DNA of 64,000 nt from Halopiger djelfimassiliensis. GTDB lineage: Archaea > Halobacteriota > Halobacteria > Halobacteriales > Natrialbaceae. Shown one piece after another: positions 1 through 64,000 of the stretch. Below the pieces are notes generated by a model, which did not search any database, had not been told where the DNA came from, and worked only from the letters and a program-made list of their open reading frames with translations. The stretch spans positions 811,600 through 875,599 of the forward strand of contig NZ_HG315685.1 of the NCBI RefSeq assembly GCF_000455365.1, in the 5' to 3' direction. Numbering within the stretch: position 1 is the stretch's first letter; the number at the start of each line of letters is the position of its first letter. The translations under genes were made by a program, and so were the position numbers.

Positions 1-1
1 T

Positions 2-277
2 CCCTATGGCCTCGCGGGCGCGGTCATCTCCGAGGATTACCGCCAGATCAACTACTTCCGCGATCACGCCGAAGCCGGACTGGCGTACGGCAACCTGCCG
101 TGTATCGGCGCGGAAGTCCAGCTGCCGTTCGGCGGCGTCGGCAAGTCGGGCAACGGCTACCCCAGCGCGCGTGAGGCTATCGAGGCCGTTACCGAACGCA
201 CCGCCTGGACGATGAACAACTCCAAGGAGATCGAGATGGCACAGGGCCTCTCCGCCGACATCAAAACCGACGAGTAA
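2..277 (+). CDS. Aldehyde dehydrogenase, C-terminal 91 residues (cut by window start)
   Basis: Only the end of the gene is present; the open frame runs in from the left edge and stops at TAA 275-277. The conserved late motif LPFGGVGKSG followed by a Tyr-Pro-Ser segment and REAIEAVTE is typical of NAD(P)-dependent aldehyde dehydrogenases; the catalytic Cys and Glu lie outside the window. An IclR-type regulator follows in the same direction. In haloarchaea a semialdehyde dehydrogenase beside an IclR gene often belongs to sugar-acid breakdown (for example 2-oxoglutarate semialdehyde oxidation in pentose degradation), but that substrate assignment is inference only. Confidence 0.85.
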   Translation, partial: PYGLAGAVISEDYRQINYFRDHAEAGLAYGNLPCIGAEVQLPFGGVGKSGNGYPSAREAIEAVTERTAWTMNNSKEIEMAQGLSADIKTDE

Positions 278-347
278 CCACCCAATCCGCTCTACCCGTT
301 TTCTCCACTCGTTCGACGAAACCGCGTTCGATACCGCCGAACGACAA

Positions 348-371
348 GTTTGATATTTGCAAACATTTAAG
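348..371 (+). promoter_or_regulatory. Promoter of the IclR gene with a possible operator
   Basis: A TATA-like CATTTAAG at 364-371 lies about 25-30 nt before the ATG at 396, the spacing expected for a leaderless haloarchaeal transcript. An inverted repeat GTTTG/CAAAC (348-352 and 360-364) sits on the expected BRE just upstream, where a repressor could block transcription. The repeat is short and the operator role is inferred. Confidence 0.4.
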
Positions 372-395
372 AGACGAGATGGCGAACGGTGGGAT

Positions 396-1196
396 ATGCC
401 CGGCGGTTCAAACGAAACGAGCGGTCCGCGCCAGATCAAATCGGTTCACCGAGCCGCCGAAATACTCGAGACGATCAAGCAACTCAACGGGGGGACGCTG
501 ACCGAAATCACGGACGCCGTCGATCTGACGAAGGGGACGGTACACACGTATCTCCGGACCCTCTACGAGTGTGGCTATCTCATGGAGGAAGACGGTGTCT
601 ACCGGCTCAGCTTGCGGCTCATCACGATCGGCGAACACGTACGCAACGAAACCAACCTGTACATGGCCGGCCACGGCGAGGTCGACGAACTCGCCGAGCG
701 CACGGGTGAGTACGCACACCTCGTCGCCGAGGAACGCGGTCGGGAGGTCACCTTATACGAGAGCCGCGGCGAGTACGCGATCGCGACCGACTATCACCTT
801 CGGATGCGGGAGACACCACAGTACTTACACGACAGCGCCGCGGGCAAAGCGATTCTCGCCAACTTCGATGCGGACCAGCGGGACGCGATCATCGCGGATC
901 AGGACCTGCAGCCGCAGACGGAGAAGACCATCACGGACGAAGCCGAACTTCGAGAGGCGCTCGCGGAGATCCGGGAGAACGGCTACGCGCTCAACGACGA
1001 GGAGGAGATCCGCGGTATGCGTGCGGTTGGGGCTCCGATCCGAGCACCCGACGGGACCGTTCTCGGTGCAGTGAGCGTGACCGCTCCGACCAGCCGGTTG
1101 AAAGGCGATCGGTTCCGGTCGGAAGTCCCCGAAATCGTCATGGAGACGGCGAATCTCATCGAAGTGAACCTCGAGACGGCGCAGTTCGACGGCTAG
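396..1196 (+). CDS. IclR family transcriptional regulator
   Basis: A 266-residue protein with an N-terminal winged helix-turn-helix (about residues 12-75; LTEITDAVDLTKGTVHTYL is the HTH core) and a C-terminal IclR effector domain (about 80-255; DSAAGKAILA and the later GMRAVGAPI segment are typical). IclR proteins bind a small metabolite and switch nearby catabolic genes. A TTG at 357 would extend the frame by 13 codons, but the ATG at 396 is preferred because the TATA-like box at 364-371 would put the transcript start almost on it. The upstream neighbour is an aldehyde dehydrogenase, so control of that pathway is plausible. The effector is unknown. Confidence 0.88.
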   Translation: MPGGSNETSGPRQIKSVHRAAEILETIKQLNGGTLTEITDAVDLTKGTVHTYLRTLYECGYLMEEDGVYRLSLRLITIGEHVRNETNLYMAGHGEVDELAERTGEYAHLVAEERGREVTLYESRGEYAIATDYHLRMRETPQYLHDSAAGKAILANFDADQRDAIIADQDLQPQTEKTITDEAELREALAEIRENGYALNDEEEIRGMRAVGAPIRAPDGTVLGAVSVTAPTSRLKGDRFRSEVPEIVMETANLIEVNLETAQFDG

Positions 1197-1268
1197 CTGT
1201 CTCGGCCCGAGTCGGGGCACGAAGATATATATGGGAGGGTTGTCCAACCCTTGGGATACGCAGCGCCA

Positions 1269-1391
1269 ATGACCGACGATCCTCAGCAACGGCAGTGTCC
1301 GGTATGTTATGTCACGATCGATTCGTATGGTTCGGAGCCGCGATGTGGGAACTGCTACTGGAGCAGCAACACGAAACAGCCGAGTGATTGA
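1269..1391 (+). CDS. 40-residue zinc-ribbon microprotein upstream of gdhB
   Basis: This small open frame has two knuckles, CPVC (about residues 10-13) and CGNC (about 26-29), spaced as in a four-cysteine zinc ribbon; the rest is short and polar. Haloarchaea encode many such CPxC/CxxC microproteins, mostly uncharacterised. It ends 3 nt before the ATG of glutamate dehydrogenase, and a TATA-like GATATATATGG near 1221 precedes it, so the two genes probably form one transcript in which this one is read first. Function is unknown; regulation of, or binding to, the dehydrogenase is a guess from position. A chance ORF with two perfect CxxC pairs this placed is unlikely. Confidence 0.65.
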   Translation: MTDDPQQRQCPVCYVTIDSYGSEPRCGNCYWSSNTKQPSD

Positions 1392-1394
1392 CCA

Positions 1395-2696
1395 ATGACG
1401 ACACCAGCAGCACCTCGCGGTACTGACGAACAGCCATCGGAGTCCGAATCGGAATCGGAGTCACCGATCGCAACGGCTCTCGCCCAACTCGAGACTGCGG
1501 CCGCGGAACTCGATGTCGACGACGGGCAACTCGAGCAGCTCCGGCACCCGACCAAAACGCTCGAGGTATCGATCCCGGTCCGCCGGGATTCGGGCGAGGT
1601 CGAGGTATTCACCGGCTATCGCGTCCAGCACTTCGACGTTCGCGGGCCGTACAAAGGCGGACTTCGATATCACCCCGACGTCTCCGCCTCGGAGTGTACC
1701 GCACTCGCGATGTGGATGACCTGGAAGTGTGCCGTGATGGACCTTCCTTTCGGCGGCGCGAAGGGTGGGGTCGTCGTCGATCCCAACACCCTGAGCCGGG
1801 ACGAAACGGAACGGCTGACCCGTCGCTTCGCCGAAGAACTGCGCGAGTTCATCGGTCCCGAACGCGACATTCCCGCGCCGGACATGGGGACCGACGCACA
1901 GACGATGGCCTGGTTTATGGACGCCTACTCGATGCAGGAGGGCGAGACGGTGCCCGGCGTCGTCACCGGCAAACCGACGGTGGTCGGCGGGAGTCGGGGC
2001 CGAGACGAAGCGCCCGGCCGAAGCGTCGCCATCGTCACCCGGGAAACGCTTACCCACTACGGCTACGATCTCGAGGACGCGACCGTCGCGGTGCAGGGAT
2101 ACGGCGCGGTGGGAGCACACGCAGCCCGACTCCTCGACGACTGGGGTGCACGCGTCGTGGCCGTAAGCGACGTCGACGGCGGCGTATACGACCCCGACGG
2201 GCTCGATACCCGGCGCGTTCCGACGGCCGACGAGTCCGACGAGTCGGTTATCGAAGCGACCGACCACCAGCGGCTCTCGAACGACGAACTGCTGGAACTG
2301 GACGTGGACGTGCTCATACCGGCGGCGGTCGGCAACGTCCTCACCGAGGATAACGCCGACGACGTTCGGGCCGATCTGATCGTCGAAGGGGCAAACGGGC
2401 CGACGACGACCGAGGCCGACGCCATCTTCGCGGAGCGGGACATCCCCGTCGTTCCCGATATCCTCGCGAACGCCGGCGGCGTCACGGTGAGCTACTTCGA
2501 GTGGCTCCAGCACATCAACCGTCGGAGCTGGTCGCTCGAGCGGGTCCGCGAGGAACTCGAGTCGGAGATGATCGACGCCTGGGAGACGGTCCGGACGGCG
2601 GCCGACGAGCGCGACATCTCGTGGCGAACCGCCGCGTACGTCGTCGCGCTCTCGCGGGTCAACGAGGCACAGGACGCCCGCGGACTGTGGCCCTGA
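1395..2696 (+). CDS. gdhB: Glutamate dehydrogenase (Glu/Leu/Phe/Val dehydrogenase family)
   Basis: A 433-residue enzyme of the family that interconverts glutamate and 2-oxoglutarate plus ammonia with NAD(P). The substrate-binding segment [11 protein letters not shown] (about 84-94), [18 protein letters not shown] with the catalytic Lys about 123, and the Rossmann motif VQGYGAVG are intact, as is the [12 protein letters not shown] block near the C-terminus. The first 24 residues are a Ser/Glu repeat (SESESESES) not needed for catalysis. It follows the zinc-ribbon gene by 3 nt and precedes the arginase pseudogene by 4 nt, a layout suggesting an amino-acid catabolic operon. Coenzyme preference cannot be read with confidence. 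Confidence 0.93.
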
Positions 2697-2700
2697 AGCG

Positions 2701-3405
2701 ATGACGCGAGATACCACGACGCTCGACGATACTGGTTCCGATCGCCCGGCACGAACAGCCCGCTTGCTCGGCGTTCCGGTGGTCCTCGGCGCGGATCGGC
2801 GCGGGGTCGGTATAGGCCAACGAGCCATCCGCTAAGCGGATATCGTTGCGGAACTCGAGACGGCTGACATCACCGCCACCGACGCGGGAGACCTGCGTGT
2901 CCCTCGTCCCGGAACGATCGACCCGGCCGACGCGAAGTACGTGGCCGAGATCGCACGCGTCACCGACACACTCGCCGACGACATCGCCGAGGCGATCGAT
3001 GACGACGAACTGCCGCTCGCTTTCGGCGGCGATCACGCGCTTGCGATGGGACGATTCGTGGGACGGTGCGGACTGCCGATGTCAGCGTCGTCTGGTTCGA
3101 TGTTCACGGCGACTACAACACGCCCTCGAGATCGCGACCGACGGGACGACGGCATCCACGTCAGCCTCGATCCCGACTGGCTCGATCCGGTCGTGGCTCC
3201 GGGCGTTGGAACGCCCGTTCGCGGCGGCGTCGAGTACCGGGCGGCGCGGGTTGCGCTCTCGAAAGTCGCCGAACGCGATCGCAACGGGGACATCCTTCGC
3301 CCGATGGAGGTCGTCGAAGTGAATCCGCGTCTCGATCGGGACAACCGAACCGCGGAGGTCGCCGCCGAACTCGCAGCTACTGCGCTCGGCAAACGGCGAA
3401 CGTAA
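2701..3405 (+). pseudogene. rocF: Arginase (ureohydrolase family), inactivated
   Basis: From ATG 2701 the translation starts like arginase (LLGVPVVLGADRRGVGIG...AIR) but reaches an in-frame TAA at residue 45, where the family usually has Tyr. The same frame continues through DAGDLRVPRP and the first metal motif GGDH (near 3033). The second metal motif (WFDVHGD, near 3100) is in another frame, and the third (SLDPDWLDP, near 3170) is back in the first frame. Total length is 705 nt against about 900 for an intact gene, so roughly 65 codons after DVHGDYNTP are also missing. A nonsense codon, two frame changes and a deletion make it non-functional. Intact arginase would give urea and ornithine, the likely substrate of the next gene. 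Confidence 0.85.
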
Positions 3406-3542
3406 CCGACCGGCGACTCGCCGCTCGAACGGCAGTCACGGGGACAACACGTCGGGAACGCGACCACGACGTGTCGATGAGCGCAACCGTTCGGCATCGA
3501 AGAACCCTGTGATTTATGCTGGTGGTTTCCTTCCATTAGAGC

Positions 3543-4850
3543 ATGCAGCGCGAAACAGCAGAGCCAACCGTACAGCAATTGCCGGGTCCAACTGCCGAGA
3601 AATGGGTCGATCTGCACCACCAGGCTGCAGCGACGAGTACCTACGTCTACGATTTCGTCTGGGACATCACCGAAGATGCCGAAGGACCGTTCTGTACGGA
3701 CGCTGATGGAAACGTCCTCCTCGACTTTACCAGCCACGTCGCCGCTGCCCCGCTGGGATACAACAACCCGAAGATCATGGATGACCTCCGCGAGTTCGAC
3801 CTCGTGGATCCGATGAAGATCGCCGGACAGGACTTCTACGTCAGCACCGGTGGGACGCCCGACGAAGCCGAACTCCCCGGGCCGACACACCTGATGAACA
3901 AGCTGACCGAGATCACCGCCAAGTACGACATGGACACGGTCTTCCTGTCGAACTCCGGCGCGGAGGCGGTCGAGAACGCGATGAAGATCTGTTACGATCA
4001 CTGCGAGCAACCCAAGTACGGCCTGACGTTCGAGGGTGCCTTCCACGGTCGGACGCTCGGTGCGCTTTCGCTGAACCGGTCGAAGTCCGTCTACCGCCGC
4101 GATTTCCCCGAACTCAGCGGCATCCACGACGTCCCACACAGTATGGAGGGCGTCGAACGCCTTCGGGAGAAACTCGACCCCGACAACGGACACATTCCCC
4201 CGGAACAGGTCGCGTTCATGATCCTCGAGCCGGTCCAGGGTGAGGGCGGGTACCGGGTCCCCGACGCCGAGTTCATGCGTGCCGTCAACGACCTCTGTTC
4301 GGAACACGACATTCCGATCATCGCCGACGAGATCCAGTCCGGTGTCGGCCGTACCGGTGAGATGTGGGCGTCGGATCACTTCGACTTCGAACCGGACGTC
4401 ATCACGAGCGCGAAAGCACTCCGAGTCGGTGCGACGATCTCGCGCTCGGACATATTCCCCGACGAGCGGGCGCGTATCTCCTCGACGTGGGGTGCCGGCG
4501 ACATCCTGGCATCCATTCAGGGATCGCTCACGCTCGCCGCGATCGAGGAACACGACTTGCTCTCCCACGCCGAGAAACAGGGCACCGCCTTCCTCGACCG
4601 TCTCGCGTCCCTTCAGGAGGACCACGAGGAAGTCATCGAGGACGTCCGCGGTCTCGGGCTCATGACCGCCGTCGAGTTCGACACCAAGGATCGCCGGGAA
4701 GCGGTCATGGAAGCCGCCCTCGAGCGGGGACTGTTGACCCTCGGCTGTGGCAAGAAGGCCCTTCGGCTGCTGCCGCCGCTTGACGTCCGCGACCGCGAAC
4801 TCGACATCGCCGTCGACCTCCTCGACGAGGCAGTCGAGGACGCCAGCTAA
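3543..4850 (+). CDS. Class III PLP-dependent aminotransferase (ornithine/4-aminobutyrate type)
   Basis: A 435-residue fold-type I aminotransferase. It shows the phosphate/ring motifs SNSGAEAVENAMK, FEGAFHGRT, LEPVQGEGGY, the PLP-anchoring DEIQSGVGRTG (Asp about 262) and the Schiff-base Lys about 290 in TSAKALRVGAT. Family members move the terminal amino group of ornithine, 4-aminobutyrate or acetylornithine to 2-oxoglutarate. Position after an arginase remnant and near glutamate dehydrogenase favours ornithine-oxoacid transamination, but sequence alone does not settle the substrate. A TATA-like GATTTATG at 3511-3518 lies 25-32 nt before the ATG, so it has its own, probably leaderless, promoter and is not lost with the arginase. 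Confidence 0.85.
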   Translation: MQRETAEPTVQQLPGPTAEKWVDLHHQAAATSTYVYDFVWDITEDAEGPFCTDADGNVLLDFTSHVAAAPLGYNNPKIMDDLREFDLVDPMKIAGQDFYVSTGGTPDEAELPGPTHLMNKLTEITAKYDMDTVFLSNSGAEAVENAMKICYDHCEQPKYGLTFEGAFHGRTLGALSLNRSKSVYRRDFPELSGIHDVPHSMEGVERLREKLDPDNGHIPPEQVAFMILEPVQGEGGYRVPDAEFMRAVNDLCSEHDIPIIADEIQSGVGRTGEMWASDHFDFEPDVITSAKALRVGATISRSDIFPDERARISSTWGAGDILASIQGSLTLAAIEEHDLLSHAEKQGTAFLDRLASLQEDHEEVIEDVRGLGLMTAVEFDTKDRREAVMEAALERGLLTLGCGKKALRLLPPLDVRDRELDIAVDLLDEAVEDAS

Positions 4851-5475
4851 CCGAACTGCTCGACGTTCCCAGTCCCGTCGGCAGGTTGACTCGAGACGGG
4901 GCGAGCGCGGGAAACCGCTTTCCCGCTGGACGGGTATCACGGACGGATGCGACGAGTCCGTGTCTCAACACGCATGTCACGATAGACCCGACCATAAAAT
5001 AGTATGGCGGGTGTGACATCACCTATCTTCACAGCTACCATATAATTCGTTTTCCAGTATACGATCGAATCCGATCCACGCAGCGAAGTCGTAGTGGTTG
5101 TCCGTCGGTTTTCTCCCTGAGACGGCCGTTCTCCGAAGCAGCCACATCGGAGACCGTCGGTCACCGGAACGGCTATCGTTGCCAATGTGACCCCGGGTCA
5201 CGAGATTCTGAAACGGCGCTTAGACCGCCCTCAGTTCGAACACACACCGGAACCGACACGGAGTACGATCGACGCCCGTTCGATCAAACATATCTGATAC
5301 TCTATCTGCATTCGTATCTGGTAGATATGCATTACTGCGGCGCAAACGGTCGCACGAGAATCCGTACGAATCGTTCGCCCAACCCCGATCGAGCACGAGC
5401 GGAGACTCACCGACGTGTGGCGGCCACGTAATCCGGTTCACCAATTCTTATATCCTGTAACGGGCATTTCCCTCT
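4851..5475. other. Intergenic region, 625 bp, no gene recognised
   Basis: Short frames on both strands here show no recognisable family and no haloarchaeal codon pattern. A local AT-rich patch (about 4990-5065) contains a TATA-like CCATATAATTCG but no convincing reading frame follows. The right end carries the promoter of the CBS gene: CTTATATC at 5447-5454, 22-29 nt before its ATG. The region may hold a small RNA or the remnant of a lost gene; nothing in it supports either firmly. Confidence 0.5.
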
Positions 5476-5883
5476 ATGGAAGACATTTTCGTCGCTCGTG
5501 TCATGTCCTCGTCGCTGCATACGGTCCGACCGGACACGCTCGTCGAGGAGGCTGGGCAGGTGATGCTCGAGAACGACATCGGTTCGGTGATCGTCATCGA
5601 CGAAGCAGGCGAACTCGAGGGGATCCTCACGTCCACGGACTTCGTCGATATCGTCGCACAGAGCCGGCCGAAAGCCGAGACGACGGTTTCGCGGTACATG
5701 AGTACGGACGTCGTCACCGCATGTGCGCAGGATAGCATCCGCGACGTCGCGGACCTGATGATCGAACACGGGTTCAAACACGTCCCGGTCGTCGACGAGA
5801 CGGAAGGGGTAATCGGGATGGTGACGACGACCGATCTGGCCTCCTACCTCTCCCGTATCCAGCACCCGAGTCCGGACGACTAA
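5476..5883 (+). CDS. CBS-pair domain protein
   Basis: A 135-residue cytoplasmic protein made only of two CBS motifs (about residues 8-60 and 70-125), recognised by VMSSSLHTVRPDTLVEEA, GILTSTDFVDIV, YMSTDVVTACAQDSIRDV and GMVTTTDLASYL. CBS pairs bind adenine nucleotides (AMP, ATP, SAM) and act as energy or redox sensors for partner proteins. There is no fused catalytic or DNA-binding domain, and no obvious partner beside it. The TATA box at 5447-5454 predicts a leaderless message from the ATG at 5476. Haloarchaea have many such stand-alone CBS proteins, so no specific role can be assigned. Confidence 0.88.
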   Translation: MEDIFVARVMSSSLHTVRPDTLVEEAGQVMLENDIGSVIVIDEAGELEGILTSTDFVDIVAQSRPKAETTVSRYMSTDVVTACAQDSIRDVADLMIEHGFKHVPVVDETEGVIGMVTTTDLASYLSRIQHPSPDD

Positions 5884-5915
5884 CTCGAGAGCCGACCGCC
5901 ACGGGCATCGAGAAC

Positions 5916-6239
5916 TCAATCGGCAGTCAACGCACGAACCGACTCGTTGATCTCCTCGGTCCTCGAGACCTGTTTCCCGTTGGCGGTCGCGACCGTCCCG
6001 GCTTCCGCGACGAGTTCGTCCACGTCGGTCGCGACGCTCCGGGCGGAGTCGTCAACCTGTTCCATGACCTCGGTCGCCTCGACCGCCGTATGCTGTCCTT
6101 CCTCCGAGAGTCGCTGAGCACGCTCGCTGGTCGCGGCGACCGCTTCGGCCGTCGAGGCGATTTCCTCGACCGACGCCGACGTGTCCGCGACCTCGCTGGC
6201 GATATCATCCTGAGGGCAAGTGCCGGTATCCGAGCTCAC
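5916..6239 (-). CDS. Chemoreceptor-like helical fragment (partial MCP signalling domain)
   Basis: A 107-residue frame resembling the methylation-helix part of haloarchaeal transducers: EVADTSASVEEIASTAE, AATSERAQRLSEEG and then a Glu/Ala/Val-rich heptad stretch to the stop. The highly conserved hairpin tip that contacts CheA/CheW is missing, as are sensor, HAMP and membrane parts, so it cannot be a normal receptor. It begins with GTG at 6239, overlapping the stop of the upstream gene as GTGA, which would suit translational coupling. It may be the decayed end of a transducer gene or a small coiled-coil protein in use; the sequence does not decide. Confidence 0.5.
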   Translation of the reverse strand: MSSDTGTCPQDDIASEVADTSASVEEIASTAEAVAATSERAQRLSEEGQHTAVEATEVMEQVDDSARSVATDVDELVAEAGTVATANGKQVSRTEEINESVRALTAD

Positions 6240-6583
6240 TCCCGGTGCTGTTCGTCCCCGTTCGCCAGTACCTGGCCCACCCGCTCGAGTCGATCCTGAA
6301 GGGCCTGTACTTCCGTTGGCGTCAGCTCCACGTCGGCGTGGCCGGTTCCGTGATCGCCGGCCGTGGCGTCGATGCTCACGACGAGTCGCCGGCCGCCGTC
6401 GTCCGGCCGGACCGACAGGTCCGCCCGATCGGGGTAATCACGCGGCGGCCCAATCTCGAGCGTGGCCTCGCCGCGGCTGACGCCGATCCGAACGCGATTC
6501 GCCTGCTCGAGGTCAAGCGACGCATCGAGCGGTTCCTCGACGGACTCCCGAGGGCGTTTAGATTGGTCTTCGGTATCATCCAT
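6236..6583 (-). CDS. Hypothetical acidic protein
   Basis: A 115-residue soluble protein, start chosen at ATG 6583 (MDDTEDQSK); the longer frame upstream is less acidic and probably not translated. After a charged N-terminus it alternates beta-like segments (ATLEIGPP, RRLVVSID, HADVELTPTEV) and ends in a helix (ALQDRLERVGQVLANG). I do not recognise a named family. Its TGA overlaps the GTG of the chemoreceptor-like fragment, so the two are probably cotranscribed. No membrane segment, signal peptide or metal motif is visible. Confidence 0.6.
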   Translation of the reverse strand: MDDTEDQSKRPRESVEEPLDASLDLEQANRVRIGVSRGEATLEIGPPRDYPDRADLSVRPDDGGRRLVVSIDATAGDHGTGHADVELTPTEVQALQDRLERVGQVLANGDEQHRE

Positions 6584-6782
6584 CACAGCCAATGATAGTG
6601 GTGCGATCCACTTGGGTGTACTCCAGCACTCGGACCGGTCCATCGGCGTTCGACGCGACCGGTTCGGCGAGCGACCGGAGACGGAAGGGTCACGTCCATT
6701 CGCTGAACGCGTCTCGGTGCCGTTCTCGGGCCGCCACGAACGAACAGCTACTATTATTTGTCAGAGCCGGAACAAAGCCGGC

Positions 6783-7877
6783 ATGGACCAACGCATACGG
6801 GACCACGCCGCGGTGCTCGTCGACTGGAGCGCAGGCGTCGAGGACGGCGACGACGTCGTCGTCGCGGTCGGCGAAGGCGCACACGATCTCGGCGTCGCCG
6901 TCCTCGAGAAACTGGGTTCGGTCGGAGCCAACCCCGTCACGACGTACGATTCCGAGGAGATGCGGCGCGCGTTTCTCCGTTCCCACGACGGTGACTTCGA
7001 GGCCACTCCCGCCCACGAACTCGCGTTGTACGAGCGGGCCGACACGATACTCCACCTCGTCGGGTCGCGAAACACGACCGCACTCGCCGACGTTCCACCG
7101 GACGCCCGCCACGCCTGGCCGACCGCGGCGGTTCGCGAGGCCTGGCTGGCGACCGACTGGGTCAAGACGCTCCACCCGACGCGGGCCCGGGCACAGCAGG
7201 CCGGCATGGCCTACCCGGCGTACGAGGAGTTCGTCTACGACGCGATCCTGCGTGACTGGGCGGCACTCGCCGAGGAGATGGCGGCGTTGAAAGACCTCCT
7301 CGACGCCGGCAGTGAGGTTCGACTCGTCACGCCGGACACCCACCTCACGATGTCCATCGAGGATCGCACCGCGGTCACTAGCGCGGCCTCGATCACTGCT
7401 GGCTCCGCCAACCTCCCCGACGGCGAGGTGTTTACCGTGCCGGCCACCGCCGAGGGTGAGATCCAGTTCGACGTGCCGATGACCCACGACGGCGCACCCG
7501 TTCGAGACGTCCGCCTGACCCTCGAGGACGGTGCGGTCGTCGACTGGGCCGCCGAGGTCGGCGAACGTGTGCTCGAGGACGTTCTGACCGTCGACGAAGG
7601 TGCGCGCCGCCTCGGCGAGTTCGGCATCGGGATGAACCGCGGTATCGACCGCTACACGAACACTATCCTCTTCGACGAGAAGATGGGCGGTACCGTCCAC
7701 CTCGCCGTCGGAGACGCCTACAGCGAATGCCTCCCTGAGGACGAACCGGGCAATCAAAGCGCCATCCACGCCGATCTCATCACCGACGTGACGAGGGATG
7801 GCAGTCGGCTGGAAATCGACGGGGAGGTCGTCCAGCGTAACGGCCTGTTCCGGTGGGAAGACGACTTCGAGGGATAG
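6783..7877 (+). CDS. M29 family aminopeptidase
   Basis: A 364-residue metallo-aminopeptidase of the thermophilic aminopeptidase (M29) family, which releases N-terminal residues from peptides in the cytoplasm using two metal ions. The C-terminal metal site is complete: FDEKMGGTVHLAVGDAY and the later SAIHADLITDV supply the usual Glu, His, His and Asp ligands. The N-terminal half (LVDWSAGVEDGDDVVV) is the family's regular domain. ATG 6783 is preferred over an upstream in-frame start because that extension lies in unrelated, low-quality sequence; a TATA-like CTATTATTTG lies about 25-35 nt upstream. It fits with the peptide transporters further along. Confidence 0.9.
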   Translation: MDQRIRDHAAVLVDWSAGVEDGDDVVVAVGEGAHDLGVAVLEKLGSVGANPVTTYDSEEMRRAFLRSHDGDFEATPAHELALYERADTILHLVGSRNTTALADVPPDARHAWPTAAVREAWLATDWVKTLHPTRARAQQAGMAYPAYEEFVYDAILRDWAALAEEMAALKDLLDAGSEVRLVTPDTHLTMSIEDRTAVTSAASITAGSANLPDGEVFTVPATAEGEIQFDVPMTHDGAPVRDVRLTLEDGAVVDWAAEVGERVLEDVLTVDEGARRLGEFGIGMNRGIDRYTNTILFDEKMGGTVHLAVGDAYSECLPEDEPGNQSAIHADLITDVTRDGSRLEIDGEVVQRNGLFRWEDDFEG

Positions 7878-8088
7878 GCCGGAGTCCCGCCTCGCCGACA
7901 CGTCCGGTCAGGAGTCGAGCGGTTCGGGGTCAGTAAATTGTGGGAACGTTCTCACCTAATTACCCTCGATCCCTTCGATCAAATCGCCGGGCGGCGTCGA
8001 CTCGAGTGCTCCGGATGGAAGAACTCTGATTTCTTCCCTCGCTAACGATGCGACTTAGCGCATAGTTCGAAATGTCAAAACAACTGGA

Positions 8089-8160
8089 TGGACTCGCCGG
8101 GATTTGAACCCGGGGCCTCTTCCTTGCGAAGGAAGCGATCTGCCACTGATCTACGAGCCC
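8089..8160 (-). tRNA. tRNA-Ala (anticodon CGC)
   Basis: Read on the minus strand the 72-nt sequence folds as a cloverleaf: acceptor GGGCTCG pairs with CGAGTCC (one G-U), the anticodon stem CTTCC/GGAAG encloses loop TTCGCAA with CGC at 34-36, and the T-arm has GGGTTCAAATCCC. The discriminator is A and the CCA end is not encoded. A TATA-like ACAAATAGATC lies just upstream on the minus strand (about 8184-8194). No intron is seen. Confidence 0.95.
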
Positions 8161-8325
8161 TCGAACGTTCATAACCGCGAGATCTATTTGTAGCTTGTGT
8201 TTCGAAGACGGCGCGTGAGTCACCACCACAGGAAGTTATCGACCCCGTTGATCCTCGATCGCTCGAGCCGTCCGATCCCGGCCACCGTCGGCGTCGCTTC
8301 GGCCGTGGATGTCGGAACCGATCGA

Positions 8326-9024
8326 CTAGGTCGTCGGTCGAGCGGACCCGCCGCGTCTCCCCACGTGTAACACGCGCAGCCGTCCCGCAAGCAGTCCCAG
8401 CAGGAACCCCGTGAAGTGAGCGAGCAGCGCGACACCTGGCGCAGCCGTTGCCAGCGTCACCGCGACGGCAAGTCCCAGAAAGACGAGCGCGGAGAGCCAT
8501 CCCGGGACGTCGACGAAGGAAGCGAGCCCGGCCGACAGCCGGTTCGAGGCGAGCAGGTAGCCAAGAAGGGCGAAGACACCGCCGCTGGCACCGCGTACCG
8601 GACGGAGCGCAAACCAGCCCCCGAGGAACGGCACGCCGGTCAGCAGCCCGCTGAGAACGATCTGGGCGATGCCGGCGGTCGCGCCGGTCAGCAGGAAAAA
8701 CGCGTGGAACCGGAGCCGGGTTGTCGCACGGGCAACCGGCCACCCGAAGACGACCAGCGCGAGACTGTTCGACAGGAGGTGGCCGAAATCGCTGTGAGCG
8801 TAGACGCTCGTGACGATCGTCCACGGATCGGTCGCGATCGGCGGCGCGAGGACGAAGAGGCCGGCTGCCAACCCGAGGCTGTGCAGTGCCGTTATCCGCT
8901 GGAGGACAAACACGACGGCGAAGGCGACCAGTAAGTCGACGATCGGACTCTGCGACCCTGCATCGGTCGATCCCGGGGTCGTCCCCGTAGTGGGCCCCCG
9001 ATCGAGCCGCGAGCGATTGCTCAT
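8326..9024 (-). CDS. Rhomboid family intramembrane serine protease
   Basis: A 232-residue membrane protein with about six helices. It carries the rhomboid catalytic pair: Ser147 in RGASGGVFALLG (GxSG) and His203 in LLAHFTGFLLGLLAG, plus the conserved HSDFGHLLSN (His77, His82, Asn85) in an early helix that helps form the oxyanion hole. Rhomboids cut transmembrane substrates within the bilayer; haloarchaeal substrates are largely unknown. The first 27 residues are polar and probably cytoplasmic. It is convergent or independent of its neighbours, downstream of the EF-1A operon on the same strand, and no partner gene is evident. Confidence 0.88.
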   Translation of the reverse strand: MSNRSRLDRGPTTGTTPGSTDAGSQSPIVDLLVAFAVVFVLQRITALHSLGLAAGLFVLAPPIATDPWTIVTSVYAHSDFGHLLSNSLALVVFGWPVARATTRLRFHAFFLLTGATAGIAQIVLSGLLTGVPFLGGWFALRPVRGASGGVFALLGYLLASNRLSAGLASFVDVPGWLSALVFLGLAVAVTLATAAPGVALLAHFTGFLLGLLAGRLRVLHVGRRGGSARPTT

Positions 9025-9116
9025 GACGGCTACTGCGGTGGCGACTCCTAAAAGTTCCCCCGACGGGCCGTAGCGGTGGCGACCGGCAGCGATAGCTACG
9101 GGTTCCGGTGAGCACC

Positions 9117-9132
9117 AAGAAAACGGTAAAAA
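9117..9132 (-). terminator. Poly-T terminator after the tuf-rpsJ operon
   Basis: On the minus strand the region just after the uS10 stop has a T5 run (9128-9132) followed by a second T-rich run (about 9119-9123). Haloarchaeal transcription commonly ends at such U-runs without a strong hairpin. Confidence 0.4.
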
Positions 9133-9165
9133 CGCAACTGCAACCGTGATCGCGACCGTCCGTCG

Positions 9166-9474
9166 TTAGTCTTCGAGGACGATCTCGATCGAGACGTCGT
9201 TTGGCACCTGAATGCGCATGAGCTGTCGGAGTGCGCGTTCGTCGGCGTCCAGATCGATCAGGCGCTTGTGGACGCGCATCTCCCAGTGCTCCCACGTGGC
9301 GGTGCCCTCGCCGTCGGGCGATTTCCGGGTCGGCACCTCGAGGGTCTTCGTCGGCAGCGGGATCGGACCACTCAGGTTGACGCCGGTGTTGTTCGCGATC
9401 TCGCGGACGTCGTCGCAGATGTCGTCCAGGTCGTCCGGACTGGTTCCCGCGAGTCGAACGCGTGCTTGCTGCAT
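9166..9474 (-). CDS. rpsJ: 30S ribosomal protein uS10
   Basis: A 102-residue small-subunit protein of the ribosomal head. [18 protein letters not shown] is the hallmark loop of uS10, and [15 protein letters not shown] is the typical archaeal C-terminus. Its start codon follows the EF-1A stop with no gap, the usual archaeal tuf-rpsJ pair, so it is read from the EF-1A promoter. Length is normal. In bacteria S10 also joins the antitermination complex; whether this happens here is not known. Confidence 0.97.
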
Positions 9475-10737
9475 TTATTTCTCGTTGACCTCGAGGACCT
9501 TGCCGGCCGCGATGGTCTGACCCATGTCACGGATGGCGAAGCTCCCGAGTTCGGGGATCTCGCTGGACGGCTCGATGCTGAGGGGCTTCTGGGGTCGAAT
9601 GGTGACCACAGCAGCGTCGCCCGACTGGATGAAGTCGGGGTTCTCCTCGGCGACCTCGCCGCTCGAGGGGTCCATCTTCTTGTCGATCGACTCGATCGTA
9701 CAGGCGACCTGCGCCGTGTGGGCGTGGAAGACCGGCGTGTAGCCCGCCGTGATGACCGAGGGGTGCTGCATGACGACGACCTGTGCCTGGAAGGTCTCGG
9801 CGACGGACGGCGGGTCGTCTGCGGGACCGCAGACGTCACCGCGACGGATGTCGTCCTTGCCGATGCCGCGGACGTTGAACCCGACGTTGTCACCGGGCTC
9901 GGCCTTCGGCACTTCCTCGTGGTGCATCTCGATGGTCTTGACCTCGCCACCGACGTCCGACGGCTGGAAGGAGACGTCGTCGCCGGTCTGCATGACACCG
10001 GTCTCGATACGTCCGACGGGGACGGTACCGATACCCGAGATCGTGTAGACGTCCTGAATCGGGAGTCGGAGCGGCGCGTCCGTCGGCGGCTCCGGTTCCG
10101 GCAGGTCGTTCAGGGCCTCGAGCAGCGTTTCGCCGTCGTACCACGGCGTCTCGTCGGAGGCCTCGGCGATGTTGTCGCCCTCGAACGCCGAGATCGGGAT
10201 GAACGAGGCGTCGTCGGTCTGGAACTGGACCTGCTTGAGCAGCTGGTTGACCTCGTCGACGACCTCGTCGAACGTCGACTCCTTGTAGTCGACGACGTCC
10301 ATCTTGTTGACGCCGATGATGAGTTCGTCGATACCGAGGGTACGGGCCAGGAAGACGTGCTCCTGGGTCTGGGGCGCGACGCCGTCGTCAGCGGCGACGA
10401 CGAGGACGGCGTTGTCCGCCTGGGATGCGCCCGTGATCATGTTCTTGACGAAGTCGCGGTGACCAGGACAGTCGACGATTGTGAAGTCGTACTCGTCGGT
10501 CGAGAACTCCTGGTGGGCGATGTCGATGGTGACACCACGCTCTCGCTCTTCGGCGAGGTTGTCCATGACGTAGGCGAACTCGAAGCCGCCCTTGCCCTTC
10601 TCCTCGGCTTCCTCGCGGTGCTGTTCGATGACGTGCTCGGGTACGCTCCCCGTCTCGTAGAGGAGTCGCCCCACGAGCGTACTCTTCCCGTGGTCAACGT
10701 GACCGATGATGGCCAGGTTCTGATGTCGTTCGCTCAT
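9475..10737 (-). CDS. tuf: Translation elongation factor EF-1 alpha (EF-Tu homologue)
   Basis: A 420-residue GTPase that brings aminoacyl-tRNA to the ribosome. All G motifs are present: GHVDHGKST (G1), the [11 protein letters not shown] switch region, DCPGHRDF (G3) and NKMDVVD (G4). Domains 2 and 3 follow with the usual GRIETGVMQ and [17 protein letters not shown] blocks. The family is single-copy and highly expressed in haloarchaea. A TATA box CTTATATC (plus-strand reading) at 10762-10769 puts the transcript start within a few bases of the ATG. uS10 follows directly. Confidence 0.98.
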
Positions 10738-10761
10738 TGTTGTAGCTCACGCGCAGAGGCG

Positions 10762-10769
10762 CTTATATC
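10762..10769 (-). promoter_or_regulatory. TATA box of the tuf-rpsJ operon
   Basis: On the minus strand GATATAAG lies 25-32 nt before the EF-1A ATG at 10737, the correct distance for a nearly leaderless transcript. A second AT-rich element (TTTTAACC, about 10787-10796) is further upstream. Confidence 0.6.
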
Positions 10770-10984
10770 GGTCTCTTTGGCTCGTTGCGGTTAAAACCAT
10801 TTCGAAAGCGTATTCAGGTGAACCCGACGCTTGCTTGCGGTTTGTGTCTTTGCCACACGATTCGTCCGCCGACCGTCGCCGGGTCCCGGCAAACCGTCGA
10901 AGGGACCGGCCGAGAAATACGGATCCGTTCACGACGACGCCGTAGCCGTCGAACGGTACCGAACTGCATTCGCCGTCGAATCCG

Positions 10985-11932
10985 TTACAGTGGGGGCAGT
11001 CGCCCGACGTCGGAGAGGACGGCGGTGGCCGTCTCCGGACCCCCGGCACCGCGGCCGCTGTTGTGCAGGCTGCCCGCGTGCTTCGTCTCGATCTGGACGA
11101 TGTTTCGCGTGCCGGTCACCGCGAGCGCACCCTTTTCCGGCACGAGCCGTGGACCGACCCGGACGCCGTTGCGGGTTGCTTCGCCGATGAGGCGAATCGT
11201 TCGACCGTCCTCGGCCGCGAGGTCCAGTGCACTGCCGGGGACGTCCTGAATGCCGGTCACGTCGGCGTCCTCGAGCGAGAAACCGCCGTCGGCCAGCACG
11301 TTCGCGAGGATGACGAACTTCAGTGCGGCGTCGGTACCGTCGACGTCGAACGTCGGATCGGCCTCCGCGACGCCGAGATCCTGTGCCTCCGCGAGCACGT
11401 GTTCGTAGTCCAGTCCCTCCGCGGCCATGCGCGTGAGGATGAAGTTCGCCGTCCCGTTGAGCACACCGCGGACGGCCGTCACCGCCTGTGGCGTCGAGTC
11501 TTCGATCGTCGACAGGACGGGAATCGCGCCGCCGACCGTCGCCTCGAACCGGACCGATCCGGCGCTTTCGGCCTCGAGTGTGCGGAGTTCCTCGTAGCGT
11601 TCGGCGACGGGACCTTTGTTCGCCAACACGACGTGGCGATCGGCTTCAAGTGCACGTTTCGCGTGCGTGAAGCCGGGTTCGGCGTCCCCGAGCGTCGTCG
11701 GTGTTGCCTCCACGAGGACGTCGTACTCGGCCTCGAAGACTGCACCGGGGGCGTCGGATCCGACGGGATCACCGGCGACTTTGCGATCTAACGCGGCGGT
11801 TACGTCGATGCCGTCGCCGTCGATCGCGGCGGTCGTCGAATCGGCCAGTGCCACGACGTCGTGGCCGTACTCTCCGGCGAGGTCGGCGACCGACCGGCCG
11901 ACGTCACCGGCACCGAGGATTGCGAGCCGCAT
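10985..11932 (-). CDS. hom: Homoserine dehydrogenase
   Basis: A 315-residue stand-alone homoserine dehydrogenase, which reduces aspartate semialdehyde to homoserine on the way to threonine and methionine. The nucleotide-binding N-terminus ILGAGDVGRSVADL and the family signature EADPTFDVDGTDAALK (catalytic Asp and Lys) are intact, as is GVLNGTANFIL. It has no aspartokinase domain and no C-terminal ACT domain; instead a separate ACT protein is encoded just upstream, with TGATG overlap of its stop and this start. Feedback control may act through that partner, which is inferred. Confidence 0.94.
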   Translation of the reverse strand: MRLAILGAGDVGRSVADLAGEYGHDVVALADSTTAAIDGDGIDVTAALDRKVAGDPVGSDAPGAVFEAEYDVLVEATPTTLGDAEPGFTHAKRALEADRHVVLANKGPVAERYEELRTLEAESAGSVRFEATVGGAIPVLSTIEDSTPQAVTAVRGVLNGTANFILTRMAAEGLDYEHVLAEAQDLGVAEADPTFDVDGTDAALKFVILANVLADGGFSLEDADVTGIQDVPGSALDLAAEDGRTIRLIGEATRNGVRVGPRLVPEKGALAVTGTRNIVQIETKHAGSLHNSGRGAGGPETATAVLSDVGRLPPL

Positions 11933-12498
11933 CAGGCCTCACCTCCGAGGAGGGGTTCGACGACGGTCAGGTCCTTTTCGGCACCGATCGAGCGGATCGA
12001 CTCGAGGGCCTCGGTCGATCGGCCGGAGTCGATCGCGAGGCGAACGCGAGCGCTCGCGACGCCGTCGGTGCCCTCGGGGGCGGCCAGCGAGAGATCGAGA
12101 ACGACCGCATCCGCTTCGGCTTCGATGCGGGAAAGCGTCCCCGAGAGATCGTTTTCGACGAGGTGGCCGACCAACACGACGTTGATCTCTTCGCCGTAGT
12201 GTTCGGCACCGGCCTGAATGACGTTGACGCCGGCATCGCGGACGCCTTCGACGACGTCGTCGAACCGGTCGGGTGGACACTCGAGGTCGACTTCGACGGG
12301 AATGTGTCCACGGGGTGTGATATTCCCGCGTTCGTGGTGAATACTCAACAGGTTGCCGCCGTTGTCGGCGATGGGAGCGAGCGCGCGAAGCAACTCTCCG
12401 GGTTCGTCGACGAGTTCGAGCCGGACGGTATAGGCGCGAACGCCGCCGTCGGTTTCGGGTTCGTCGCTGTCGTCGCCGTCGGCGCGGTCGTCACCCAT
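11932..12498 (-). CDS. ACT-domain amino-acid-binding protein, partner of homoserine dehydrogenase
   Basis: A 188-residue protein with an N-terminal ACT domain (about residues 25-95; YTVRLELVDEPGELLRAL, then SIHHERGN) and a second ACT-like half (INVVLVGHLVENDLSGTLSRIE). ACT domains bind amino acids and regulate attached or partner enzymes. Its stop overlaps the hom start (TGATG), so translation is probably coupled. ATG 12498 is chosen because a strong Shine-Dalgarno sequence GGAGGTGA (12511-12504) lies 5 nt upstream; the longer in-frame start at 12528 would ignore it. The natural ligand is likely threonine or another aspartate-family product, by inference. Confidence 0.85.
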   Translation of the reverse strand: MGDDRADGDDSDEPETDGGVRAYTVRLELVDEPGELLRALAPIADNGGNLLSIHHERGNITPRGHIPVEVDLECPPDRFDDVVEGVRDAGVNVIQAGAEHYGEEINVVLVGHLVENDLSGTLSRIEAEADAVVLDLSLAAPEGTDGVASARVRLAIDSGRSTEALESIRSIGAEKDLTVVEPLLGGEA

Positions 12499-12577
12499 CG
12501 TTGTCACCTCCCGCCTGCGGGCGTCCACACGTCGTCATGATGTATGACTCCGTAATTGGGGCGTAAAAGCATATAGG
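12491..12577 (-). promoter_or_regulatory. Promoter, leader and possible leader peptide of the ACT-hom operon
   Basis: The TATA-like CCTATATG (12571-12577 region) predicts a transcript start near 12547, giving a leader of about 50 nt, unusual in a genome rich in leaderless genes. In the leader an ATG at 12538 opens a 15-residue frame (MTTCGRPQAGGDNDG) whose stop at 12491-12493 lies inside the ACT gene, overlapping its ATG. A small hairpin (CCCG 12521-12518 with CGGG 12513-12510) includes the first two G bases of the Shine-Dalgarno sequence. These could link ribosome movement on the short frame to ACT-gene translation. Confidence 0.4.
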
Positions 12578-12635
12578 CGTTCCCAAAACTATCCAGCTTT
12601 GTCAACACAGGACACGGGACGAGGCTTCCCGACCG

Positions 12636-13001
12636 TCAAAGGTGATCCTTCCCGGGGTTCGAGGACCCCCAGTCACCCCGACCGCCTTCGGTCCGGTCGA
12701 TTCCCATGATCGACTCGGCCTGTTCCGGACCGCCCAGACTCTCTCTGGCGTCCGGAACGCGGACCGTAACCTCGTCGATTTCGGGCCATTTGATGAGTTC
12801 GGCCTCGATGTTGCCCGTCGTGACGTCGCTGACCGAACAGCCCTTGCAGCCGCCACCGAGTTCGATGATCACCTCACCGGTTTCGGGATCGGCTTCCCGC
12901 ACCGCGCTCGTGCCGCCGTGCATCTGGATGATGGGCATCTCGCGGCTGAGCCAGTCCTCGACCCGTTCTCGAAGCGAGGGATCGGCGTCGGATTCAGTCA
13001 T
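12636..13001 (-). CDS. NifU C-terminal domain protein
   Basis: A 121-residue protein of the NifU/Nfu scaffold type. The core IQMHGGTSAVREADPETGEVIIELGGG runs into the cluster-binding motif CKGC (about residues 53-56), which in family members holds a transient Fe-S cluster between two subunits before delivery to target enzymes. An N-terminal helix (ERVEDWLSREMP) precedes it, and about 25 residues after the domain are charged and probably flexible. It is a single-gene unit between the ACT-hom operon and the beta-propeller protein. No IscS or SufBCD gene is next to it. Confidence 0.88.
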   Translation of the reverse strand: MTESDADPSLRERVEDWLSREMPIIQMHGGTSAVREADPETGEVIIELGGGCKGCSVSDVTTGNIEAELIKWPEIDEVTVRVPDARESLGGPEQAESIMGIDRTEGGRGDWGSSNPGKDHL

Positions 13002-13100
13002 CGCTCGCCCTAGGTTCTCGACCGGTGAATAGGTTTGGTCGACGGGCCGAAACCATCAGAATCGTTCCTGAACGACGATCGTGACCTTCCGGACGCCGGG

Positions 13101-14630
13101 TCAGTCGCCACCGCGGCGGCGCAGCCACTCGAGCGTTGCCATCCCGCCGGCGACGCCGACGCTGACCGGGCCGAATCCGGGTATCGATTCGCTCTCGCTT
13201 GCGTTCGTCCCGCTTGCGTTCTCGTCGCTACCGTTTTCGCTACTGTTTTTCTTCCCGTCGTTTTCGCTGCTGTTCTCGGCGTCTGATTCGGCCTCCTCGG
13301 GAGGGACGACGTCGAACTCGAGATCGTCGGGATCGGTCAGCGACGGCGCATCGGCCTGCTCGCCGGCTTCGACCGGGAACGTGTAGAGTGCTCCATCGGT
13401 TGGTGCCTCCGGAATTGCCTCCGTACTGCTCGCGATGAAGACCTCGCCCGGCTGTGCGATGCGGGCCGTCCAGAACCCCGCGTTCCCGGGATCGCGCCAC
13501 CAGGCGAGTTCGTCCGGCTCGGCGGGGTCGCTCACGTCGTGGATCTTCACGCCGCCCTGGTACCACGCCGAGTAGAGGTGACCGTCCCGGATCTCGAGGT
13601 TGTGTGCGGTCGTCCAGAGTTTGCCGCCGTAGCGTTCGTTGACCGCTGGGGGGGCCTCGATGGTCGCTCGATGGTCCGGCTCGCTCGGGTCGGTCAGATC
13701 GTACAGGTCGATCCCACCTGGACCGTCGGGCTCGCCGGTCCCGGTCGCCCAAGCCTCGCGACCGACGGCCATGAGGTCGCCGGTTTCGTCGACCGTGGCG
13801 TAGTGGTCGTTTCCGGGGAGACCGGTCTGGTACTCCCGGTAATTATCGTTCTGAGGACGGTCCCCGAGATCGGGGACATCCGGATCCGACACGTGGGAGA
13901 TATACGTGGGATCGGTGGGATCGGAAACGTCAAGCAGATACGTTCCCGCGTCCCAGTACGGGAGATACGCGATATCGTCCTGGACGAACACGTCGTGGAG
14001 GTACCGGACGAAAAAGTTGACGTCCTGCCACCCGGGTTCGTGCTCGAGAAGGGACCAGCGGCCGATCTCCTCGACGCCGTCGCTGACGTCGTAGATGAGA
14101 AGCGGGTTCTCTTCGGGAGTGTTGACGACGATGTACAGCAGTTCGTCCTCGAGATAGCAGTTGTGAATGTGAAAGCCGGTCTCGTAGGGTTCACCTATCG
14201 GTTCGGGGGCGGCGGGATCGCTCACGTCGTAGCGGATGAACCCCTGAAATCGCTCGCCGGGACCGGAACCGCGACTCGGGTTTGCCGGCCCGGCGACGAC
14301 CAACAGATCGCCGTCGACCTTGACGTCGAGGACCTCGTCGAACCGCTTGCCGTCGATCTCGAGGTTCCGCCGCTCGGCGAGCACTTCGGGGGCCGACGGA
14401 TCGCTGATGTCGACGATCGCGAAACCGTTCGTAGTGGCGAGATAGGCGGTCTCGCCGTCGTCGCCGACGACCGCTTCCGCCGCCATCGGGACGGAAACCT
14501 GACCGAGCGGCTCGTACGCATCCTGCTGTCGGGTGGTTGTGCCAGCCGACCGAGACGCCGCGGCTGTACTCGGGAGGGACAGGGTAAGGCCGACAGCACT
14601 ACTCGTCGTGAGGAACGCTCTCCGCTCCAT
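13101..14630 (-). CDS. Tat-exported LVIVD-repeat beta-propeller protein
   Basis: A 509-residue secreted protein. The N-terminus MERRAFLTTSSAVGLTLSLP is a twin-arginine signal. Repeats with the pattern 'Asp-Val-Ser-Asp-Pro' (for example VDISDPSAPEVL, YDVSDPAAPEPI, LDVSDPTDPTYI, HDVSDPAEPDEL) mark LVIVD repeats, which form beta-propellers on the cell surface; binding partners are usually unknown. A Ser/Glu/Asn-rich linker (about 440-485) leads to ESIPGFGPVSVGVAGGM, then a short hydrophobic stretch and WLRRRGGD. That end resembles the PGF-CTERM sorting signal cut by archaeosortase, but its hydrophobic segment is short. Confidence 0.85.
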   Translation of the reverse strand: MERRAFLTTSSAVGLTLSLPSTAAASRSAGTTTRQQDAYEPLGQVSVPMAAEAVVGDDGETAYLATTNGFAIVDISDPSAPEVLAERRNLEIDGKRFDEVLDVKVDGDLLVVAGPANPSRGSGPGERFQGFIRYDVSDPAAPEPIGEPYETGFHIHNCYLEDELLYIVVNTPEENPLLIYDVSDGVEEIGRWSLLEHEPGWQDVNFFVRYLHDVFVQDDIAYLPYWDAGTYLLDVSDPTDPTYISHVSDPDVPDLGDRPQNDNYREYQTGLPGNDHYATVDETGDLMAVGREAWATGTGEPDGPGGIDLYDLTDPSEPDHRATIEAPPAVNERYGGKLWTTAHNLEIRDGHLYSAWYQGGVKIHDVSDPAEPDELAWWRDPGNAGFWTARIAQPGEVFIASSTEAIPEAPTDGALYTFPVEAGEQADAPSLTDPDDLEFDVVPPEEAESDAENSSENDGKKNSSENGSDENASGTNASESESIPGFGPVSVGVAGGMATLEWLRRRGGD

Positions 14631-14740
14631 AATTGCAGCAATGGATACAGGTACATAGAAGGTGTGGATTCGGCGACCGATTCGCGTTCTGTACCCTCGA
14701 GATACGGGACTGGCGTGACGAGTCCGGGTTCCGTTGACAT

Positions 14741-14831
14741 CCTCCTCCGGCTGAAGGCGGAGGAATCCCGAGTCAAGCGAATCGAAGATTCGCGTACATC
14801 GCGAACCTCCGGTTCGCTCAGCGTTGGGATA
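14741..14831 (-). ncRNA. Structured right end of the tnpB element; candidate omega RNA 3' part
   Basis: Directly after the tnpB stop, three stem-loops stand in a row: 14801-14817 (7-bp GCGAACC stem), 14777-14793 (7-bp GCGAATC stem) and 14744-14763 (6-bp CCTCCG stem, 8-nt loop). The element appears to end near the sequence GATGTCAACG (minus strand, about 14740-14731). In IS200/IS605-family elements the tnpB 3' end and the RNA overlapping it form the guide (omega) RNA, and sense-overlapping RNAs have been described for haloarchaeal IS1341 genes. That this copy is transcribed is inference. Confidence 0.5.
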
Positions 14832-16143
14832 TTAGGGTTTGCAGTCTCCCCGTTCTCTCGGTGTGAACCGTCCGCTCTCGCGGTCGAACAGCAAGACTCC
14901 AGGCTGTGCCAACCAGCCGTTACTCATATCCCCGGTCGGGGGACTCTGAGTTATCTTTCTGCGAATGTTCACCGCACCGTTCACGTCCGCGTTCATCGTC
15001 GTCTCACACGACGAACAGACGTATAGACCACGCTCCACGCGGTTCCCATCTCGAATTTGTCCGCAACACGAACACGTCTTCGAGGTGTTCCCCTCGTCTA
15101 CTCGGTCAACGAGGATACCGTGTTCTTCGGCCTTGTATTCGAGAAGGCGAACGAATCGGTCGAACTCCCATCCGTGGAGTTTCTTGTTCCCCGACTGGCC
15201 CCAGTTCCGCGAGTCGCCATTCTCATCCTCGCGGATGTCGCTGAGGTCGCCAACCGCGATATTCCCCACACCCTTTTCGACACACCGCTCAACGATGTGC
15301 TTGCTGAGGGTGTGAAGGAAGTGGTCTTTGCGCCGGGAGAGTTTCCGGCGAGCCTTCAACGCACGTTTCGATGGCCCGTTCTCGCCTTCGGTCTGGTACT
15401 CCTCGCGGGTGAAATAGTGCTTGTCTTCTTTCAGCGTGTTCCCCGGATACAACTCTGAGGGGCCGTCCTCGTAGTCGATGGCGAGATAGTTGCTGATACC
15501 AAGATCGATACCCGCCGTGTTGTCGCCGGGAGCGTCCCCAACTGGAATCTCTTTCTTACAGACGAGGTGCAGTTCCCACTCGTCTCCGTTCCAGACGGCA
15601 CGCACCTGCTGGATGTTCTCGACTTCTACGTCGGGCCGGGTTTCGTACTCCGCGAGGATGAAGTCTGACCGTCCGTCTTTCAGATTCCAACCTTTCGAGA
15701 GGCGGAGTTGACCGTGTTTGGCGTCGTGCTTGATGCCTTTCTGTTTCCACGTCATGGTGGAGCGCGGGTGTCGGTCGCCACGTTTCCGGTAGCCCGGTGG
15801 ATTGTTGCCGTCGTCGGAGTTGTACCAGCCGTTAAACGCTTCAGCAAGCTCTTCAAGAACTCGCTGTGCTCAATGAGCAAAGCTCATTGGCATCACGAGA
15901 CGGCTTCGCCGTCTCGAACGAACTTGACTGAGAATGCAGGTCACTATAGCGTTCGTGGTTTTTCAACTCCGATTTCAGTTCGGCTTCGTCGGGTATCTCA
16001 CCGTCTTCATCCCACCGTTCTTGGATGTAGTAGCGTCCGACGTTCCACAGTTTGGATGCGGAGAACCCGCACTGGTCGAGGTCGTCACGAACCTGACTGT
16101 GGTTCGTGATGCGTGCGACGTAGGTGCGGGTCGTCTCCAGCAT
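14832..16143 (-). pseudogene. tnpB: IS1341-type transposase-associated TnpB, interrupted
   Basis: The first part (ATG 16143; MLETTRTYVARITNHSQVRD) runs to about 15923 and the rest resumes at about 15866 with QRVLEELAEAFNGWYNS, then continues in one frame to the TAA at 14832. Together these make a full TnpB of about 415 residues, but a 56-bp insertion between them shifts the frame. RuvC-like parts include GIDLGISNYLAIDYE (first Asp) and NADVNGAVNI (last Asp); the zinc finger CSCC...CSSC is present. No tnpA (Y1 transposase) is found, so this is a solo IS1341 type. A TATA-like TTTAATATAC lies near 16170-16180. A shortened protein could start at ATG 15755 but would lack the N-terminal domain. Confidence 0.85.
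15867..15922. repeat. 56-bp insertion with two perfect hairpins inside tnpB
   Basis: The segment splits the TnpB reading frame between codons for ...HSQSS and QRVLEEL. It contains an 8-bp stem with 3-nt loop (15871-15889, CAATGAGC/GCTCATTG) and a 9-bp stem with 3-nt loop (15896-15916, CGAGACGGC/GCCGTCTCG). Exact edges are uncertain by a few bases. No flanking target duplication is obvious. It may be a small palindromic mobile element; other copies cannot be seen in this window. Confidence 0.6.
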
Positions 16144-16363
16144 CGTACTGTGTTCATAACCAGTTATGAAATAGAGTATATTAAAGCCCGTGTTTGACGT
16201 GGAATATCCGGGCCTGTCGGTGCCGGTGGAATGTGTCACTAAGTGACGGCGCGTATCCACGGCCGTCGTCACCCGCGCGTCACCGGCCAGACGGTACGCG
16301 GGGGATCGGAAAAGGGCCGCTGACGAACACTGCCCCGTCCTCGAGGGAGGAGTGTCGACCGAG

Positions 16364-17341
16364 TCAGCGACGCAGTCGTCGTCGGTCCCCGGTTCCTTCG
16401 GTCATGGCGCTTGCGAGAGCACCCTCGAGGACGACGTCGTCGCCGAGATCGGTGACGCGGATTTCGGGAACGTTCGTCATCACCATCTCCGCGACGCGTT
16501 CGCGGACGGGATCGACGACGAGTTCCTCGTTGTGCAAGGCGACGGCACCGCCGAAGGAGACGACGATCGGGGCAAACGACTGGATCACGTTGGTGACGCC
16601 GATCGCGTTCCAGTGGGCGAGCTGGTCGATCACGTAGTCGGCGAGTTCGTCGTCGCCCGCGAGTTCGAAGACGTCTTTGGCGGTGAAATCGGGACCCTCG
16701 AGCGGGAGTTGCGTCGTTATCGTCTGATCGTCCTCCGCGAGCAACCGGGCGTAGTCGGGGATACTGTTCCCGGAGCAGTAGGCTTCCCAGTGGCCGTCAC
16801 GACCACACCCACACGTCATCCGGCCCTGTGGATCGACCACGCAGTGACCGACCTCGCCGGCGTTGCCGTCCCAGCCGTCCATGATTTCGCCGTCACAGCA
16901 GACCCCCGCGCCGATCCCGGAGGAGACGGTGATGTAGACCATGTCGTCGGGGTTGCGGTCGGCGTGAAACCGTTCGCCGATGACGCCGGCGTTCGTGTCG
17001 TTGTGGAGGTAGACCTCGTCGCTGTCGATCAGTTTCCCGATCGGACCGGTTAGAGGGATGCGGTCGATCGAGTCCGGCAGGTTCGCGGGATCGATCACGG
17101 CACCTTCGGCGAGGTCGAACGGACCGATCGAACCGATCCCCGCGGCGACGATTTCGTCGGGTGCGATTCCCGCGTCGCCACAGGCTTCTCGAAGCGTCCG
17201 GAGAACGCCTTCCGTCACGTCGATTCCCGTCGGCCCGCGCGGTGTCGGGTTGCGGCTGATACCCATCGCCGTCCTGTCGTCCTCGGCGACGATGGCCCGA
17301 ACGTTCGTCGCGCCGAGGTCGACGCCCGCATAGTAGACCAT
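16364..17341 (-). CDS. ROK family sugar kinase (probable glucokinase)
   Basis: A 325-residue ATP-dependent sugar kinase of the ROK family. It has the N-terminal phosphate loop AGVDLGATNVRA, the sugar-binding LHNDTNAGVIGE with catalytic Asp, VSSGIGAGV, and the ROK zinc motif CGCGRDGHWEAYCSG preceded by GEVGHCVVDP; one usual Cys in the zinc motif is His here. Phosphorylation of glucose is the most common role in archaeal members, though other hexoses are possible. The ATG at 17341 is preceded by a TATA-like TTAAGTAA about 25-30 nt upstream. The gene stands alone. Confidence 0.88.
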   Translation of the reverse strand: MVYYAGVDLGATNVRAIVAEDDRTAMGISRNPTPRGPTGIDVTEGVLRTLREACGDAGIAPDEIVAAGIGSIGPFDLAEGAVIDPANLPDSIDRIPLTGPIGKLIDSDEVYLHNDTNAGVIGERFHADRNPDDMVYITVSSGIGAGVCCDGEIMDGWDGNAGEVGHCVVDPQGRMTCGCGRDGHWEAYCSGNSIPDYARLLAEDDQTITTQLPLEGPDFTAKDVFELAGDDELADYVIDQLAHWNAIGVTNVIQSFAPIVVSFGGAVALHNEELVVDPVRERVAEMVMTNVPEIRVTDLGDDVVLEGALASAMTEGTGDRRRLRR

Positions 17342-17515
17342 GTATGCTATTGGACGGCCGCGGCGTTACTTAACTACATGTACTCGCTGACGAGTAGTAA
17401 TTACGATAGGTCCGGTCGAAAACTGACTCTTCGTTGCCCGTTTCTCGCACCACTTATAAATTCGATCCTGAAAGCCAACCGCAATGCTAAGGCGATTGCC
17501 ACCTAACGGGCGACT

Positions 17516-18460
17516 ATGAAGGCCCGAACAGTCCTCGGAACGGCCCTCGGTACAGTCGGTGCAGCGGTCGTCGGAAACCGTCTCCTTGCGAAACGTGCTG
17601 GTGACCTCGAGAACCCGCTTCCCGGCGTCGAACGGACGTACCGCTGGCGGGGCATCGAGACGACATACACCGTCGCCGGTGATCCCAACGACCCGGACAT
17701 GCTGCTTCTCCACAGTATCCACGCGGGGGCGAGCAGCTACGAGTTCGAGTCCATCGTCGAACGACTGGCGGAGAACTACCGCGTCGTCGCGGTTGATCTC
17801 CCCGGGTTCGGTCGGTCCGAGCGGCCGCCGCTCGTGTACTCCGCGCCGCTCTATGCGGAGTTTATCCGTGACTTCGCGGCCGACGTCACCGACGAGCCGA
17901 TCGTCGTCGCCTCCTCGTTGACCGGTGCGTTCGCCGTCGATGCCGCGAGCGAGACGGCGGTCGAACACCTCGTGTTGGTCTGTCCGACCGACGAAACGAC
18001 CGACGAGCGACCGTGGGTTCGGACCCTGTTCCGGACCCCGATCGTCGGGACGACGCTGTTTAACCTGCTCGCGAGCAAGCCGGCGATCCGGTACTTCTAC
18101 GACCGCGACGGGTACTACGACTCCGACCGGATCGACGACGAAGCGGTCGACTACGCCTGGAAAAGCGCCCACCAGTCCGGCGCTCGCTACGCTCCGGCAT
18201 CGTTCAGCGCCGGGACGCTCGATCCGGAGTTCGATCTCGCCACCGAACTGGCGAGCCTCGAGACGCCGACGACGCTCGTCTGGGGCCGGGACGCGGAACT
18301 CGTTCCGCTCCGCGAGGGCCGGGACCTCGCCGAGGCCGCCGATCTCGAGTTGGTCGTCATCGATTACGCGACGCAACTCCCCCATGCGGAACATCCGGAC
18401 AAGTTCGTCGAGTATCTGACCGCGGAGCTGTTACACGCCGACGCCGACCTCGGCGAGTGA
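17516..18460 (+). CDS. Alpha/beta hydrolase
   Basis: A 314-residue alpha/beta-fold hydrolase. The strand-turn VVAVDLPGFGRSERPP, the nucleophile elbow VASSLTGAF (Ser about 139), the acidic residue in WGRDAELVP and the His in QLPHAEHP form the expected triad. A hydrophobic N-terminal stretch (TVLGTALGTVGAAVVGNRLL) may be a membrane anchor or uncleaved signal. The elbow is Ser-Ser-Leu rather than the usual Gly-x-Ser-x-Gly, so activity may be weak or substrate-specific. A TATA-like ACTTATAAAT (17452-17461) precedes a short leader. Substrate unknown. Confidence 0.85.
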   Translation: MKARTVLGTALGTVGAAVVGNRLLAKRAGDLENPLPGVERTYRWRGIETTYTVAGDPNDPDMLLLHSIHAGASSYEFESIVERLAENYRVVAVDLPGFGRSERPPLVYSAPLYAEFIRDFAADVTDEPIVVASSLTGAFAVDAASETAVEHLVLVCPTDETTDERPWVRTLFRTPIVGTTLFNLLASKPAIRYFYDRDGYYDSDRIDDEAVDYAWKSAHQSGARYAPASFSAGTLDPEFDLATELASLETPTTLVWGRDAELVPLREGRDLAEAADLELVVIDYATQLPHAEHPDKFVEYLTAELLHADADLGE

Positions 18461-18490
18461 CGCCGGCCTACGGGCGCTATTCGACGGGCG

Positions 18491-18889
18491 TCAGTCCCCC
18501 GACGCGGGAGCGAGCCCGAGCACGCGTTCGCCCGTCGTCTCCGAGACGGTCACCTCGAGTTCGACCGAGAGGCCGGTCTCGACGGTCTCGAGATCGGTGT
18601 CGACGACCTGCCCGGTCACGCGCACGGATCCGAAAGACGCGATTGCCGTCGCGTACGGCGCGTCGTCCTCGAACGCCGGGGTCGGAACGTGCGTGACGGT
18701 GAACGTCTCGATCTCGCCCGTCTCCGGCAGCGGCACCTCCTCGAGGGTCGTCGCTCCACAGTCCGGACAGACGCGCCGTGGCGGCAGGGAGTGGTGCCCC
18801 TCGGGACACTCGAGCGAGTACGCCTCGTCGTCGGCGGCGGCGTCGAGCCAGTCGTCGAACCCGGCGTCTTGCACTTCGGTGTCGCTCAT
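18491..18889 (-). CDS. Zn-ribbon/OB-fold (DUF35) partner of thiolase
   Basis: A 132-residue protein with an N-terminal helix, a rubredoxin-like zinc ribbon (LECPEGH...CPDCG, about residues 28-45) and an OB-fold (about 50-125). In archaea such DUF35 proteins hold acetoacetyl-CoA thiolase and HMG-CoA synthase together and pass the CoA intermediate between them. The ATG at 18889 overlaps the thiolase stop (ATGA), so both are made together, supporting the pairing. HMG-CoA synthase itself is not in this window. Confidence 0.88.
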   Translation of the reverse strand: MSDTEVQDAGFDDWLDAAADDEAYSLECPEGHHSLPPRRVCPDCGATTLEEVPLPETGEIETFTVTHVPTPAFEDDAPYATAIASFGSVRVTGQVVDTDLETVETGLSVELEVTVSETTGERVLGLAPASGD

Positions 18890-20061
18890 CGGTCGCTCAC
18901 CTCCAAGATGTGGACGGTCGCACTGGCGACGGTTCCACCCGCGTTGTGGGCGATCCCTGTCGTCGCGTCCGCGACGTATTTGCTGTTTGGATGGTCGCCG
19001 GCCAGCAGTTTCGATACCTCCGCGATCTGTGACGCGCCGGTCGCGCCGACGGGGTGTCCCTTTGCCTTCAGACCGCCCGAGAGGTTGATCGGCGTCTCGC
19101 CGTCGGCCGTCGTCCGTCCCTCGCGAGCCGCCGTGATCCCCTCGCCGACCGATTCGAGATCGAGCGCTTCGATCGCGAGCACTTCGGCGATCGTAAAGCA
19201 GTCGTGGACTTCCGCGACGTCGATGGCTCCTGCATCGACGCCGGCGTCGTCGTACGCCTCGAGGCCGGCCTCGCGGGCCGCGGGCGATCGGGCGAGGTGC
19301 TCGCGGTCGTGCAACGCCAGTCGGTCGCCGCCCTGCCCGGTGCCCGTGATCGCGACCGGCGCGTCGAGATCGTGCTCCCGGGCGTAGTCCTCGCTCGTGA
19401 GCACGACCGCGGCCGCGCCGTCGGAGATCGGACACGAGTCGTACAGCCCGAGCGGACTCGAGACCTGTGGCGCATCGAGGACGTCGTCGACGTCGATCGC
19501 GCTCTGGTACTGCGCCTTCTCGTTGTTCAGCGCGTTCTCGTGGTTCTTGACCGCGATGTGGGCCAGATCCTCGTGGGAGCCGCCGAACTCGTCGAAGTAC
19601 GCCTTGGCCATCAGCGCGTACGCGCCGGGGAAGGTCATGCCGGCCCGCACCTCCCAGAGGTCGTCGGCGGCGATCGCAAGCGCCTCCGTCGCGCCCGCCG
19701 TGCCGAGGTTGGTCATCCGTTCGGCCCCGCCAACGAGGATGACGTCTTCCTCCCCGTTGCGGATCCGCTTGACCGCGTCCCGGACGGCGACCCCGCTCGA
19801 GGCACAGGCGGCCTCGTACCGGGTCGCAGGTGCCTGAATACCGGCGGCTTCGGCCATTAGCGGCCCCTGATGGCCCTGATGTTCGGACAGTTCGCCCATG
19901 AAGTTCCCGTAGAGGAGGCCCTCGACGTCGTCCCGAGCCACGCCGCTGTCCTCGAACGCTTTGCTGCTCGCTTCCGCGAAGAGGTCCCGACCCGTCCGTT
20001 CGGGCGTGTTTCCGAACGACGTGAGCCCAGTTCCTGCGACACGTACGTCACTCATACGCAT
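18886..20061 (-). CDS. Thiolase (acetyl-CoA C-acetyltransferase type)
   Basis: A 391-residue archaeal thiolase. The acyl-accepting Cys is about residue 86 in YEAACASSGVAV; the GGLKAKGHPVGATG block carries the base His; the C-terminus AHNAGGTVASATVHIL is typical of archaeal members working with a DUF35 partner, encoded immediately downstream with an ATGA overlap. It probably condenses two acetyl-CoA for the mevalonate route to isoprenoid lipids, although a role in fatty-acid breakdown is possible. Two ATGs, 20061 and 20055, are both compatible with TATA-like AT-rich boxes at about 20076-20085 and 20092-20101. Confidence 0.9.
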   Translation of the reverse strand: MRMSDVRVAGTGLTSFGNTPERTGRDLFAEASSKAFEDSGVARDDVEGLLYGNFMGELSEHQGHQGPLMAEAAGIQAPATRYEAACASSGVAVRDAVKRIRNGEEDVILVGGAERMTNLGTAGATEALAIAADDLWEVRAGMTFPGAYALMAKAYFDEFGGSHEDLAHIAVKNHENALNNEKAQYQSAIDVDDVLDAPQVSSPLGLYDSCPISDGAAAVVLTSEDYAREHDLDAPVAITGTGQGGDRLALHDREHLARSPAAREAGLEAYDDAGVDAGAIDVAEVHDCFTIAEVLAIEALDLESVGEGITAAREGRTTADGETPINLSGGLKAKGHPVGATGASQIAEVSKLLAGDHPNSKYVADATTGIAHNAGGTVASATVHILEVSDR

Positions 20062-20193
20062 TCGTAACGGGTCAACCCGTTAATACCCCGCGGTTAATAT
20101 CGCAACGGTTCAAGGGCTCGCGCTCACTTCCGCTACGGGCTGATCCGACCGTTATCCACGGTTTTATAGCTGAGACGGCGCACAGATGCCATC

Positions 20194-21261
20194 ATGGACT
20201 CGACAGGATTCGATTTCGAGCTATTGACCGAGCTGACCGAGACGAGCGGCGTCCCCGGCTACGAGGACCGGATTCGCGACCTCGTTCGCCGGGAGTTCGA
20301 GGAGAGCGTCGATCGCGTCCGTACCGACGCGATGGGGAACGTCGTCGGGACTCTCGACGGCGAGTCCGACCACTCGGTTGCCGTCGCCGCCCACATGGAC
20401 GAGATTGGCTTTATGGTCCGGCATGTCCGTGGCGACGAGGACGGCGACGGGTTCGTCGAACTCGACGCCCTCGGGGGCTGGGACGCCCGCGTGCTCAAGG
20501 CCCAGCGGGTGACGATCCACACGGAAACCGGCGACCTGCCCGGCGTGATCGGGTCACCGCCGCCCCACACCCTCGACGAGGAGGAACGCGAGCGTCCGCC
20601 GACGGTCGAGGACGTCTTCGTCGATGTCGGCCTGCCGTACGAGACGGCCACCGAGCGCATCTCGCCGGGTGATCTCGTCACCATGGACCAGTCGACGGAA
20701 CGGATGGGCGAGACGATCACCGGGAAGGCCCTCGACGACCGGATCTGCCTGTTCGCGATGCTCGAGGCCGCGCGGCGGCTCGAGGATCCCGACGCGACCA
20801 TTCACTTCTGTGCGACGGCTCAGGAGGAGGTCGGACTCCGGGGCGCACAGGCGCTCGGCGTCGACATCGATCCCGATCTCGCGATCGCGCTCGACGTGAC
20901 CGTCGCCAACGACGTCCCCGGGTTCGAGGACGGCGACCACGTCACCGACCTCGGTGACGGGGCCGCGATCAAACTGAAAGACTCGAGCGTCATCACCAAC
21001 CCCAAAGTCCACCGCCGACTGAAGGCCGTCGCCGAAGACGACGGGATCGACTACCAGTTCGAGATCCTCCCCGCTGGCGGCACCGACACCGCCGGGTTCC
21101 AGAACGTCGCCGGCGCGAAACCCGTCGGCGCGATCTCGATCCCGACGCGGTACCTCCACACCGTCACCGAGACGGCCCACGTCGACGACGTCGCCGCCAC
21201 GATCGATCTGCTCGAGGCGTTTCTCGAGACCGAGGACGGCAGCCACGGATACGCCCTTTGA
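20194..21261 (+). CDS. M42 family metallo-aminopeptidase
   Basis: A 355-residue glutamyl aminopeptidase-type enzyme (M42, TET-like), usually a large tetrahedral assembly that trims peptides. Two-metal site residues are visible in AAHMDEIGFMV (His, Asp), GKALDDRICL (bridging Asp), TAQEEVGLRGA (general-base Glu-Glu), DVTVANDVPG (Asp) and the late IPTRYLHT (His). TTTTATAG at 20162-20169 lies about 26 nt before the ATG, so the message is leaderless. It is a single gene, divergent from thiolase. Confidence 0.9.
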   Translation: MDSTGFDFELLTELTETSGVPGYEDRIRDLVRREFEESVDRVRTDAMGNVVGTLDGESDHSVAVAAHMDEIGFMVRHVRGDEDGDGFVELDALGGWDARVLKAQRVTIHTETGDLPGVIGSPPPHTLDEEERERPPTVEDVFVDVGLPYETATERISPGDLVTMDQSTERMGETITGKALDDRICLFAMLEAARRLEDPDATIHFCATAQEEVGLRGAQALGVDIDPDLAIALDVTVANDVPGFEDGDHVTDLGDGAAIKLKDSSVITNPKVHRRLKAVAEDDGIDYQFEILPAGGTDTAGFQNVAGAKPVGAISIPTRYLHTVTETAHVDDVAATIDLLEAFLETEDGSHGYAL

Positions 21262-21375
21262 GACGACGCTGGCGTCCTGTCGGCCGATCCCGCGCGATCG
21301 GCTCGAAGCGGGACATCAGCAACGAAAGCGAGCGATTTCAATAGACCCTTTTGCTGTTCCCGTCTCCAACCGCGT

Positions 21376-21621
21376 ATGGGTGCCGCTGACCAGCCGCACG
21401 TAGACGAGATATCGCCGCTCGCCTGGCGATTGCTCCGGGTCGCGGCCGGCTACGATCAGCGGGCGGTCGAGCGGGAGATCGACGACCTCCTGCAGGCCCA
21501 TCTCTCGATGCTCGAGAGCGGTACGCGGTCGCTTTCCCGGGAGCGACGACGGTCCCTGCTCGACCTCTACGGCGGGGAACTGACCGATGAGCAGGTCGTC
21601 GCCATCGTTCGACACTTTTAG
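21376..21621 (+). CDS. Small conserved-looking haloarchaeal protein, unknown function
   Basis: An 81-residue all-helical protein (SPLAWRLLRVAAGYDQRAVEREIDDL... then RRRSLLDLYGGELTDEQVVAIVRHF). It has no Cys, no membrane segment and no signal. The composition matches real haloarchaeal genes, and an AT-rich element (TTTCAATAGAC, about 21335) lies upstream of the ATG. I do not recognise a family. It could bind nucleic acid or a protein partner, but nothing shows which. Confidence 0.6.
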   Translation: MGAADQPHVDEISPLAWRLLRVAAGYDQRAVEREIDDLLQAHLSMLESGTRSLSRERRRSLLDLYGGELTDEQVVAIVRHF

Positions 21622-21690
21622 CGGGCGATTCGCGCGGGATGGTTTCATGGCAAGGTTTAACAGTAATAATTACAATTATCGCATGTATCA

Positions 21691-23307
21691 ATGATACATG
21701 GACGTCTGAGACAGTCTCAGGCACGAATCGTCCTGTTTTCCCTCGCGATTGTCGGAACCGTGTCGATCGCCGCTGCGCCGAATCCGGACGGACTCACGAT
21801 AGCGGGGCAGTACGCGATCGCGACGATGTTTTTCGCGGCCGTCCTCTGGGCGAGTGGCGCGCTGCCGCTGGCGGTCACGGCACTGACGATTCCGGTGTTG
21901 TTGACCGCGACCGGCGTCTACGACGATATGGACGCTGCACTGGCGGGGTTTGCCGATCACATCATCTTCCTGTTTCTCGCGGGCTTTATGCTCGCAAACG
22001 GCATCCAGAAGTACGACATCGACCGGCGAATCGCGCTGTATACCATCGCCACTATGGGGGGTTCCCCGCGGCGACTGGTTCTCGCGATCATGCTCGTGAC
22101 CGCCGTGCTGTCGATGTGGGTCTCGAACACCGCGACGGCCGCGATGATGACGCCCATCGCGGTCGGCGTCCTCACGCAGGTCCTCGACCGGGACGATCTC
22201 GCGTCGGCCGAGACTCCGACCGCTGACGCTCGGGCGACCGAAACGGCCGCAAACGGCGGTGCCGACGAGTCGGTCGCGTTTACGAACATGCAGGTTTCGA
22301 TGCTGCTTGGCACCGCCTACGCCGCCAGTATCGGCGGCGTCGGCACGATCATCGGCACGCCGCCGAACGCGATCCTCGTGAGTCAACTCAACGCCATGCT
22401 CGACTACGAAGTCGGGTTCGTCGACTGGTTTTTCGTCGGCTTCCCGATCGTCGTCGTGACGCTCCCGCTGGTCTGGTTCCTCCTGACGTACGTGCTGTAC
22501 CCGCCTCGACTGCCGGACGTCACCGAAGCACGAGGCGTCGCCGGACAACAGCTCGCGGAGCTCGGCCCCCTCGATCCGCGCGGCAAGCGCGTGGCGCTGA
22601 TCTTCGCCGCGACGGCCGGCCTCTGGATGCTCGGCGGTCTCGGTGAGTTCTTCGAACCGTATCTCTCGAGCGTCTGGATGAGCTCGCTGTTCGGCGGCGA
22701 AGGGATGACCGTCTTCGGTACTGCGGGCCATCAGGGGCTGTTGTACTACGTGCTGGTCGGCGTCGCCGCGGTACCCGCGCTCGTACTCGCCGACACGATG
22801 GAGTGGAACGAACTGGTCGATATCGACTGGGGTACCCTGTTGCTGTTCGGCGGCGGCATCTCGCTGGCGAACGCCCTCGCCGACACTGGCGCGACCGAGT
22901 GGATGGCCGAGACGGTGTTCAGCAGGCTCGTCGGTGCACCCATCGTCCTCGTCATCGGCGCGGTCGTGTTGCTGGTGATCTTCCTGACCGAGATGACGTC
23001 GAACTCGGCGACGACCAGCATCATCGTTCCGCTCCTCATCAGCCTGGGCAGCGTTTTCTCTGCGACGCTCGGGCTGACGGACGTGTCGACGGCGCTGTTT
23101 CTCTCGGTCGCCGGGGCGATCGCGGCGAGTTTCGCGTTCGCGCTCCCGGTCGCGACGCCGCCTAACGCCATCGTGTTCGGCAGTGGCTACGTCAAACAGC
23201 GTCACATGCTGCGGACGGGACTTATCTTGAACGCCGTCATGACGGCGGTTCTGACCGTGCTCATCTGGCTCCTGTTTACCTTCGTCTGGCCCCACACGCT
23301 GTGGTGA
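21691..23307 (+). CDS. DASS (SLC13-type) anion transporter
   Basis: A 538-residue membrane protein with about 11-12 helices. Two inverted half-repeats contain SNTATAAMMTPIAVG with GTIIGTPPNAI, and TEMTSNSATTSIIVP with ATPPNAIVFGSGY; these Ser-Asn-Thr and Thr-Pro-Pro-Asn motifs bind sodium and substrate in the DASS family. It likely takes up dicarboxylates, sulfate or phosphate with sodium; the exact anion cannot be told. A hydrophilic loop (about residues 168-195) rich in Asp/Ala is the only non-conserved part. Start ATG 21691 follows an AT-rich leader (TAATAATTACAATTAT, about 21662-21677). Confidence 0.88.
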   Translation: MIHGRLRQSQARIVLFSLAIVGTVSIAAAPNPDGLTIAGQYAIATMFFAAVLWASGALPLAVTALTIPVLLTATGVYDDMDAALAGFADHIIFLFLAGFMLANGIQKYDIDRRIALYTIATMGGSPRRLVLAIMLVTAVLSMWVSNTATAAMMTPIAVGVLTQVLDRDDLASAETPTADARATETAANGGADESVAFTNMQVSMLLGTAYAASIGGVGTIIGTPPNAILVSQLNAMLDYEVGFVDWFFVGFPIVVVTLPLVWFLLTYVLYPPRLPDVTEARGVAGQQLAELGPLDPRGKRVALIFAATAGLWMLGGLGEFFEPYLSSVWMSSLFGGEGMTVFGTAGHQGLLYYVLVGVAAVPALVLADTMEWNELVDIDWGTLLLFGGGISLANALADTGATEWMAETVFSRLVGAPIVLVIGAVVLLVIFLTEMTSNSATTSIIVPLLISLGSVFSATLGLTDVSTALFLSVAGAIAASFAFALPVATPPNAIVFGSGYVKQRHMLRTGLILNAVMTAVLTVLIWLLFTFVWPHTLW

Positions 23308-23356
23308 GCTCATCGCCGGGGAGACGGTGTGTGAAAGGTGACCCGGCGGCTCACGC

Positions 23357-24694
23357 CTACAGCGCCGCCGCGACCTCGTCGAGGACCTCGGTGTCGACGA
23401 AGACGACGACGTGATCCCCGAGTTCGACGACCGTCTCCCCTCGCGGCGTGATCAGTTCCCCGTCCCGGGTGATCGCGCCGATGACGACGCCCTCCGGCAG
23501 TTCGTTCGTCACCTCACGGATGCGGTTCCCGCAAAGCAGGCTCTCCCGGTTGACCTCGATCTCGAGGACCTCCGCCCGGTCGGACTCGATCATAGCGAGG
23601 TTTTCGGCGCGTTTCTCCCGGGTAAAGCGGGTGATCTCCTCTGCGGTCACGGTACGCGGGTTGATCGCGACGTCGATGCCGACCGTCTCGAAGAGGTCGA
23701 CGTACTCGCCGGATTCGACGATACCAAGCGTTCGTTCGACGCCGATTCGGTCCGCGATCAGGGAGACGAGCAGGTTCTTCTCGTCGCTATCGAGCGCGGC
23801 GACGACGATATCCGACTCGTCGACGTGCTCGCGGACGAGAAAGTCGATGTCGGTCGCATCGCTCTCGAGAACGAGCGTATTCGGCAATCGCTCGGCCAGT
23901 TCGCGTGCTCGCTCGGGGTCGCGTTCGACGAGTCGCGGCTCCAGCCCCTGTTCCTCGAAGAGTCGTGCCGCCTGATAGCCGATTTCGCTCCCGCCGACGA
24001 TGACCACCTCGTTTGCGTCCTCGAGCGTCGGGGCGGGGGTAAGCGTCCCCGCGAACCCGCGAACGCTTTCCGCGGACCCGATGACGACGACGGCATCCCC
24101 GGCCTCGATCACCGTCTCGCCTCGCGGGATGATGACATCATCGTCGCGGAGGATCGCTGCGAACGTCAGCGACTCGAAGCGATCCGCTTGTGAGACCGTC
24201 TCGCCGGCGACCGGACTGTCCGTATCCACCTCGAACTCGGCCATCCGGACGAGGCCGTTCGCGAAGCTGTCGACGTCGTGTGCCCCCGGAAGGCCGGCGA
24301 TGTCGATGATCGCCTCGGCCGTATGCAGGTCGGTACACACCATGAAGTCGACGCCGAACGCTTCCTGTGAACGTTCCCAGGTGCGTAACAGATTCGTCTT
24401 TTTCACTCGCGCGATCGTGAACGGATCGGTGACCGCCTTCGCCGCACCGCAGACGACGACGTTGGTTTCGTCGATGTCGGTGCTTGCGATCACCATATCC
24501 GCCTTCTCGATGCCGGCCTCTTCGAGGGTCTCGAGCGACGTGCCGTCGCCTTCGATCGCCAGCACGTCGTGTGAGTAGGTGATCGACTCGACGCGGTCCG
24601 AATCACGATCGATGACGACGACCTCGTGGTCGTGTGCGAGACTGTCCGCGATGTTCGAGCCGACTTCACCGGCACCGACGACGATCACACGCAC
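23357..24694 (-). CDS. trkA: TrkA potassium-uptake regulator
   Basis: A 445-residue cytoplasmic protein with two tandem RCK units: VVGAGEVGSNIADSLAHD (NAD-binding fold 1, about 1-120), TrkA-C domain 1 (about 135-215), VIVGGSEIGYQAARLF (fold 2, about 228-350) and TrkA-C domain 2 (about 365-445). It gates a Trk/Ktr potassium channel in response to nucleotides, vital for a salt-in organism. The TrkH membrane subunit is not adjacent. Nothing suggests truncation. The start at 24694 is within 20 nt of GTGTGATC, with no clear alternative. Confidence 0.9.
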   Translation of the reverse strand: MRVIVVGAGEVGSNIADSLAHDHEVVVIDRDSDRVESITYSHDVLAIEGDGTSLETLEEAGIEKADMVIASTDIDETNVVVCGAAKAVTDPFTIARVKKTNLLRTWERSQEAFGVDFMVCTDLHTAEAIIDIAGLPGAHDVDSFANGLVRMAEFEVDTDSPVAGETVSQADRFESLTFAAILRDDDVIIPRGETVIEAGDAVVVIGSAESVRGFAGTLTPAPTLEDANEVVIVGGSEIGYQAARLFEEQGLEPRLVERDPERARELAERLPNTLVLESDATDIDFLVREHVDESDIVVAALDSDEKNLLVSLIADRIGVERTLGIVESGEYVDLFETVGIDVAINPRTVTAEEITRFTREKRAENLAMIESDRAEVLEIEVNRESLLCGNRIREVTNELPEGVVIGAITRDGELITPRGETVVELGDHVVVFVDTEVLDEVAAAL

Positions 24695-24809
24695 GACGGA
24701 TCCTCCTCCACCATGGCTCGCGGTTCGCTGGCGAACAGTAAGTGGGTTTCCCTCGACCGCACGGTCCCACGCGTTCCGTCTCGGCTGCCGTCAGCGATCC
24801 GCCGACCGG

Positions 24810-25331
24810 CTACGGCCCCTCGTGAACCGTCAACTCCACGTCGCGTCGCGTTCCTTCGATATCGGCGACTAACCGCTCGACGACCGCTTCGGCCTCGTTC
24901 AACAGGCGGGGTTCGACCTTCTCGACCACCCAGTCCAGCGAGACGAATCGGGGAAGCGAAACGGTGCTTTCGTCGGCCGACTGGGGGTCGTAGATCGCTT
25001 CGAAGAAGATCCGGCTCGCCGTCTCTTCGCCGGCCGGTGCGGCGTCGGGTTCCGGTTCGACGCGCCACTCCCCCCGGGCGTCGATATCGTTGAGCAGTCG
25101 CCACTCGAGGGATTCCGGTGCGGACACCTCTGTTACCTTCGAGCGAGCGGTGTAACTGAGCTTCCACCAAGCGAGTGTGAGGTCGTAGACGGCCCCGACG
25201 CCGCCATCACCGTGTACGCGGACGTCCTTGAGATGCTCCGTGTACTTCGGGTAGTCGGTAAACGACCGCACGTACGGAAAGACCTCCTCGGGCGAGCGGT
25301 AGGCGACGGTGCTGAGGAGAATTCTGTCCAC
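24810..25331 (-). CDS. SRPBCC (START/COQ10-like) domain protein
   Basis: A 173-residue protein of the Bet v1-like fold with hydrophobic pocket. The start is taken as GTG 25331 (VDRILLSTV), because haloarchaeal relatives begin here and the longer frame upstream is not conserved-looking. Recognisable blocks are YRSPEEVFPYVRSFTDYP, YDLTLAWWKLSYTA and RLLNEAEAVVERL. Members bind lipids or quinones or act as cyclases; here the function is unknown. It is divergent from the FAD protein. Confidence 0.75.
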   Translation of the reverse strand: MDRILLSTVAYRSPEEVFPYVRSFTDYPKYTEHLKDVRVHGDGGVGAVYDLTLAWWKLSYTARSKVTEVSAPESLEWRLLNDIDARGEWRVEPEPDAAPAGEETASRIFFEAIYDPQSADESTVSLPRFVSLDWVVEKVEPRLLNEAEAVVERLVADIEGTRRDVELTVHEGP

Positions 25332-25438
25332 ACGGGGCGTACGCGCGAGCCGAAAGTAAGGATTGCTATCGCGACAGTCCGGCAACGGACCTAGAGCGTT
25401 TGCGAACCTTCTATAGCGGCGACGGCCAATCCGGTGAC

Positions 25439-26176
25439 ATGCGAGATGTCTGTATCGTCGGCGGCGGCGTCGCCGGGCTCGCCGCCTCGATCTTCACCGC
25501 TCGCGCGGGACTGGACACGATCGTCGTCGACGGCGGCGAATCCATCCTCGCACGCAACGCCAGCCTCGAGAACTACCCCGGGTTCCCGGACGGCGTCGAC
25601 GCCCGCCGGTACCTGCAACTGTCCCGACAACACGCCCGGAACGCAGGTGCCGAGTTCGAACTCGGTCGCGTGACGCGTGTCGAGCCGGTTGCGGAGACGG
25701 CGCTCGACCGAGGGTTCCGCCTCGAGACCGAGGGCGGCAAGCCCCTCGAGACTCGGCGACTGATCGCCGCCTCTTGGTCCGACAGCGACTACCTCGTGCC
25801 GCTGGATGTCGGACGGATCCAGCGCGGGAGTAAACACTTCGTCAACGTCGACGAGGCCGGCCGCACTGCGGTCGACGGCGTCTACGCCGCCGGGCGGCTC
25901 GCCAACGAACCCCATCAGGCGATCGTTGCGGCCGGCCACGGGGCGAAAGTCGGTCTCGCGGTGATCCACGACTCCGAGGTCGACTTTTACCACGACTGGG
26001 TCGCCCCGGCGGGCTATTTTACCGGCCGCGGCCGGGAGATCCCGCCGGGTTGCGAGGAGGTCGACGAGACAGAGCGCAAGCGCCGCGACGAGCGGGCTCG
26101 GGAGACGATTCTGGACGCGTTCGCGGAGCCGTTAGACGAGGAGCCGACGATGCACCCGAGCGTCGAGCGGGACTGA
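25439..26176 (+). CDS. Small FAD-dependent oxidoreductase, thioredoxin-reductase-like
   Basis: A 245-residue flavoprotein with the FAD loop CIVGGGVAGLAASIFTARAG and the C-terminal FAD motif DGVYAAGRLANEPHQAI. Between them the usual NAD(P)-binding domain and the redox CxxC of thioredoxin reductase are absent, so it is about 65 residues shorter than typical. It may use another electron donor or bind FAD as a sensor or sulfide/ferredoxin-linked enzyme. Start ATG 25439 is taken because the 13 upstream codons are not conserved-looking. The C-terminus adds a charged helix. It lies 94 bp upstream of the siderophore synthetase in the same direction. Confidence 0.8.
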   Translation: MRDVCIVGGGVAGLAASIFTARAGLDTIVVDGGESILARNASLENYPGFPDGVDARRYLQLSRQHARNAGAEFELGRVTRVEPVAETALDRGFRLETEGGKPLETRRLIAASWSDSDYLVPLDVGRIQRGSKHFVNVDEAGRTAVDGVYAAGRLANEPHQAIVAAGHGAKVGLAVIHDSEVDFYHDWVAPAGYFTGRGREIPPGCEEVDETERKRRDERARETILDAFAEPLDEEPTMHPSVERD

Positions 26177-26270
26177 TCGTGTCATCCGCCGGGCACCGAC
26201 CGGTGTTCACGGTGCGCTAAGCGGTCCCGAGAGTTTTCACGGAGCGCGTGGGAGTCGCCACCGGTATCGC

Positions 26271-28436
26271 ATGACCTCGACGGATCGGCACGGTCCGCCG
26301 CGGCTCCGAACCGACGCGGAACGCGACGCCTTCGGTCCCGCGGTCCGTTACGCGCGAGTCCACGGTCTGACGCGGCCGCCCGAGTCGGCGTACCTCGAGG
26401 CGCTCCCGGAGGCGAGACGCGAGATCTGTCGACGGCTCGTCGGAGGGTTGCTCCGCGGTCGCCCGGCCGGCCTCCCCAACCACCGCGTGGTCGGAGCCGA
26501 GCCGGACGCGCTTCCCGACGAACCGGCGCCACTGGCGGCGCTTACCGCCGATCGGCTGCGCTCGCTCGTCGCGTCGCTGCCGGCTCGATATCGGTGGCTC
26601 GCGTTGTTGCCGTTTCCTACCTCCGAGTCGGTCCTCGTCGCGCCGGTCGCGGCCAGACACGGCTACGATCGATACCGGCTCGCCGGACCGCTGTATCAGT
26701 GGCCGGCGAGCGAGCGCAGCGGTGCAACACAGTCGAGGGAAGCGGACGCGAAAACGGAGATCGGCCATCCGATCGACCTCGTTCCGTTGCTCGAGCGCGA
26801 GGGTGCGTTCAGCGACGCCGAGCAGGCCGATCGGATCCGTACCGAACTCGCCGAGAGCGTCGCCAACCTCGCACTGGCGCGGCTTGCCGAAGACGTGCAG
26901 GCGGACGCGGTCGGACAGGTGTCCGTTCCGGAAGACGGCTCGCCGCTCGAGCGCGTTGCAACCGGGGTTCCGGCAGCCGACCGCGCGACTGCGTTCGAAC
27001 GGATCGTCACCGGCGGCCACCCCTTCCACCCGGCCGGCAAGCTCCGTCGCGGGATGACGGCCGCCGACGGCCTCGCGTATGCGCCGGAGTTTACGGCCCG
27101 GATCGATCTCCGGTTTGTCGCGATCGATCGGAGAGTCGCCAAGGAAACGCGTGCCCGCGAGGTGGATGCCGACAGCCTGACGGATCGACTGATCGCGACG
27201 TTCGCGGGACTCGACGGCGCGCTCGAACGCGCGGTTCCCGCCGGACGCGACCCGGCGGGGTACGCCGTCGTGCCAGTCCACCCGCTGCAGTTCCACCGGA
27301 CGATCCCGGACCGGTACGCCGACCGGATCGCTGACGGACGAGTCGTCCCGATTCCCGACTACACGCGCCGGGTGACACCCCAGCTCAATCTCCGAACGGT
27401 GGTCCCGTACGAGAGCGAAGCCGCGGCCGTATCCCACAGAGAGACGACCGCCACCGACGGCCCGCTCCCACACCTCAAGCTCGCGGTTTCCGTCCAGACG
27501 ACAAACGTCGTCCGGACGCTGTCACCGCATGCCGTGACGAACGGACCGCAGGTGACCGACATTCTGCGGGCGATCGACCAACGGGAATCGTTCGAGACGC
27601 TGGGCATCCTCGGAGAACCCGCGGCGACGTGTTACGACCCACCTGACGGACCTCACCCCGACGGCGACGGGTTCGACGACGCGCGACACCTCTCGGGACT
27701 CGTGCGGACGAATCCGGCTGCCCACCGGCTCGTCCCGGAGGGAGCGGTGCCGGTCGTCGCCGCGAGCCTCGTCGCCGACGCGCCGACGACGGGGCGACCG
27801 CTCGTCCGTGAGGTGATCGATCGGTACGGGACGGCGATGGATCTCTCGAGTCCCGAAGCCGCAGCGCTCGCGTTTCTCGAGCAGTATGCCGCAGTCGTCG
27901 TCCCCGAACAGCTCCGGCTACTGTGTCCCTACGGCATCGCCCTCGAGAGCCACCTCCAGAACAGCCTGATCGTCTTCGACGAGTCGACCGCGCGGCCGCT
28001 GGCGACGCTGGTTCGGGACCTCGGCGGGATCCGGGTCCATCGCGGCCGACTCGGGGAACACGGCCGCTCGTTCGAGCCGTATCCGGATTCGGACGTCGAC
28101 GCCGAAACCGAACGGGAGCTGTACCGAAAGCTGTACTACGCGCTCTTCCAGAACCACCTCGGGGAACTCGTCGCAACGATCAGTGACGAACTGGCTCTCG
28201 ACGAGCGGGTCTGCTGGCGACGAATCCGCACGCAGTGCGAGCAAGCGTTCGAGACACTTCGATCCGATCCGGGGGTCCCCGGGGATCGAGTCCGGCGCGA
28301 CGAACGCGCACTGTTCGACGATACGACGGTGCACAAGGCGCTGACCGCGATGCGGCTGCGGGGAAAACGCCACGAGTACGTGACGAGCACGGTATCGAAT
28401 CCGCTCTCCCGATCCGGACGACGGAGCGATCGCTGA
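26271..28436 (+). CDS. NIS siderophore synthetase (IucA/IucC family), orphan
   Basis: A 721-residue ATP-dependent enzyme of the non-ribosomal-peptide-independent siderophore family, which joins citrate or similar acids to amines or alcohols. Core motifs are present: GHPFHPAGKLRRGMT (about 249-263, ATP/citrate binding), KLAVSVQTTNVVRTLSPH, ESHLQNSLI, RDLGGIRV and TVHKALTAMRLRG. The first 110 residues are variable. No other iuc-type genes (decarboxylase, transaminase, hydroxylase, acyltransferase) or siderophore transporters flank it, so it may serve a cluster elsewhere or make another product. Start ATG 26271 is preceded by AT-poor DNA and may be leadered. Confidence 0.85.
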   Translation: MTSTDRHGPPRLRTDAERDAFGPAVRYARVHGLTRPPESAYLEALPEARREICRRLVGGLLRGRPAGLPNHRVVGAEPDALPDEPAPLAALTADRLRSLVASLPARYRWLALLPFPTSESVLVAPVAARHGYDRYRLAGPLYQWPASERSGATQSREADAKTEIGHPIDLVPLLEREGAFSDAEQADRIRTELAESVANLALARLAEDVQADAVGQVSVPEDGSPLERVATGVPAADRATAFERIVTGGHPFHPAGKLRRGMTAADGLAYAPEFTARIDLRFVAIDRRVAKETRAREVDADSLTDRLIATFAGLDGALERAVPAGRDPAGYAVVPVHPLQFHRTIPDRYADRIADGRVVPIPDYTRRVTPQLNLRTVVPYESEAAAVSHRETTATDGPLPHLKLAVSVQTTNVVRTLSPHAVTNGPQVTDILRAIDQRESFETLGILGEPAATCYDPPDGPHPDGDGFDDARHLSGLVRTNPAAHRLVPEGAVPVVAASLVADAPTTGRPLVREVIDRYGTAMDLSSPEAAALAFLEQYAAVVVPEQLRLLCPYGIALESHLQNSLIVFDESTARPLATLVRDLGGIRVHRGRLGEHGRSFEPYPDSDVDAETERELYRKLYYALFQNHLGELVATISDELALDERVCWRRIRTQCEQAFETLRSDPGVPGDRVRRDERALFDDTTVHKALTAMRLRGKRHEYVTSTVSNPLSRSGRRSDR

Positions 28437-28554
28437 ACGGTGGCGTCCGTTCGCTGGAACCGGCTTCGAGACGGTTACGGACGAGTACGTATCATGGTAA
28501 TTTAAGATATTAGGGCGAAAGTGCATTGCAATTATCTCGGATGATACTCGTGAG

Positions 28555-29466
28555 ATGTCCCAAGATAGCCCCTCCGACGAGCGCAACCACGAAATCAGCC
28601 GCCGAACGACTCTCGGTTCCTTCGGGACCGCTCTCGTCCCAGCAGCGATGTCGATCACCGGCGCAGGTGCATCCGACGACACCGGCTCCCCGTTCACGGA
28701 TATTCGCGTCACAGGAAAGCAAGTGATCCACGCGGAAATCACGGCGGACGAGGTGGTCATCACGAAGCGAAAACGGAGTTCCGACCTCGTCGACCGCTAC
28801 GGGATGCGAGAAGTCGTCGAAGAACGGACGATCTCTCGACGAGCACCGGAACGGGACGACCTTCCACGGACCGGCCAACGGGAACTCCGAACCGACTGGG
28901 AGACACACCACGCCCGCGGTGACGAGTGGGCGACGCTGTTCGAGTCCGAGCGCGAGGCGCTCATGCGTTCCGGCGTCGCCGACGAGGCGGAGACGCCGTT
29001 TCCATCGGCCGTCCCGAAGTACTACCACGCCGCGGACAGCGGTGGGTACGAACTCCACGGACCCGTAAACCTCCTCTCGAACTCGACCGCCGACGCGGAC
29101 GCGCTCGCGGTCGAAATCGACGGGGAAGGTGGTCTCTTCTGGAACACCTTTCCCGTCGAGTACAGCCGTCATATGTACATCGACGGCGAGTGGACCGAAC
29201 ACGAAGCGTCGGTCGCATCGGGCCCGTTCGGGATCGTCGGCCGAACACACGCACGGCTCTGGAGCGGCCCCAACGACACGTTCGGTATCGCCGCGGCACA
29301 CATCGACGACGCCGTTCCCCACGAGGCTACCTCCTATCTCGAGGCCGAATCCGAGATTACGGACATGATGGACGGCACCGCCGACTACTACGAGGCGGGC
29401 AACGGCGAGCACCCCGGAACTGATAACGGGCTCCTCGATCACAACGGCGCGGTTTCGCTGATCTAA
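28555..29466 (+). CDS. Tat-exported protein of unknown function
   Basis: A 303-residue protein with a twin-arginine signal (SRRTTLGSFGTALVPAAMS at about 15-33, cut near AGAS). After that come a charged region (about 60-120) and a compact domain (PVNLLSN, GGLFWNTFPVEYSRHMY, ARLWSGPNDTFGIAAAH, DDAVPHEATSYLEAESEI). It ends in DHNGAVSLI with no membrane anchor, so it is probably released or surface-bound. I do not recognise a family. TAATTTAAGATATT near 28500 provides the promoter, about 50 nt upstream. It follows the siderophore synthetase in the same direction but with its own promoter. Confidence 0.75.
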   Translation: MSQDSPSDERNHEISRRTTLGSFGTALVPAAMSITGAGASDDTGSPFTDIRVTGKQVIHAEITADEVVITKRKRSSDLVDRYGMREVVEERTISRRAPERDDLPRTGQRELRTDWETHHARGDEWATLFESEREALMRSGVADEAETPFPSAVPKYYHAADSGGYELHGPVNLLSNSTADADALAVEIDGEGGLFWNTFPVEYSRHMYIDGEWTEHEASVASGPFGIVGRTHARLWSGPNDTFGIAAAHIDDAVPHEATSYLEAESEITDMMDGTADYYEAGNGEHPGTDNGLLDHNGAVSLI

Positions 29467-29635
29467 CGCCTCGGGCGGTTCGATCCGGAACGGCCAGCAC
29501 CGAGTCGTCGTCCCGCCGACCAGTCGACACCGGAGCCGCGGCTCCGAGCGCTCGCTTCAGCATCCGTCCGCTCCCGTCGCCGACAGTAACAGTGCCTCGC
29601 TACCCTTAACACGCCACCGTGAGAAGGGCAGACGA

Positions 29636-30808
29636 ATGCTCGAGGGAATCAACGTCGCGCTCGGAGTGACGGGATCGATCGCGGCCGTCAAGACGGTCGA
29701 GTTGGCCCACGAGTTGCGACGCCAGGGTGCCGACGTTCGCGGGGTGATGACCGACAGCGCACAGGGGATCGTCCACCCCTGGGCCGTCGAGTTCGCCACC
29801 GACGACGATGTCGTCACCGAGATCACCGGCAGCGTCGAACACGTCGATCTCTGTGGGTACGACGGCTGGGCCGACGTCTTCCTGATCGCACCGGCGACCG
29901 CAAACACCGTCGGCAAGATCGCCGGTGCCGTCGACGACACGCCGGTGACGACGTGTGCGACGACCGCACTCGGGGCCGACACGCCGGTCGTGATCGCCCC
30001 CGCGATGCACGAGCCGATGTACGACCACCCCGGCGTGCTCGAGGCCATCGAAACCGTCGAGGACTGGGGCGTCGCGTTCGTCGATCCGCGACTCGAGGAA
30101 GGAAAGGCCAAGATCGCAAGCGAGGAAGCGATCGTCTGTGACGTCGCCCGCGCGGCCGGCGACTGCCCGCTCGCGGGATCCCATGTCGTCGTCACGGCCG
30201 GCGCAACCAGCGAGTCGATCGACCCGGTCCGCGTGTTGACCAACCGCTCGTCGGGGAAGATGGGGCGGGCCGTCGCGAAAGCCTGTTACGCTCGCGGGGC
30301 CGACGTGACCCTCGTTCAGGACGGGCCGGACGTCCCCTACGCGACCGTCCGCGAGGTCGAGAGCGCACGGGAGATGCTCGAGGCGACGCGGACGGCCTGT
30401 GCCGACGCCGACGTGCTCGTTTCGGCGGCTGCGATCGGCGATTATACCGTCGAAACGAGCCCCGACAAGATCCGCTCCGGCCAAGAACTCACGCTCGAGC
30501 TCGAGCCGACGCCGAAACTCATCGACGAGATTCGCGACGACCGGCCGGAGTTGCCGATCGTCGGATTCAAAACCGAAACCTCCGGCGACGACGGCGAGAT
30601 GATAGCACAGGCAAGAAAGACGCTCGAGCGCGCCGATCTCGCGTTCGTCGTTGCGAACGACGCGAGCGTAATGGGTGCCGATCGAACGCGAGCGTTGCTG
30701 GTCCACGAGGCCGACGCCGCCCGCTATACGGGGTCGAAAGCGGGACTCGGTGGCGAAATTGCGGACTCGATTGCGGCGATGGTCGGCGAGCCGTCAGGTG
30801 AATCGTAA
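29636..30808 (+). CDS. coaBC: Phosphopantothenoylcysteine synthetase/decarboxylase
   Basis: A 390-residue bifunctional enzyme of coenzyme A synthesis. The CoaC half (about 1-175) is an FMN decarboxylase: LGVTGSIAAVKTVEL, LIAPATANTVGKIA and PAMHEPMYDHP. The CoaB half (about 180-390) ligates phosphopantothenate with cysteine: VVTAGATSESIDPVRVLTNR, SSGKMG, and VVANDASVMGADRTRALLV. Domain order and length are normal for archaeal CoaBC. The ATG follows a CTTAAC box by about 25-30 nt. Confidence 0.95.
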   Translation: MLEGINVALGVTGSIAAVKTVELAHELRRQGADVRGVMTDSAQGIVHPWAVEFATDDDVVTEITGSVEHVDLCGYDGWADVFLIAPATANTVGKIAGAVDDTPVTTCATTALGADTPVVIAPAMHEPMYDHPGVLEAIETVEDWGVAFVDPRLEEGKAKIASEEAIVCDVARAAGDCPLAGSHVVVTAGATSESIDPVRVLTNRSSGKMGRAVAKACYARGADVTLVQDGPDVPYATVREVESAREMLEATRTACADADVLVSAAAIGDYTVETSPDKIRSGQELTLELEPTPKLIDEIRDDRPELPIVGFKTETSGDDGEMIAQARKTLERADLAFVVANDASVMGADRTRALLVHEADAARYTGSKAGLGGEIADSIAAMVGEPSGES

Positions 30809-30915
30809 CCGCTCGATCGGTCAGGAGAACTATATAGGTGGCGTTCCTGCCCCGAGATACCAAGGACAGTCCGGAGTCGGGAACGAGTTCGACTGGTATA
30901 TCGAGGTGATCCGCA

Positions 30916-31560
30916 GTGGCCCAGCAACAATACCGTGGCATGAACGAGACGGACGACAGCGGAGACGACAGCGCCGACGAGAACGACGCCGACAGCGGAG
31001 AGACTGGCGCTACCGCCCTTCGAAAAGGCGAGGTCTTCGAGGTACTGCGCAATCAGCGACGGCGATACGTCCTCCATTTCCTGAAACAGGACGGGCAACC
31101 CGTCGAACTCGGGGACCTCGCCCAGCAAGTTGCGGCCTGGGAGTATCAGACGACGCTTGACGGCGTGACCCCCGCACAACGAAAGCGCGTGTATACGACG
31201 CTCCAGCAGACCCACCTCCCGAAGATGGACGAGGCCGGTATCCTCGAGTTCGACTCCGATGAGGGCGTCATCCGGCCGACCGACCGGACGCGGGATATCA
31301 GCGTCTACCTCGAGATCGTCCCGGGACGTGAGTTCGCGTGGCGTGAACTGTACCTCTCGCTGGGCGCTATCAGTTCCGCACTCGTCGCCGCGCTGTGGCT
31401 CGAAATCTACCCGATGACGCTGCTGTCGAACCTCGCGTGGACCGGAATTATCGCCGCGACGGTTACCGTGACCGCGATCGTCCACATCTATCACGAGCGC
31501 AATATGCGCCTCGGACACGGCGACCAACCACCCGAGCTGAGTTACGGCTCGGACGACTGA
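30916..31560 (+). CDS. Winged-helix protein with two C-terminal membrane helices
   Basis: A 214-residue protein. An acidic N-terminal tail (about 1-35) precedes a winged helix (about 38-115; [50 protein letters not shown]), the DUF7344-type fold common in haloarchaeal regulators. Two hydrophobic helices follow (about 137-160 and 165-190), so the DNA-binding domain may be tethered to the membrane. GTG 30916 is chosen because GAGGTGAT (30903-30910) lies 5-6 nt before it; ATG 30940 is an alternative. Target genes unknown. Confidence 0.75.
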
Positions 31561-31667
31561 GTTCTCCGGGCGACTCTCGTGCGGGATCTATCAGCGGCGA
31601 TCAGTATCACCGACTCACGGCTCGATCGGATCGTCAACTTTTACTCCGCTACCGCCCCACCCACGAC

Positions 31668-32237
31668 ATGGATCAGCTCAAACAGTCGCTCCTCGAAGCG
31701 CCGATCGTCGAGAAAAACGGGTATCACTACTTCGTCCACCCGATCAGTGACGGGGTGCCGAAGCTGGATCCGACACTGTTGCGCGAAATCGTCATCCGAA
31801 TCATCCGGAAGGCACAACTCGAGGAGGTCGACCGAATCGTCACGCCCGCGGCGATGGGCATTCACATCTCGACTGCGGTCTCGCTGATGACCGACATCCC
31901 GCTGACCGTCATTCGAAAACGGCAGTACGGGCTCGAAGACGAGGTCGCGATTTCGCAGAAGACGGGCTACTCCGAGAACGAGATGTACATCAACGACGTC
32001 CGCGAGGGCGAACGCGTACTCGTGCTCGACGACGTGCTCTCGACGGGCGGAACCCTCGCATCGGTGCTCGAGGCCCTCGACGAGATCGGCGCGGAGGTCA
32101 TCGACACCGTCGCGGTCATCAAGAAAGTCGGCGGGGAGAACAAAGTCGACGACGCCGGCTACAACGTCAAAACGCTGATCAACGTCGACGTCGTCGACGG
32201 CGAGGTCGTTATCGTCGACGAAGACGGCGACCAGTAG
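31668..32237 (+). CDS. hpt: Purine phosphoribosyltransferase (Hpt-type)
   Basis: A 189-residue type I phosphoribosyltransferase that salvages hypoxanthine/guanine or adenine with PRPP. The PRPP loop [16 protein letters not shown] is exact, with the earlier [16 protein letters not shown] and IRKRQYG. Archaeal members of this subgroup are annotated as hypoxanthine or adenine phosphoribosyltransferase; the base cannot be fixed here. Start ATG 31668 is preferred over the long upstream extension, which overlaps the previous gene in another frame. Length is normal. Confidence 0.9.
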
Positions 32238-32294
32238 CGCGTCGCCTTTCGGCGGGTCAGGATTCGACGGGTGTGTTCAGTGGCTCGAGTGCGT

Positions 32295-32831
32295 TCACCT
32301 GTCCACGCCCGGGGTCCGGTCGGGAGACGGCATGAGCGGCTCGAACTCGTCGTGACGGAACGAGCCGAGAACCGTCCCGTCGAGCGTTTTGACGTGTGTA
32401 TAGAGCATGTCCTCTTCGTGGGCCGTCGAACGCATTCCGGGCACGTATCGAAGCTCGTACTGCCCGGCCAGCAGGATCGCCGTCTCGATTTCGGGATCGA
32501 GTAGTTCGGTGACCTGAAACGCGAACCCGTCGACGACGTTTCGGTAGACCTCGTACTGAGGGAAGGTCCCCCGCTCGAAGGCATCGGTAAATGCATCGGC
32601 GTAGTTGCCCGGAATCACGTGAACGATACCGAACCAGTCCTCCCTGCCGGCGTCGCGACTCACTGTGGCCGTATCGACTGCAGGGATCGAAACGGTCTCC
32701 CAGCCGTCCTCACGGCGCGTTTCGGCGAGCAGTTCCATCTCGTCGTTGGTTTGTTGCCAAGCGTTTTTGACCGCGCTCTTGCTGATTTTTACGGCTTGGT
32801 CGGGCGTCTCCTCGTCTCCGATCTCTGTCAT
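32295..32831 (-). CDS. Hypothetical haloarchaeal protein, 178 residues
   Basis: A soluble, acidic protein; start ATG 32831 (MTEIGDEETPDQ). Sequence features are AVKISKSAVKNAWQQTNDEMELLAETRREDGWETVSI, then a mixed alpha/beta domain with WFGIVHVIPGNYA and LLDPEIETAILLAGQYELR, and near the end HVKTLDGTVLGSFRHDEFEPLMP. I do not recognise the family. A TATA-like AAGAGTTATC precedes the start by about 25 nt. It is convergent with the phosphoribosyltransferase gene. Confidence 0.7.
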   Translation of the reverse strand: MTEIGDEETPDQAVKISKSAVKNAWQQTNDEMELLAETRREDGWETVSIPAVDTATVSRDAGREDWFGIVHVIPGNYADAFTDAFERGTFPQYEVYRNVVDGFAFQVTELLDPEIETAILLAGQYELRYVPGMRSTAHEEDMLYTHVKTLDGTVLGSFRHDEFEPLMPSPDRTPGVDR

Positions 32832-32948
32832 ACACGCCGTTGGGGACAGGAACGAGATAACTCTTTTCCGTCCTGACGACCGACGACTGTCGGCGTTCAC
32901 CGCTCCCTCTCGGGACTGCTCGATATCGGGCGAAAGCCGGACGTGGCC

Positions 32949-33422
32949 TTAGAACCCGAACAGTGCTTCCAGCAGATACGACACGAGCAAGACGAACAGA
33001 CTCCCCAGAAAGAGCTTTCCGGGCGGCGACATCCGGTATGTCGGCGGCGGTGCCGGGAGCCAGCGCAGCGGCGGCATCGCCCGAACGAACGACTGAAACC
33101 GCGTTTGGTCCGCCGACGCCGGGATCGAATCGGTCGTGAGACTGGCCGTCGTCATCGCGTCGCTCTCGCGTGCGTGATCGTCCTCGAGATCGCTCGGCGA
33201 CGACGGCCAGAGCCTGACCGTCGCGTAGCCGAGCAACAGGAACCCAACGACGAACAACACGTACTTCACACGGGTGAACCCGCCACCGGTGACGAAAGCG
33301 AGGGAGACGGCGATAACGGTCGTCGTCAGCGCCACCGTGAAGGCGTACGTGACGGCATCGAGACAGACGAGTACCGCCACGGGAAGTCGATCGGCTGTCG
33401 ATTCGTCCGTTGGATCGGTCAT
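32949..33422 (-). CDS. Small membrane protein, unknown function
   Basis: A 157-residue protein with about three membrane helices: LVCLDAVTYAFTVALTTTVIAV (about 18-42), YVLFVVGFLLLGYATV (about 54-70), and LFLGSLFVLLVSYLLEALFGF (about 136-156). Between the second and third lies an acidic linker and PPLRWLPAPPPTYRMSPPGK. It lies 5 nt after the DppF gene end on the same strand, possibly a last member of the dpp operon transcript, but no family known to act with peptide transporters is recognised. Confidence 0.65.
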   Translation of the reverse strand: MTDPTDESTADRLPVAVLVCLDAVTYAFTVALTTTVIAVSLAFVTGGGFTRVKYVLFVVGFLLLGYATVRLWPSSPSDLEDDHARESDAMTTASLTTDSIPASADQTRFQSFVRAMPPLRWLPAPPPTYRMSPPGKLFLGSLFVLLVSYLLEALFGF

Positions 33423-33427
33423 CGATA

Positions 33428-34834
33428 TCAGTTCCGATGGCGCTCGTCGAGTACCTCGTCGGGCTCCCGATACTCGTCCCCGTGGCGGTGACAGAGACTC
33501 CGCCGGCCCGAATCGCTGACGACGTGGTACTCGGGCTCGACCGGATCTGCTTCCGCGCCGGATCCGGTTCCGGGTTCACAGCCATCACAGATACTACCGA
33601 ACTCGTCGTCGATGATCTCTAAAGCCGTTGTTTCGTCGTTTTTACGGACGTGATCGGCGACTTCCTCGAGCACCGACTCGACCTCCGGCGGGAGGTCGTA
33701 CTCGCCGAACAGTTCGTCGTAGATCTCGTCGATCGTTCCGAAGCGGGTTTCCTTGCCGAGCAGTTCCCGAATCCGATCGGTGATCGACCGCTCGGCTCGT
33801 TGGCGTTCCCGAAGCACCTCGCGGAGCGTATTGAGCTGGGTCCACAGTTCGTTCTCGAGGTGGTCGTACTCCGGCGGCCGGATCCGGGCCGGACACCGGG
33901 TGCTGAACGGACACCCATCCGGGGGATGCCGTGGGCTTGGCGGCGTTCCATGGAGCGTGATCCGATCTTTGTCGGCCGTCGGATCCGGCTCCGGGATCGC
34001 CGACAACAGCGAGTGCGTGTACGGGTTCGACGGATCGGAGAACAACTCTTCGGTCGGCCCGAGTTCCATGATGTTCCCCAGATACATCACGGCGACCCGA
34101 TCACAGAGGTGCCGGACCACCGAGAGGTCGTGAGCGATAAAGAGGTACGTGAGACCGAACTCCTCCTGGAGCTCCTCGAGGAGGTTGATGACCTCGGCCT
34201 GAACCGAAACGTCGAGCGCCGAGACCGGTTCGTCGAGGACGATGAACTCCGGCTCGAGCGTCAACGTCCGTGCGATCCCGATCCGCTGGCGCTGGCCGCC
34301 GGAGAACTGGTGGGGATACCGGTAGTAGTGTTCGCGCTGGAGACCGACCGTATCCAGCAGTTCCTTGACGCGCTGGCGACGTTCCGCGGGCGTTTTCCAG
34401 TCGTGAACGTCCAGCGGCTCCCGGACGATTTCCCCGACGGTCATCCGGTCGTTGAGACTCGAGTCCGGGTCCTGAAACACCATCTGGGCGTTTCGACGCC
34501 ACTTCTTGAGTTCGGCACCCGACAGCTCCGTGATATCGGTCCCGTCGAATCGAATCTCGCCACCGGTCGCGGACTCGAGTTGGATGAGCGTCCGTCCGAG
34601 GGTCGTTTTCCCGCAGCCGGACTCACCGACCAGCCCGAGCGTCTCCCCGCGTTTGATGTCGAAGGAAACGCCGTCGACTGCTTTGACCGGCGAGCCGCCG
34701 AGCAGTCCGTCGTCTTCGTAGTAGGTCCGCAGGTTCCGGACCTCGACCATGACGTCCTCGTCCGCGGGATGTGAGTCCGCTGGTTCGGTTGCGGTTCCAG
34801 TGTCGGTTTCGCTGCGAAGGGCATCCTGACTCAT
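33428..34834 (-). CDS. dppF: Dipeptide/oligopeptide ABC transporter ATPase, DppF type (minus-strand operon)
   Basis: A 468-residue ATP-binding subunit. Walker [11 protein letters not shown]-loop [12 protein letters not shown], signature [14 protein letters not shown], Walker [13 protein letters not shown] and the switch His in IAHDLSVV are all intact in the first 250 residues. The peptide-family C-terminal domain begins GCPFSTRCP (about 315-325), but about 90 residues rich in Glu/Arg helices are inserted before the final SLCHRHG. The other DppF in this window has a similar insert. Its start overlaps the DppD stop, so the two ATPases are coupled. Confidence 0.92.
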
Positions 34835-36174
34835 CAGTCGTCACCTCGCGATCGCGATCGTGTGTCCCGGTCAGCGTTGGGCCTCAGTTCGTCCGTCGAT
34901 CCGTCTTCGGAATAGAGCAGACAGGCGGCGGTGTGATCGTCCGCATCCTCGTCGACGGGAATCGGCTCGGGATGGACCTGCTCACACTCCTCGAAGGCTT
35001 TCGGACACCGTGGTGCGAACCGACAGTACGTCGCCGGTTCGTTCGGCGTCGGGACGTTTCCGTCGATCGTCTCGAGCTTATCGTCGCGTTGCCGGCCCGG
35101 AATCGAGCGGAGCAGCCCCTGCGTGTAGGGATGTTTGGGATCAGCAAACAACGAGACCACGTCCGCAGTCTCGACGATCTCGCCGGCGTACATGACGTTT
35201 ACGCGGTCGGCGATTTCTGCGATCACACCCATGTCGTGGGTGATGAACATGATCCCGATGTCCCGTTCGGTCTGTAACTCGGCGAGCAGGTCCAGAATCT
35301 GGGCCTGGATCGTCACGTCCAGTGCCGTCGTCGGCTCGTCACAGATCAGCACCTCCGGATCGCATGCCAATGCCATCGCGATGACGGCGCGCTGGCGCAT
35401 CCCGCCGGAGAACTGGTGTGGATACTCGTCGACGCGTCGGCGTGCGTCCGGGATGCCGACGGCTTCCAGCAGTTCGATGGCTTCACGGGTCGCTTCCTGT
35501 CCCGTCAGATCCTGATGGAGTTCGAGCGCCTCCTTGATCTGGTTCCCGACCGTGTAGACGGGGTTGAGACTCGTCAGCGGGTCCTGGAACACCATCGCAA
35601 CCCGACCGCCGCGCATCGCCCGCTGGGCCTTGCCAGTACAGTTCGTGATCTCCACGAACCCGTCGTCGATCGCGTCCGGATCGTCCGAACCGCCGCCCCT
35701 GACGAAGACGCAGTCGGTTTCGTCGAGGAACCCGAGCGACGCGGCGTACGCGCCGACGAAGTCCTCCATCGTCGCCGCCTCGCGGCTGTCGTAACCGAAC
35801 GTCGACGGCGTGGCGTCGACGCCGTCGTAGTCGAACAGCGATTCCGGATCGTATTCGGCCTCCAGCGCGTCGAGGTCGACGGTTCGATCGGGGAACCGCC
35901 GTGCGAACTCCCGGACGGTCTCGAGGTGCTGGAACCGGATACTGCTGCCCTCGAGCACGCGTCCGGGGGAGTCGACCAGTCCCATGATCGAGCGGGCGGT
36001 GACGCTTTTCCCCGAGCCACTCTCGCCGACGATACCGGCCGTCTCGCCGGGTCTGATCTCGAAGTCGACGCCGTCGACGGCCCGGATCACCTCCTTGTCG
36101 GTGAAAAACGCCGTCTGGAGGTTCCGAACGGTGATGATCGGCTCTGACCGATCGGTCACGGAGCGGTCCGCCAT
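34834..36174 (-). CDS. dppD: Dipeptide/oligopeptide ABC transporter ATPase, DppD type (with insertion)
   Basis: A 446-residue ATPase. Walker A GESGSGKS is at 50-57, but the Q-loop Gln is at 197, a spacing of 147 against 56 in the paralogue at 45.5 kb. The roughly 90 extra residues (about 83-180; [40 protein letters not shown]) are acidic. The rest is normal: [15 protein letters not shown] signature, [12 protein letters not shown] Walker B, ITHDMGVI switch His and the [16 protein letters not shown]-terminal domain. The insertion is in frame and unlikely to disrupt ATP binding. Start and stop overlap neighbours (TAATG). Confidence 0.9.
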
Positions 36175-37895
36175 TAGCCACCACCTCCGGTTGCGGCAGC
36201 ACCGGCATCGTTTCCGCCGGCTTCGCTCTGTGGATCGATCGCGTCGCGGATCCCGTCACCGAGCGCGTTGAAGCCGGTGACCAGGATGACGACCATGATC
36301 CCGGGGATCGTCGCGATGTGCCACGACACGGTCGAAACGTATGGTCGTCCCTCGTAGACCGCCCGACCCCACTCGGGGGTGGGTGCCTGAACGCCGAACC
36401 CGAGGAACGAGAGGGCTGCAACCCCGATAATAACGCCACCGAGCGACAGCGAGGCGTAGATGAGCATGTAGCCGGCGATGTACGGCGACATGTGCTTTCG
36501 CATCGTCGTCACCGGGCTCTGCCCGTAGCTCTTTGCGGCGTCGATCCACTCCTGTTCCGCGACCTGTAGCGACGGACCGCGGACCGCTCGCCAGAGGAAC
36601 GGCCAGCCCGTCGCTGCGAATATCAGTGCCAAGAGTAATCCTCCGTCGTAGATCGTTGCGAGCGGATGGTTCGCTTCCATGAACAACACCGACAACAGCA
36701 GAACTACGAGGAGTCGTGGCATCGAAATGATGGAGTCACTGACGACGACCGTCAGCAGGTCAGCCACGCCCTTGTAGTACGCCGTTATCAGCGCCAGTGC
36801 CGTGGCCACGAACGCCATCAGAACGGTCGCGAGTATGCCGATCACCAGCGATACTTGCGACCCGTACGCGAGGAAGGTGAACAGATCCTTCCCGTCCTGA
36901 TTCGTCCCGGCCGGATGGAACCGATCGTACTGATCGTAGCTCATCAGTCCGACGTTGTTCGTCCCGTCCGAACTAGTATTTCCGTTCGCGTCTCCGTGAG
37001 TAATCGTCTGGACACCCCCGTCGTCGTAGTATTCGATCTGATGTTCGTACGGACTGTAGAGGTTCTCCTCGGCCGTCACGGGACTGACCGCGGGTGCCCA
37101 CAGCGCCATGACGACGAACGCGAACACGACGATAAAGCCGAACATCCCCCAGTAGTGGTTTCGGAGGCGATTGACGCTATCGTCACGGGGTGTCCAGTCG
37201 GCTTCCCGATAGTGTGTCCGGAAGATCTCGTACCCCTTCCAGAACCAGCCCAGGAAGACGAACGCGTAAGCGTACACGACGGCCACGCGAAGCGCCCACG
37301 CCACCGCTGGCGAGAGGCCGAGGAACGTCCCTTCCCAACTGCCGTCAGGGGTCTTGTAACCCTGGTTCGGGATCACTTCCCTGCTCGTCAGCGTCGGCAA
37401 CGAACTCACCCAATCCAACCCGCGGGTAACGACGCCGATCACGGCTTCGATGAGACCGCCGACCGGCGTCGCGACGAGCACGGCGGCGACAGCGCCGAGC
37501 ACGACGGTCCACAGTGCCCGTTCGATGACATCCTCGAGTTCCGAACTGACCTCGAGATCGAGGCGGTCGACGAGCGACCACGGGATGACCAGCCACTTGA
37601 GAAGGACGGCAGTCAGCGCAAGCAACAGCACCGCTATTATGCCGAAAGCGATCGTTCCAGCCGCTGGTCCGGCCGATCCAGTGACGACACCCTCGAACCA
37701 GCGAGGCCCGGCAGCGATCCCTTCGATAAGGAACCGAACCGCGCCGCCGAGTCGAACGACGCCGCCGGCCGCTCTGCCGAGTTCGAGCGCAATCAGGACG
37801 ACCACACCGGTCACCCAGACCAGTGCCGGCCGCGGGTTCGCGGCGATACGATCACGAAGCGTGGTGTCGGATTCGGTAGATGCGTTTCGGTTCAT
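36174..37895 (-). CDS. dppC: Dipeptide/oligopeptide ABC transporter permease, DppC type (long)
   Basis: A 573-residue permease, almost twice the usual length (about 300). The transporter domain is in the second half: a first helix near 258 (MFGFIVVFAFVVMALW), a long extracytoplasmic loop (about 275-340, Asn/Asp/Tyr-rich), and the cytoplasmic EAA-type loop EWIDAAKSYGQSP followed by LSFLGFGVQAPTPEWG. The first 255 residues hold about four extra membrane helices and link to the core by an acidic segment. Stop overlaps the DppD start (TAATG). Confidence 0.88.
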   Translation of the reverse strand: MNRNASTESDTTLRDRIAANPRPALVWVTGVVVLIALELGRAAGGVVRLGGAVRFLIEGIAAGPRWFEGVVTGSAGPAAGTIAFGIIAVLLLALTAVLLKWLVIPWSLVDRLDLEVSSELEDVIERALWTVVLGAVAAVLVATPVGGLIEAVIGVVTRGLDWVSSLPTLTSREVIPNQGYKTPDGSWEGTFLGLSPAVAWALRVAVVYAYAFVFLGWFWKGYEIFRTHYREADWTPRDDSVNRLRNHYWGMFGFIVVFAFVVMALWAPAVSPVTAEENLYSPYEHQIEYYDDGGVQTITHGDANGNTSSDGTNNVGLMSYDQYDRFHPAGTNQDGKDLFTFLAYGSQVSLVIGILATVLMAFVATALALITAYYKGVADLLTVVVSDSIISMPRLLVVLLLSVLFMEANHPLATIYDGGLLLALIFAATGWPFLWRAVRGPSLQVAEQEWIDAAKSYGQSPVTTMRKHMSPYIAGYMLIYASLSLGGVIIGVAALSFLGFGVQAPTPEWGRAVYEGRPYVSTVSWHIATIPGIMVVILVTGFNALGDGIRDAIDPQSEAGGNDAGAAATGGGG

Positions 37896-38959
37896 TATTC
37901 GTACCCCACACGCGGATCAAACACCGTATACAGCAGGTCCTGAATGATGTTGACCGAGACGATTCCGACGATGAAGACGAACATCAACGAGCCAACGAGC
38001 GGGAGATCCCCCTGTATTGTGGCCTGATAGAACAGGTATCCGATACCGTTGATCCCGAAGATGTATTCGACGATGACCGAGCCACCGAACAACAGGAACG
38101 CCTCGTTCGAGATGATCGGGATCAGCGGGATCATCGCGTTCCGGAAGACATGCTTCCAGACGATCACGCGGCCCGAAACCCCCTTTGCCTTCGCGGTTTC
38201 GACGTAGTTCGAGTTGATCGTCTCCAGCACTGCGGTCCGACCGATGCGCATTTCGTTGCCCATCGAGGCGGAACCGAGCACGAGTGCCGCCGGCAGCACC
38301 TGCTTGATCGAGGCCAGTAACGTCGTTCCGGAGAAGTAGACGCCGATCGGGATACTCAGGAAGCCGATCGAGGTCCATTCGGTCACTCCGATGAAATCCA
38401 GCGGCGGTTGGCCGATGAGGCTGTTGATCTCGACGCCGAACGTCTGCCAGTCGATGCCAAAGAGGAACCGTTCGGACTGGCTGAGAACCGCAAGCAGGAT
38501 GATCGCCAGCCAGAAGTTCGGCATGGCCCGCCAGACGATTCCGCCGAAGGAGACGAGATAATCCCGTTTCGTGTTGGCATTCAGGCCGGCGTAAAAGCCG
38601 AGCGGGATCCCGATGAAAAGCGGGATCAACACCGACCAGAACGCGAGCCAGAGCGTCCGTGGCCCGTAGATTCGGAGCAGACTCCAAACGCTCGTCTCCG
38701 GCTGAATGATCCACGACTGGCCGAGGTCGAACGTCAGCATATCAGTCATATAATCGATATACTGCTTCCACAGCGGCTGATCGAGACCAAGCCGGGCCCT
38801 GATCTGCACTCGACTCGCTGCACCCCCTTGTTCACCGACGATCGAAGCGACCGGGTCGATCGGCCCCATCCGCACGAAGATAAACGTCATCGTGAGTCCG
38901 AGAAGGACCACCGGGACCGACAGTAGTAGTCGACGGAAGAAGTATCGCCACCGACTCAT
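37895..38959 (-). CDS. dppB: Dipeptide/oligopeptide ABC transporter permease, DppB type
   Basis: A 354-residue permease with the typical N-terminal helix (FFRRLLLSVPVVLLGLTMTF), an extracytoplasmic domain with ARLGLDQPLWKQYIDYM, and the ATPase-contact loop YVETAKAKGVSGRVIVWKH. It pairs with DppC to form the channel. Its stop overlaps the DppC start. TTTATAATAC on the minus strand (about 39025-39034) suggests an extra promoter between dppA and dppB. Confidence 0.93.
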   Translation of the reverse strand: MSRWRYFFRRLLLSVPVVLLGLTMTFIFVRMGPIDPVASIVGEQGGAASRVQIRARLGLDQPLWKQYIDYMTDMLTFDLGQSWIIQPETSVWSLLRIYGPRTLWLAFWSVLIPLFIGIPLGFYAGLNANTKRDYLVSFGGIVWRAMPNFWLAIILLAVLSQSERFLFGIDWQTFGVEINSLIGQPPLDFIGVTEWTSIGFLSIPIGVYFSGTTLLASIKQVLPAALVLGSASMGNEMRIGRTAVLETINSNYVETAKAKGVSGRVIVWKHVFRNAMIPLIPIISNEAFLLFGGSVIVEYIFGINGIGYLFYQATIQGDLPLVGSLMFVFIVGIVSVNIIQDLLYTVFDPRVGYE

Positions 38960-39092
38960 GACGACTCACCCGTCCACGCCGTATTCATCATGACTGTTAC
39001 TACAAATTGCTCGAGCATTCCAGTATTATAAACCTCCCTATTATTGATCGAAGTGATGGACGGCCACGGAACGTGACCGATCCAGAACGACG

Positions 39093-40895
39093 TTATTTAT
39101 CCAGCGTGACGTTATTGAACCGCTGCTGATAGGCCCCCATCGCCCCGAACTTCTCGATGTCGACGTAGTCGTAGATGAACCGTTCTTCGAGGTCGTGATA
39201 GAGCGGGATCATGATCGCGTCCTCCCTGACGGCTTCTTCCATCTCGATGTAGGCTTCGTTACGGATATCCTGTGCGTCAGGATCGGGGTTGTTCTCGACG
39301 CGTTCCCACGCTTGCTGGGCCTTGGTTGCGGCGTCGGAATCGGCGGCGTGCCAGTCGATGTAGTAGCCGTTGGTCTCCTCGGGCATGCGTGACGTGTCGG
39401 TGTTTTCCGGCTCGAACCCGAACATACCGTAGTCCGCCGCGGGCCAACTCCAGGTCCAGGCCAGCGAGAAGAACTCGAGGGTCCCCTTCTCGCCGCGATC
39501 GATGAGCGTCGAAAACGGTGCCTGCTCGAGTTGGAGTTCGATGCCGGTGCCACTGAGTTTGTCCCGGGTATCCCGGCCGAAGTTCTGGAAGACGTCGGAT
39601 TCGTAGGTCGTCAGGGTGAGCTCGTATGGATCGTCTTCCGTGTAGCCGGCCTCCCGAAGGATCTCTTTTGCGGTATCGCGGTCGGTCTCGTTTGGCTTGT
39701 ACGGGTAGTCCTCGATGAACGACTCGTATCTGTCCTGCCCGCCGGGGAAGGCGTCCGGGGGCGTGAACGTGAACGCCTCTTTGCCACGCCCTTTGAAGAC
39801 ATCCGAGATGAGTTCCTCGTGGTCGGTTACGTACGCGACCGCTCTCCGAACCGGGCGCGGAACCGCCGTGGCGTTGAAAGCGACGTAGTAGGTCGAAAGC
39901 TGTGGAACGCCGACGTACTCGAACGTTTCGCCGTTTTCGGCCGGTCCGTACGTACCGACCAGTCGGCCGAGATCGTCCTCTTCGGCGTCGATTTTGCTCT
40001 GCTGGTACTTCGCTGTCGGCATTCCTTTCGACGGACCGAAGATATCGACGTTGCCTCCCATTGCATGGGTGTGTGCAGGTTCGTCCTTCTCGATGATATC
40101 CCACTGGACAGCTTCGATATTGGCCACGCTGCCGTGGTAATCCTCGTACCGAGTCACTCGTGCCTTGGAGTCGGGTACCCATTCGTCGAACTCGAACGGA
40201 CCGCTGCCGACCATCGTTTCCGATGAGAACTCGTCGTGGTCGATCTCGCCGTCGTACCCCTCGATATCGCCGACGAGTCCCTCCGGGATGATCGCGAACG
40301 CGTCGTACGCGAGCAGCTCCAGTGCGTTCGGGTGCGGCTTCGAAAGTGTCATCTCGACGGTCTTCTCGTCGACCGCTTCGACGGCGATCGTATCGGGTGC
40401 GGCGACTTCGCGCTCCTCACCGTCCTCGCTTTCGATCGTCGTGGTCTCGTGCTCGACCGAAAGGAAGATATCGTCGAGCAGGAAGTTCGCTCGCTCGGTG
40501 TATCTGGATTCAGCAAGCCGCCGGAACGAGTAGACGACGTCGTCGGCGGTCACCGGGTCGCCGTTATGGAACTGAGCGTCTTTGAGCGTAAACCGGTAGG
40601 TCAACAGGTCGTCGGAGATCTCGACGTCTTCGGCGAGCAGCTCCTCGGTTTCGGTCTCCCCGTTGGGATAGTGGGTTAACGGTTCGTAGACCTGCTGGAT
40701 GACGTGACCGGACGCGGTGTCCGTCGCCTGAATCGGATCGAGCGTCGTGATCGTCGAGTTGATCAGGTTCAACTCGTTTTCCCCATCTCCACCCTCGGGT
40801 TTTCCCGTCAGACAGCCCGCAATCGTCGCGACCGCTGCACCGGATCCCGCTGCCTGCAGGAACGTTCGTCGTGAAAGCCTCGTCTCGTTCGACAT
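39093..40895 (-). CDS. dppA: Peptide ABC transporter substrate-binding lipoprotein (minus-strand operon)
   Basis: A 600-residue binding protein of the SBP_bac_5 family. The N-terminus SRRTFLQAAGSGAAVATIAGC combines a twin-arginine motif with a lipobox, so it is exported folded and lipid-anchored. Downstream blocks typical of the family are TTLDPIQATDTASGHV, FTLKDAQFHNGDPVTADDV, LSKPHPNALELLAYDAFA, GSGPFEFDEWVPDSKA and the late AAKEILREAG-type hinge. The ATG at 40895 is preferred over ATG 40925 because a TATA-like TTTATGATAC lies about 25-35 nt upstream of it. It heads the minus operon. Confidence 0.92.
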   Translation of the reverse strand: MSNETRLSRRTFLQAAGSGAAVATIAGCLTGKPEGGDGENELNLINSTITTLDPIQATDTASGHVIQQVYEPLTHYPNGETETEELLAEDVEISDDLLTYRFTLKDAQFHNGDPVTADDVVYSFRRLAESRYTERANFLLDDIFLSVEHETTTIESEDGEEREVAAPDTIAVEAVDEKTVEMTLSKPHPNALELLAYDAFAIIPEGLVGDIEGYDGEIDHDEFSSETMVGSGPFEFDEWVPDSKARVTRYEDYHGSVANIEAVQWDIIEKDEPAHTHAMGGNVDIFGPSKGMPTAKYQQSKIDAEEDDLGRLVGTYGPAENGETFEYVGVPQLSTYYVAFNATAVPRPVRRAVAYVTDHEELISDVFKGRGKEAFTFTPPDAFPGGQDRYESFIEDYPYKPNETDRDTAKEILREAGYTEDDPYELTLTTYESDVFQNFGRDTRDKLSGTGIELQLEQAPFSTLIDRGEKGTLEFFSLAWTWSWPAADYGMFGFEPENTDTSRMPEETNGYYIDWHAADSDAATKAQQAWERVENNPDPDAQDIRNEAYIEMEEAVREDAIMIPLYHDLEERFIYDYVDIEKFGAMGAYQQRFNNVTLDK

Positions 40896-41469
40896 TCCGA
40901 CTGACACGAGTGTCCCAAGTATCATAAACTTTTGTTTTGAGCTTCAGCCCCTCAATATTTGTTATACATTATTGGATAAATTCGATAAAATACACAACCA
41001 ATCTATGAATATATTGTCCAATATTTCAATTCTATAGTATTATTATTGAATATTATATATGTGTGTGGGAGATCCTCTAGCCAATGGCGCGATCGGTCGA
41101 AATTCCGATGCAGTCGCCTTGTTTTCGTGATACCGTATGATAGAATCACACCAGCGACCGGTATCGAACAGTTCCTCGAATGGCGGGGCGGCGAACAGTA
41201 CCCACTTTCGCTGAATGCGTGGACCTGAGCGGCGTTTCCGCTCGACGACTCGAGCGAACGGGGATACACCCCGAGAAGGAACGACGTCCGGTCCGCGAAC
41301 GGCGACCACTCGCTCCCACCGGGTTCGTCATCGGTTCAACGCCGTGTATGTGGCCCTCTATCTCTATTCCGTCCTTCGATTCCATATTATTTACCATTGT
41401 AATGAACTCCCCAACTGTTTCATCCGTTGAATCAGTACCTATTTATATATGGAAAAAACATCGGAGACC
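40896..41469. promoter_or_regulatory. AT-rich control region between the two divergent dpp operons
   Basis: Of 574 bp, the part nearest 40920-41060 is markedly AT-rich. It contains the TATA of dppA (about 40920-40932) and an imperfect inverted repeat AATATTTCAAT / ATTGAATATT (41020-41030 and 41045-41054). AT-rich ATTGGA and TCCAAT elements flank it (about 40973 and 41018). From about 41070 to 41400 the DNA is normal in GC; short frames there show no recognisable family. The TATA of the plus-strand operon is at 41441-41450. The repeat may bind a regulator of both operons. Confidence 0.5.
41441..41450 (+). promoter_or_regulatory. TATA box of the plus-strand dpp operon
   Basis: ATTTATATAT lies 20-29 nt before ATG 41470. 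An ATG at 41449 is also in frame, but it lies within this TATA box and so cannot be translated from this promoter; the start at 41470 is therefore chosen and the transcript is leaderless. Confidence 0.65.
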
Positions 41470-43416
41470 ATGGGTCAAGATACCAATAGGTCTGCCACGA
41501 ACACCTCCCGACGGCGAATATTGCAAGGTCTGGGTGGTGCAGGTGTCACAGCGGTTGCCGGCTGTCTGTGGGGGGACGAGGAAGACGTCGATATCAGCGG
41601 GGCATTAGACCGGGAGACGGTCGACCCCGACGAGATCAAGTCCGGGGGAACCCTCAGGGCCAGTGTTCCGCTGAGTCCGGATCTGTTCGATCCGCCGGAG
41701 AGTTCCGCCGCGGCGGCGTCGGTGGTCCACAACCTCTTCTGGGAGGAGTTGCTCAAAACCGACCTCGACGGGAACGTCTATCCCTGGCTCTCCAAATCCT
41801 ACGAGCAAGTCGAGATCAACGACATCGACCGAACCGATTACGAGGAGTACATGATCTCCGTCCCGTTCGACGAGAACGGGCTGCCGGACGTCTCGGACCA
41901 GATCGTGGTCTCCCATCCCGACAACGATCCGGAAACCGACGACGAAGCGCTGGTTCTGACGGTCAACGAGACCCAAGACGCCGTTGACGACGGCGTCTTC
42001 GGGATGCACTTCCACCACGAACTTCACGAGGGGATCACCTTCCACAACGGCGAGGAACTGACCGCCGAGAACGTCGTCCGCTCCTACGAGCGGTACGAGA
42101 ACACGCTCATGTCGGGGCAGGTGTTCGACCAGTTCCTCCACGCGGAGGCCGACGGCGAGTACGCGGTCGACCTCTACGCACAACTGCCCGACGCCGAGGC
42201 TGTCGACGATATTCTCTGGCGAATCTTCCCGACCGAACACATCGAAAACGTCCAGCCGGGGGATCTCGATCCGCGTCACGGAACCGAGCCGGTCGGTATC
42301 TCCCCGTGGGAGTTCGAAGAGTTCGAAAACGAGGAGTATCTCATCGTCAGCCGAACCGACGACTACTGGCTCGAGGAGATCGGGCTCGAGGAGAAGTCGT
42401 GGTGGGACGGTCCGGACGGGTTCCCCGCCGGCCCGGTTATCGACGAAATCGACATCGAGTTCATCAAAGACGACTCCCAGCGCAACGCCGCGTTACAGGA
42501 ACGCGAGATCGACGTCACGTACGGCGTGACTGCCGAGGCTCGGACCAACTTTTACACCGCCGATGACTTCCGCGTCTCCGCGACGCCCGGCGGATCGTAC
42601 GACTTCCTGCAGTTTCCGGTCCAGACCGAGCCGTGGGACGACGTCAACGTTCGTCGCGCCGTCAACCACCTCATTCCACGGAGCGATATCGTCTCGTCCA
42701 TCACCGACAACTGGGCGAACGAAGCGACGGTTCCGTTGCCGGAACTCGCGAGCGAACGGGGGACGACCGACTACGAACAGCTCAAGGAGGATCTGGCACA
42801 CTACAACGAGTACGATCCCGACCGGGCCGAGGAACTGATCGAGGCCTCCGACTACGAACCGCCGTTCGACGTGACGATCCACACGAACTCGGGTAGCAAA
42901 GACCGCATCCGCAAAGTCGAACTGATCGAACAGACGCTGAACCAGTCGGGGCTTTTCGAGGCGACCCTCGAACCCCCGGGAGACCTCAATACGCTCGTCG
43001 AAATAGCGTACGAGCCCGACTACTACGAGGAGGGGAACCTCGTGTATCTCGGCCTGTCGGGTTCGTACAATCCACACAGTTTCTGTGAAGCGGTTCACCA
43101 CCCGGACCAGTACAACGAGTGTTGTAACATGCAGAACCCGCCCGGCTCGTTCCCCGACCTCATCGAACAGATGGACGCCGCCCAGTTCGGGTACGAGGTC
43201 GCACAGGACCCCGACCTCCGCGCCGAGCGATACGACGAACTCTGGGAACAACTCCTCGAGATCAACGCCAACTCGTTCGTCGAGTTCGAACTCTCGACGG
43301 TCTCGATGACCGACGACGTACGCGGGTACAACGCGTATCCGTTTAGCAGCCAGTTCCTGTTCGACCCGATTTACAACCCGATAGACCAACAGCTCACCTA
43401 CCTCGACCGAGACTGA
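41470..43416 (+). CDS. dppA: Peptide ABC transporter substrate-binding lipoprotein (plus-strand operon)
   Basis: A 648-residue SBP_bac_5 protein. SRRRILQGLGGAGVTAVAGC gives a twin-arginine signal with lipobox, as in the minus-strand paralogue, to which it is only distantly similar. Recognisable family parts are GGTLRASVPLSPDLFDPPES, HHELHEGITFHNGEELTAENV, GISPWEFEEFENEEYLIVSR and NVRRAVNHLIPRSDIV. The start follows the TATA at 41441-41450. It leads a five-gene operon; the next permease starts 22 nt after the stop. Ligands are probably peptides, but nickel or sugars are possible for this family. Confidence 0.92.
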   Translation: MGQDTNRSATNTSRRRILQGLGGAGVTAVAGCLWGDEEDVDISGALDRETVDPDEIKSGGTLRASVPLSPDLFDPPESSAAAASVVHNLFWEELLKTDLDGNVYPWLSKSYEQVEINDIDRTDYEEYMISVPFDENGLPDVSDQIVVSHPDNDPETDDEALVLTVNETQDAVDDGVFGMHFHHELHEGITFHNGEELTAENVVRSYERYENTLMSGQVFDQFLHAEADGEYAVDLYAQLPDAEAVDDILWRIFPTEHIENVQPGDLDPRHGTEPVGISPWEFEEFENEEYLIVSRTDDYWLEEIGLEEKSWWDGPDGFPAGPVIDEIDIEFIKDDSQRNAALQEREIDVTYGVTAEARTNFYTADDFRVSATPGGSYDFLQFPVQTEPWDDVNVRRAVNHLIPRSDIVSSITDNWANEATVPLPELASERGTTDYEQLKEDLAHYNEYDPDRAEELIEASDYEPPFDVTIHTNSGSKDRIRKVELIEQTLNQSGLFEATLEPPGDLNTLVEIAYEPDYYEEGNLVYLGLSGSYNPHSFCEAVHHPDQYNECCNMQNPPGSFPDLIEQMDAAQFGYEVAQDPDLRAERYDELWEQLLEINANSFVEFELSTVSMTDDVRGYNAYPFSSQFLFDPIYNPIDQQLTYLDRD

Positions 43417-43438
43417 ACGACGGTTCCCACTACATACT

Positions 43439-44395
43439 ATGAGCTTACGACGATTCATCCTCAAACGCCTCCTGTCGATCGTTCCGATCCTCTTTGGCGT
43501 GTCGGTGATCACGTACACGCTCGTCCACTTCACGCCGGGCGATCCGGTCAGCCAGATGCTCGCGATGAACCCGGACGCCACGGCCGCCGACGCGGCACAG
43601 CTCCGCGCGCGATACGGGCTGGACCAACCCGTCTGGAAACAGTATCTGACCTGGATGTCGAACGTCCTGACCGGTGATTTCGGCCGGGTCATCTCGAGCA
43701 ACCGTCCCGTCGCGGACGTCGTGGTGGGTCGGTTGCCGGAAACGATCGCACTCGGCCTCTTCGGGTGGGCGTTTGGCATGCTGATCGCGATTCCGACGGG
43801 GATCTACGCGGCGGTACACAAGGACGAACTCGGCGACACCGTGAGCCGGTTTATCGCCCTTTCTGGCATCTCGCTCCCGAACTTCTGGCTCGGGCTCATG
43901 CTGATGTTGCTGGCGGCGGTCTGGCTCGACCTCTGGCCGGTCAAAGCGCCACGGGAGCCGCTGTACCATCCGCGGATGCTGAAGTTCCTCGTCCTGCCGG
44001 GGCTGACGATCGGCGCGTCCTCGGCGGCGACCCTGATGCGGATCATGCGGTCGTCGATGGCCGAAGAACTGAACAAGGAGTACGTCATGGCCGCACGGGC
44101 GAAGGGACTTCCCGAGCGAACGGTGATACTCAAACACGTCCTGCGGAACTCGCTGATCTCCGTCGCCACGGTTGCGGCGTTTCTGACCTCGAGTATCGTT
44201 GCCGGCTCGGTGGTCGTCGAGCAGGTGTTCCGCTGGCCGGGCCTCGGTGAGGCGTTTATCAACGCGATCACCGGCCGTGAGATCAACCTCATCATGGCGA
44301 TTACGCTGTTTACGGGAGTTGCGATTATTCTGGCCAACCTGCTCGCTGACGTCGCTTACGCGCTTCTGGACCCGCGAATCAGAGACGAGTACTAA
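43439..44395 (+). CDS. dppB: Dipeptide/oligopeptide ABC permease, DppB type (plus-strand operon)
   Basis: A 318-residue permease with six predicted helices: SLRRFILKRLLSIVPILFGVS at the N-terminus, RYGLDQPVWKQYLTWM in the first loop, and the ATPase-contact EAA loop KEYVMAARAKGLPERTVIL. The conserved GSVVVEQVFRWPGLG and VAYALLDPRIRDEY C-terminus are typical of DppB/OppB. Normal length, standard order between substrate-binding and DppC genes. Confidence 0.94.
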   Translation: MSLRRFILKRLLSIVPILFGVSVITYTLVHFTPGDPVSQMLAMNPDATAADAAQLRARYGLDQPVWKQYLTWMSNVLTGDFGRVISSNRPVADVVVGRLPETIALGLFGWAFGMLIAIPTGIYAAVHKDELGDTVSRFIALSGISLPNFWLGLMLMLLAAVWLDLWPVKAPREPLYHPRMLKFLVLPGLTIGASSAATLMRIMRSSMAEELNKEYVMAARAKGLPERTVILKHVLRNSLISVATVAAFLTSSIVAGSVVVEQVFRWPGLGEAFINAITGREINLIMAITLFTGVAIILANLLADVAYALLDPRIRDEY

Positions 44396-44409
44396 CGAGA
44401 GTGATACTG

Positions 44410-45498
44410 ATGTCTACAGAACGAGGACGGATTCGAATTTCGGGGTTCGACCCGGATCGTGTCGAGGAACGAGAGTCGACATACGAGAGCGATGCCGAGA
44501 GTACAGCGCCGGAGGGCCGATGGGTACAGGCCTGGAACCGGTTCAAACGCAATCGGAGTGCGATCGTCGGACTCGGAATCGTCGCGGTGATGGCAGTTCT
44601 GGCGATCTTCGCCCGTCCGATTACGGTGTTCGATGTAACGGTTCAGCCGTTCTCGATCGCGCCGTACGAGCCATCGACGATCCTCAGGCTGCAAACCGGG
44701 CACGACGGCAGTCCGTACGACCTCGCGACGATCCTCGGATTACAACCCGAGTACGACGTCGGTCGGTACGCTCCGCCGTCGCTTTCACACCCGATGGGCA
44801 CCGACGGATCGGGCCGTGATCTGGCTACCAGAGTGCTGTACGGCGGTCGATACAGCATTCCGATCGGGTTCATCGTGGTCGGAATCACCGCGACGGTTGG
44901 AACCATCTACGGAAGCGTCTCGGGCTACTACGGCGGCTGGATCGACGAATGCATGATGCGTCTGCTGGACGTGATCTTCGCGTTCCCGCCGCTCGTATTG
45001 GCACTCATCATCGTCGCGGTGTTCGGCGGCGGCTTCTGGCCGCTCGTGGCCGCCTTCTCGCTGTTTGGCTGGGCGTCGTACGCGCGGATCATCCGCGGGG
45101 AGATCCTGAAGGTCAAACAAAACGAGTACGTCATGGCGGCGAAGGCACTGGGTGCGCGCGATCGAACCGTTATCTTCAGACACGTCGTCCCGAACGCGAT
45201 CGCGCCAGTGATCGTCCAGGCGACGCTCAGCATCGGCACGGTCGTCATCGGCGTCGCGGCGCTTGGCTTCCTCGGCGTCGGGTTCGATCCGGGCACCCCC
45301 GAGTGGGGAACGATGCTCAATGCGACCCGCGATACGCTCATTCGCGGCCCGGGCGGGTCGATACCCTGGTGGGCCACCATCTTTCCCGGCGGTGCGATCT
45401 TCCTGTTCGTGATGGCGATGAACCTCATCGGTGACGGCATCAACGACGCGCTCAACGCTCAGGAAGAGGACGCCGTCGTCCGTGGAGGTGGTGGCTAA
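44410..45498 (+). CDS. dppC: Dipeptide/oligopeptide ABC permease, DppC type (plus-strand operon)
   Basis: A 362-residue permease. The N-terminal 50 residues are charged, followed by the first helix (SAIVGLGIVAVMAVLAIFA), a periplasmic-type loop including LSHPMGTDGSGRDLATRV and the contact loop NEYVMAAKALGARDRTVIF. GVAALGFLGVGFDPGTPEWG is a DppC hallmark. Start ATG 44410 is used; GTG 44401 is a 3-codon alternative. The stop overlaps the next start (TAATG). It lacks the long N-terminal extension of the minus-strand DppC. Confidence 0.93.
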   Translation: MSTERGRIRISGFDPDRVEERESTYESDAESTAPEGRWVQAWNRFKRNRSAIVGLGIVAVMAVLAIFARPITVFDVTVQPFSIAPYEPSTILRLQTGHDGSPYDLATILGLQPEYDVGRYAPPSLSHPMGTDGSGRDLATRVLYGGRYSIPIGFIVVGITATVGTIYGSVSGYYGGWIDECMMRLLDVIFAFPPLVLALIIVAVFGGGFWPLVAAFSLFGWASYARIIRGEILKVKQNEYVMAAKALGARDRTVIFRHVVPNAIAPVIVQATLSIGTVVIGVAALGFLGVGFDPGTPEWGTMLNATRDTLIRGPGGSIPWWATIFPGGAIFLFVMAMNLIGDGINDALNAQEEDAVVRGGGG

Positions 45499-46574
45499 TG
45501 ACGCTGCTCGAGGTCGACGACCTGACGGTGTCGTTTTACACGGAGGAGGGAGTCGTCCGCGCGGTCGACGGACTCTCCTACCGCGTCGAACGCGGGGAAA
45601 CGTTCGGCGTCGTCGGCGAGAGCGGGGCCGGAAAGAGCGTCACCGCGCTCTCGTTGCTCCGCCTCATCGAACAGCCCGGCCGAATCGAGAGCGGCGAGAT
45701 CCGGTTCAAGGGCGAGGACATCCTCGAGATGACCGACGAGGAAATACGCCGAATCCGGGGCAACGAGATCGCGATGGTGTTTCAGGACGCCCAGACCGCA
45801 CTCAACCCCGTCTATACGGTCGGCGAACAGATCTCCGAAGCGATCAGACACCACCTCGAGTACGACAAGTCGGAAGCCCGGGAACGAACGATCCAGTTGT
45901 TAGACGAGGTCGGCATTCCCGAAGCCGAGGCCAGGTACTCGGATTACCCACACCAGTTCTCCGGGGGGATGCAACAACGCGCCGTCATCGCGATGGCGCT
46001 GTCGTGTAACCCGGATCTGCTCGTCTGTGACGAACCGACGACGGCACTCGACGTCACGATCGAAGCCCAGATCCTCGACCAGATTCAGGAACTCGCCGAC
46101 GAGTTCGACACGGCAGTTCAGCTTATCACCCACGACCTGGGCGTCGTCGCGGAGATCTGTGACCGCGTGATGGTGATGTACGCCGGCAAACCGGTCGAGA
46201 AGGCACCCGTCGAGGACCTCTACTACGACCCGAAACACCCCTACACCGTCGGACTCATGAGTTCGATCCCCCGCGTCGGCGATACCCGTGACCGACTCAG
46301 GACGATCCCCGGAACGATGCCGGATCTCTCGGAACTGCCGTCCGGCTGTAGCTTCCACCCGCGGTGTCCGTACGCGGAAGAGTCGTGTGCCAGAACGGAA
46401 CCGCCGTTGCTCGACCCCGAGACCGGAACGCCAGCCGACGAGACCGACAGCGAGCACACGGCCGCGTGTCTCGAGTACACCGGCGATCTGAACGGCGGAC
46501 TCGACTACGAAATCGAGGTCGTGGACGGCGACGACCCCACCCGCCAGTACGCGGAGCGTGATCTCGATGACTAG
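45498..46574 (+). CDS. dppD: Dipeptide/oligopeptide ABC ATPase, DppD type (plus-strand operon)
   Basis: A 358-residue ATPase with Walker A GESGAGKS (40-47), Q-loop [12 protein letters not shown] (Gln 96), signature [15 protein letters not shown], Walker [13 protein letters not shown] and switch His in LITHDLGVV. The C-terminal domain has [20 protein letters not shown]. Domain layout and spacing are normal, giving the baseline against which the insertion in the other DppD is seen. TAATG overlap with the DppC stop; stop overlaps the DppF start by 8 nt. Confidence 0.95.
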
Positions 46575-47916
46575 CGGCGACCCCCTTCTCCGTGCGGAGA
46601 ACCTGACGAAATACTACGACAACAGTGGCGGCTTCATCGACAGCCTGTTCGGTCGATCGAACGAATGGGTCAAAGCCGTCGACGGCATCGATCTCGAACT
46701 CTACGAGGGCGAGACGCTCGGGATCGTCGGCGAAAGCGGCTGCGGAAAGTCGACGCTTGGCCGCACGCTGCTCAGACTGATCGAACCGACCGACGGTTCG
46801 GTATACTACCAGGGCGAGGATCTGACGGCGGTCTCGTCCGATCGACTTCGGACCTTGCGAACCGACCTCCAGTACATCTTTCAGGACCCGTTCTCGAGCC
46901 TGAACCCGCGGCTGACCGTCGGCGATATCATCGGCGAGCCACTGGACATCCACGGGATCGCAAACGGCGACGACCGGACCGAACGCATCTACGAACTCCT
47001 CGAGACCGTCGGGCTGAACGCGAGTCACGCACATCGCTACCCCCACGAGTTCTCCGGCGGCCAGCGCCAGCGGATCGGGATCGCACGCGCGCTCGCGGTG
47101 AACCCTGAAATCATCGTCTGTGACGAACCGGTGAGTGCGCTCGACGTCAGCGTTCAGGCACAGATCCTCAACCTGCTGTCGGATCTGCAAGACGAGTTCG
47201 GGCTGTCGTACGTGTTCATCGCCCACGACTTGAGCGTCGTCGAGCACATCTCCGATCGAATCGCGGTCATGTATCTCGGCGAGTTCGCGGAGGTCGGGAC
47301 GACCGAAGAGGTGTTCTCGCCGCCTCACCATCCGTACACGGAAGCGCTGTTGTCGGCGATTCCGGAACCCGACCCGAACTGGGACGGGGACAAGATCTTC
47401 CTTCCGGGATCGGTCCCGTCGCCCCTCGATCCGCCGTCGGGCTGCCGGTTTCATACCCGGTGTCCGTACGTCATCCAGCCGACGGAGTACGACCTCGAAC
47501 AGGACGTCTGGCGCTCGATCGTCGATCTCAAGCTCCGGGTCGAAGACGCCGACTCGCCGACTGCAGTCGTCGCCCTCGAGGACGACGGCGGGGGGCGGAC
47601 GGATCCGACCGCCGTCTCCAGGGAGCGACTCGACCAACTGATCCGGTCGGAGTTCGACCTCCCGAAACAGGTGGCCGAACCGGAGCTCGAGGGCGCGCTC
47701 ACGCAGGTCATCGACGCGATCCGTGACGGATCGCTGTCGAACGCTCGAGAGATACTCGAGGACGCGGTCACCTCGCCCTGTGCGACCCACGATCCGGAGC
47801 ACGCCCGGGCCGAAGGGACGAACCGGATCGCGTGTCACCTGTACGACGATCGGTTCGACGATCGAACGGCCCGGCCCACAACCGGGAGCACGGGTGACGC
47901 TGCGGCCGACGACTGA
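46567..47916 (+). CDS. dppF: Dipeptide/oligopeptide ABC ATPase, DppF type (plus-strand operon)
   Basis: A 449-residue ATPase. Walker [11 protein letters not shown]-loop [12 protein letters not shown], signature [15 protein letters not shown], Walker [13 protein letters not shown] and His in FIAHDLSVV are intact. The C-terminal domain begins [12 protein letters not shown] and ends [25 protein letters not shown], but about 100 acidic residues lie between, as in the minus-strand DppF. ATG 46567 overlaps the DppD stop region; GTG 46558 is an alternative 3 codons upstream. End of the operon. Confidence 0.94.
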
Positions 47917-47991
47917 CGCCCAGCGGGCCACGCATCGGCGACGAGTTCACCGATCCCAACGTTTTAGTGGTCGTGCTCGGAGGATCGACCA

Positions 47992-48576
47992 ATGCGTCGG
48001 ATATACGAGTCGGACGCGCTTCGGCGGGACGACGAGCCGTTTACCCCCCACGAGCGGGAGTCGTCGGTCCGGCCCCAGCTGTTACGATCGGTAAACTCGA
48101 CCGGGCTGAGCCGGCTGTTGGTTCCGAGCGGACTTGGACAACAGGCGATTTCGATCGAGATCACGACACCGCGAACCGAGTACCCCGCCGGCGTCACGAT
48201 CCCGTTTACGGTCACGATGCGAAACCCGATGCCGGTACCGATCACCATCCCGACGAACTCGCCGCTGTTGTGGACCTGGTCGGTCGACGGGGCGACGGAA
48301 GCCACCCGCGTTTCGCTCCGTGACCCGCCGGACGAACCGGGGGAGTTCGTGTTCGATCGGGGAGAGCGAAAGCGGTTCGGAAAACGATGGGACCAGCGGT
48401 TTCGCGTCTCTGAGACCGAGTGGGTGCCGGCCGAACCCGGCACGTACACGATCGCGGCCGAACTCAACGTCGACGCGCCGGCCGAGGCCGGTCTGCGCGG
48501 CGAGACGACGGTGCGGATCGTCCCCGATTCCGACTTCGAAGACGACCCCGACGTAACCGCCGCCCCGGACGCGTAG
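47992..48576 (+). CDS. Hypothetical protein with a BsuPI-like beta-sandwich
   Basis: A 194-residue soluble protein. A charged N-terminus (MRRIYESDALRRDDEPFTPHERE) precedes ISIEITTPRTEYPAGVTIPF, VTMRNPMPVPITIPT and GTYTIAAELNV, a pattern of alternating strands resembling the BsuPI proteinase-inhibitor fold seen in many haloarchaeal proteins. No signal peptide or membrane helix. Function is unknown; the next gene is the initiator tRNA on the other strand. A T5 run follows the stop, at about 48613. Confidence 0.7.
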   Translation: MRRIYESDALRRDDEPFTPHERESSVRPQLLRSVNSTGLSRLLVPSGLGQQAISIEITTPRTEYPAGVTIPFTVTMRNPMPVPITIPTNSPLLWTWSVDGATEATRVSLRDPPDEPGEFVFDRGERKRFGKRWDQRFRVSETEWVPAEPGTYTIAAELNVDAPAEAGLRGETTVRIVPDSDFEDDPDVTAAPDA

Positions 48577-48745
48577 CGGGTTGACGACGGCCGGCCGAAA
48601 CCGTGTACCGCCAGTTTTTCGTGAGGGTGCTTTCGAGCGTCGAAACCGGATACCGTTTCGCTCGCTTCGCTTGTCGGCTGACTGACCCGATATCGCTCAC
48701 GCCGAGTCGATAGCTGCCGTTCGAGAAGTAGTCCAACAGAAGGAT

Positions 48746-48819
48746 AGCGGGAGGTGGATTTGAACCACCGGTCTGCGGGTTATGAGCCCGCCGGAATCTC
48801 CTGGCTATCCCATCCCGCT
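48746..48819 (-). tRNA. Initiator tRNA-Met (CAT)
   Basis: Minus strand, 74 nt. Acceptor AGCGGGA pairs with TCCCGCT, giving the A1-U72 pair of archaeal and eukaryotic initiators. The anticodon stem GCGGG/CCCGC has the three consecutive G-C pairs characteristic of initiator tRNAs, with loop CTCATAA (CAT at 34-36). T-arm GGTTCAAATCC is normal, discriminator is A, and CCA is not encoded. No intron. Confidence 0.93.
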
Positions 48820-48885
48820 ACCATATCGTAACCGAGTGCACTAGTTAAGGGTTGTGATTCGGGTGCCGTATGGGGATTCCTACCG

Positions 48886-49332
48886 TTAGTCGTGATGGAT
48901 CTGCCAGGTGTAAAGGCTCTCACAGATGTAATTGACGAAGAACCCGACGCCCATCCCGATCACGTTCGCCGCGACGAACCAGACGCCGAACTGCCGAACT
49001 AGCAGTTCGAGCACCGCAAGCGTCACCAGCAATCCGCCGAACCGGACCGCGTTCGAGCGAAGGAACCGTCGACACAGTGCGCCGAGGCCGGCGTCGCCGT
49101 GACTGGCGAACGTCCACCGCTCGTTGATCACGAAGATGACCGCGATGCCGAGTTCCCAGGCGAGGAGTTTCGAGACCGTCACCCCGAGAACCGTCCCCTC
49201 GACTAGCAAAAAGAGCACGGCGTTGTCGACGGTCGCACCGATCAGTCCGACGCCGGCGAACTGGCTGAACCGCGTCGTCGAAAGCAACGCACGAAGCCGT
49301 GCCCGGACGGCGTCGAACGGGGAATCAGTCAT
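48886..49332 (-). CDS. GtrA family membrane protein
   Basis: A 148-residue protein with four predicted helices: FAGVGLIGATVDNAVLFLL, LAWELGIAVIFVINERWTF, VRFGGLLVTLAVLELLV and FVAANVIGMGVGFFVNYICE. GtrA proteins assist polyisoprenyl-phosphate sugar movement in glycan assembly, and are common beside glycosyltransferases, but none is near here. Start ATG 49332 is chosen over ATG 49374 because the extra 14 residues are not conserved-looking. Confidence 0.85.
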   Translation of the reverse strand: MTDSPFDAVRARLRALLSTTRFSQFAGVGLIGATVDNAVLFLLVEGTVLGVTVSKLLAWELGIAVIFVINERWTFASHGDAGLGALCRRFLRSNAVRFGGLLVTLAVLELLVRQFGVWFVAANVIGMGVGFFVNYICESLYTWQIHHD

Positions 49333-49474
49333 CGTCGTGTCGCGCCTCGTCTCGCTGTGGGCGGAAGTCGCCACTGGATTTCATCGTACGATCACCGTGT
49401 CGGAGTGACGGTCCCAAACGGTTACGGCCGGGAACGAACGCTCGAGGGTGTCGCGGCCGCTGGTCTGTCGGCTC

Positions 49475-49741
49475 TCAAACCGCGAGATCGCCCGCCGAGC
49501 GGACGACCTCGACCGCCTCGGCGTCGACGCGCTCGACATCGAGGAAGTGGGGGACGAAGTTCCGCTTCTCGAAGTCCTCGTACTCGGACTGGTCGCCGAC
49601 GGTACACCACAGCTGGACTTTGTCCGGGCCGTGCCACTCGCCGTTTCGATTGATCCCGAAACAGACCACCTCCTCCCCGTCGTATTCGATGATCGCCCCC
49701 TTCCGGATACCGGGGTCGCCGTGGATGATGAGCCGCTTCAT
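49475..49741 (-). CDS. Small haloarchaeal protein (HAH_0734-type)
   Basis: An 88-residue soluble protein beginning MKRLIIHGDPGIRKGAIIEY. It then has EVVCFGINRNGEWHGPD, QLWCTVGDQSEYEDFEKRNFVPHFLD and EAVEVVRSAGDLAV. It resembles the small haloarchaeal family annotated HAH_0734, of unknown function, recalled from memory rather than searched. The ATG at 49741 is used because the longer frame is not conserved-looking. It has a divergent gene only 387 bp away. Confidence 0.7.
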   Translation of the reverse strand: MKRLIIHGDPGIRKGAIIEYDGEEVVCFGINRNGEWHGPDKVQLWCTVGDQSEYEDFEKRNFVPHFLDVERVDAEAVEVVRSAGDLAV

Positions 49742-50128
49742 GGCGTCGACTTCTCGTGACGGGTGATTAAGCGCTTCGGAGTCCGCTCCGTGCGGATCGA
49801 GGCGTGGCGTCGGGTGCGAAGATCGTGGAGCAGTGTCGGGCGACCGGTCCCGTAGATTACAGGTCAAGCGTCTCGGGTCACACCCGAACCGGCTCCTCGG
49901 ACTGCCGGTCCGTCTCGCTCGTGCTGGGGGTGACCGAATACTCGAAGTCCAGTCTTGCGATCCCAGACGGCAACGGTCGAGAGACTCCCGCTAACTTTGT
50001 TGTCTAGCGCGTGTATATCGGCGTCTGCGTAACCGGGGTGACCGACGGAGGGAGACGACGCGAGCGAGGACCCGAAACCAAACGGGTTTTAACCAGCCCC
50101 CTCTTAGCCCACCCCAAGTGAGATAACC
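49742..50128. other. Intergenic region upstream of the translation operon
   Basis: About 387 bp with no recognisable gene on either strand. The right end contains the promoter of the eL42 operon: GGTTTTAACC at 50085-50094, about 35-44 nt before the ATG, and a weaker CTCTTAGC closer to it (about 50102). Further left there is a run AACTTTGTTG and a TATATCGG (about 50012) but no open frame. Small RNAs cannot be excluded. Confidence 0.5.
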
Positions 50129-50410
50129 ATGCAGATGCCACGCCGATTCAATACGTATTGTCCGCACTGTAACGAACACCACGAACACGAAGTCGAGAAG
50201 TCCCGAACGGGCCGTTCCTCGGGGATGAAGTGGGACGCTCGCCGAACCCGGCGCAACACCGCGTCCATCGGTAACTCCGGTCGCTTCTCGAAAGTGCCCG
50301 GCGGCGAAAAGCCCACCAAGAAGACCGACCTCAAATACCGCTGCAGCGAGTGTGGCAAGGCCCACCTCCGCGAGGGATGGCGCGCCGGCCGACTCGAGTT
50401 CCAGGAGTGA
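50129..50410 (+). CDS. rpl44e: 50S ribosomal protein eL42 (L44e)
   Basis: A 93-residue zinc protein of the large subunit near the E-site. Zinc ligands are CPHC and CSEC, with [18 protein letters not shown] and [21 protein letters not shown] typical of archaeal eL42. First gene of the operon rpl44e-rps27e-aif2a-nop10-PAC2, conserved in haloarchaea. Gaps are 5 nt to the next gene. Confidence 0.97.
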
Positions 50411-50415
50411 TTACC

Positions 50416-50589
50416 ATGTCAGGAAATTTCTACAGCGTTCGCTGCGGTGACTGCGAGAACGAACAGACCGTCTTCGGCAAAGCCTCCACGGAGGTCGCCT
50501 GTGCCGTCTGTGGCACGACGCTGGCCCGACCGACCGGGGGCAAAGCCGAGATCGAACACGAGATCCTCGAGACCGTCGAGTCACGATGA
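50416..50589 (+). CDS. rps27e: 30S ribosomal protein eS27
   Basis: A 57-residue zinc-ribbon protein of the small subunit; CGDC and CAVC are the four ligands. [20 protein letters not shown] is typical. ATG 50416 follows GTGATTACC; the longer upstream frame overlaps eL42 and is not used. Its end overlaps the aIF2-alpha start by 4 nt (ATGA). Confidence 0.96.
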
Positions 50590-51386
50590 AATACAGCGGC
50601 TGGCCCGATCCCGGCGAGCTCGTCGTCGGCAAGATCGACGAGATCGAGGACTTCGGCGTCTTCGTCGATCTCGAGGAGTACGAGGACAAACGCGGCCTGA
50701 TCCACATCTCCGAGGTCGCCAGCGGATGGATCAAGAACGTCCGCGATCACGTCCGCGAGGGCCAGATCGTCGTCTGTAAGGTACTCGACGTCGACACGGA
50801 GTCCCAGCAGATCGACCTCTCGCTGAAAGACGTCAACGACCACCAGCGCTCGGAGAAGATCCAGCAGTGGAAAAACGAGCAAAAGGCCGACAACTGGATG
50901 GATCTGGCCGTCGGCGACGACATCGACGACGAGGCCTACACCGCGATCGCAAACGAACTGATCGGGGCCCACGGCAGCCTCTACGACGGCTTCAAGCAGG
51001 CGGCGATCCACGGCACCGAGGCCCTCGAGGAGACGGACCTCGACGACGACGAGATCGAGGCGATCGTCCAGACCGCTCGGGAGAACGTCTCGGTCCCGTA
51101 CGTCAACGTCACCGGCTACGTCGACCTGGAGAACCCATCGCCAAGCGGCGTCGACGGCATCCGTGAGGCCCTGCAGGCTGCGGAAGGCAACGGTGACATC
51201 CCCGAGGAGGTCGACCTCGAGGTCAGCTACGTCGGCGCGCCCGAGTACCGAATCGAGGTGCAGGCACCCAACTACAAGACCGCCGAGTCCCAACTCGAGG
51301 AAAGCGCCCAGCGCGCGATCGCCGCCATCGAAGACCACGACGGCACCGGCGAGTACCACCGCGAGCGACGGACCGACGACGAATAA
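50586..51386 (+). CDS. eif2a: Translation initiation factor aIF2 alpha subunit
   Basis: A 266-residue subunit of the factor that carries initiator Met-tRNA. An N-terminal S1 domain (about 9-82; [33 protein letters not shown]), a helical domain (about 90-175) and the C-terminal alpha-beta domain (about 180-255; [18 protein letters not shown]) are all present. TAATG overlap with Nop10. Fits the core operon. Confidence 0.97.
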
Positions 51387-51565
51387 TGAAATCCGACATC
51401 CGGGTGTGTTCGGCGTGGCGCGAGCGACACGACCGCCCGGTGTATACCCTTTCTGAGACCTGTCCCGACTGCGGGGCCGACGCCGAGAACAGCGCCCCGG
51501 CACCGTTCGATCCCGACGATCCACACGGCGAGTACCGACGCGCTCTTAAACGTCGCCGTCGCTGA
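51386..51565 (+). CDS. nop10: H/ACA RNP protein Nop10
   Basis: A 59-residue protein of the pseudouridylation complex (with Cbf5, L7Ae, Gar1). VYTLSETCPDCGADAENSAP with CPDC zinc ligands and an Arg-rich tail RRALKRRRR are typical; the first zinc pair of other archaea is here a single Cys at residue 8. Overlaps the aIF2-alpha stop (TAATG) and is followed 6 nt later by PAC2. Confidence 0.92.
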   Translation: MKSDIRVCSAWRERHDRPVYTLSETCPDCGADAENSAPAPFDPDDPHGEYRRALKRRRR

Positions 51566-51571
51566 TACGGT

Positions 51572-52339
51572 ATGGACGAACTCGAGATCGACGTGATCGC
51601 CGAGGTCGAACTGGACGACCCGGTCCTCGTCGAGGGGTTGCCGGGCGTCGGACACGTCGGAAAGCTCGCAGTCGATCACTTGCTCGAAGAACTCGAGGGC
51701 GAGAGCACGCTCGTTCGGCGTATCTACTCCCGCGAGTTCCCGCCACAGGTAAGCGTCGAGGACGGCGTCTCCGAGCTGACCTGTGCGGAGATCTCCGCCG
51801 TCTCGGTTCCGGAGGGTCGTGACCTCCTGTTGTTGACCGGCGATCATCAGGCCCAGACGAACGACGGTCATTACCTCCTGACGGATGCGTTCCTCGACAT
51901 CGCCGAGGAGTTCGGTGCGACCGAGGCGTACGCGCTCGGTGGGGTTCCGACCGGCGAACTGATCGACGAGTACGCCGTCGTCGGAGCCGTCACCGACGAA
52001 TCGATGCGAGACGCCTACGAGGACGCCGGCGTGGAGTTCCGCGAGGACGAACCCGCAGGCGGGATCGTCGGCGTCTCCGGGCTCTTGCTCGGGCTTGGCG
52101 ACCGTCGCGGCTTCGACGCCGCCTGTCTGATGGGCGAAACCAGCGGCTATCTCGTCGACCCGAAAAGCGCCCGCGCCGTCCTCGAGGTGCTCGAGGAACT
52201 GCTCGGCTTCGAACTCGAGTACGAGACGTTAGACGAGCGGGCCGACGAGATGGAGGACGTCATCGGCAAAATTCAGGAGATGGAACAACAGCAGGGAATG
52301 GACGTCCCGACGGACGACGACCTCCGGTATATCGGCTGA
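51572..52339 (+). CDS. PAC2 family proteasome assembly chaperone-like protein
   Basis: A 255-residue PAC2 protein. VLVEGLPGVGHVGKLAVDHL opens the family, followed by YSREFPPQVSVEDGVSEL, GVPTGELIDEYAVVGAV and VGVSGLLLGLGDRRGFDAACLMGETSGYLVDPKSA. In eukaryotes PAC2 helps assemble the proteasome alpha ring; archaeal members are less certain and may act in amino-acid or proteasome control. A C-terminal helix (GKIQEMEQQQGM) may form a coil. Last gene of the operon. Confidence 0.9.
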   Translation: MDELEIDVIAEVELDDPVLVEGLPGVGHVGKLAVDHLLEELEGESTLVRRIYSREFPPQVSVEDGVSELTCAEISAVSVPEGRDLLLLTGDHQAQTNDGHYLLTDAFLDIAEEFGATEAYALGGVPTGELIDEYAVVGAVTDESMRDAYEDAGVEFREDEPAGGIVGVSGLLLGLGDRRGFDAACLMGETSGYLVDPKSARAVLEVLEELLGFELEYETLDERADEMEDVIGKIQEMEQQQGMDVPTDDDLRYIG

Positions 52340-52360
52340 GGCGGCGGATCGAACCCGACA

Positions 52361-52370
52361 GCCCGTTTTT
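52361..52370 (+). terminator. T-run terminator after the PAC2 gene
   Basis: GCCCGTTTTT at 52361-52370, 22-31 nt after the stop, has the GC-then-T5 pattern of haloarchaeal terminators. No strong hairpin is visible. It would end the rpl44e-PAC2 operon. Confidence 0.4.
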
Positions 52371-52455
52371 CCAGCGGTCGAATCACCTCGAGCGGTCGCT
52401 TCGGGTTCGCTCCGGCCGAGCGGTCGAGGTCGCCGACCGTCGACAGATCGGCGTG

Positions 52456-53235
52456 TTACCCCTCCAGTACCTCGTAGGAAACGTCCGCATCCCGAAGCGC
52501 ATCGGTGACGCGGCCGACGGCATCCGTCGTCGCGACGGCGGTGACGTCGAGGCCGTGTTCGGCCGCATCGGCCGCGACCTCGCCGACGGCGAACGCGACC
52601 GCCGGTTCGATGTCGGCCTCTCGGCAGGCGACGACAGCTTCGACGCCGGTCGCGACGACCAGATCGGCGTCGGTACAGGCGTCGGTGACCGTTTCGGCGG
52701 TGATCGAACGACTCCCGCCGGCCCGGACGGTCGGAACCTGCAGGACCGTCACGGAACCCGGCTCGAGTTCCATGACTCCTTCGAAGCTGGTGACGCCGAC
52801 GTCGGTGCCGGCCTCGGCGTCGGTTGTCGCGATCCCGGTCGCGGGGCCTTCGCTGCCGGGCTTTGCGTGGAGCAGTCCGTCTTCGAGAAACAGTGAAACG
52901 GTTTCGCCTTCCTCGATATCGTCGGTGGCGATATAGGCGTCCTCGCTCATCGCCCCGAGGACGTCTCCGGTGACGTGATCCGCGAACCGGCGTACGTCGT
53001 CGGCCGCCCGGAAAAGCCAGTCGACGCCCTCGCGGGTCACGCGATAGCGCGATCGACCTTCCTTCTCGACGAGTCCGTCGTCGACGAGTTCGCGGATGTA
53101 TTCGCTGACTGCCTGACTCGTGACGCCGACTTCCTCGGCGATCTCCCCTTGGCTGACCGCGGGCTGGCGCTCGGCGATCTGGACGAGGATCCGAAACCGC
53201 GTCGCGGCCCGCTTGTTGTCGAGGACGTCGACCAT
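52456..53235 (-). CDS. MarR/TrmB-like winged-helix regulator with a ligand-type C-terminal domain
   Basis: A 259-residue protein. The N-terminal winged helix (about 8-72; VSQGEIAEEVGVTSQAVSEYIRELVDDGLV) is followed by a long alpha/beta domain with repeated segments (ATGIATTDAEAGTDV, SITAETVTDACTDADLVVATG, AAEHGLDVTAVATTDAVGRVTDALRDADVS). The C-terminal domain resembles a metabolite-binding fold, but the ligand is unknown. The protein is divergent from geranylgeranyl reductase, so it could control that gene; this is not shown. Confidence 0.75.
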   Translation of the reverse strand: MVDVLDNKRAATRFRILVQIAERQPAVSQGEIAEEVGVTSQAVSEYIRELVDDGLVEKEGRSRYRVTREGVDWLFRAADDVRRFADHVTGDVLGAMSEDAYIATDDIEEGETVSLFLEDGLLHAKPGSEGPATGIATTDAEAGTDVGVTSFEGVMELEPGSVTVLQVPTVRAGGSRSITAETVTDACTDADLVVATGVEAVVACREADIEPAVAFAVGEVAADAAEHGLDVTAVATTDAVGRVTDALRDADVSYEVLEG

Positions 53236-53538
53236 ACGGATGACTTCTCACGAGCGCAGCAAAAAGGTACGCGGTCGACGGGAATCCTTATTCGTTGATA
53301 CGTTCGTTTCGTTTCACGGTGGCGTCTACCCGTTGACCGTCATTGATCGTTGACAGTCAGCGAGAAATCCGCAAAGACGGAAGTGAACGCCGATGGTTCT
53401 TCCGATCGAAGGCCACTCAAGCCCGATCGGTCCGGATCGAAAGCGGTCGGACGATATGTAAGTCACAAAATGTGTTCGGAATCGGATCCGCAGGGACGAC
53501 TGAACAAACTCATTAGGTTCCGAGAGAGTCCTGACTGC
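53236..53538. other. Intergenic region upstream of geranylgeranyl reductase
   Basis: About 303 bp, no gene recognised. Likely promoters: a weak TATA-like CATTAGG at about 53511-53517, 22-28 nt before the ATG at 53539, and GATATGTAAG (about 53452-53461). An upstream in-frame ATG at 53350 would add 63 polar residues but is not conserved-looking. A run TGATCGTTGACAGTCA lies near 53345-53360. Confidence 0.45.
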
Positions 53539-54801
53539 ATGAACGACAGCTACGACGTAGTGATCGCCGGTGCTGGGCCAGCCGGTGCGCAGTGTGCTCG
53601 CGACCTCGCCCGCAGGGACTACGACGTCGTGGTCCTCGAGACCGAAGCCGAAGACGAGTTCCCCCGCCAGAGTAACAAGTCGACTGCGGGGACGTTCCCG
53701 TCGATGATGTCCGCCTTCGGCGTTCCCGACGACGTGGTGATGCAGTACACCGACAGCGTCGTGCTGGAGTCGCCGACCGACTACTACGTCCGTGAACAGC
53801 CCGGTGCCGTCCTCGAGTTCGCGGACTTCAAACGCTACCTCGTGAGCGACGGTCGCGACGAGGGCGCGGAGTATCGATTCGACGCGCGCGTTACCGCCCC
53901 CATCATGGAAAACGGCGAGATCGTCGGTGTCACCTACAATGGCGACGAGGCGGTCTACGGCGAGATCGTCGTCGATGCGACGGGACCGGCCGCACCGCTG
54001 GCGAAGAAACTCGGCGTCGTCGACCTCGAGCGTCAAAACCACGCGATCGGCATCGAGTACGAGTTCGAGGGGATCGACGTCGACCGGCCCGGCTTCGCCG
54101 ACCTCCGGGATGCGATGATGCTCCGACTCGATCACGAGATCGCACCCGGCGGCTACTCTTGGATCTTCCATACGGGCGAGGACACGGCCAAGGTCGGGCT
54201 CTGTTACATCCAGAACGGCAGCCATCAACGCTACGCTCGAGACGACTTCAGTATCGACGACTACCTGAACCACTGGCTCGAGACCGATCCGCGGTTCCGA
54301 AACGCCACCCGAATCGAGGGAAAACAACACCGGGGATCGGCCCACATCCAGCCCCCCGGGCGGATGCACACCGACCGGTTCATGGCGATCGGCGACACCG
54401 TTCCGACTGTCGATCCGCTGTGGGGCGAAGGGATCAACAAGTGTATGCAGTCGGGCCGGATGGCCGCGGCCGCGGCCGACAGCTGTCTCAAACACGGCGA
54501 TCTCGAGCCGACGGCGGAGAACCTCGAGGTCTACGAGACGCTCTGGCACCGCGAAGTCGCGCCGAACGTCGATAACCGGCTGCGGATGACGAAACTGCTC
54601 TATCTCGCGGAGAACGATCGGTACGATCGGCTCATGCGGGACCTGAACCGTCTCGACGACGAGACGCTGTCGAAGGCAAACCGCGGCGATCTCCGTGCCA
54701 TCGCGAAACTGCTCCGGTTCGAGGACGCCCCGTTGCTCGCCCGCTTTGCGAGACAGCAATTCGGTCTCGAGTTCGGTTCGAGGCTCGGAATCGGCCGATA
54801 G
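53539..54801 (+). CDS. Geranylgeranyl reductase family FAD enzyme
   Basis: A 420-residue FAD protein that saturates geranylgeranyl chains, in archaea usually those of membrane lipids. FAD loop VVIAGAGPAGAQCARDLARR, the substrate-channel motif (YSWIFHTGEDTAKVGL) and the FAD closure GDTVPTVDPLWGEGIN are intact. The C-terminal part (about 340-420) is helical. It may act on digeranylgeranylglycerol phosphate or on quinone/carotenoid chains; the exact substrate is not fixed by sequence. Confidence 0.88.
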   Translation: MNDSYDVVIAGAGPAGAQCARDLARRDYDVVVLETEAEDEFPRQSNKSTAGTFPSMMSAFGVPDDVVMQYTDSVVLESPTDYYVREQPGAVLEFADFKRYLVSDGRDEGAEYRFDARVTAPIMENGEIVGVTYNGDEAVYGEIVVDATGPAAPLAKKLGVVDLERQNHAIGIEYEFEGIDVDRPGFADLRDAMMLRLDHEIAPGGYSWIFHTGEDTAKVGLCYIQNGSHQRYARDDFSIDDYLNHWLETDPRFRNATRIEGKQHRGSAHIQPPGRMHTDRFMAIGDTVPTVDPLWGEGINKCMQSGRMAAAAADSCLKHGDLEPTAENLEVYETLWHREVAPNVDNRLRMTKLLYLAENDRYDRLMRDLNRLDDETLSKANRGDLRAIAKLLRFEDAPLLARFARQQFGLEFGSRLGIGR

Positions 54802-54831
54802 CGAGGACCCACAGCCAGCACGCGAGGGGCG

Positions 54832-56469
54832 TCACTTCAGGTACGCCGTCTCGAACGCCCGGACGCTCTCGTCGGTTCCGACGAGGATGACCTCGTCGTC
54901 GGCCTCGAACGTAAAGGTCGTCGGATCGAGCTCCGTAATCGTCTCGTCGTCTCTGACGACGGCGAGGACGGTACACTGCGTTCGTTCGCGGACGTCGGCT
55001 TCGACGAGGGTTCGTCCCGCGAGTCGACCGACCGGTAGTCTGACGACGTCGATCCGTCTGTCGACTGCGAGTACCGTTTCGTCCTCGAAGACGGTCGATG
55101 CCATCATCCGTCCGCTGACGGCCGCAAGCGACTGAACGTAATCGGCACCCGCTCGATACAGTTTCGGGACGCTCTCGGGATCGTTCGCCCGCACGATAAC
55201 GTCGACGTCCGGGTTCAGATCGTGGACGACAAGCGTTGTGAAGATCGCGGTCGTATCGTCGTCGAGAGTAACGACCACTGCCGTCGCGTCGTCGACGCCG
55301 GCCTCACGGAACGTGGCGGGTTCGCGAGCGTCCCCGACGACATCGACCCCCGGCTTGTCCTCGTGGTCGACGACGGTCGTCCGGGAGTTGGTCTCGGCGA
55401 GCGCATCCGCAGCCGTCGTGCCCGCCTCGCCGTACCCCGCGATCAGAACGTGTTGGGTCGAAAACGGCTCGACTGTCGACGTTGCCGCCGATCGTAGCGC
55501 ATCGATCCGATCCGGTTCGCCGGCGACGAGTAACCGCCGCCCCTCCTGCAGCTTCCGATCGGGGGAGACCGGCGTCTCGAACTCGCCGTCAATCCAGATG
55601 CCGATCACGTCGATGCCGAACCGGTCACGCAGCGCGACGTCGGTGAGCGATCGCCCGCGGAGTTCGCTCCCCTCATCGATCGAGAGTTCGACCAGTTCCA
55701 GGTCGGTTCCGATCTCGATGCCGTCGTCGACGACGGTCGTGACGGCCGTCGGTACCCGGTGGGCGAGGCTCTCACCGAGTAACTGGCGGGGCGACAGCAC
55801 GTCGTCGGCCCCCGCGATTCGGTGGTATTTCTCGAATCGCTCGTCTTCGACGAGCGTGACCACCTTCGTCTCCGGGTTCGCTTCCCGTGCCGAGAGGACG
55901 ATGCTCGCGTTGCTGTCGTCGGCCGCGTCCGCGACGACCGCCGTCGCCGCTTCAATCCCTGCGTTCTCGAGAACCGTCATCGACTCCGGGTCGCCGTGGA
56001 TGACCCGGTAGTCGTTCTCGTGGAGGTCGATCGCCGTCTCACGGTCGGATTCGATGACGACGTACTCCCGTCCACGCGACTCGAGTTCGGCGATGAACGA
56101 TTCACCACGTGGCGTGTACTCACAGATGATGACGTGATCGGTTACGTCAGCCGTCGTGGGCGGCGACGGGGACAGCGTCTCCCGGAGCCACGGGACCGCG
56201 AACACGTCGGCTGCGGTGAGGATCAACCCGATCCCGGTGAGTTGCATCCCGATCATCAGGAGGTTCATCTGCGGGGTCTGCCACGGTGCGTCTTCCCCGT
56301 ATCCGGTCGTCGTATACGTCTGAAAGACGACCTCGAGGGACCGAAAGAGCGGCTGGGGTCGAGCCTCCCACGTCGTCATCCCGTAGTTGTACACGAACGT
56401 GAAAAAGACGGTCGTCACGGCAACCAGCCCGAGGTAGTAGCCGGTGCGGCGTGATCTCCACAGCGACAT
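54832..56469 (-). CDS. Two-helix potassium channel with two RCK (TrkA) domains
   Basis: A 545-residue channel. N-terminal helix (YYLGLVAVTTVFFTFVYNYG), pore helix with selectivity filter TTTGYGEDAP (GYG; Glu replaces the usual Asp), second helix (MNLLMIGMQLTGIGLILTAADVF). RCK 1 (about 108-240; HVIICEYTPRGESFIAELESRG), TrkA-C, RCK 2 (about 330-455; HVLIAGYGEAGTTAADALAE) and a final TrkA-C (about 465-545). Gated by NAD(H)/Ca-type ligands in relatives. Converges with the geranylgeranyl reductase gene. Confidence 0.9.
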   Translation of the reverse strand: MSLWRSRRTGYYLGLVAVTTVFFTFVYNYGMTTWEARPQPLFRSLEVVFQTYTTTGYGEDAPWQTPQMNLLMIGMQLTGIGLILTAADVFAVPWLRETLSPSPPTTADVTDHVIICEYTPRGESFIAELESRGREYVVIESDRETAIDLHENDYRVIHGDPESMTVLENAGIEAATAVVADAADDSNASIVLSAREANPETKVVTLVEDERFEKYHRIAGADDVLSPRQLLGESLAHRVPTAVTTVVDDGIEIGTDLELVELSIDEGSELRGRSLTDVALRDRFGIDVIGIWIDGEFETPVSPDRKLQEGRRLLVAGEPDRIDALRSAATSTVEPFSTQHVLIAGYGEAGTTAADALAETNSRTTVVDHEDKPGVDVVGDAREPATFREAGVDDATAVVVTLDDDTTAIFTTLVVHDLNPDVDVIVRANDPESVPKLYRAGADYVQSLAAVSGRMMASTVFEDETVLAVDRRIDVVRLPVGRLAGRTLVEADVRERTQCTVLAVVRDDETITELDPTTFTFEADDEVILVGTDESVRAFETAYLK

Positions 56470-56605
56470 ACGTCAGTTACTAACCGGCAACTGTTTACGG
56501 TACCGATCGTTCCGGCTACGGTGCTCGAGCAGTCGCGGAGTCGACGGGCCGACCAGTGACTTCTCTCCCCCGTCGATTTAGGGATCCGGCTCCTTCATTC
56601 GGAGG

Positions 56606-57403
56606 ATGGCACTGCTGGAGAACCTCGCGGTCGTGTTCGTCGCCGGCCTGATCACGGCGCTTGCGACCGGACTCGGCGCTCTGCCGTTTTTCTTCTTCGA
56701 CGGGATCAGTGATCGGCGAAACGTGGTCCTCTGGGGCCTTTCGTCGGGGATCATGCTCTCGGCGTCGATCTTCGGACTCGTCGAGGAAGGGCTGGCCGAG
56801 GGAACGCCGTTCGAGATCGCGGTCGGATTGCTGGCCGGAGTCGCGCTCGTCGTCGTCGCCCACGACCTGTTGATGGACGCCGACATCGATCCCCGACAGT
56901 ACGAGGCGGCCGATTTCAAGAAGCTCGTGCTCATCCTCGGCATCTTGACCGTTCACAGTTTCCCCGAGGGCGTGGCCATCGGCGTCTCCTTTGCCGATCT
57001 CGGACTCGAGGGCGGCACCGCAGTGCTCGGAACGACGATTCCGGTGTTGGCGATTTTCATGACGGTCGCGATTTCGATCCACAACGTTCCGGAGGGGACC
57101 GCGATCTCGATTCCGCTGACCTCGATGGGTGTCGCCGACTGGAAACTGGTCTGGTGGGCCGTTTTCTCGAGTCTGCCACAGCCGATCGGTGCGGTTCTCG
57201 CGTTCGCGTTCGTCCGCTACGCCCGGGAGTTTCTCCCCTACGGCTTCGGCTTCGCCGCCGGTGCGATGATCTATCTTGTCCTCTCGGAGTTCATCCCGGA
57301 GGCGCTCGAGATCGGCGACGGACTGCCACGCGGGGGGAAACCGGAACTCCTGACCGGCCTCGTCGTCGGCGTGGCGGTGATGGTGCCGCTTGCGTTCGTC
57401 TGA
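56606..57403 (+). CDS. ZIP family metal transporter
   Basis: A 265-residue membrane protein with about eight helices. HSFPEGVAIG (helix 4) and HNVPEGTAI (helix 5) are the ZIP metal-site motifs; the latter Glu and the His residues bind zinc, iron or manganese in relatives. Between helix 3 and 4 lies a cytoplasmic loop (DADIDPRQYEAADF) without the usual His cluster. Likely imports a divalent metal; which metal is unknown. Confidence 0.9.
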   Translation: MALLENLAVVFVAGLITALATGLGALPFFFFDGISDRRNVVLWGLSSGIMLSASIFGLVEEGLAEGTPFEIAVGLLAGVALVVVAHDLLMDADIDPRQYEAADFKKLVLILGILTVHSFPEGVAIGVSFADLGLEGGTAVLGTTIPVLAIFMTVAISIHNVPEGTAISIPLTSMGVADWKLVWWAVFSSLPQPIGAVLAFAFVRYAREFLPYGFGFAAGAMIYLVLSEFIPEALEIGDGLPRGGKPELLTGLVVGVAVMVPLAFV

Positions 57404-57423
57404 GTCGCGGTCGGCCCGCGGTC

Positions 57424-58023
57424 TCACCCGGAGCGGTCGAGAACCGCGTTGGTCGTCGTCACCGTCGCGAACTCGCCCTCGAGGTGGGCCAGCGCAGTGT
57501 GGTGGACCGTCTCCGCGTCGAACGCGGTCGCCTCGCGGATCCCGCCCTCGAGCGTCCGGTCGAACGTCGCAGTCGCATCGGCGACGACGATCGGCTCGAA
57601 CCCTAGGTTCTCGGCCATTCGAGTACTCGTCGAGACGCAGTGGTCGGTCGTCAGTCCCGCGAGAACGATCGTCCCGTAGCCCCGATCGCGAAGCCACCCT
57701 TCGAGGTCCGTTCCCACGAACGCGCTGTTTACCGATTTCACCATCGTCGGCTCGTCCTCGAGTGGGGTTAGTGCCGGCTTGAACGCGAAGCCGGGTTCGT
57801 CGCTTCGAAGCGGCGAGTCGGGCACCGTGGAATCGTGGCGGACGTGGACGACCGGCCGACCCCGGTCTCGCCAGCACTCGAGCAGGGCCGCCGCCCGCGT
57901 CTCGGCGTCGGGGTTGTTCCGAGTCCCCCAGGACGGATCGTCGAACCCCTGCTGGAAGTCGATCAGCACGAGGACGGCATCGCAAAGCCGGGATCGATCG
58001 ATACCGTGTGTCGCGTCCGTCAT
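57424..58023 (-). CDS. Isochorismatase-family cysteine hydrolase
   Basis: A 199-residue hydrolase of the nicotinamidase/isochorismatase fold. Catalytic Asp in [11 protein letters not shown], Lys in [12 protein letters not shown] and nucleophile Cys in [16 protein letters not shown] are present; [10 protein letters not shown] lies between. Substrates in this family vary (nicotinamide, isochorismate, ureido acids); it does not obviously match any one. Converges with ZIP transporter gene. Confidence 0.88.
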
Positions 58024-58090
58024 GGGAGTCGTACAGCGGGTTTCGGATGGGTGGGAGTGATCTCAGTCGGACACACCGATGGACGGGTGA

Positions 58091-58831
58091 TCATACGTGT
58101 TCGGGCAACCAGCCGCCGTCGACTTCGATATTCTCGCCGCTGACGTACCCGCTGTCGGGGTCGAGGAAGAAGTACAGCGGCTGGACCAGATCCGCGAAGT
58201 TCGCGGGCCGATCGCGGGGCAGTTCGTCCGGGAACTCGTCGGAGTTCTCGACGACGTACGGTGAGATCGCGTTGACTGTGATTCCGTCGTCCTGTGTATC
58301 CGCGGCGAGCATCCGCGTGAACATCACTACGCCAGCCTTCGCGACGAAGTAGGGGAAGTTCGTGGGGTTTACCAGCCCTTTCTCGGCGGAGGCGTAGCCG
58401 ATGTTGACGATGCGGCCGTACCCGTTCCCGCGCATCGCCGGCAGCGCCCGCTTCGAACAGAGGTAGGTACCGTTGAGGTTCGTCTCGAGGACGCGGTTCC
58501 AGGTTTCGAACTCGATGTCGGCCCAGTGAGCGGGCGCGAAGTCGCCGACGTTGTTCACGAGGACGTCGACCGAACCGAGTTCGGACTCGACCGCGGCGAA
58601 CAGGCCGTCGACGCTTTCGGGATCGGTGACGTCGCCCTGAATCGTCATCGCCTCGGCGGCACCGCGCTCGCGGGCCGCGTCGGCGACCTCACGGGCCGCG
58701 TCGGCGCTCGTGTGATAGTGGACGGCCGTCTTCGCACCACAGTCGGCCGTTGCTAACAGGAGTCGACGGCCGACGCCTTTCGCGCTGCCCGTGACGAGAA
58801 CGGTCTGATTCGACAGATCGGGTCCGTCCAT
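58091..58831 (-). CDS. Short-chain dehydrogenase/reductase (SDR)
   Basis: A 246-residue SDR enzyme. Cofactor motif VLVTGSAKGVGRR (TGxxxGxG), GDVTDPESV, VLVNNVG (NNxG), catalytic Ser in NIGYASAEKG, and Tyr/Lys in PYFVAKAG. C-terminal YVSGENIEVDGGW is typical. Start ATG 58831 is chosen; the longer frame adds arginine-rich residues. Substrate unknown; similar proteins are annotated as 3-oxoacyl-ACP-type reductases. Confidence 0.88.
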   Translation of the reverse strand: MDGPDLSNQTVLVTGSAKGVGRRLLLATADCGAKTAVHYHTSADAAREVADAARERGAAEAMTIQGDVTDPESVDGLFAAVESELGSVDVLVNNVGDFAPAHWADIEFETWNRVLETNLNGTYLCSKRALPAMRGNGYGRIVNIGYASAEKGLVNPTNFPYFVAKAGVVMFTRMLAADTQDDGITVNAISPYVVENSDEFPDELPRDRPANFADLVQPLYFFLDPDSGYVSGENIEVDGGWLPEHV

Positions 58832-58959
58832 ACGTCGTCGTCGGCGACTGGATGGAAAAATCACCCGGAGCCGGGCGAGAGTGACGCTCCATCCAGTACG
58901 TGGCCGATACTGGGGCGTGGAGTCAGGCGTTTAAGTAGATCGGCCGTCATAGTCGATAT

Positions 58960-59415
58960 ATGACACTGGACAACGTCTTGCTCGCGGTCGGTCCCGGCGA
59001 CGCCGACCGCAGTGACGAGTTGGCCGAAACGGTCGTCGAAGTCGCCGAACCGGCCGGCGCAACCGTCGTCCTCGCACACGTGTTTACCCAGTCCGAGTAC
59101 GACGAAGTCGTCACACGACTGGAGTTCGACGAGGCCGTCGAGGCGGTCGATCCCGACGACGTCGCGACGCGTCACTCGACGATCATGGACCTGCGAGCGG
59201 TCCTCGAAGAACACGGCGTCGAGTACGAGGTCTGCGGTGCCGTCGGCGATCACGGGCCGACGATCGTCGACCTCGCAACCGACGTCGACGCCGACCGGGT
59301 CGTCGTCGGCGGCCGCCGCCGATCGCCGACCGGGAAGGCCGTCTTCGGTTCGACGGCCCAGGAAGTGTTGCTGTCGGCACCCTGTCCGGTGACGTTCGTC
59401 CGCAACGACGACTGA
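58960..59415 (+). CDS. Universal stress protein, UspA family
   Basis: A 151-residue nucleotide-binding protein. [18 protein letters not shown] (N-terminal strand), [27 protein letters not shown] with the GRRR..GKxxFGS ATP loop, and [13 protein letters not shown] at the end. Haloarchaea have many UspA proteins; role here unknown. Divergent from the SDR gene, with a TATA-like element near 58930. Confidence 0.9.
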
Positions 59416-59438
59416 ACCGACTTTCTATCACCTCTCGC

Positions 59439-59855
59439 TCAGTCCCTGCCGGCCCGACGTTTCCACGCCCGTTCCTGCCGGCGTTCCGGAACGTGTCGCT
59501 TCCCGTCGGCCAGTTCGTCGCGAACGCGACGTTCGACGCCCGTCGTCTCGGCAAGCAGCGTCTCCTGAAAGTTCTCGAGGACGTCGTAGGACCAGCGATC
59601 CTCGTCGACGACGCCGTGGGGCAACAGGTCGTCACGGATCGAATCCGCAAGCTCGTCGTGACCGCTCTCTCGCAGGCGCGTTTCGGCTTCCCGGAGGTGG
59701 TCCATCCCGTGCCCCGTCGCGTGGTGGAACTCGAGCAGACAGCCCTGTGCCCGTTGGAGCCACTCGAGACCGAGCTCTACCTCGTGAAGCGCCGCACACT
59801 CCGTGTCGGTGAGAAGCGCGCCCGGCCGTTCGGAAGGTGAATCGTCGGTTGCCAT
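59439..59855 (-). CDS. Hypothetical His-rich helical protein
   Basis: A 138-residue protein, ATG 59855 chosen (MATDDSPSER). The central helices contain ECAALHEVELGLEWL, LLEFHHATGHGMDHLREAE, and RRVRDELADGKRHV. Histidines at about 24, 44, 45, 49 and 53 and Glu residues at 25, 42, 56 could line a metal site in a helix bundle, but no known family is recognised. The C-terminus is Arg/Lys-rich and may bind nucleic acid. Confidence 0.65.
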   Translation of the reverse strand: MATDDSPSERPGALLTDTECAALHEVELGLEWLQRAQGCLLEFHHATGHGMDHLREAETRLRESGHDELADSIRDDLLPHGVVDEDRWSYDVLENFQETLLAETTGVERRVRDELADGKRHVPERRQERAWKRRAGRD

Positions 59856-59947
59856 ACCAGAAACTATGTCACTCAGTGCCATACGTGTGTTGCCGGCTGC
59901 GGTGACTCCGCGAGCAACGACCCGGGAGCAGCGCTCTCCGAAGCGGG

Positions 59948-61033
59948 CTACTCGTCTGGTTCGTCGGCCTCGAGTTCCTCGAGGCAGGTCTCGACGGGGG
60001 CCAGCATTTCGTCGGCGATGGTGTACGGATCCGTCTCGCCATGCCGGACCGCGTCCGCGAGATCGTCGACGCCGCCGACCCGTGCGAGTTCGTCCTCGAG
60101 CAAGGCGTGAACGTCCTCACGAAGCAGGGTTCGGATCTCCTCGGCGTAGCGCTGGCGAGCCTTCTCCGCGCGTGTCCCGGAGTCGACGAGATACGACTGG
60201 TGGGATGCGAGTTCGTCGATGAGTTCGTCGACGCCATCGCCGCTGGTGGCGACGGTTTCGACGATGGGCGGAGTCCAGTCGGGTTCGGCCTCCTCGTTGC
60301 TCTCGTCGCCCCAGTCGAGGTCGTCCGAATCGGCGATCGCGTCAGCGCCGTGGTGTCCGGCACTGGGGCCGGAGAACCCGCCTCCGTCCCCGAGCTCGAT
60401 CATGTCCCGAAGCTCCTGTACGGTCCGATCGGCCCCGGGTCGGTCGGCCTTGTTGACGACGAAGACGTCGGCGATCTCGAGGATGCCGGCCTTCAGCGTC
60501 TGGACGGAATCGCCCGATCCCGGCGGGACGAGAACGGCAACGGTATCCGCAGTTCGGACGATGTCGATCTCGTTTTGTCCCGCCCCGACGGTCTCGATGA
60601 TGATCTTGTCCTTGCCGAACGCGTCCATCGCCTTGACTGCATCAGCCGTCGCAGTCGAGAGTCCACCGAGGGTGCCACGCGCGCTCATCGACCGGACGAA
60701 GACGTCCATATCGCCGATCGTCGACGCCATCCGGATTCGATCGCCGAGAACGGCCCCGCCCGTAAACGGCGAGGACGGATCGATCGCGATAATCCCGACG
60801 GTGTCGCCGCGTTCGCGGTAGGTCTCGGCGAGTTTATCGACCAGCGTCGACTTGCCGGCACCGGGGCTGCCGGTGATGCCGATCACGTCGGCGTCGCCCG
60901 TGTGAGCATACAGCTCCGAGACTAGCTCCCTGTACCCCGGCGACCGGTTCTCGATCTTCGAGATGACGCGGGCGAGGGCACGGTGTTTCCCCACGAGCAG
61001 GTCCTCGAGCAGCGATTCGTCGCGTTCGTTCAT
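59948..61033 (-). CDS. meaB: Methylmalonyl-CoA mutase-associated GTPase MeaB
   Basis: A 361-residue G3E GTPase that loads and protects the B12 cofactor of methylmalonyl-CoA mutase. GITGSPGAGKSTLVDKL (Walker A), AIDPSSPFTGGAVLGDR, ETVGAGQNEIDIV and NKADRPGADRT (base recognition) are intact; an acidic loop (about 215-240) is not conserved. Start overlaps the stop of the B12 subunit (ATGA), so they are coupled. Confidence 0.93.
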   Translation of the reverse strand: MNERDESLLEDLLVGKHRALARVISKIENRSPGYRELVSELYAHTGDADVIGITGSPGAGKSTLVDKLAETYRERGDTVGIIAIDPSSPFTGGAVLGDRIRMASTIGDMDVFVRSMSARGTLGGLSTATADAVKAMDAFGKDKIIIETVGAGQNEIDIVRTADTVAVLVPPGSGDSVQTLKAGILEIADVFVVNKADRPGADRTVQELRDMIELGDGGGFSGPSAGHHGADAIADSDDLDWGDESNEEAEPDWTPPIVETVATSGDGVDELIDELASHQSYLVDSGTRAEKARQRYAEEIRTLLREDVHALLEDELARVGGVDDLADAVRHGETDPYTIADEMLAPVETCLEELEADEPDE

Positions 61034-61452
61034 CGCTCCGGTGCGTTTTCGCGGACGAAATCGATCGTCTCCTCGATCGACGTCCCGGGACCGAAAATCG
61101 CCGCGACCCCTTCGTCTTTGAGTTCGTCACGGTCTTCCTCGGGAATAACGCCGCCGACGAGTACGAGCGTGTCCTCCTTGGCACCGTACTCCTCCAGCCC
61201 GTCCATGATCTTCGGGACGAGCGTGTCGTGTGCGCCCGAGAGGATGGATATCCCGAGGACATCGACGTCCTCCTGAACCGTCGCTTGGACGATCTCTTCG
61301 GGTGCCTTGTGAAGGCCGGAGTAGATGACTTCGAAGCCGGCGTCCCGGAACGCCCGTGTGATGACGTGTGCCCCACGGTCGTGGCCGTCGAGTCCCACTT
61401 TTGCGACGAGACACCGGATCGACTTCGACTCACCTTCCTGATCGCTGCTCAT
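61030..61452 (-). CDS. mcmA2: Methylmalonyl-CoA mutase B12-binding subunit
   Basis: A 140-residue B12-binding subunit. The DGHDRG motif (DxHxxG) with the cobalt His, GISILSGAHDT and LVGGVIPEED form the base-off B12 site. In archaea the mutase is split into a large catalytic and this small subunit; the large one is not in the window. The pair with MeaB supports a role in propionyl-CoA and odd-chain or amino-acid breakdown. An AT-rich box (TAACTTCCGTTAAAG) precedes the start. Confidence 0.93.
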   Translation of the reverse strand: MSSDQEGESKSIRCLVAKVGLDGHDRGAHVITRAFRDAGFEVIYSGLHKAPEEIVQATVQEDVDVLGISILSGAHDTLVPKIMDGLEEYGAKEDTLVLVGGVIPEEDRDELKDEGVAAIFGPGTSIEETIDFVRENAPER

Positions 61453-61646
61453 ACCCCTTCCTTCCCGGGCCGTCTGTTTGACTTTAACGGAAGTTATTGA
61501 AAATCACGGCGTGGCAGTCCGCTCGCTCGGCCGGCCGGTCACTTTCCCACTCGAGACGGGACGGCGAGCGCTCTCGGCCGACGTGACCATGAAAATAACG
61601 GGAAAATCGGGTGGATCGACTCCCGAGTCGATCGTCGGCTCCGCGT

Positions 61647-64000
61647 TCAGGCGGTCGCCTGCGTGTCAGTGTCCGCGTCGACCGGCTTGATCGTCTCTTC
61701 GCCGGCTGCTTCGACGGTGATCTCTCCGTCGGCCATCTCCTGCAGCGTCGACACGGAGTACTGGTAGGTTCCCGGCTCGGTGTCGGCGTCGATCTCGTGG
61801 GTCAGCGAGACGACCTCGGACTCGCCGCCCTCGAGTGCGACCGTCGCCACCGAGTCGGTGTCGATCCGTTCACGGTGTGTCACTTCGTCCAGCTCCGCCG
61901 TCGTTACGTTCCAGAAGAGGAAGACGTCCTGTTCGTCGGCCTCGTCGCCGGTGTTGGTGATCGTCGCGTCGACCGTGATCTCATCGCCCGCGTTAGCGGT
62001 GGCCGGGCCGTCGACGTCGCTGACGGCGAAGTACGCGGGCTCGGGATCGTCGGCCTCCTCGAGCGTAATCATCGTCGACTCGACCTCGTCGGCGGAGATC
62101 CCGTGTTCGTACTCGCCCGGCTCGTCGCTTTCGGGGATCTCGTAGGTGAACTCGACGGTCGTGGACTCGCCGCCATCGAGAGTGACCGTCTCCGAGAGTT
62201 CAGGCTGGGATTCGAGGACGTCCGAGCCGAAGTCGGTGCCCGGCGGGAAGTAAAAGACCGTTCGAGTGTCGGTCTTGTCGCCGGTGTTGGTGATCGTCGC
62301 GTTGATCGTGATTTCCTCCCCGAGGGTTGCGGTCTCGGGTGCCTCGAGGTCGCTCACTTCGAAGTAGGTGCCGAGCGTGAGGTTCGCCGTCGTCGTCGCG
62401 CCGGACTCGACGTCGACGAACTCGATGTTCGAATCGTCGTACCCGTCCTCGATCGCACGGAGCGCGTACGATCCGGGCTCGAGGTCGTCGACCTCGTAGT
62501 AGCCGTTCTCGTCGGTCATCACCGAGAAGGCATCGCCGTCGGCGTCGACGACGGTTGCGCCCTCGATCGGAACGCCGGCGGCGTTCGTGACGTAACCGTC
62601 GATCGAACCGGCCGTCCGGTCGACCACGAAGTCGACGCCCTCGACGTGCTCACCGGCGTCGACGGTCACGATCTCTTCGGGTTCGTAGCCCGGCGGCGTC
62701 TCGTCGACGTTGACGACGTACGAGCCAGCGGGGACGCCCGCGATCGCGTAGGCCCCGTCGGCGTCGGTCGTAGCCTCGTAGACCTCACCGTCGCCGTTCT
62801 CGGCGACGATCGTGGCATCCTCGACGGGTTCGCCGTCATCGCTTGCAGTCACCTGTCCGCTTATCGTCCCCGACTGGGTCTGTTCGCCGACGGCAAGCGG
62901 CGCGTGTGCCGCGTCGTCGTCGCTTTCGACCGCGTGGACCCATTCGAGTGCGGGATCGAGATCGTCGAGCGTGGCCGAGAACTCGACGGAGGCCGACTCG
63001 CCGGGCTCGAGCGAGACGTCCTCCGCCGTACTCTCGGCGCTCGCTTCGTGGCTCTCGCTTGCGTACTCCACTGCGTTCCCGAGGATCGTGTTCGCGTCGT
63101 CAGTGAAGACGGAGTCCGGAACGAACGGCGTTCGGCCGAACGAGGCGAGCAAGACGTGGTCGTCGCCGACCCCGACTGCAGGCCCGTCGGTCTCGTCGGT
63201 GCCGACATCAGCGATCGCGTCCCCGCTGTAGCCATCGAACCAGGCGCGGTCGGCAAAGAGGCCGTCGTGAACTTCGATCCTCTCGCCTTCCGCCGCGACG
63301 CCGTCGAAGAGGCCGTGGTCGTCGGTGATCTCGAGTTCGACCGAATCCAGCCCGCTGTAGCTGGAGTCGACGGATTCGGGATCATCGGTCGCGGCCGAGC
63401 GGTCGCTTACTGCATCCGAGTTACTGGCCCAGTTCTCGAGGAAGACGACGCCCTGATCGTCCTCGAGTGCCTCGAGGAACGCCTCGACGTCGGCGTCCCC
63501 GAAGTCGTTGACCACGAAGACGTCGTACTCGTCGACCGAGTCGAGCAGTTCGTCCGCATCGAGCGAACTCACCGCGTAGGTATCGTCGAGTTCGTCCTGC
63601 AGGGTCTCGGTCGTATTATCGATGTTCTTGGTGAACTCGTCCAGGTCGCCCTCGATGTCACGTTCGTCCAGCGCCGCTCGAAGCGAGTCCTCGTCGAGTC
63701 CGCCGTCGACGACCGCGACGTCGGTTTTCTCCCGGACGACGTCGTACGTCACCGGTTGCGTGTCCGATGCGTCACCGGTGTTCTCGACCGCGGCGGTGAC
63801 GTTGTACTCCACACCGGGCTCGAGGTGCTCCGGCGCGTCGGTGATCTCGACGTCGAAGAACGCTTCGAGGACCGTGATCTCGGCGATTTCGTCGTCGTCC
63901 TCGGTGAAAACGCCGTGTTCGTAGGTGCCTTCGGAGACGTCATCGGTGTCGGCCTCGAACGAGACGGTCGTTTCCGCGCCGGGTTCGATCGTCACTGACT
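61647..64000 (-). CDS. Large multidomain, probably secreted protein, C-terminal 784 residues (cut by window end)
   Basis: The open frame continues past the right edge, so the N-terminus is unknown. In order from the edge: a CARDB-like domain, a DUF4350/ThuA-like alpha-beta part (VDEYDVFVVNDFGDADVEAF, FLENWAS) about residues 130-290, a beta domain, two carboxypeptidase-regulatory-like repeats (GTISGQVTASDDGEPVEDAT and GSIDGYVTNAAGVPIEGATV) about 390-550, then two CARDB-type repeats sharing ITNTGD (about 560-770). It ends KPVDADTDTQATA without a membrane anchor. It is very acidic and likely secreted; function unknown, maybe part of a protease or adhesin. Confidence 0.75.
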   Translation of the reverse strand, partial: SVTIEPGAETTVSFEADTDDVSEGTYEHGVFTEDDDEIAEITVLEAFFDVEITDAPEHLEPGVEYNVTAAVENTGDASDTQPVTYDVVREKTDVAVVDGGLDEDSLRAALDERDIEGDLDEFTKNIDNTTETLQDELDDTYAVSSLDADELLDSVDEYDVFVVNDFGDADVEAFLEALEDDQGVVFLENWASNSDAVSDRSAATDDPESVDSSYSGLDSVELEITDDHGLFDGVAAEGERIEVHDGLFADRAWFDGYSGDAIADVGTDETDGPAVGVGDDHVLLASFGRTPFVPDSVFTDDANTILGNAVEYASESHEASAESTAEDVSLEPGESASVEFSATLDDLDPALEWVHAVESDDDAAHAPLAVGEQTQSGTISGQVTASDDGEPVEDATIVAENGDGEVYEATTDADGAYAIAGVPAGSYVVNVDETPPGYEPEEIVTVDAGEHVEGVDFVVDRTAGSIDGYVTNAAGVPIEGATVVDADGDAFSVMTDENGYYEVDDLEPGSYALRAIEDGYDDSNIEFVDVESGATTTANLTLGTYFEVSDLEAPETATLGEEITINATITNTGDKTDTRTVFYFPPGTDFGSDVLESQPELSETVTLDGGESTTVEFTYEIPESDEPGEYEHGISADEVESTMITLEEADDPEPAYFAVSDVDGPATANAGDEITVDATITNTGDEADEQDVFLFWNVTTAELDEVTHRERIDTDSVATVALEGGESEVVSLTHEIDADTEPGTYQYSVSTLQEMADGEITVEAAGEETIKPVDADTDTQATA

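Follow-up and report, generated by a model that had tools for sequence, protein, structure and literature searches.

An IS1341-type (TnpA-less IS605) element on the minus strand of a 64-kb window of the Halopiger djelfimassiliensis genome (GCF_000455365.1, NZ_HG315685.1, positions 811,600-875,599 of the forward strand; 'the window' denotes this whole stretch) carries a tnpB gene that is split by a short, hairpin-rich segment. What is this segment, and how did it come to lie within the gene? The original prediction had placed two perfect hairpins of 8 bp and 9 bp, each with a 3-nt loop, at the break, and both are found there. It had also proposed a 56-bp insert whose removal restores TnpB. The insertion and the restoration stand, but the size does not: deletion of exactly 55 bp gives a single open tnpB frame of 418 aa counted from the first Met, whereas deletion of 56 bp leaves a frameshift. 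We consider the segment very probably a non-autonomous REPIN-like mobile element of a large haloarchaeal family, and this twin-hairpin family of tiny mobile repeats is apparently undescribed so far.

Structure of the insert and of its host element

The insert and the features around it are listed in Table 1. The minus-strand sequence of the insert is TCGTTCGAGACGGCGAAGCCGTCTCGTGATGCCAATGAGCTTTGCTCATTGAGCA, with the layout TCGTT-[CGAGACGGC gaa GCCGTCTCG]-TGATGC-[CAATGAGC ttt GCTCATTG]-AGCA. This unit, hereafter the module, is characterized by two hairpins framed by the constant linkers TCGTT / TGATGC / AGCA. As given for the window, the loops read TTC in the first hairpin and AAA in the second, and the foot of the latter, TGC...GCA, is able to pair around a single bulged A. 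A hairpin with a 9-bp stem and a 3-nt loop occurs only here across the window (chance expectation ~1), and the twin hairpins fold at z = -6.5 relative to shuffles. Chance hairpins are ruled out by this search, the fold score and the stem covariation described below.

Table 1. Features of the split IS1341-type element, in window coordinates
Feature	Position	Strand	Remarks
55-bp twin-hairpin element, probably mobile	15867..15921	-	Edges set by homologues with an empty site and by recovery of the open frame
First hairpin, 9-bp perfect stem, 3-nt loop	15896..15916	-	TCGTT before, TGA after
Second hairpin, 8-bp perfect stem, 3-nt loop	15871..15889	-	
tnpB 5' part, codons 1-75, ends ...HSQSS	15922..16152	-	Frame open up to the insert
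tnpB 3' part, 344 codons from QRVLEEL	14832..15866	-	OrfB_IS605 and Cas12f1-like_TNB domains
Second, different twin-hairpin insert, 49 bp, CTGA-hp-GATGTAC-hp-TTGA (hp, hairpin)	14773..14821	-	Edges uncertain by ~2 bases
IS1341-type right-end palindrome, ending ...GGAGGATGTCAA	14732..14772	-	Right end common to IS copies with different flanks

The insert lies at codon 75/76 of tnpB. The N-terminal frame left by the split has 98 codons, of which 75 belong to TnpB and 23 are contributed by the insert together with the shifted frame; the C-terminal frame, which holds both Pfam matches (OrfB_IS605 and the Cas12f1-like TNB domain), has an internal first ATG and is unlinked to the N-terminal one. The other copy of this IS in the same genome is 91% identical overall and has an identical insert. 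Rfam matches nearby are sot0042/sot2652 (omegaRNA) and one tRNA; the module is covered by no Rfam family.

Empty and filled tnpB sites

Across a genome set with one genome per species, the tnpB site is filled in 26 copies and empty in 82. Intact homologues, over 80 in number and drawn from many genera of haloarchaea, read AGT^CAG at the junction, with no base extra or missing, and comparison of filled with empty homologues reveals no target duplication at the insert site. These intact homologues rule out the insert as a part of the normal tnpB frame. The genome search and the alignment across the break that the original prediction had called for accordingly agree with it: copies of the insert exist in other haloarchaea, and no intact tnpB reading frame that includes its sequence was found. 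The orientation of the insert is identical in all filled tnpBs.

In a tree of 108 tnpB copies, for which the insert was left out of the alignment and in which some long rows are uncertain, the filled copies are scattered and intermixed with empty ones. The state switches at least 13 times, at least 10 of these switches being forced by well-supported branches, and five filled tnpBs, each from elsewhere among the clades, coexist in a single genome (G100). The sharpest view is offered by two IS copies at different loci, one filled (L036, genome G009) and one empty (L053, G081), which are ~99% identical and differ by exactly 55 bp at the site, again without target duplication; SNPs are absent up to 69 bp from the site, and the next differences are 70 bp and 270 bp off. 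Judged by sequence, the fixed site has here gained (or lost) its insert precisely, the pairwise comparison fitting either direction.

Many tnpB pairs with saturated synonymous sites (dS 1.3-1.7) have inserts that differ at only 0-1 of 55 positions. At the same site, other inserts (L099, L037, L038, L218) have entirely different stems, swapped in a compensating manner, with differences at 18-19 of 55 positions. Near-identical inserts in such diverged genes, together with different-stem inserts at one site, imply that simple inheritance or simple constraint does not account for the insert; the plain reading would be a homogeneous mobile source for the tnpB inserts. The notion of a small palindromic mobile element is thus borne out by a clean insertion in an IS1341-type tnpB, with many copies in the same genome and in other haloarchaea.

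Haloarchaea recombine readily. Hence, the insert might have arrived in tnpB on one or a few occasions and then spread by homologous recombination or gene conversion among the copies, with no transposition, as could also suit the conserved flanks of the insert in all copies and the intermixing of filled and empty copies on the tree. We regard this as unlikely: identical inserts reach other tnpB subfamilies, saturated at synonymous sites, that retain their own subfamily flanks; inserts with different stems are found at this one site; the module is present in unrelated repeats with clean empty sites; and L036, as one clear case, matches its own empty sister as far as the junction itself. Gene conversion over short tracts may nevertheless contribute to the spread, among tnpB copies, of a unit that otherwise appears to be mobile. 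The tnpB site offers a clean assay: the target is a single fixed one, filled and empty alleles are numerous, and the ends of the ~55-bp insert are defined. With it, the movement of transposase-free SMR-like elements in haloarchaea becomes directly testable.

Fate of the host gene

Further frame breaks are found in 8 of 24 filled tnpB copies versus 3 of 82 empty ones (p = 2.5e-4), and the insertion therefore inactivates tnpB; filled copies tend to decay. The dN/dS of unbroken filled copies, taken against the nearest empty copy, is 0.095, and that of empty copies is 0.108, a low value in the former being expected if the insertion is recent. These figures bear on a reading in which the insert is an archaeal mini-intron cut from the RNA, or is bypassed in translation, so that TnpB stays functional. 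The exact and clean insertion, the constant linkers and the covarying stems are compatible with such a role, as are the low dN/dS and the 16 of 24 filled copies that are otherwise intact in frame. A gene interrupted by a mini-intron would be functional and not decaying, however, and the filled copies have an excess of disruptions; recent insertion would equally give a low dN/dS; the module is also present outside coding genes; and inspection of the site by eye found no matching pair of take-off and landing codons for a bypass. The combined pattern of frame breaks and dN/dS argues against splicing or bypass, either of which we deem highly improbable. Split tnpB annotations in haloarchaea can be insertions rather than sequencing errors.

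A wider family of modules in haloarchaea

Of 125 genomes of the taxonomic family, 117 have matches to a covariance model built from 10 modules, with up to 33 per genome; a loose scan of the genomes for the linker pattern was too unspecific, its yield being at or below that of a reversed control. Most sampled genomes of the order contain the module. Outside the order almost none match: one weak match each is seen in two genomes, and three low-GC genomes (G151, G161, G168), which belong to a single genus of the same phylum, have 11-18 modules each. The modules of these three have the same right half, GATGC-hp-AGCA (L326, L335, L337); at L326 (1501-1554) the module lies within the 3' end of a TnpB-like gene.

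Modules range from 53 to 60 bp. Among 62 aligned copies, 98.6% of the base-pair cells are standard and 187 double changes are seen, with none of 500 shuffles as good. Most of the distant members are symmetric: they combine TCGTT-hp-TGA with TCA-hp-AACGA, i.e. a hairpin unit with its own reverse complement, and have the inverted ends T(C/G)GTTCGA...TCGAAC(C/G)A. The left end reads TCGTT in 99 cases and TGGTT in 45, and the tail AACG in 48 and AACC in 34. The tnpB member, including that of the window, is an asymmetric version with a diverged right half.

There are four contexts of the module: the tnpB codon (A), two kinds of longer multi-hairpin intergenic repeat (B and C), and an IS1341-related PATE-like repeat (D), which ends in an IS1341-type right end and likewise has clean empty sites. 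The description of the element as a parasite of this transposon family applies only in part: the tnpB site and the PATE-like repeat are favoured as hosts, but the majority of copies in the wider family sit elsewhere, in the intergenic multi-hairpin repeats. Repeats of type B (L206, L217, L143) and type C (L203, L205, L245) feature several further perfect hairpins besides the module; their sequences run GTGGCGCGCGCTG... and GTTGAGCG...GAGGTCGTCGGCG..., and they have no Rfam match. The module at L249 and L252 is inverted inside the same outer repeat as at L203. Hairpins that are otherwise identical have the loop GAA or TTC (L036, L153, L321 versus L033; L045), as if inverting in place.

At four loci from several genomes (L224, L336, L310, L327), the module is enclosed, in either orientation, by the two arms of a conserved palindrome, GCCTCGGGG-TCAAG-CCCCGAGGC, and an intron-bearing tRNA gene lies ~150 bp from the module at L224. 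Insertion always inside a target palindrome, as L224 and L336 suggested, was rejected, palindromic flanks being found at 9% versus 6%, not above chance. No one obvious left-flank tetranucleotide is common to the targets of the module subtypes.

Relation to known repeats

REPIN-like doublets are known from bacteria: the REPINs/BIMEs are REP doublets (PMC3116915), and CGTC-tagged REP dimers occur without a dedicated transposase (PMC3733652). We found no widespread archaeal counterpart in the literature searched, nor any description of the module in that on haloarchaeal palindromic repeats, intergenic repeats and REPs. The module resembles REPINs as a short, extragenic, inverted two-hairpin unit that is mobile, non-autonomous and present in many copies, with conserved tags beside variable, compensating stems. 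Two inverted REP-like units acting as one are recognizable in the symmetric members, the window member being diverged and asymmetric. Unlike REPINs, the module is archaeal, it is tagged by TCGTT / TGA instead of GTAG or CGTC, a perfect stem is present in each of its halves, and the window member enters a fixed codon of a transposon gene. Nor was a linked RAYT or Y1 gene found, the single Y1_Tnp of the genome lacking module ends.

Compared by description, the nearest archaeal elements are found in Haloquadratum walsbyi: its SMRs and PATEs, often located in IS605-type elements (PMC3119063). SMR-A and SMR-B are 80-110 bp long, transposase-free and without target duplication, and many of them have hit IS605-type transposons and PATEs; SMR-A, at about 110 bp, has prominent terminal inverted repeats and targets near-terminal palindromes of IS605/PATE elements (PMC3119063). 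Like the SMRs, the module is tiny, transposase-free and free of target duplication. Terminal inverted repeats are clear in its symmetric members and weak in the tnpB member. It differs from the SMRs as described in its length, in its twin hairpins with covarying stems and in its tnpB site, which is inside a gene rather than in a terminal palindrome. The targets seen are a codon of IS1341-type tnpB and a repeat of PATE-like type.

With PATEs the module shares a non-coding nature, two palindromes near the ends and a lack of target duplication, and terminal-only PATEs of 52 bp, close to its size, exist in Haloquadratum (PMC3119063). It could accordingly be such a terminal-only PATE, in which the left and right end hairpins of one IS605-type transposon have become fused and are mobilised by that transposon's TnpA. 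This we consider rather unlikely, since no full-length transposon with module ends came to light, the single TnpA locus surveyed, that of the genome itself, being without them, and since symmetric family members have inverted ends, a feature absent from PATEs.

A possible mode of movement

With conserved linkers holding two short hairpins in a fixed frame, the segment is very probably a non-autonomous, REPIN-like element. Comparison of copies shows that it inserts repeatedly, in one orientation and without target duplication, at a fixed codon boundary in the IS1341-type tnpB of haloarchaea. We infer that a transposase acting in trans recognises the feet of the hairpins together with the linkers and copies or moves the unit as folded single-stranded DNA, with tnpB as a conserved target; a TnpA/Y1-type HUH enzyme is the most plausible candidate. 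IS200/IS605-type TnpA reads hairpins and their feet, without target duplication (IS608/ISDra2, REPIN/RAYT systems), and for this reason is the natural candidate. By this analogy, mobilisation by TnpA as single-stranded DNA is plausible, if somewhat short of an even chance. The ends of the genome's own TnpA element were rejected as a source of the module for want of a match, and we know of no Y1 transposase with module flanks. TnpA counts do not track the module: several genomes without any detectable Y1 carry 10-19 modules, and filled tnpBs occur in 14 of 16 genomes with Y1 versus 79 of 109 of the rest, with no association (p = 0.36).

Twin-hairpin inserts at the element end

The second, 49-bp insert of the same IS (Table 1) sits in its 3' omegaRNA / right-end region, and relatives are without it or have one hairpin only. 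It belongs to a separate omegaRNA/right-end twin-hairpin family that also occurs in L035, L047 and L055. We tentatively suggest that haloarchaea may harbor an undescribed, order-wide REPIN-like twin-hairpin superfamily, one branch of which has evolved to hit a single conserved tnpB codon precisely and repeatedly, while a second twin-hairpin family targets the omegaRNA end; RNA-guided transposons would thus be hosts of site-specific single-stranded-DNA parasites.

At the equivalent of this second insert, the other IS copy of the genome has one hairpin left, consistent with slippage between GCGAA repeats. Independent twin-hairpin inserts, with the linkers GCAA and GGCA, are also seen inside the right-end palindrome/stem of related IS1341-type elements at L108 and L139.
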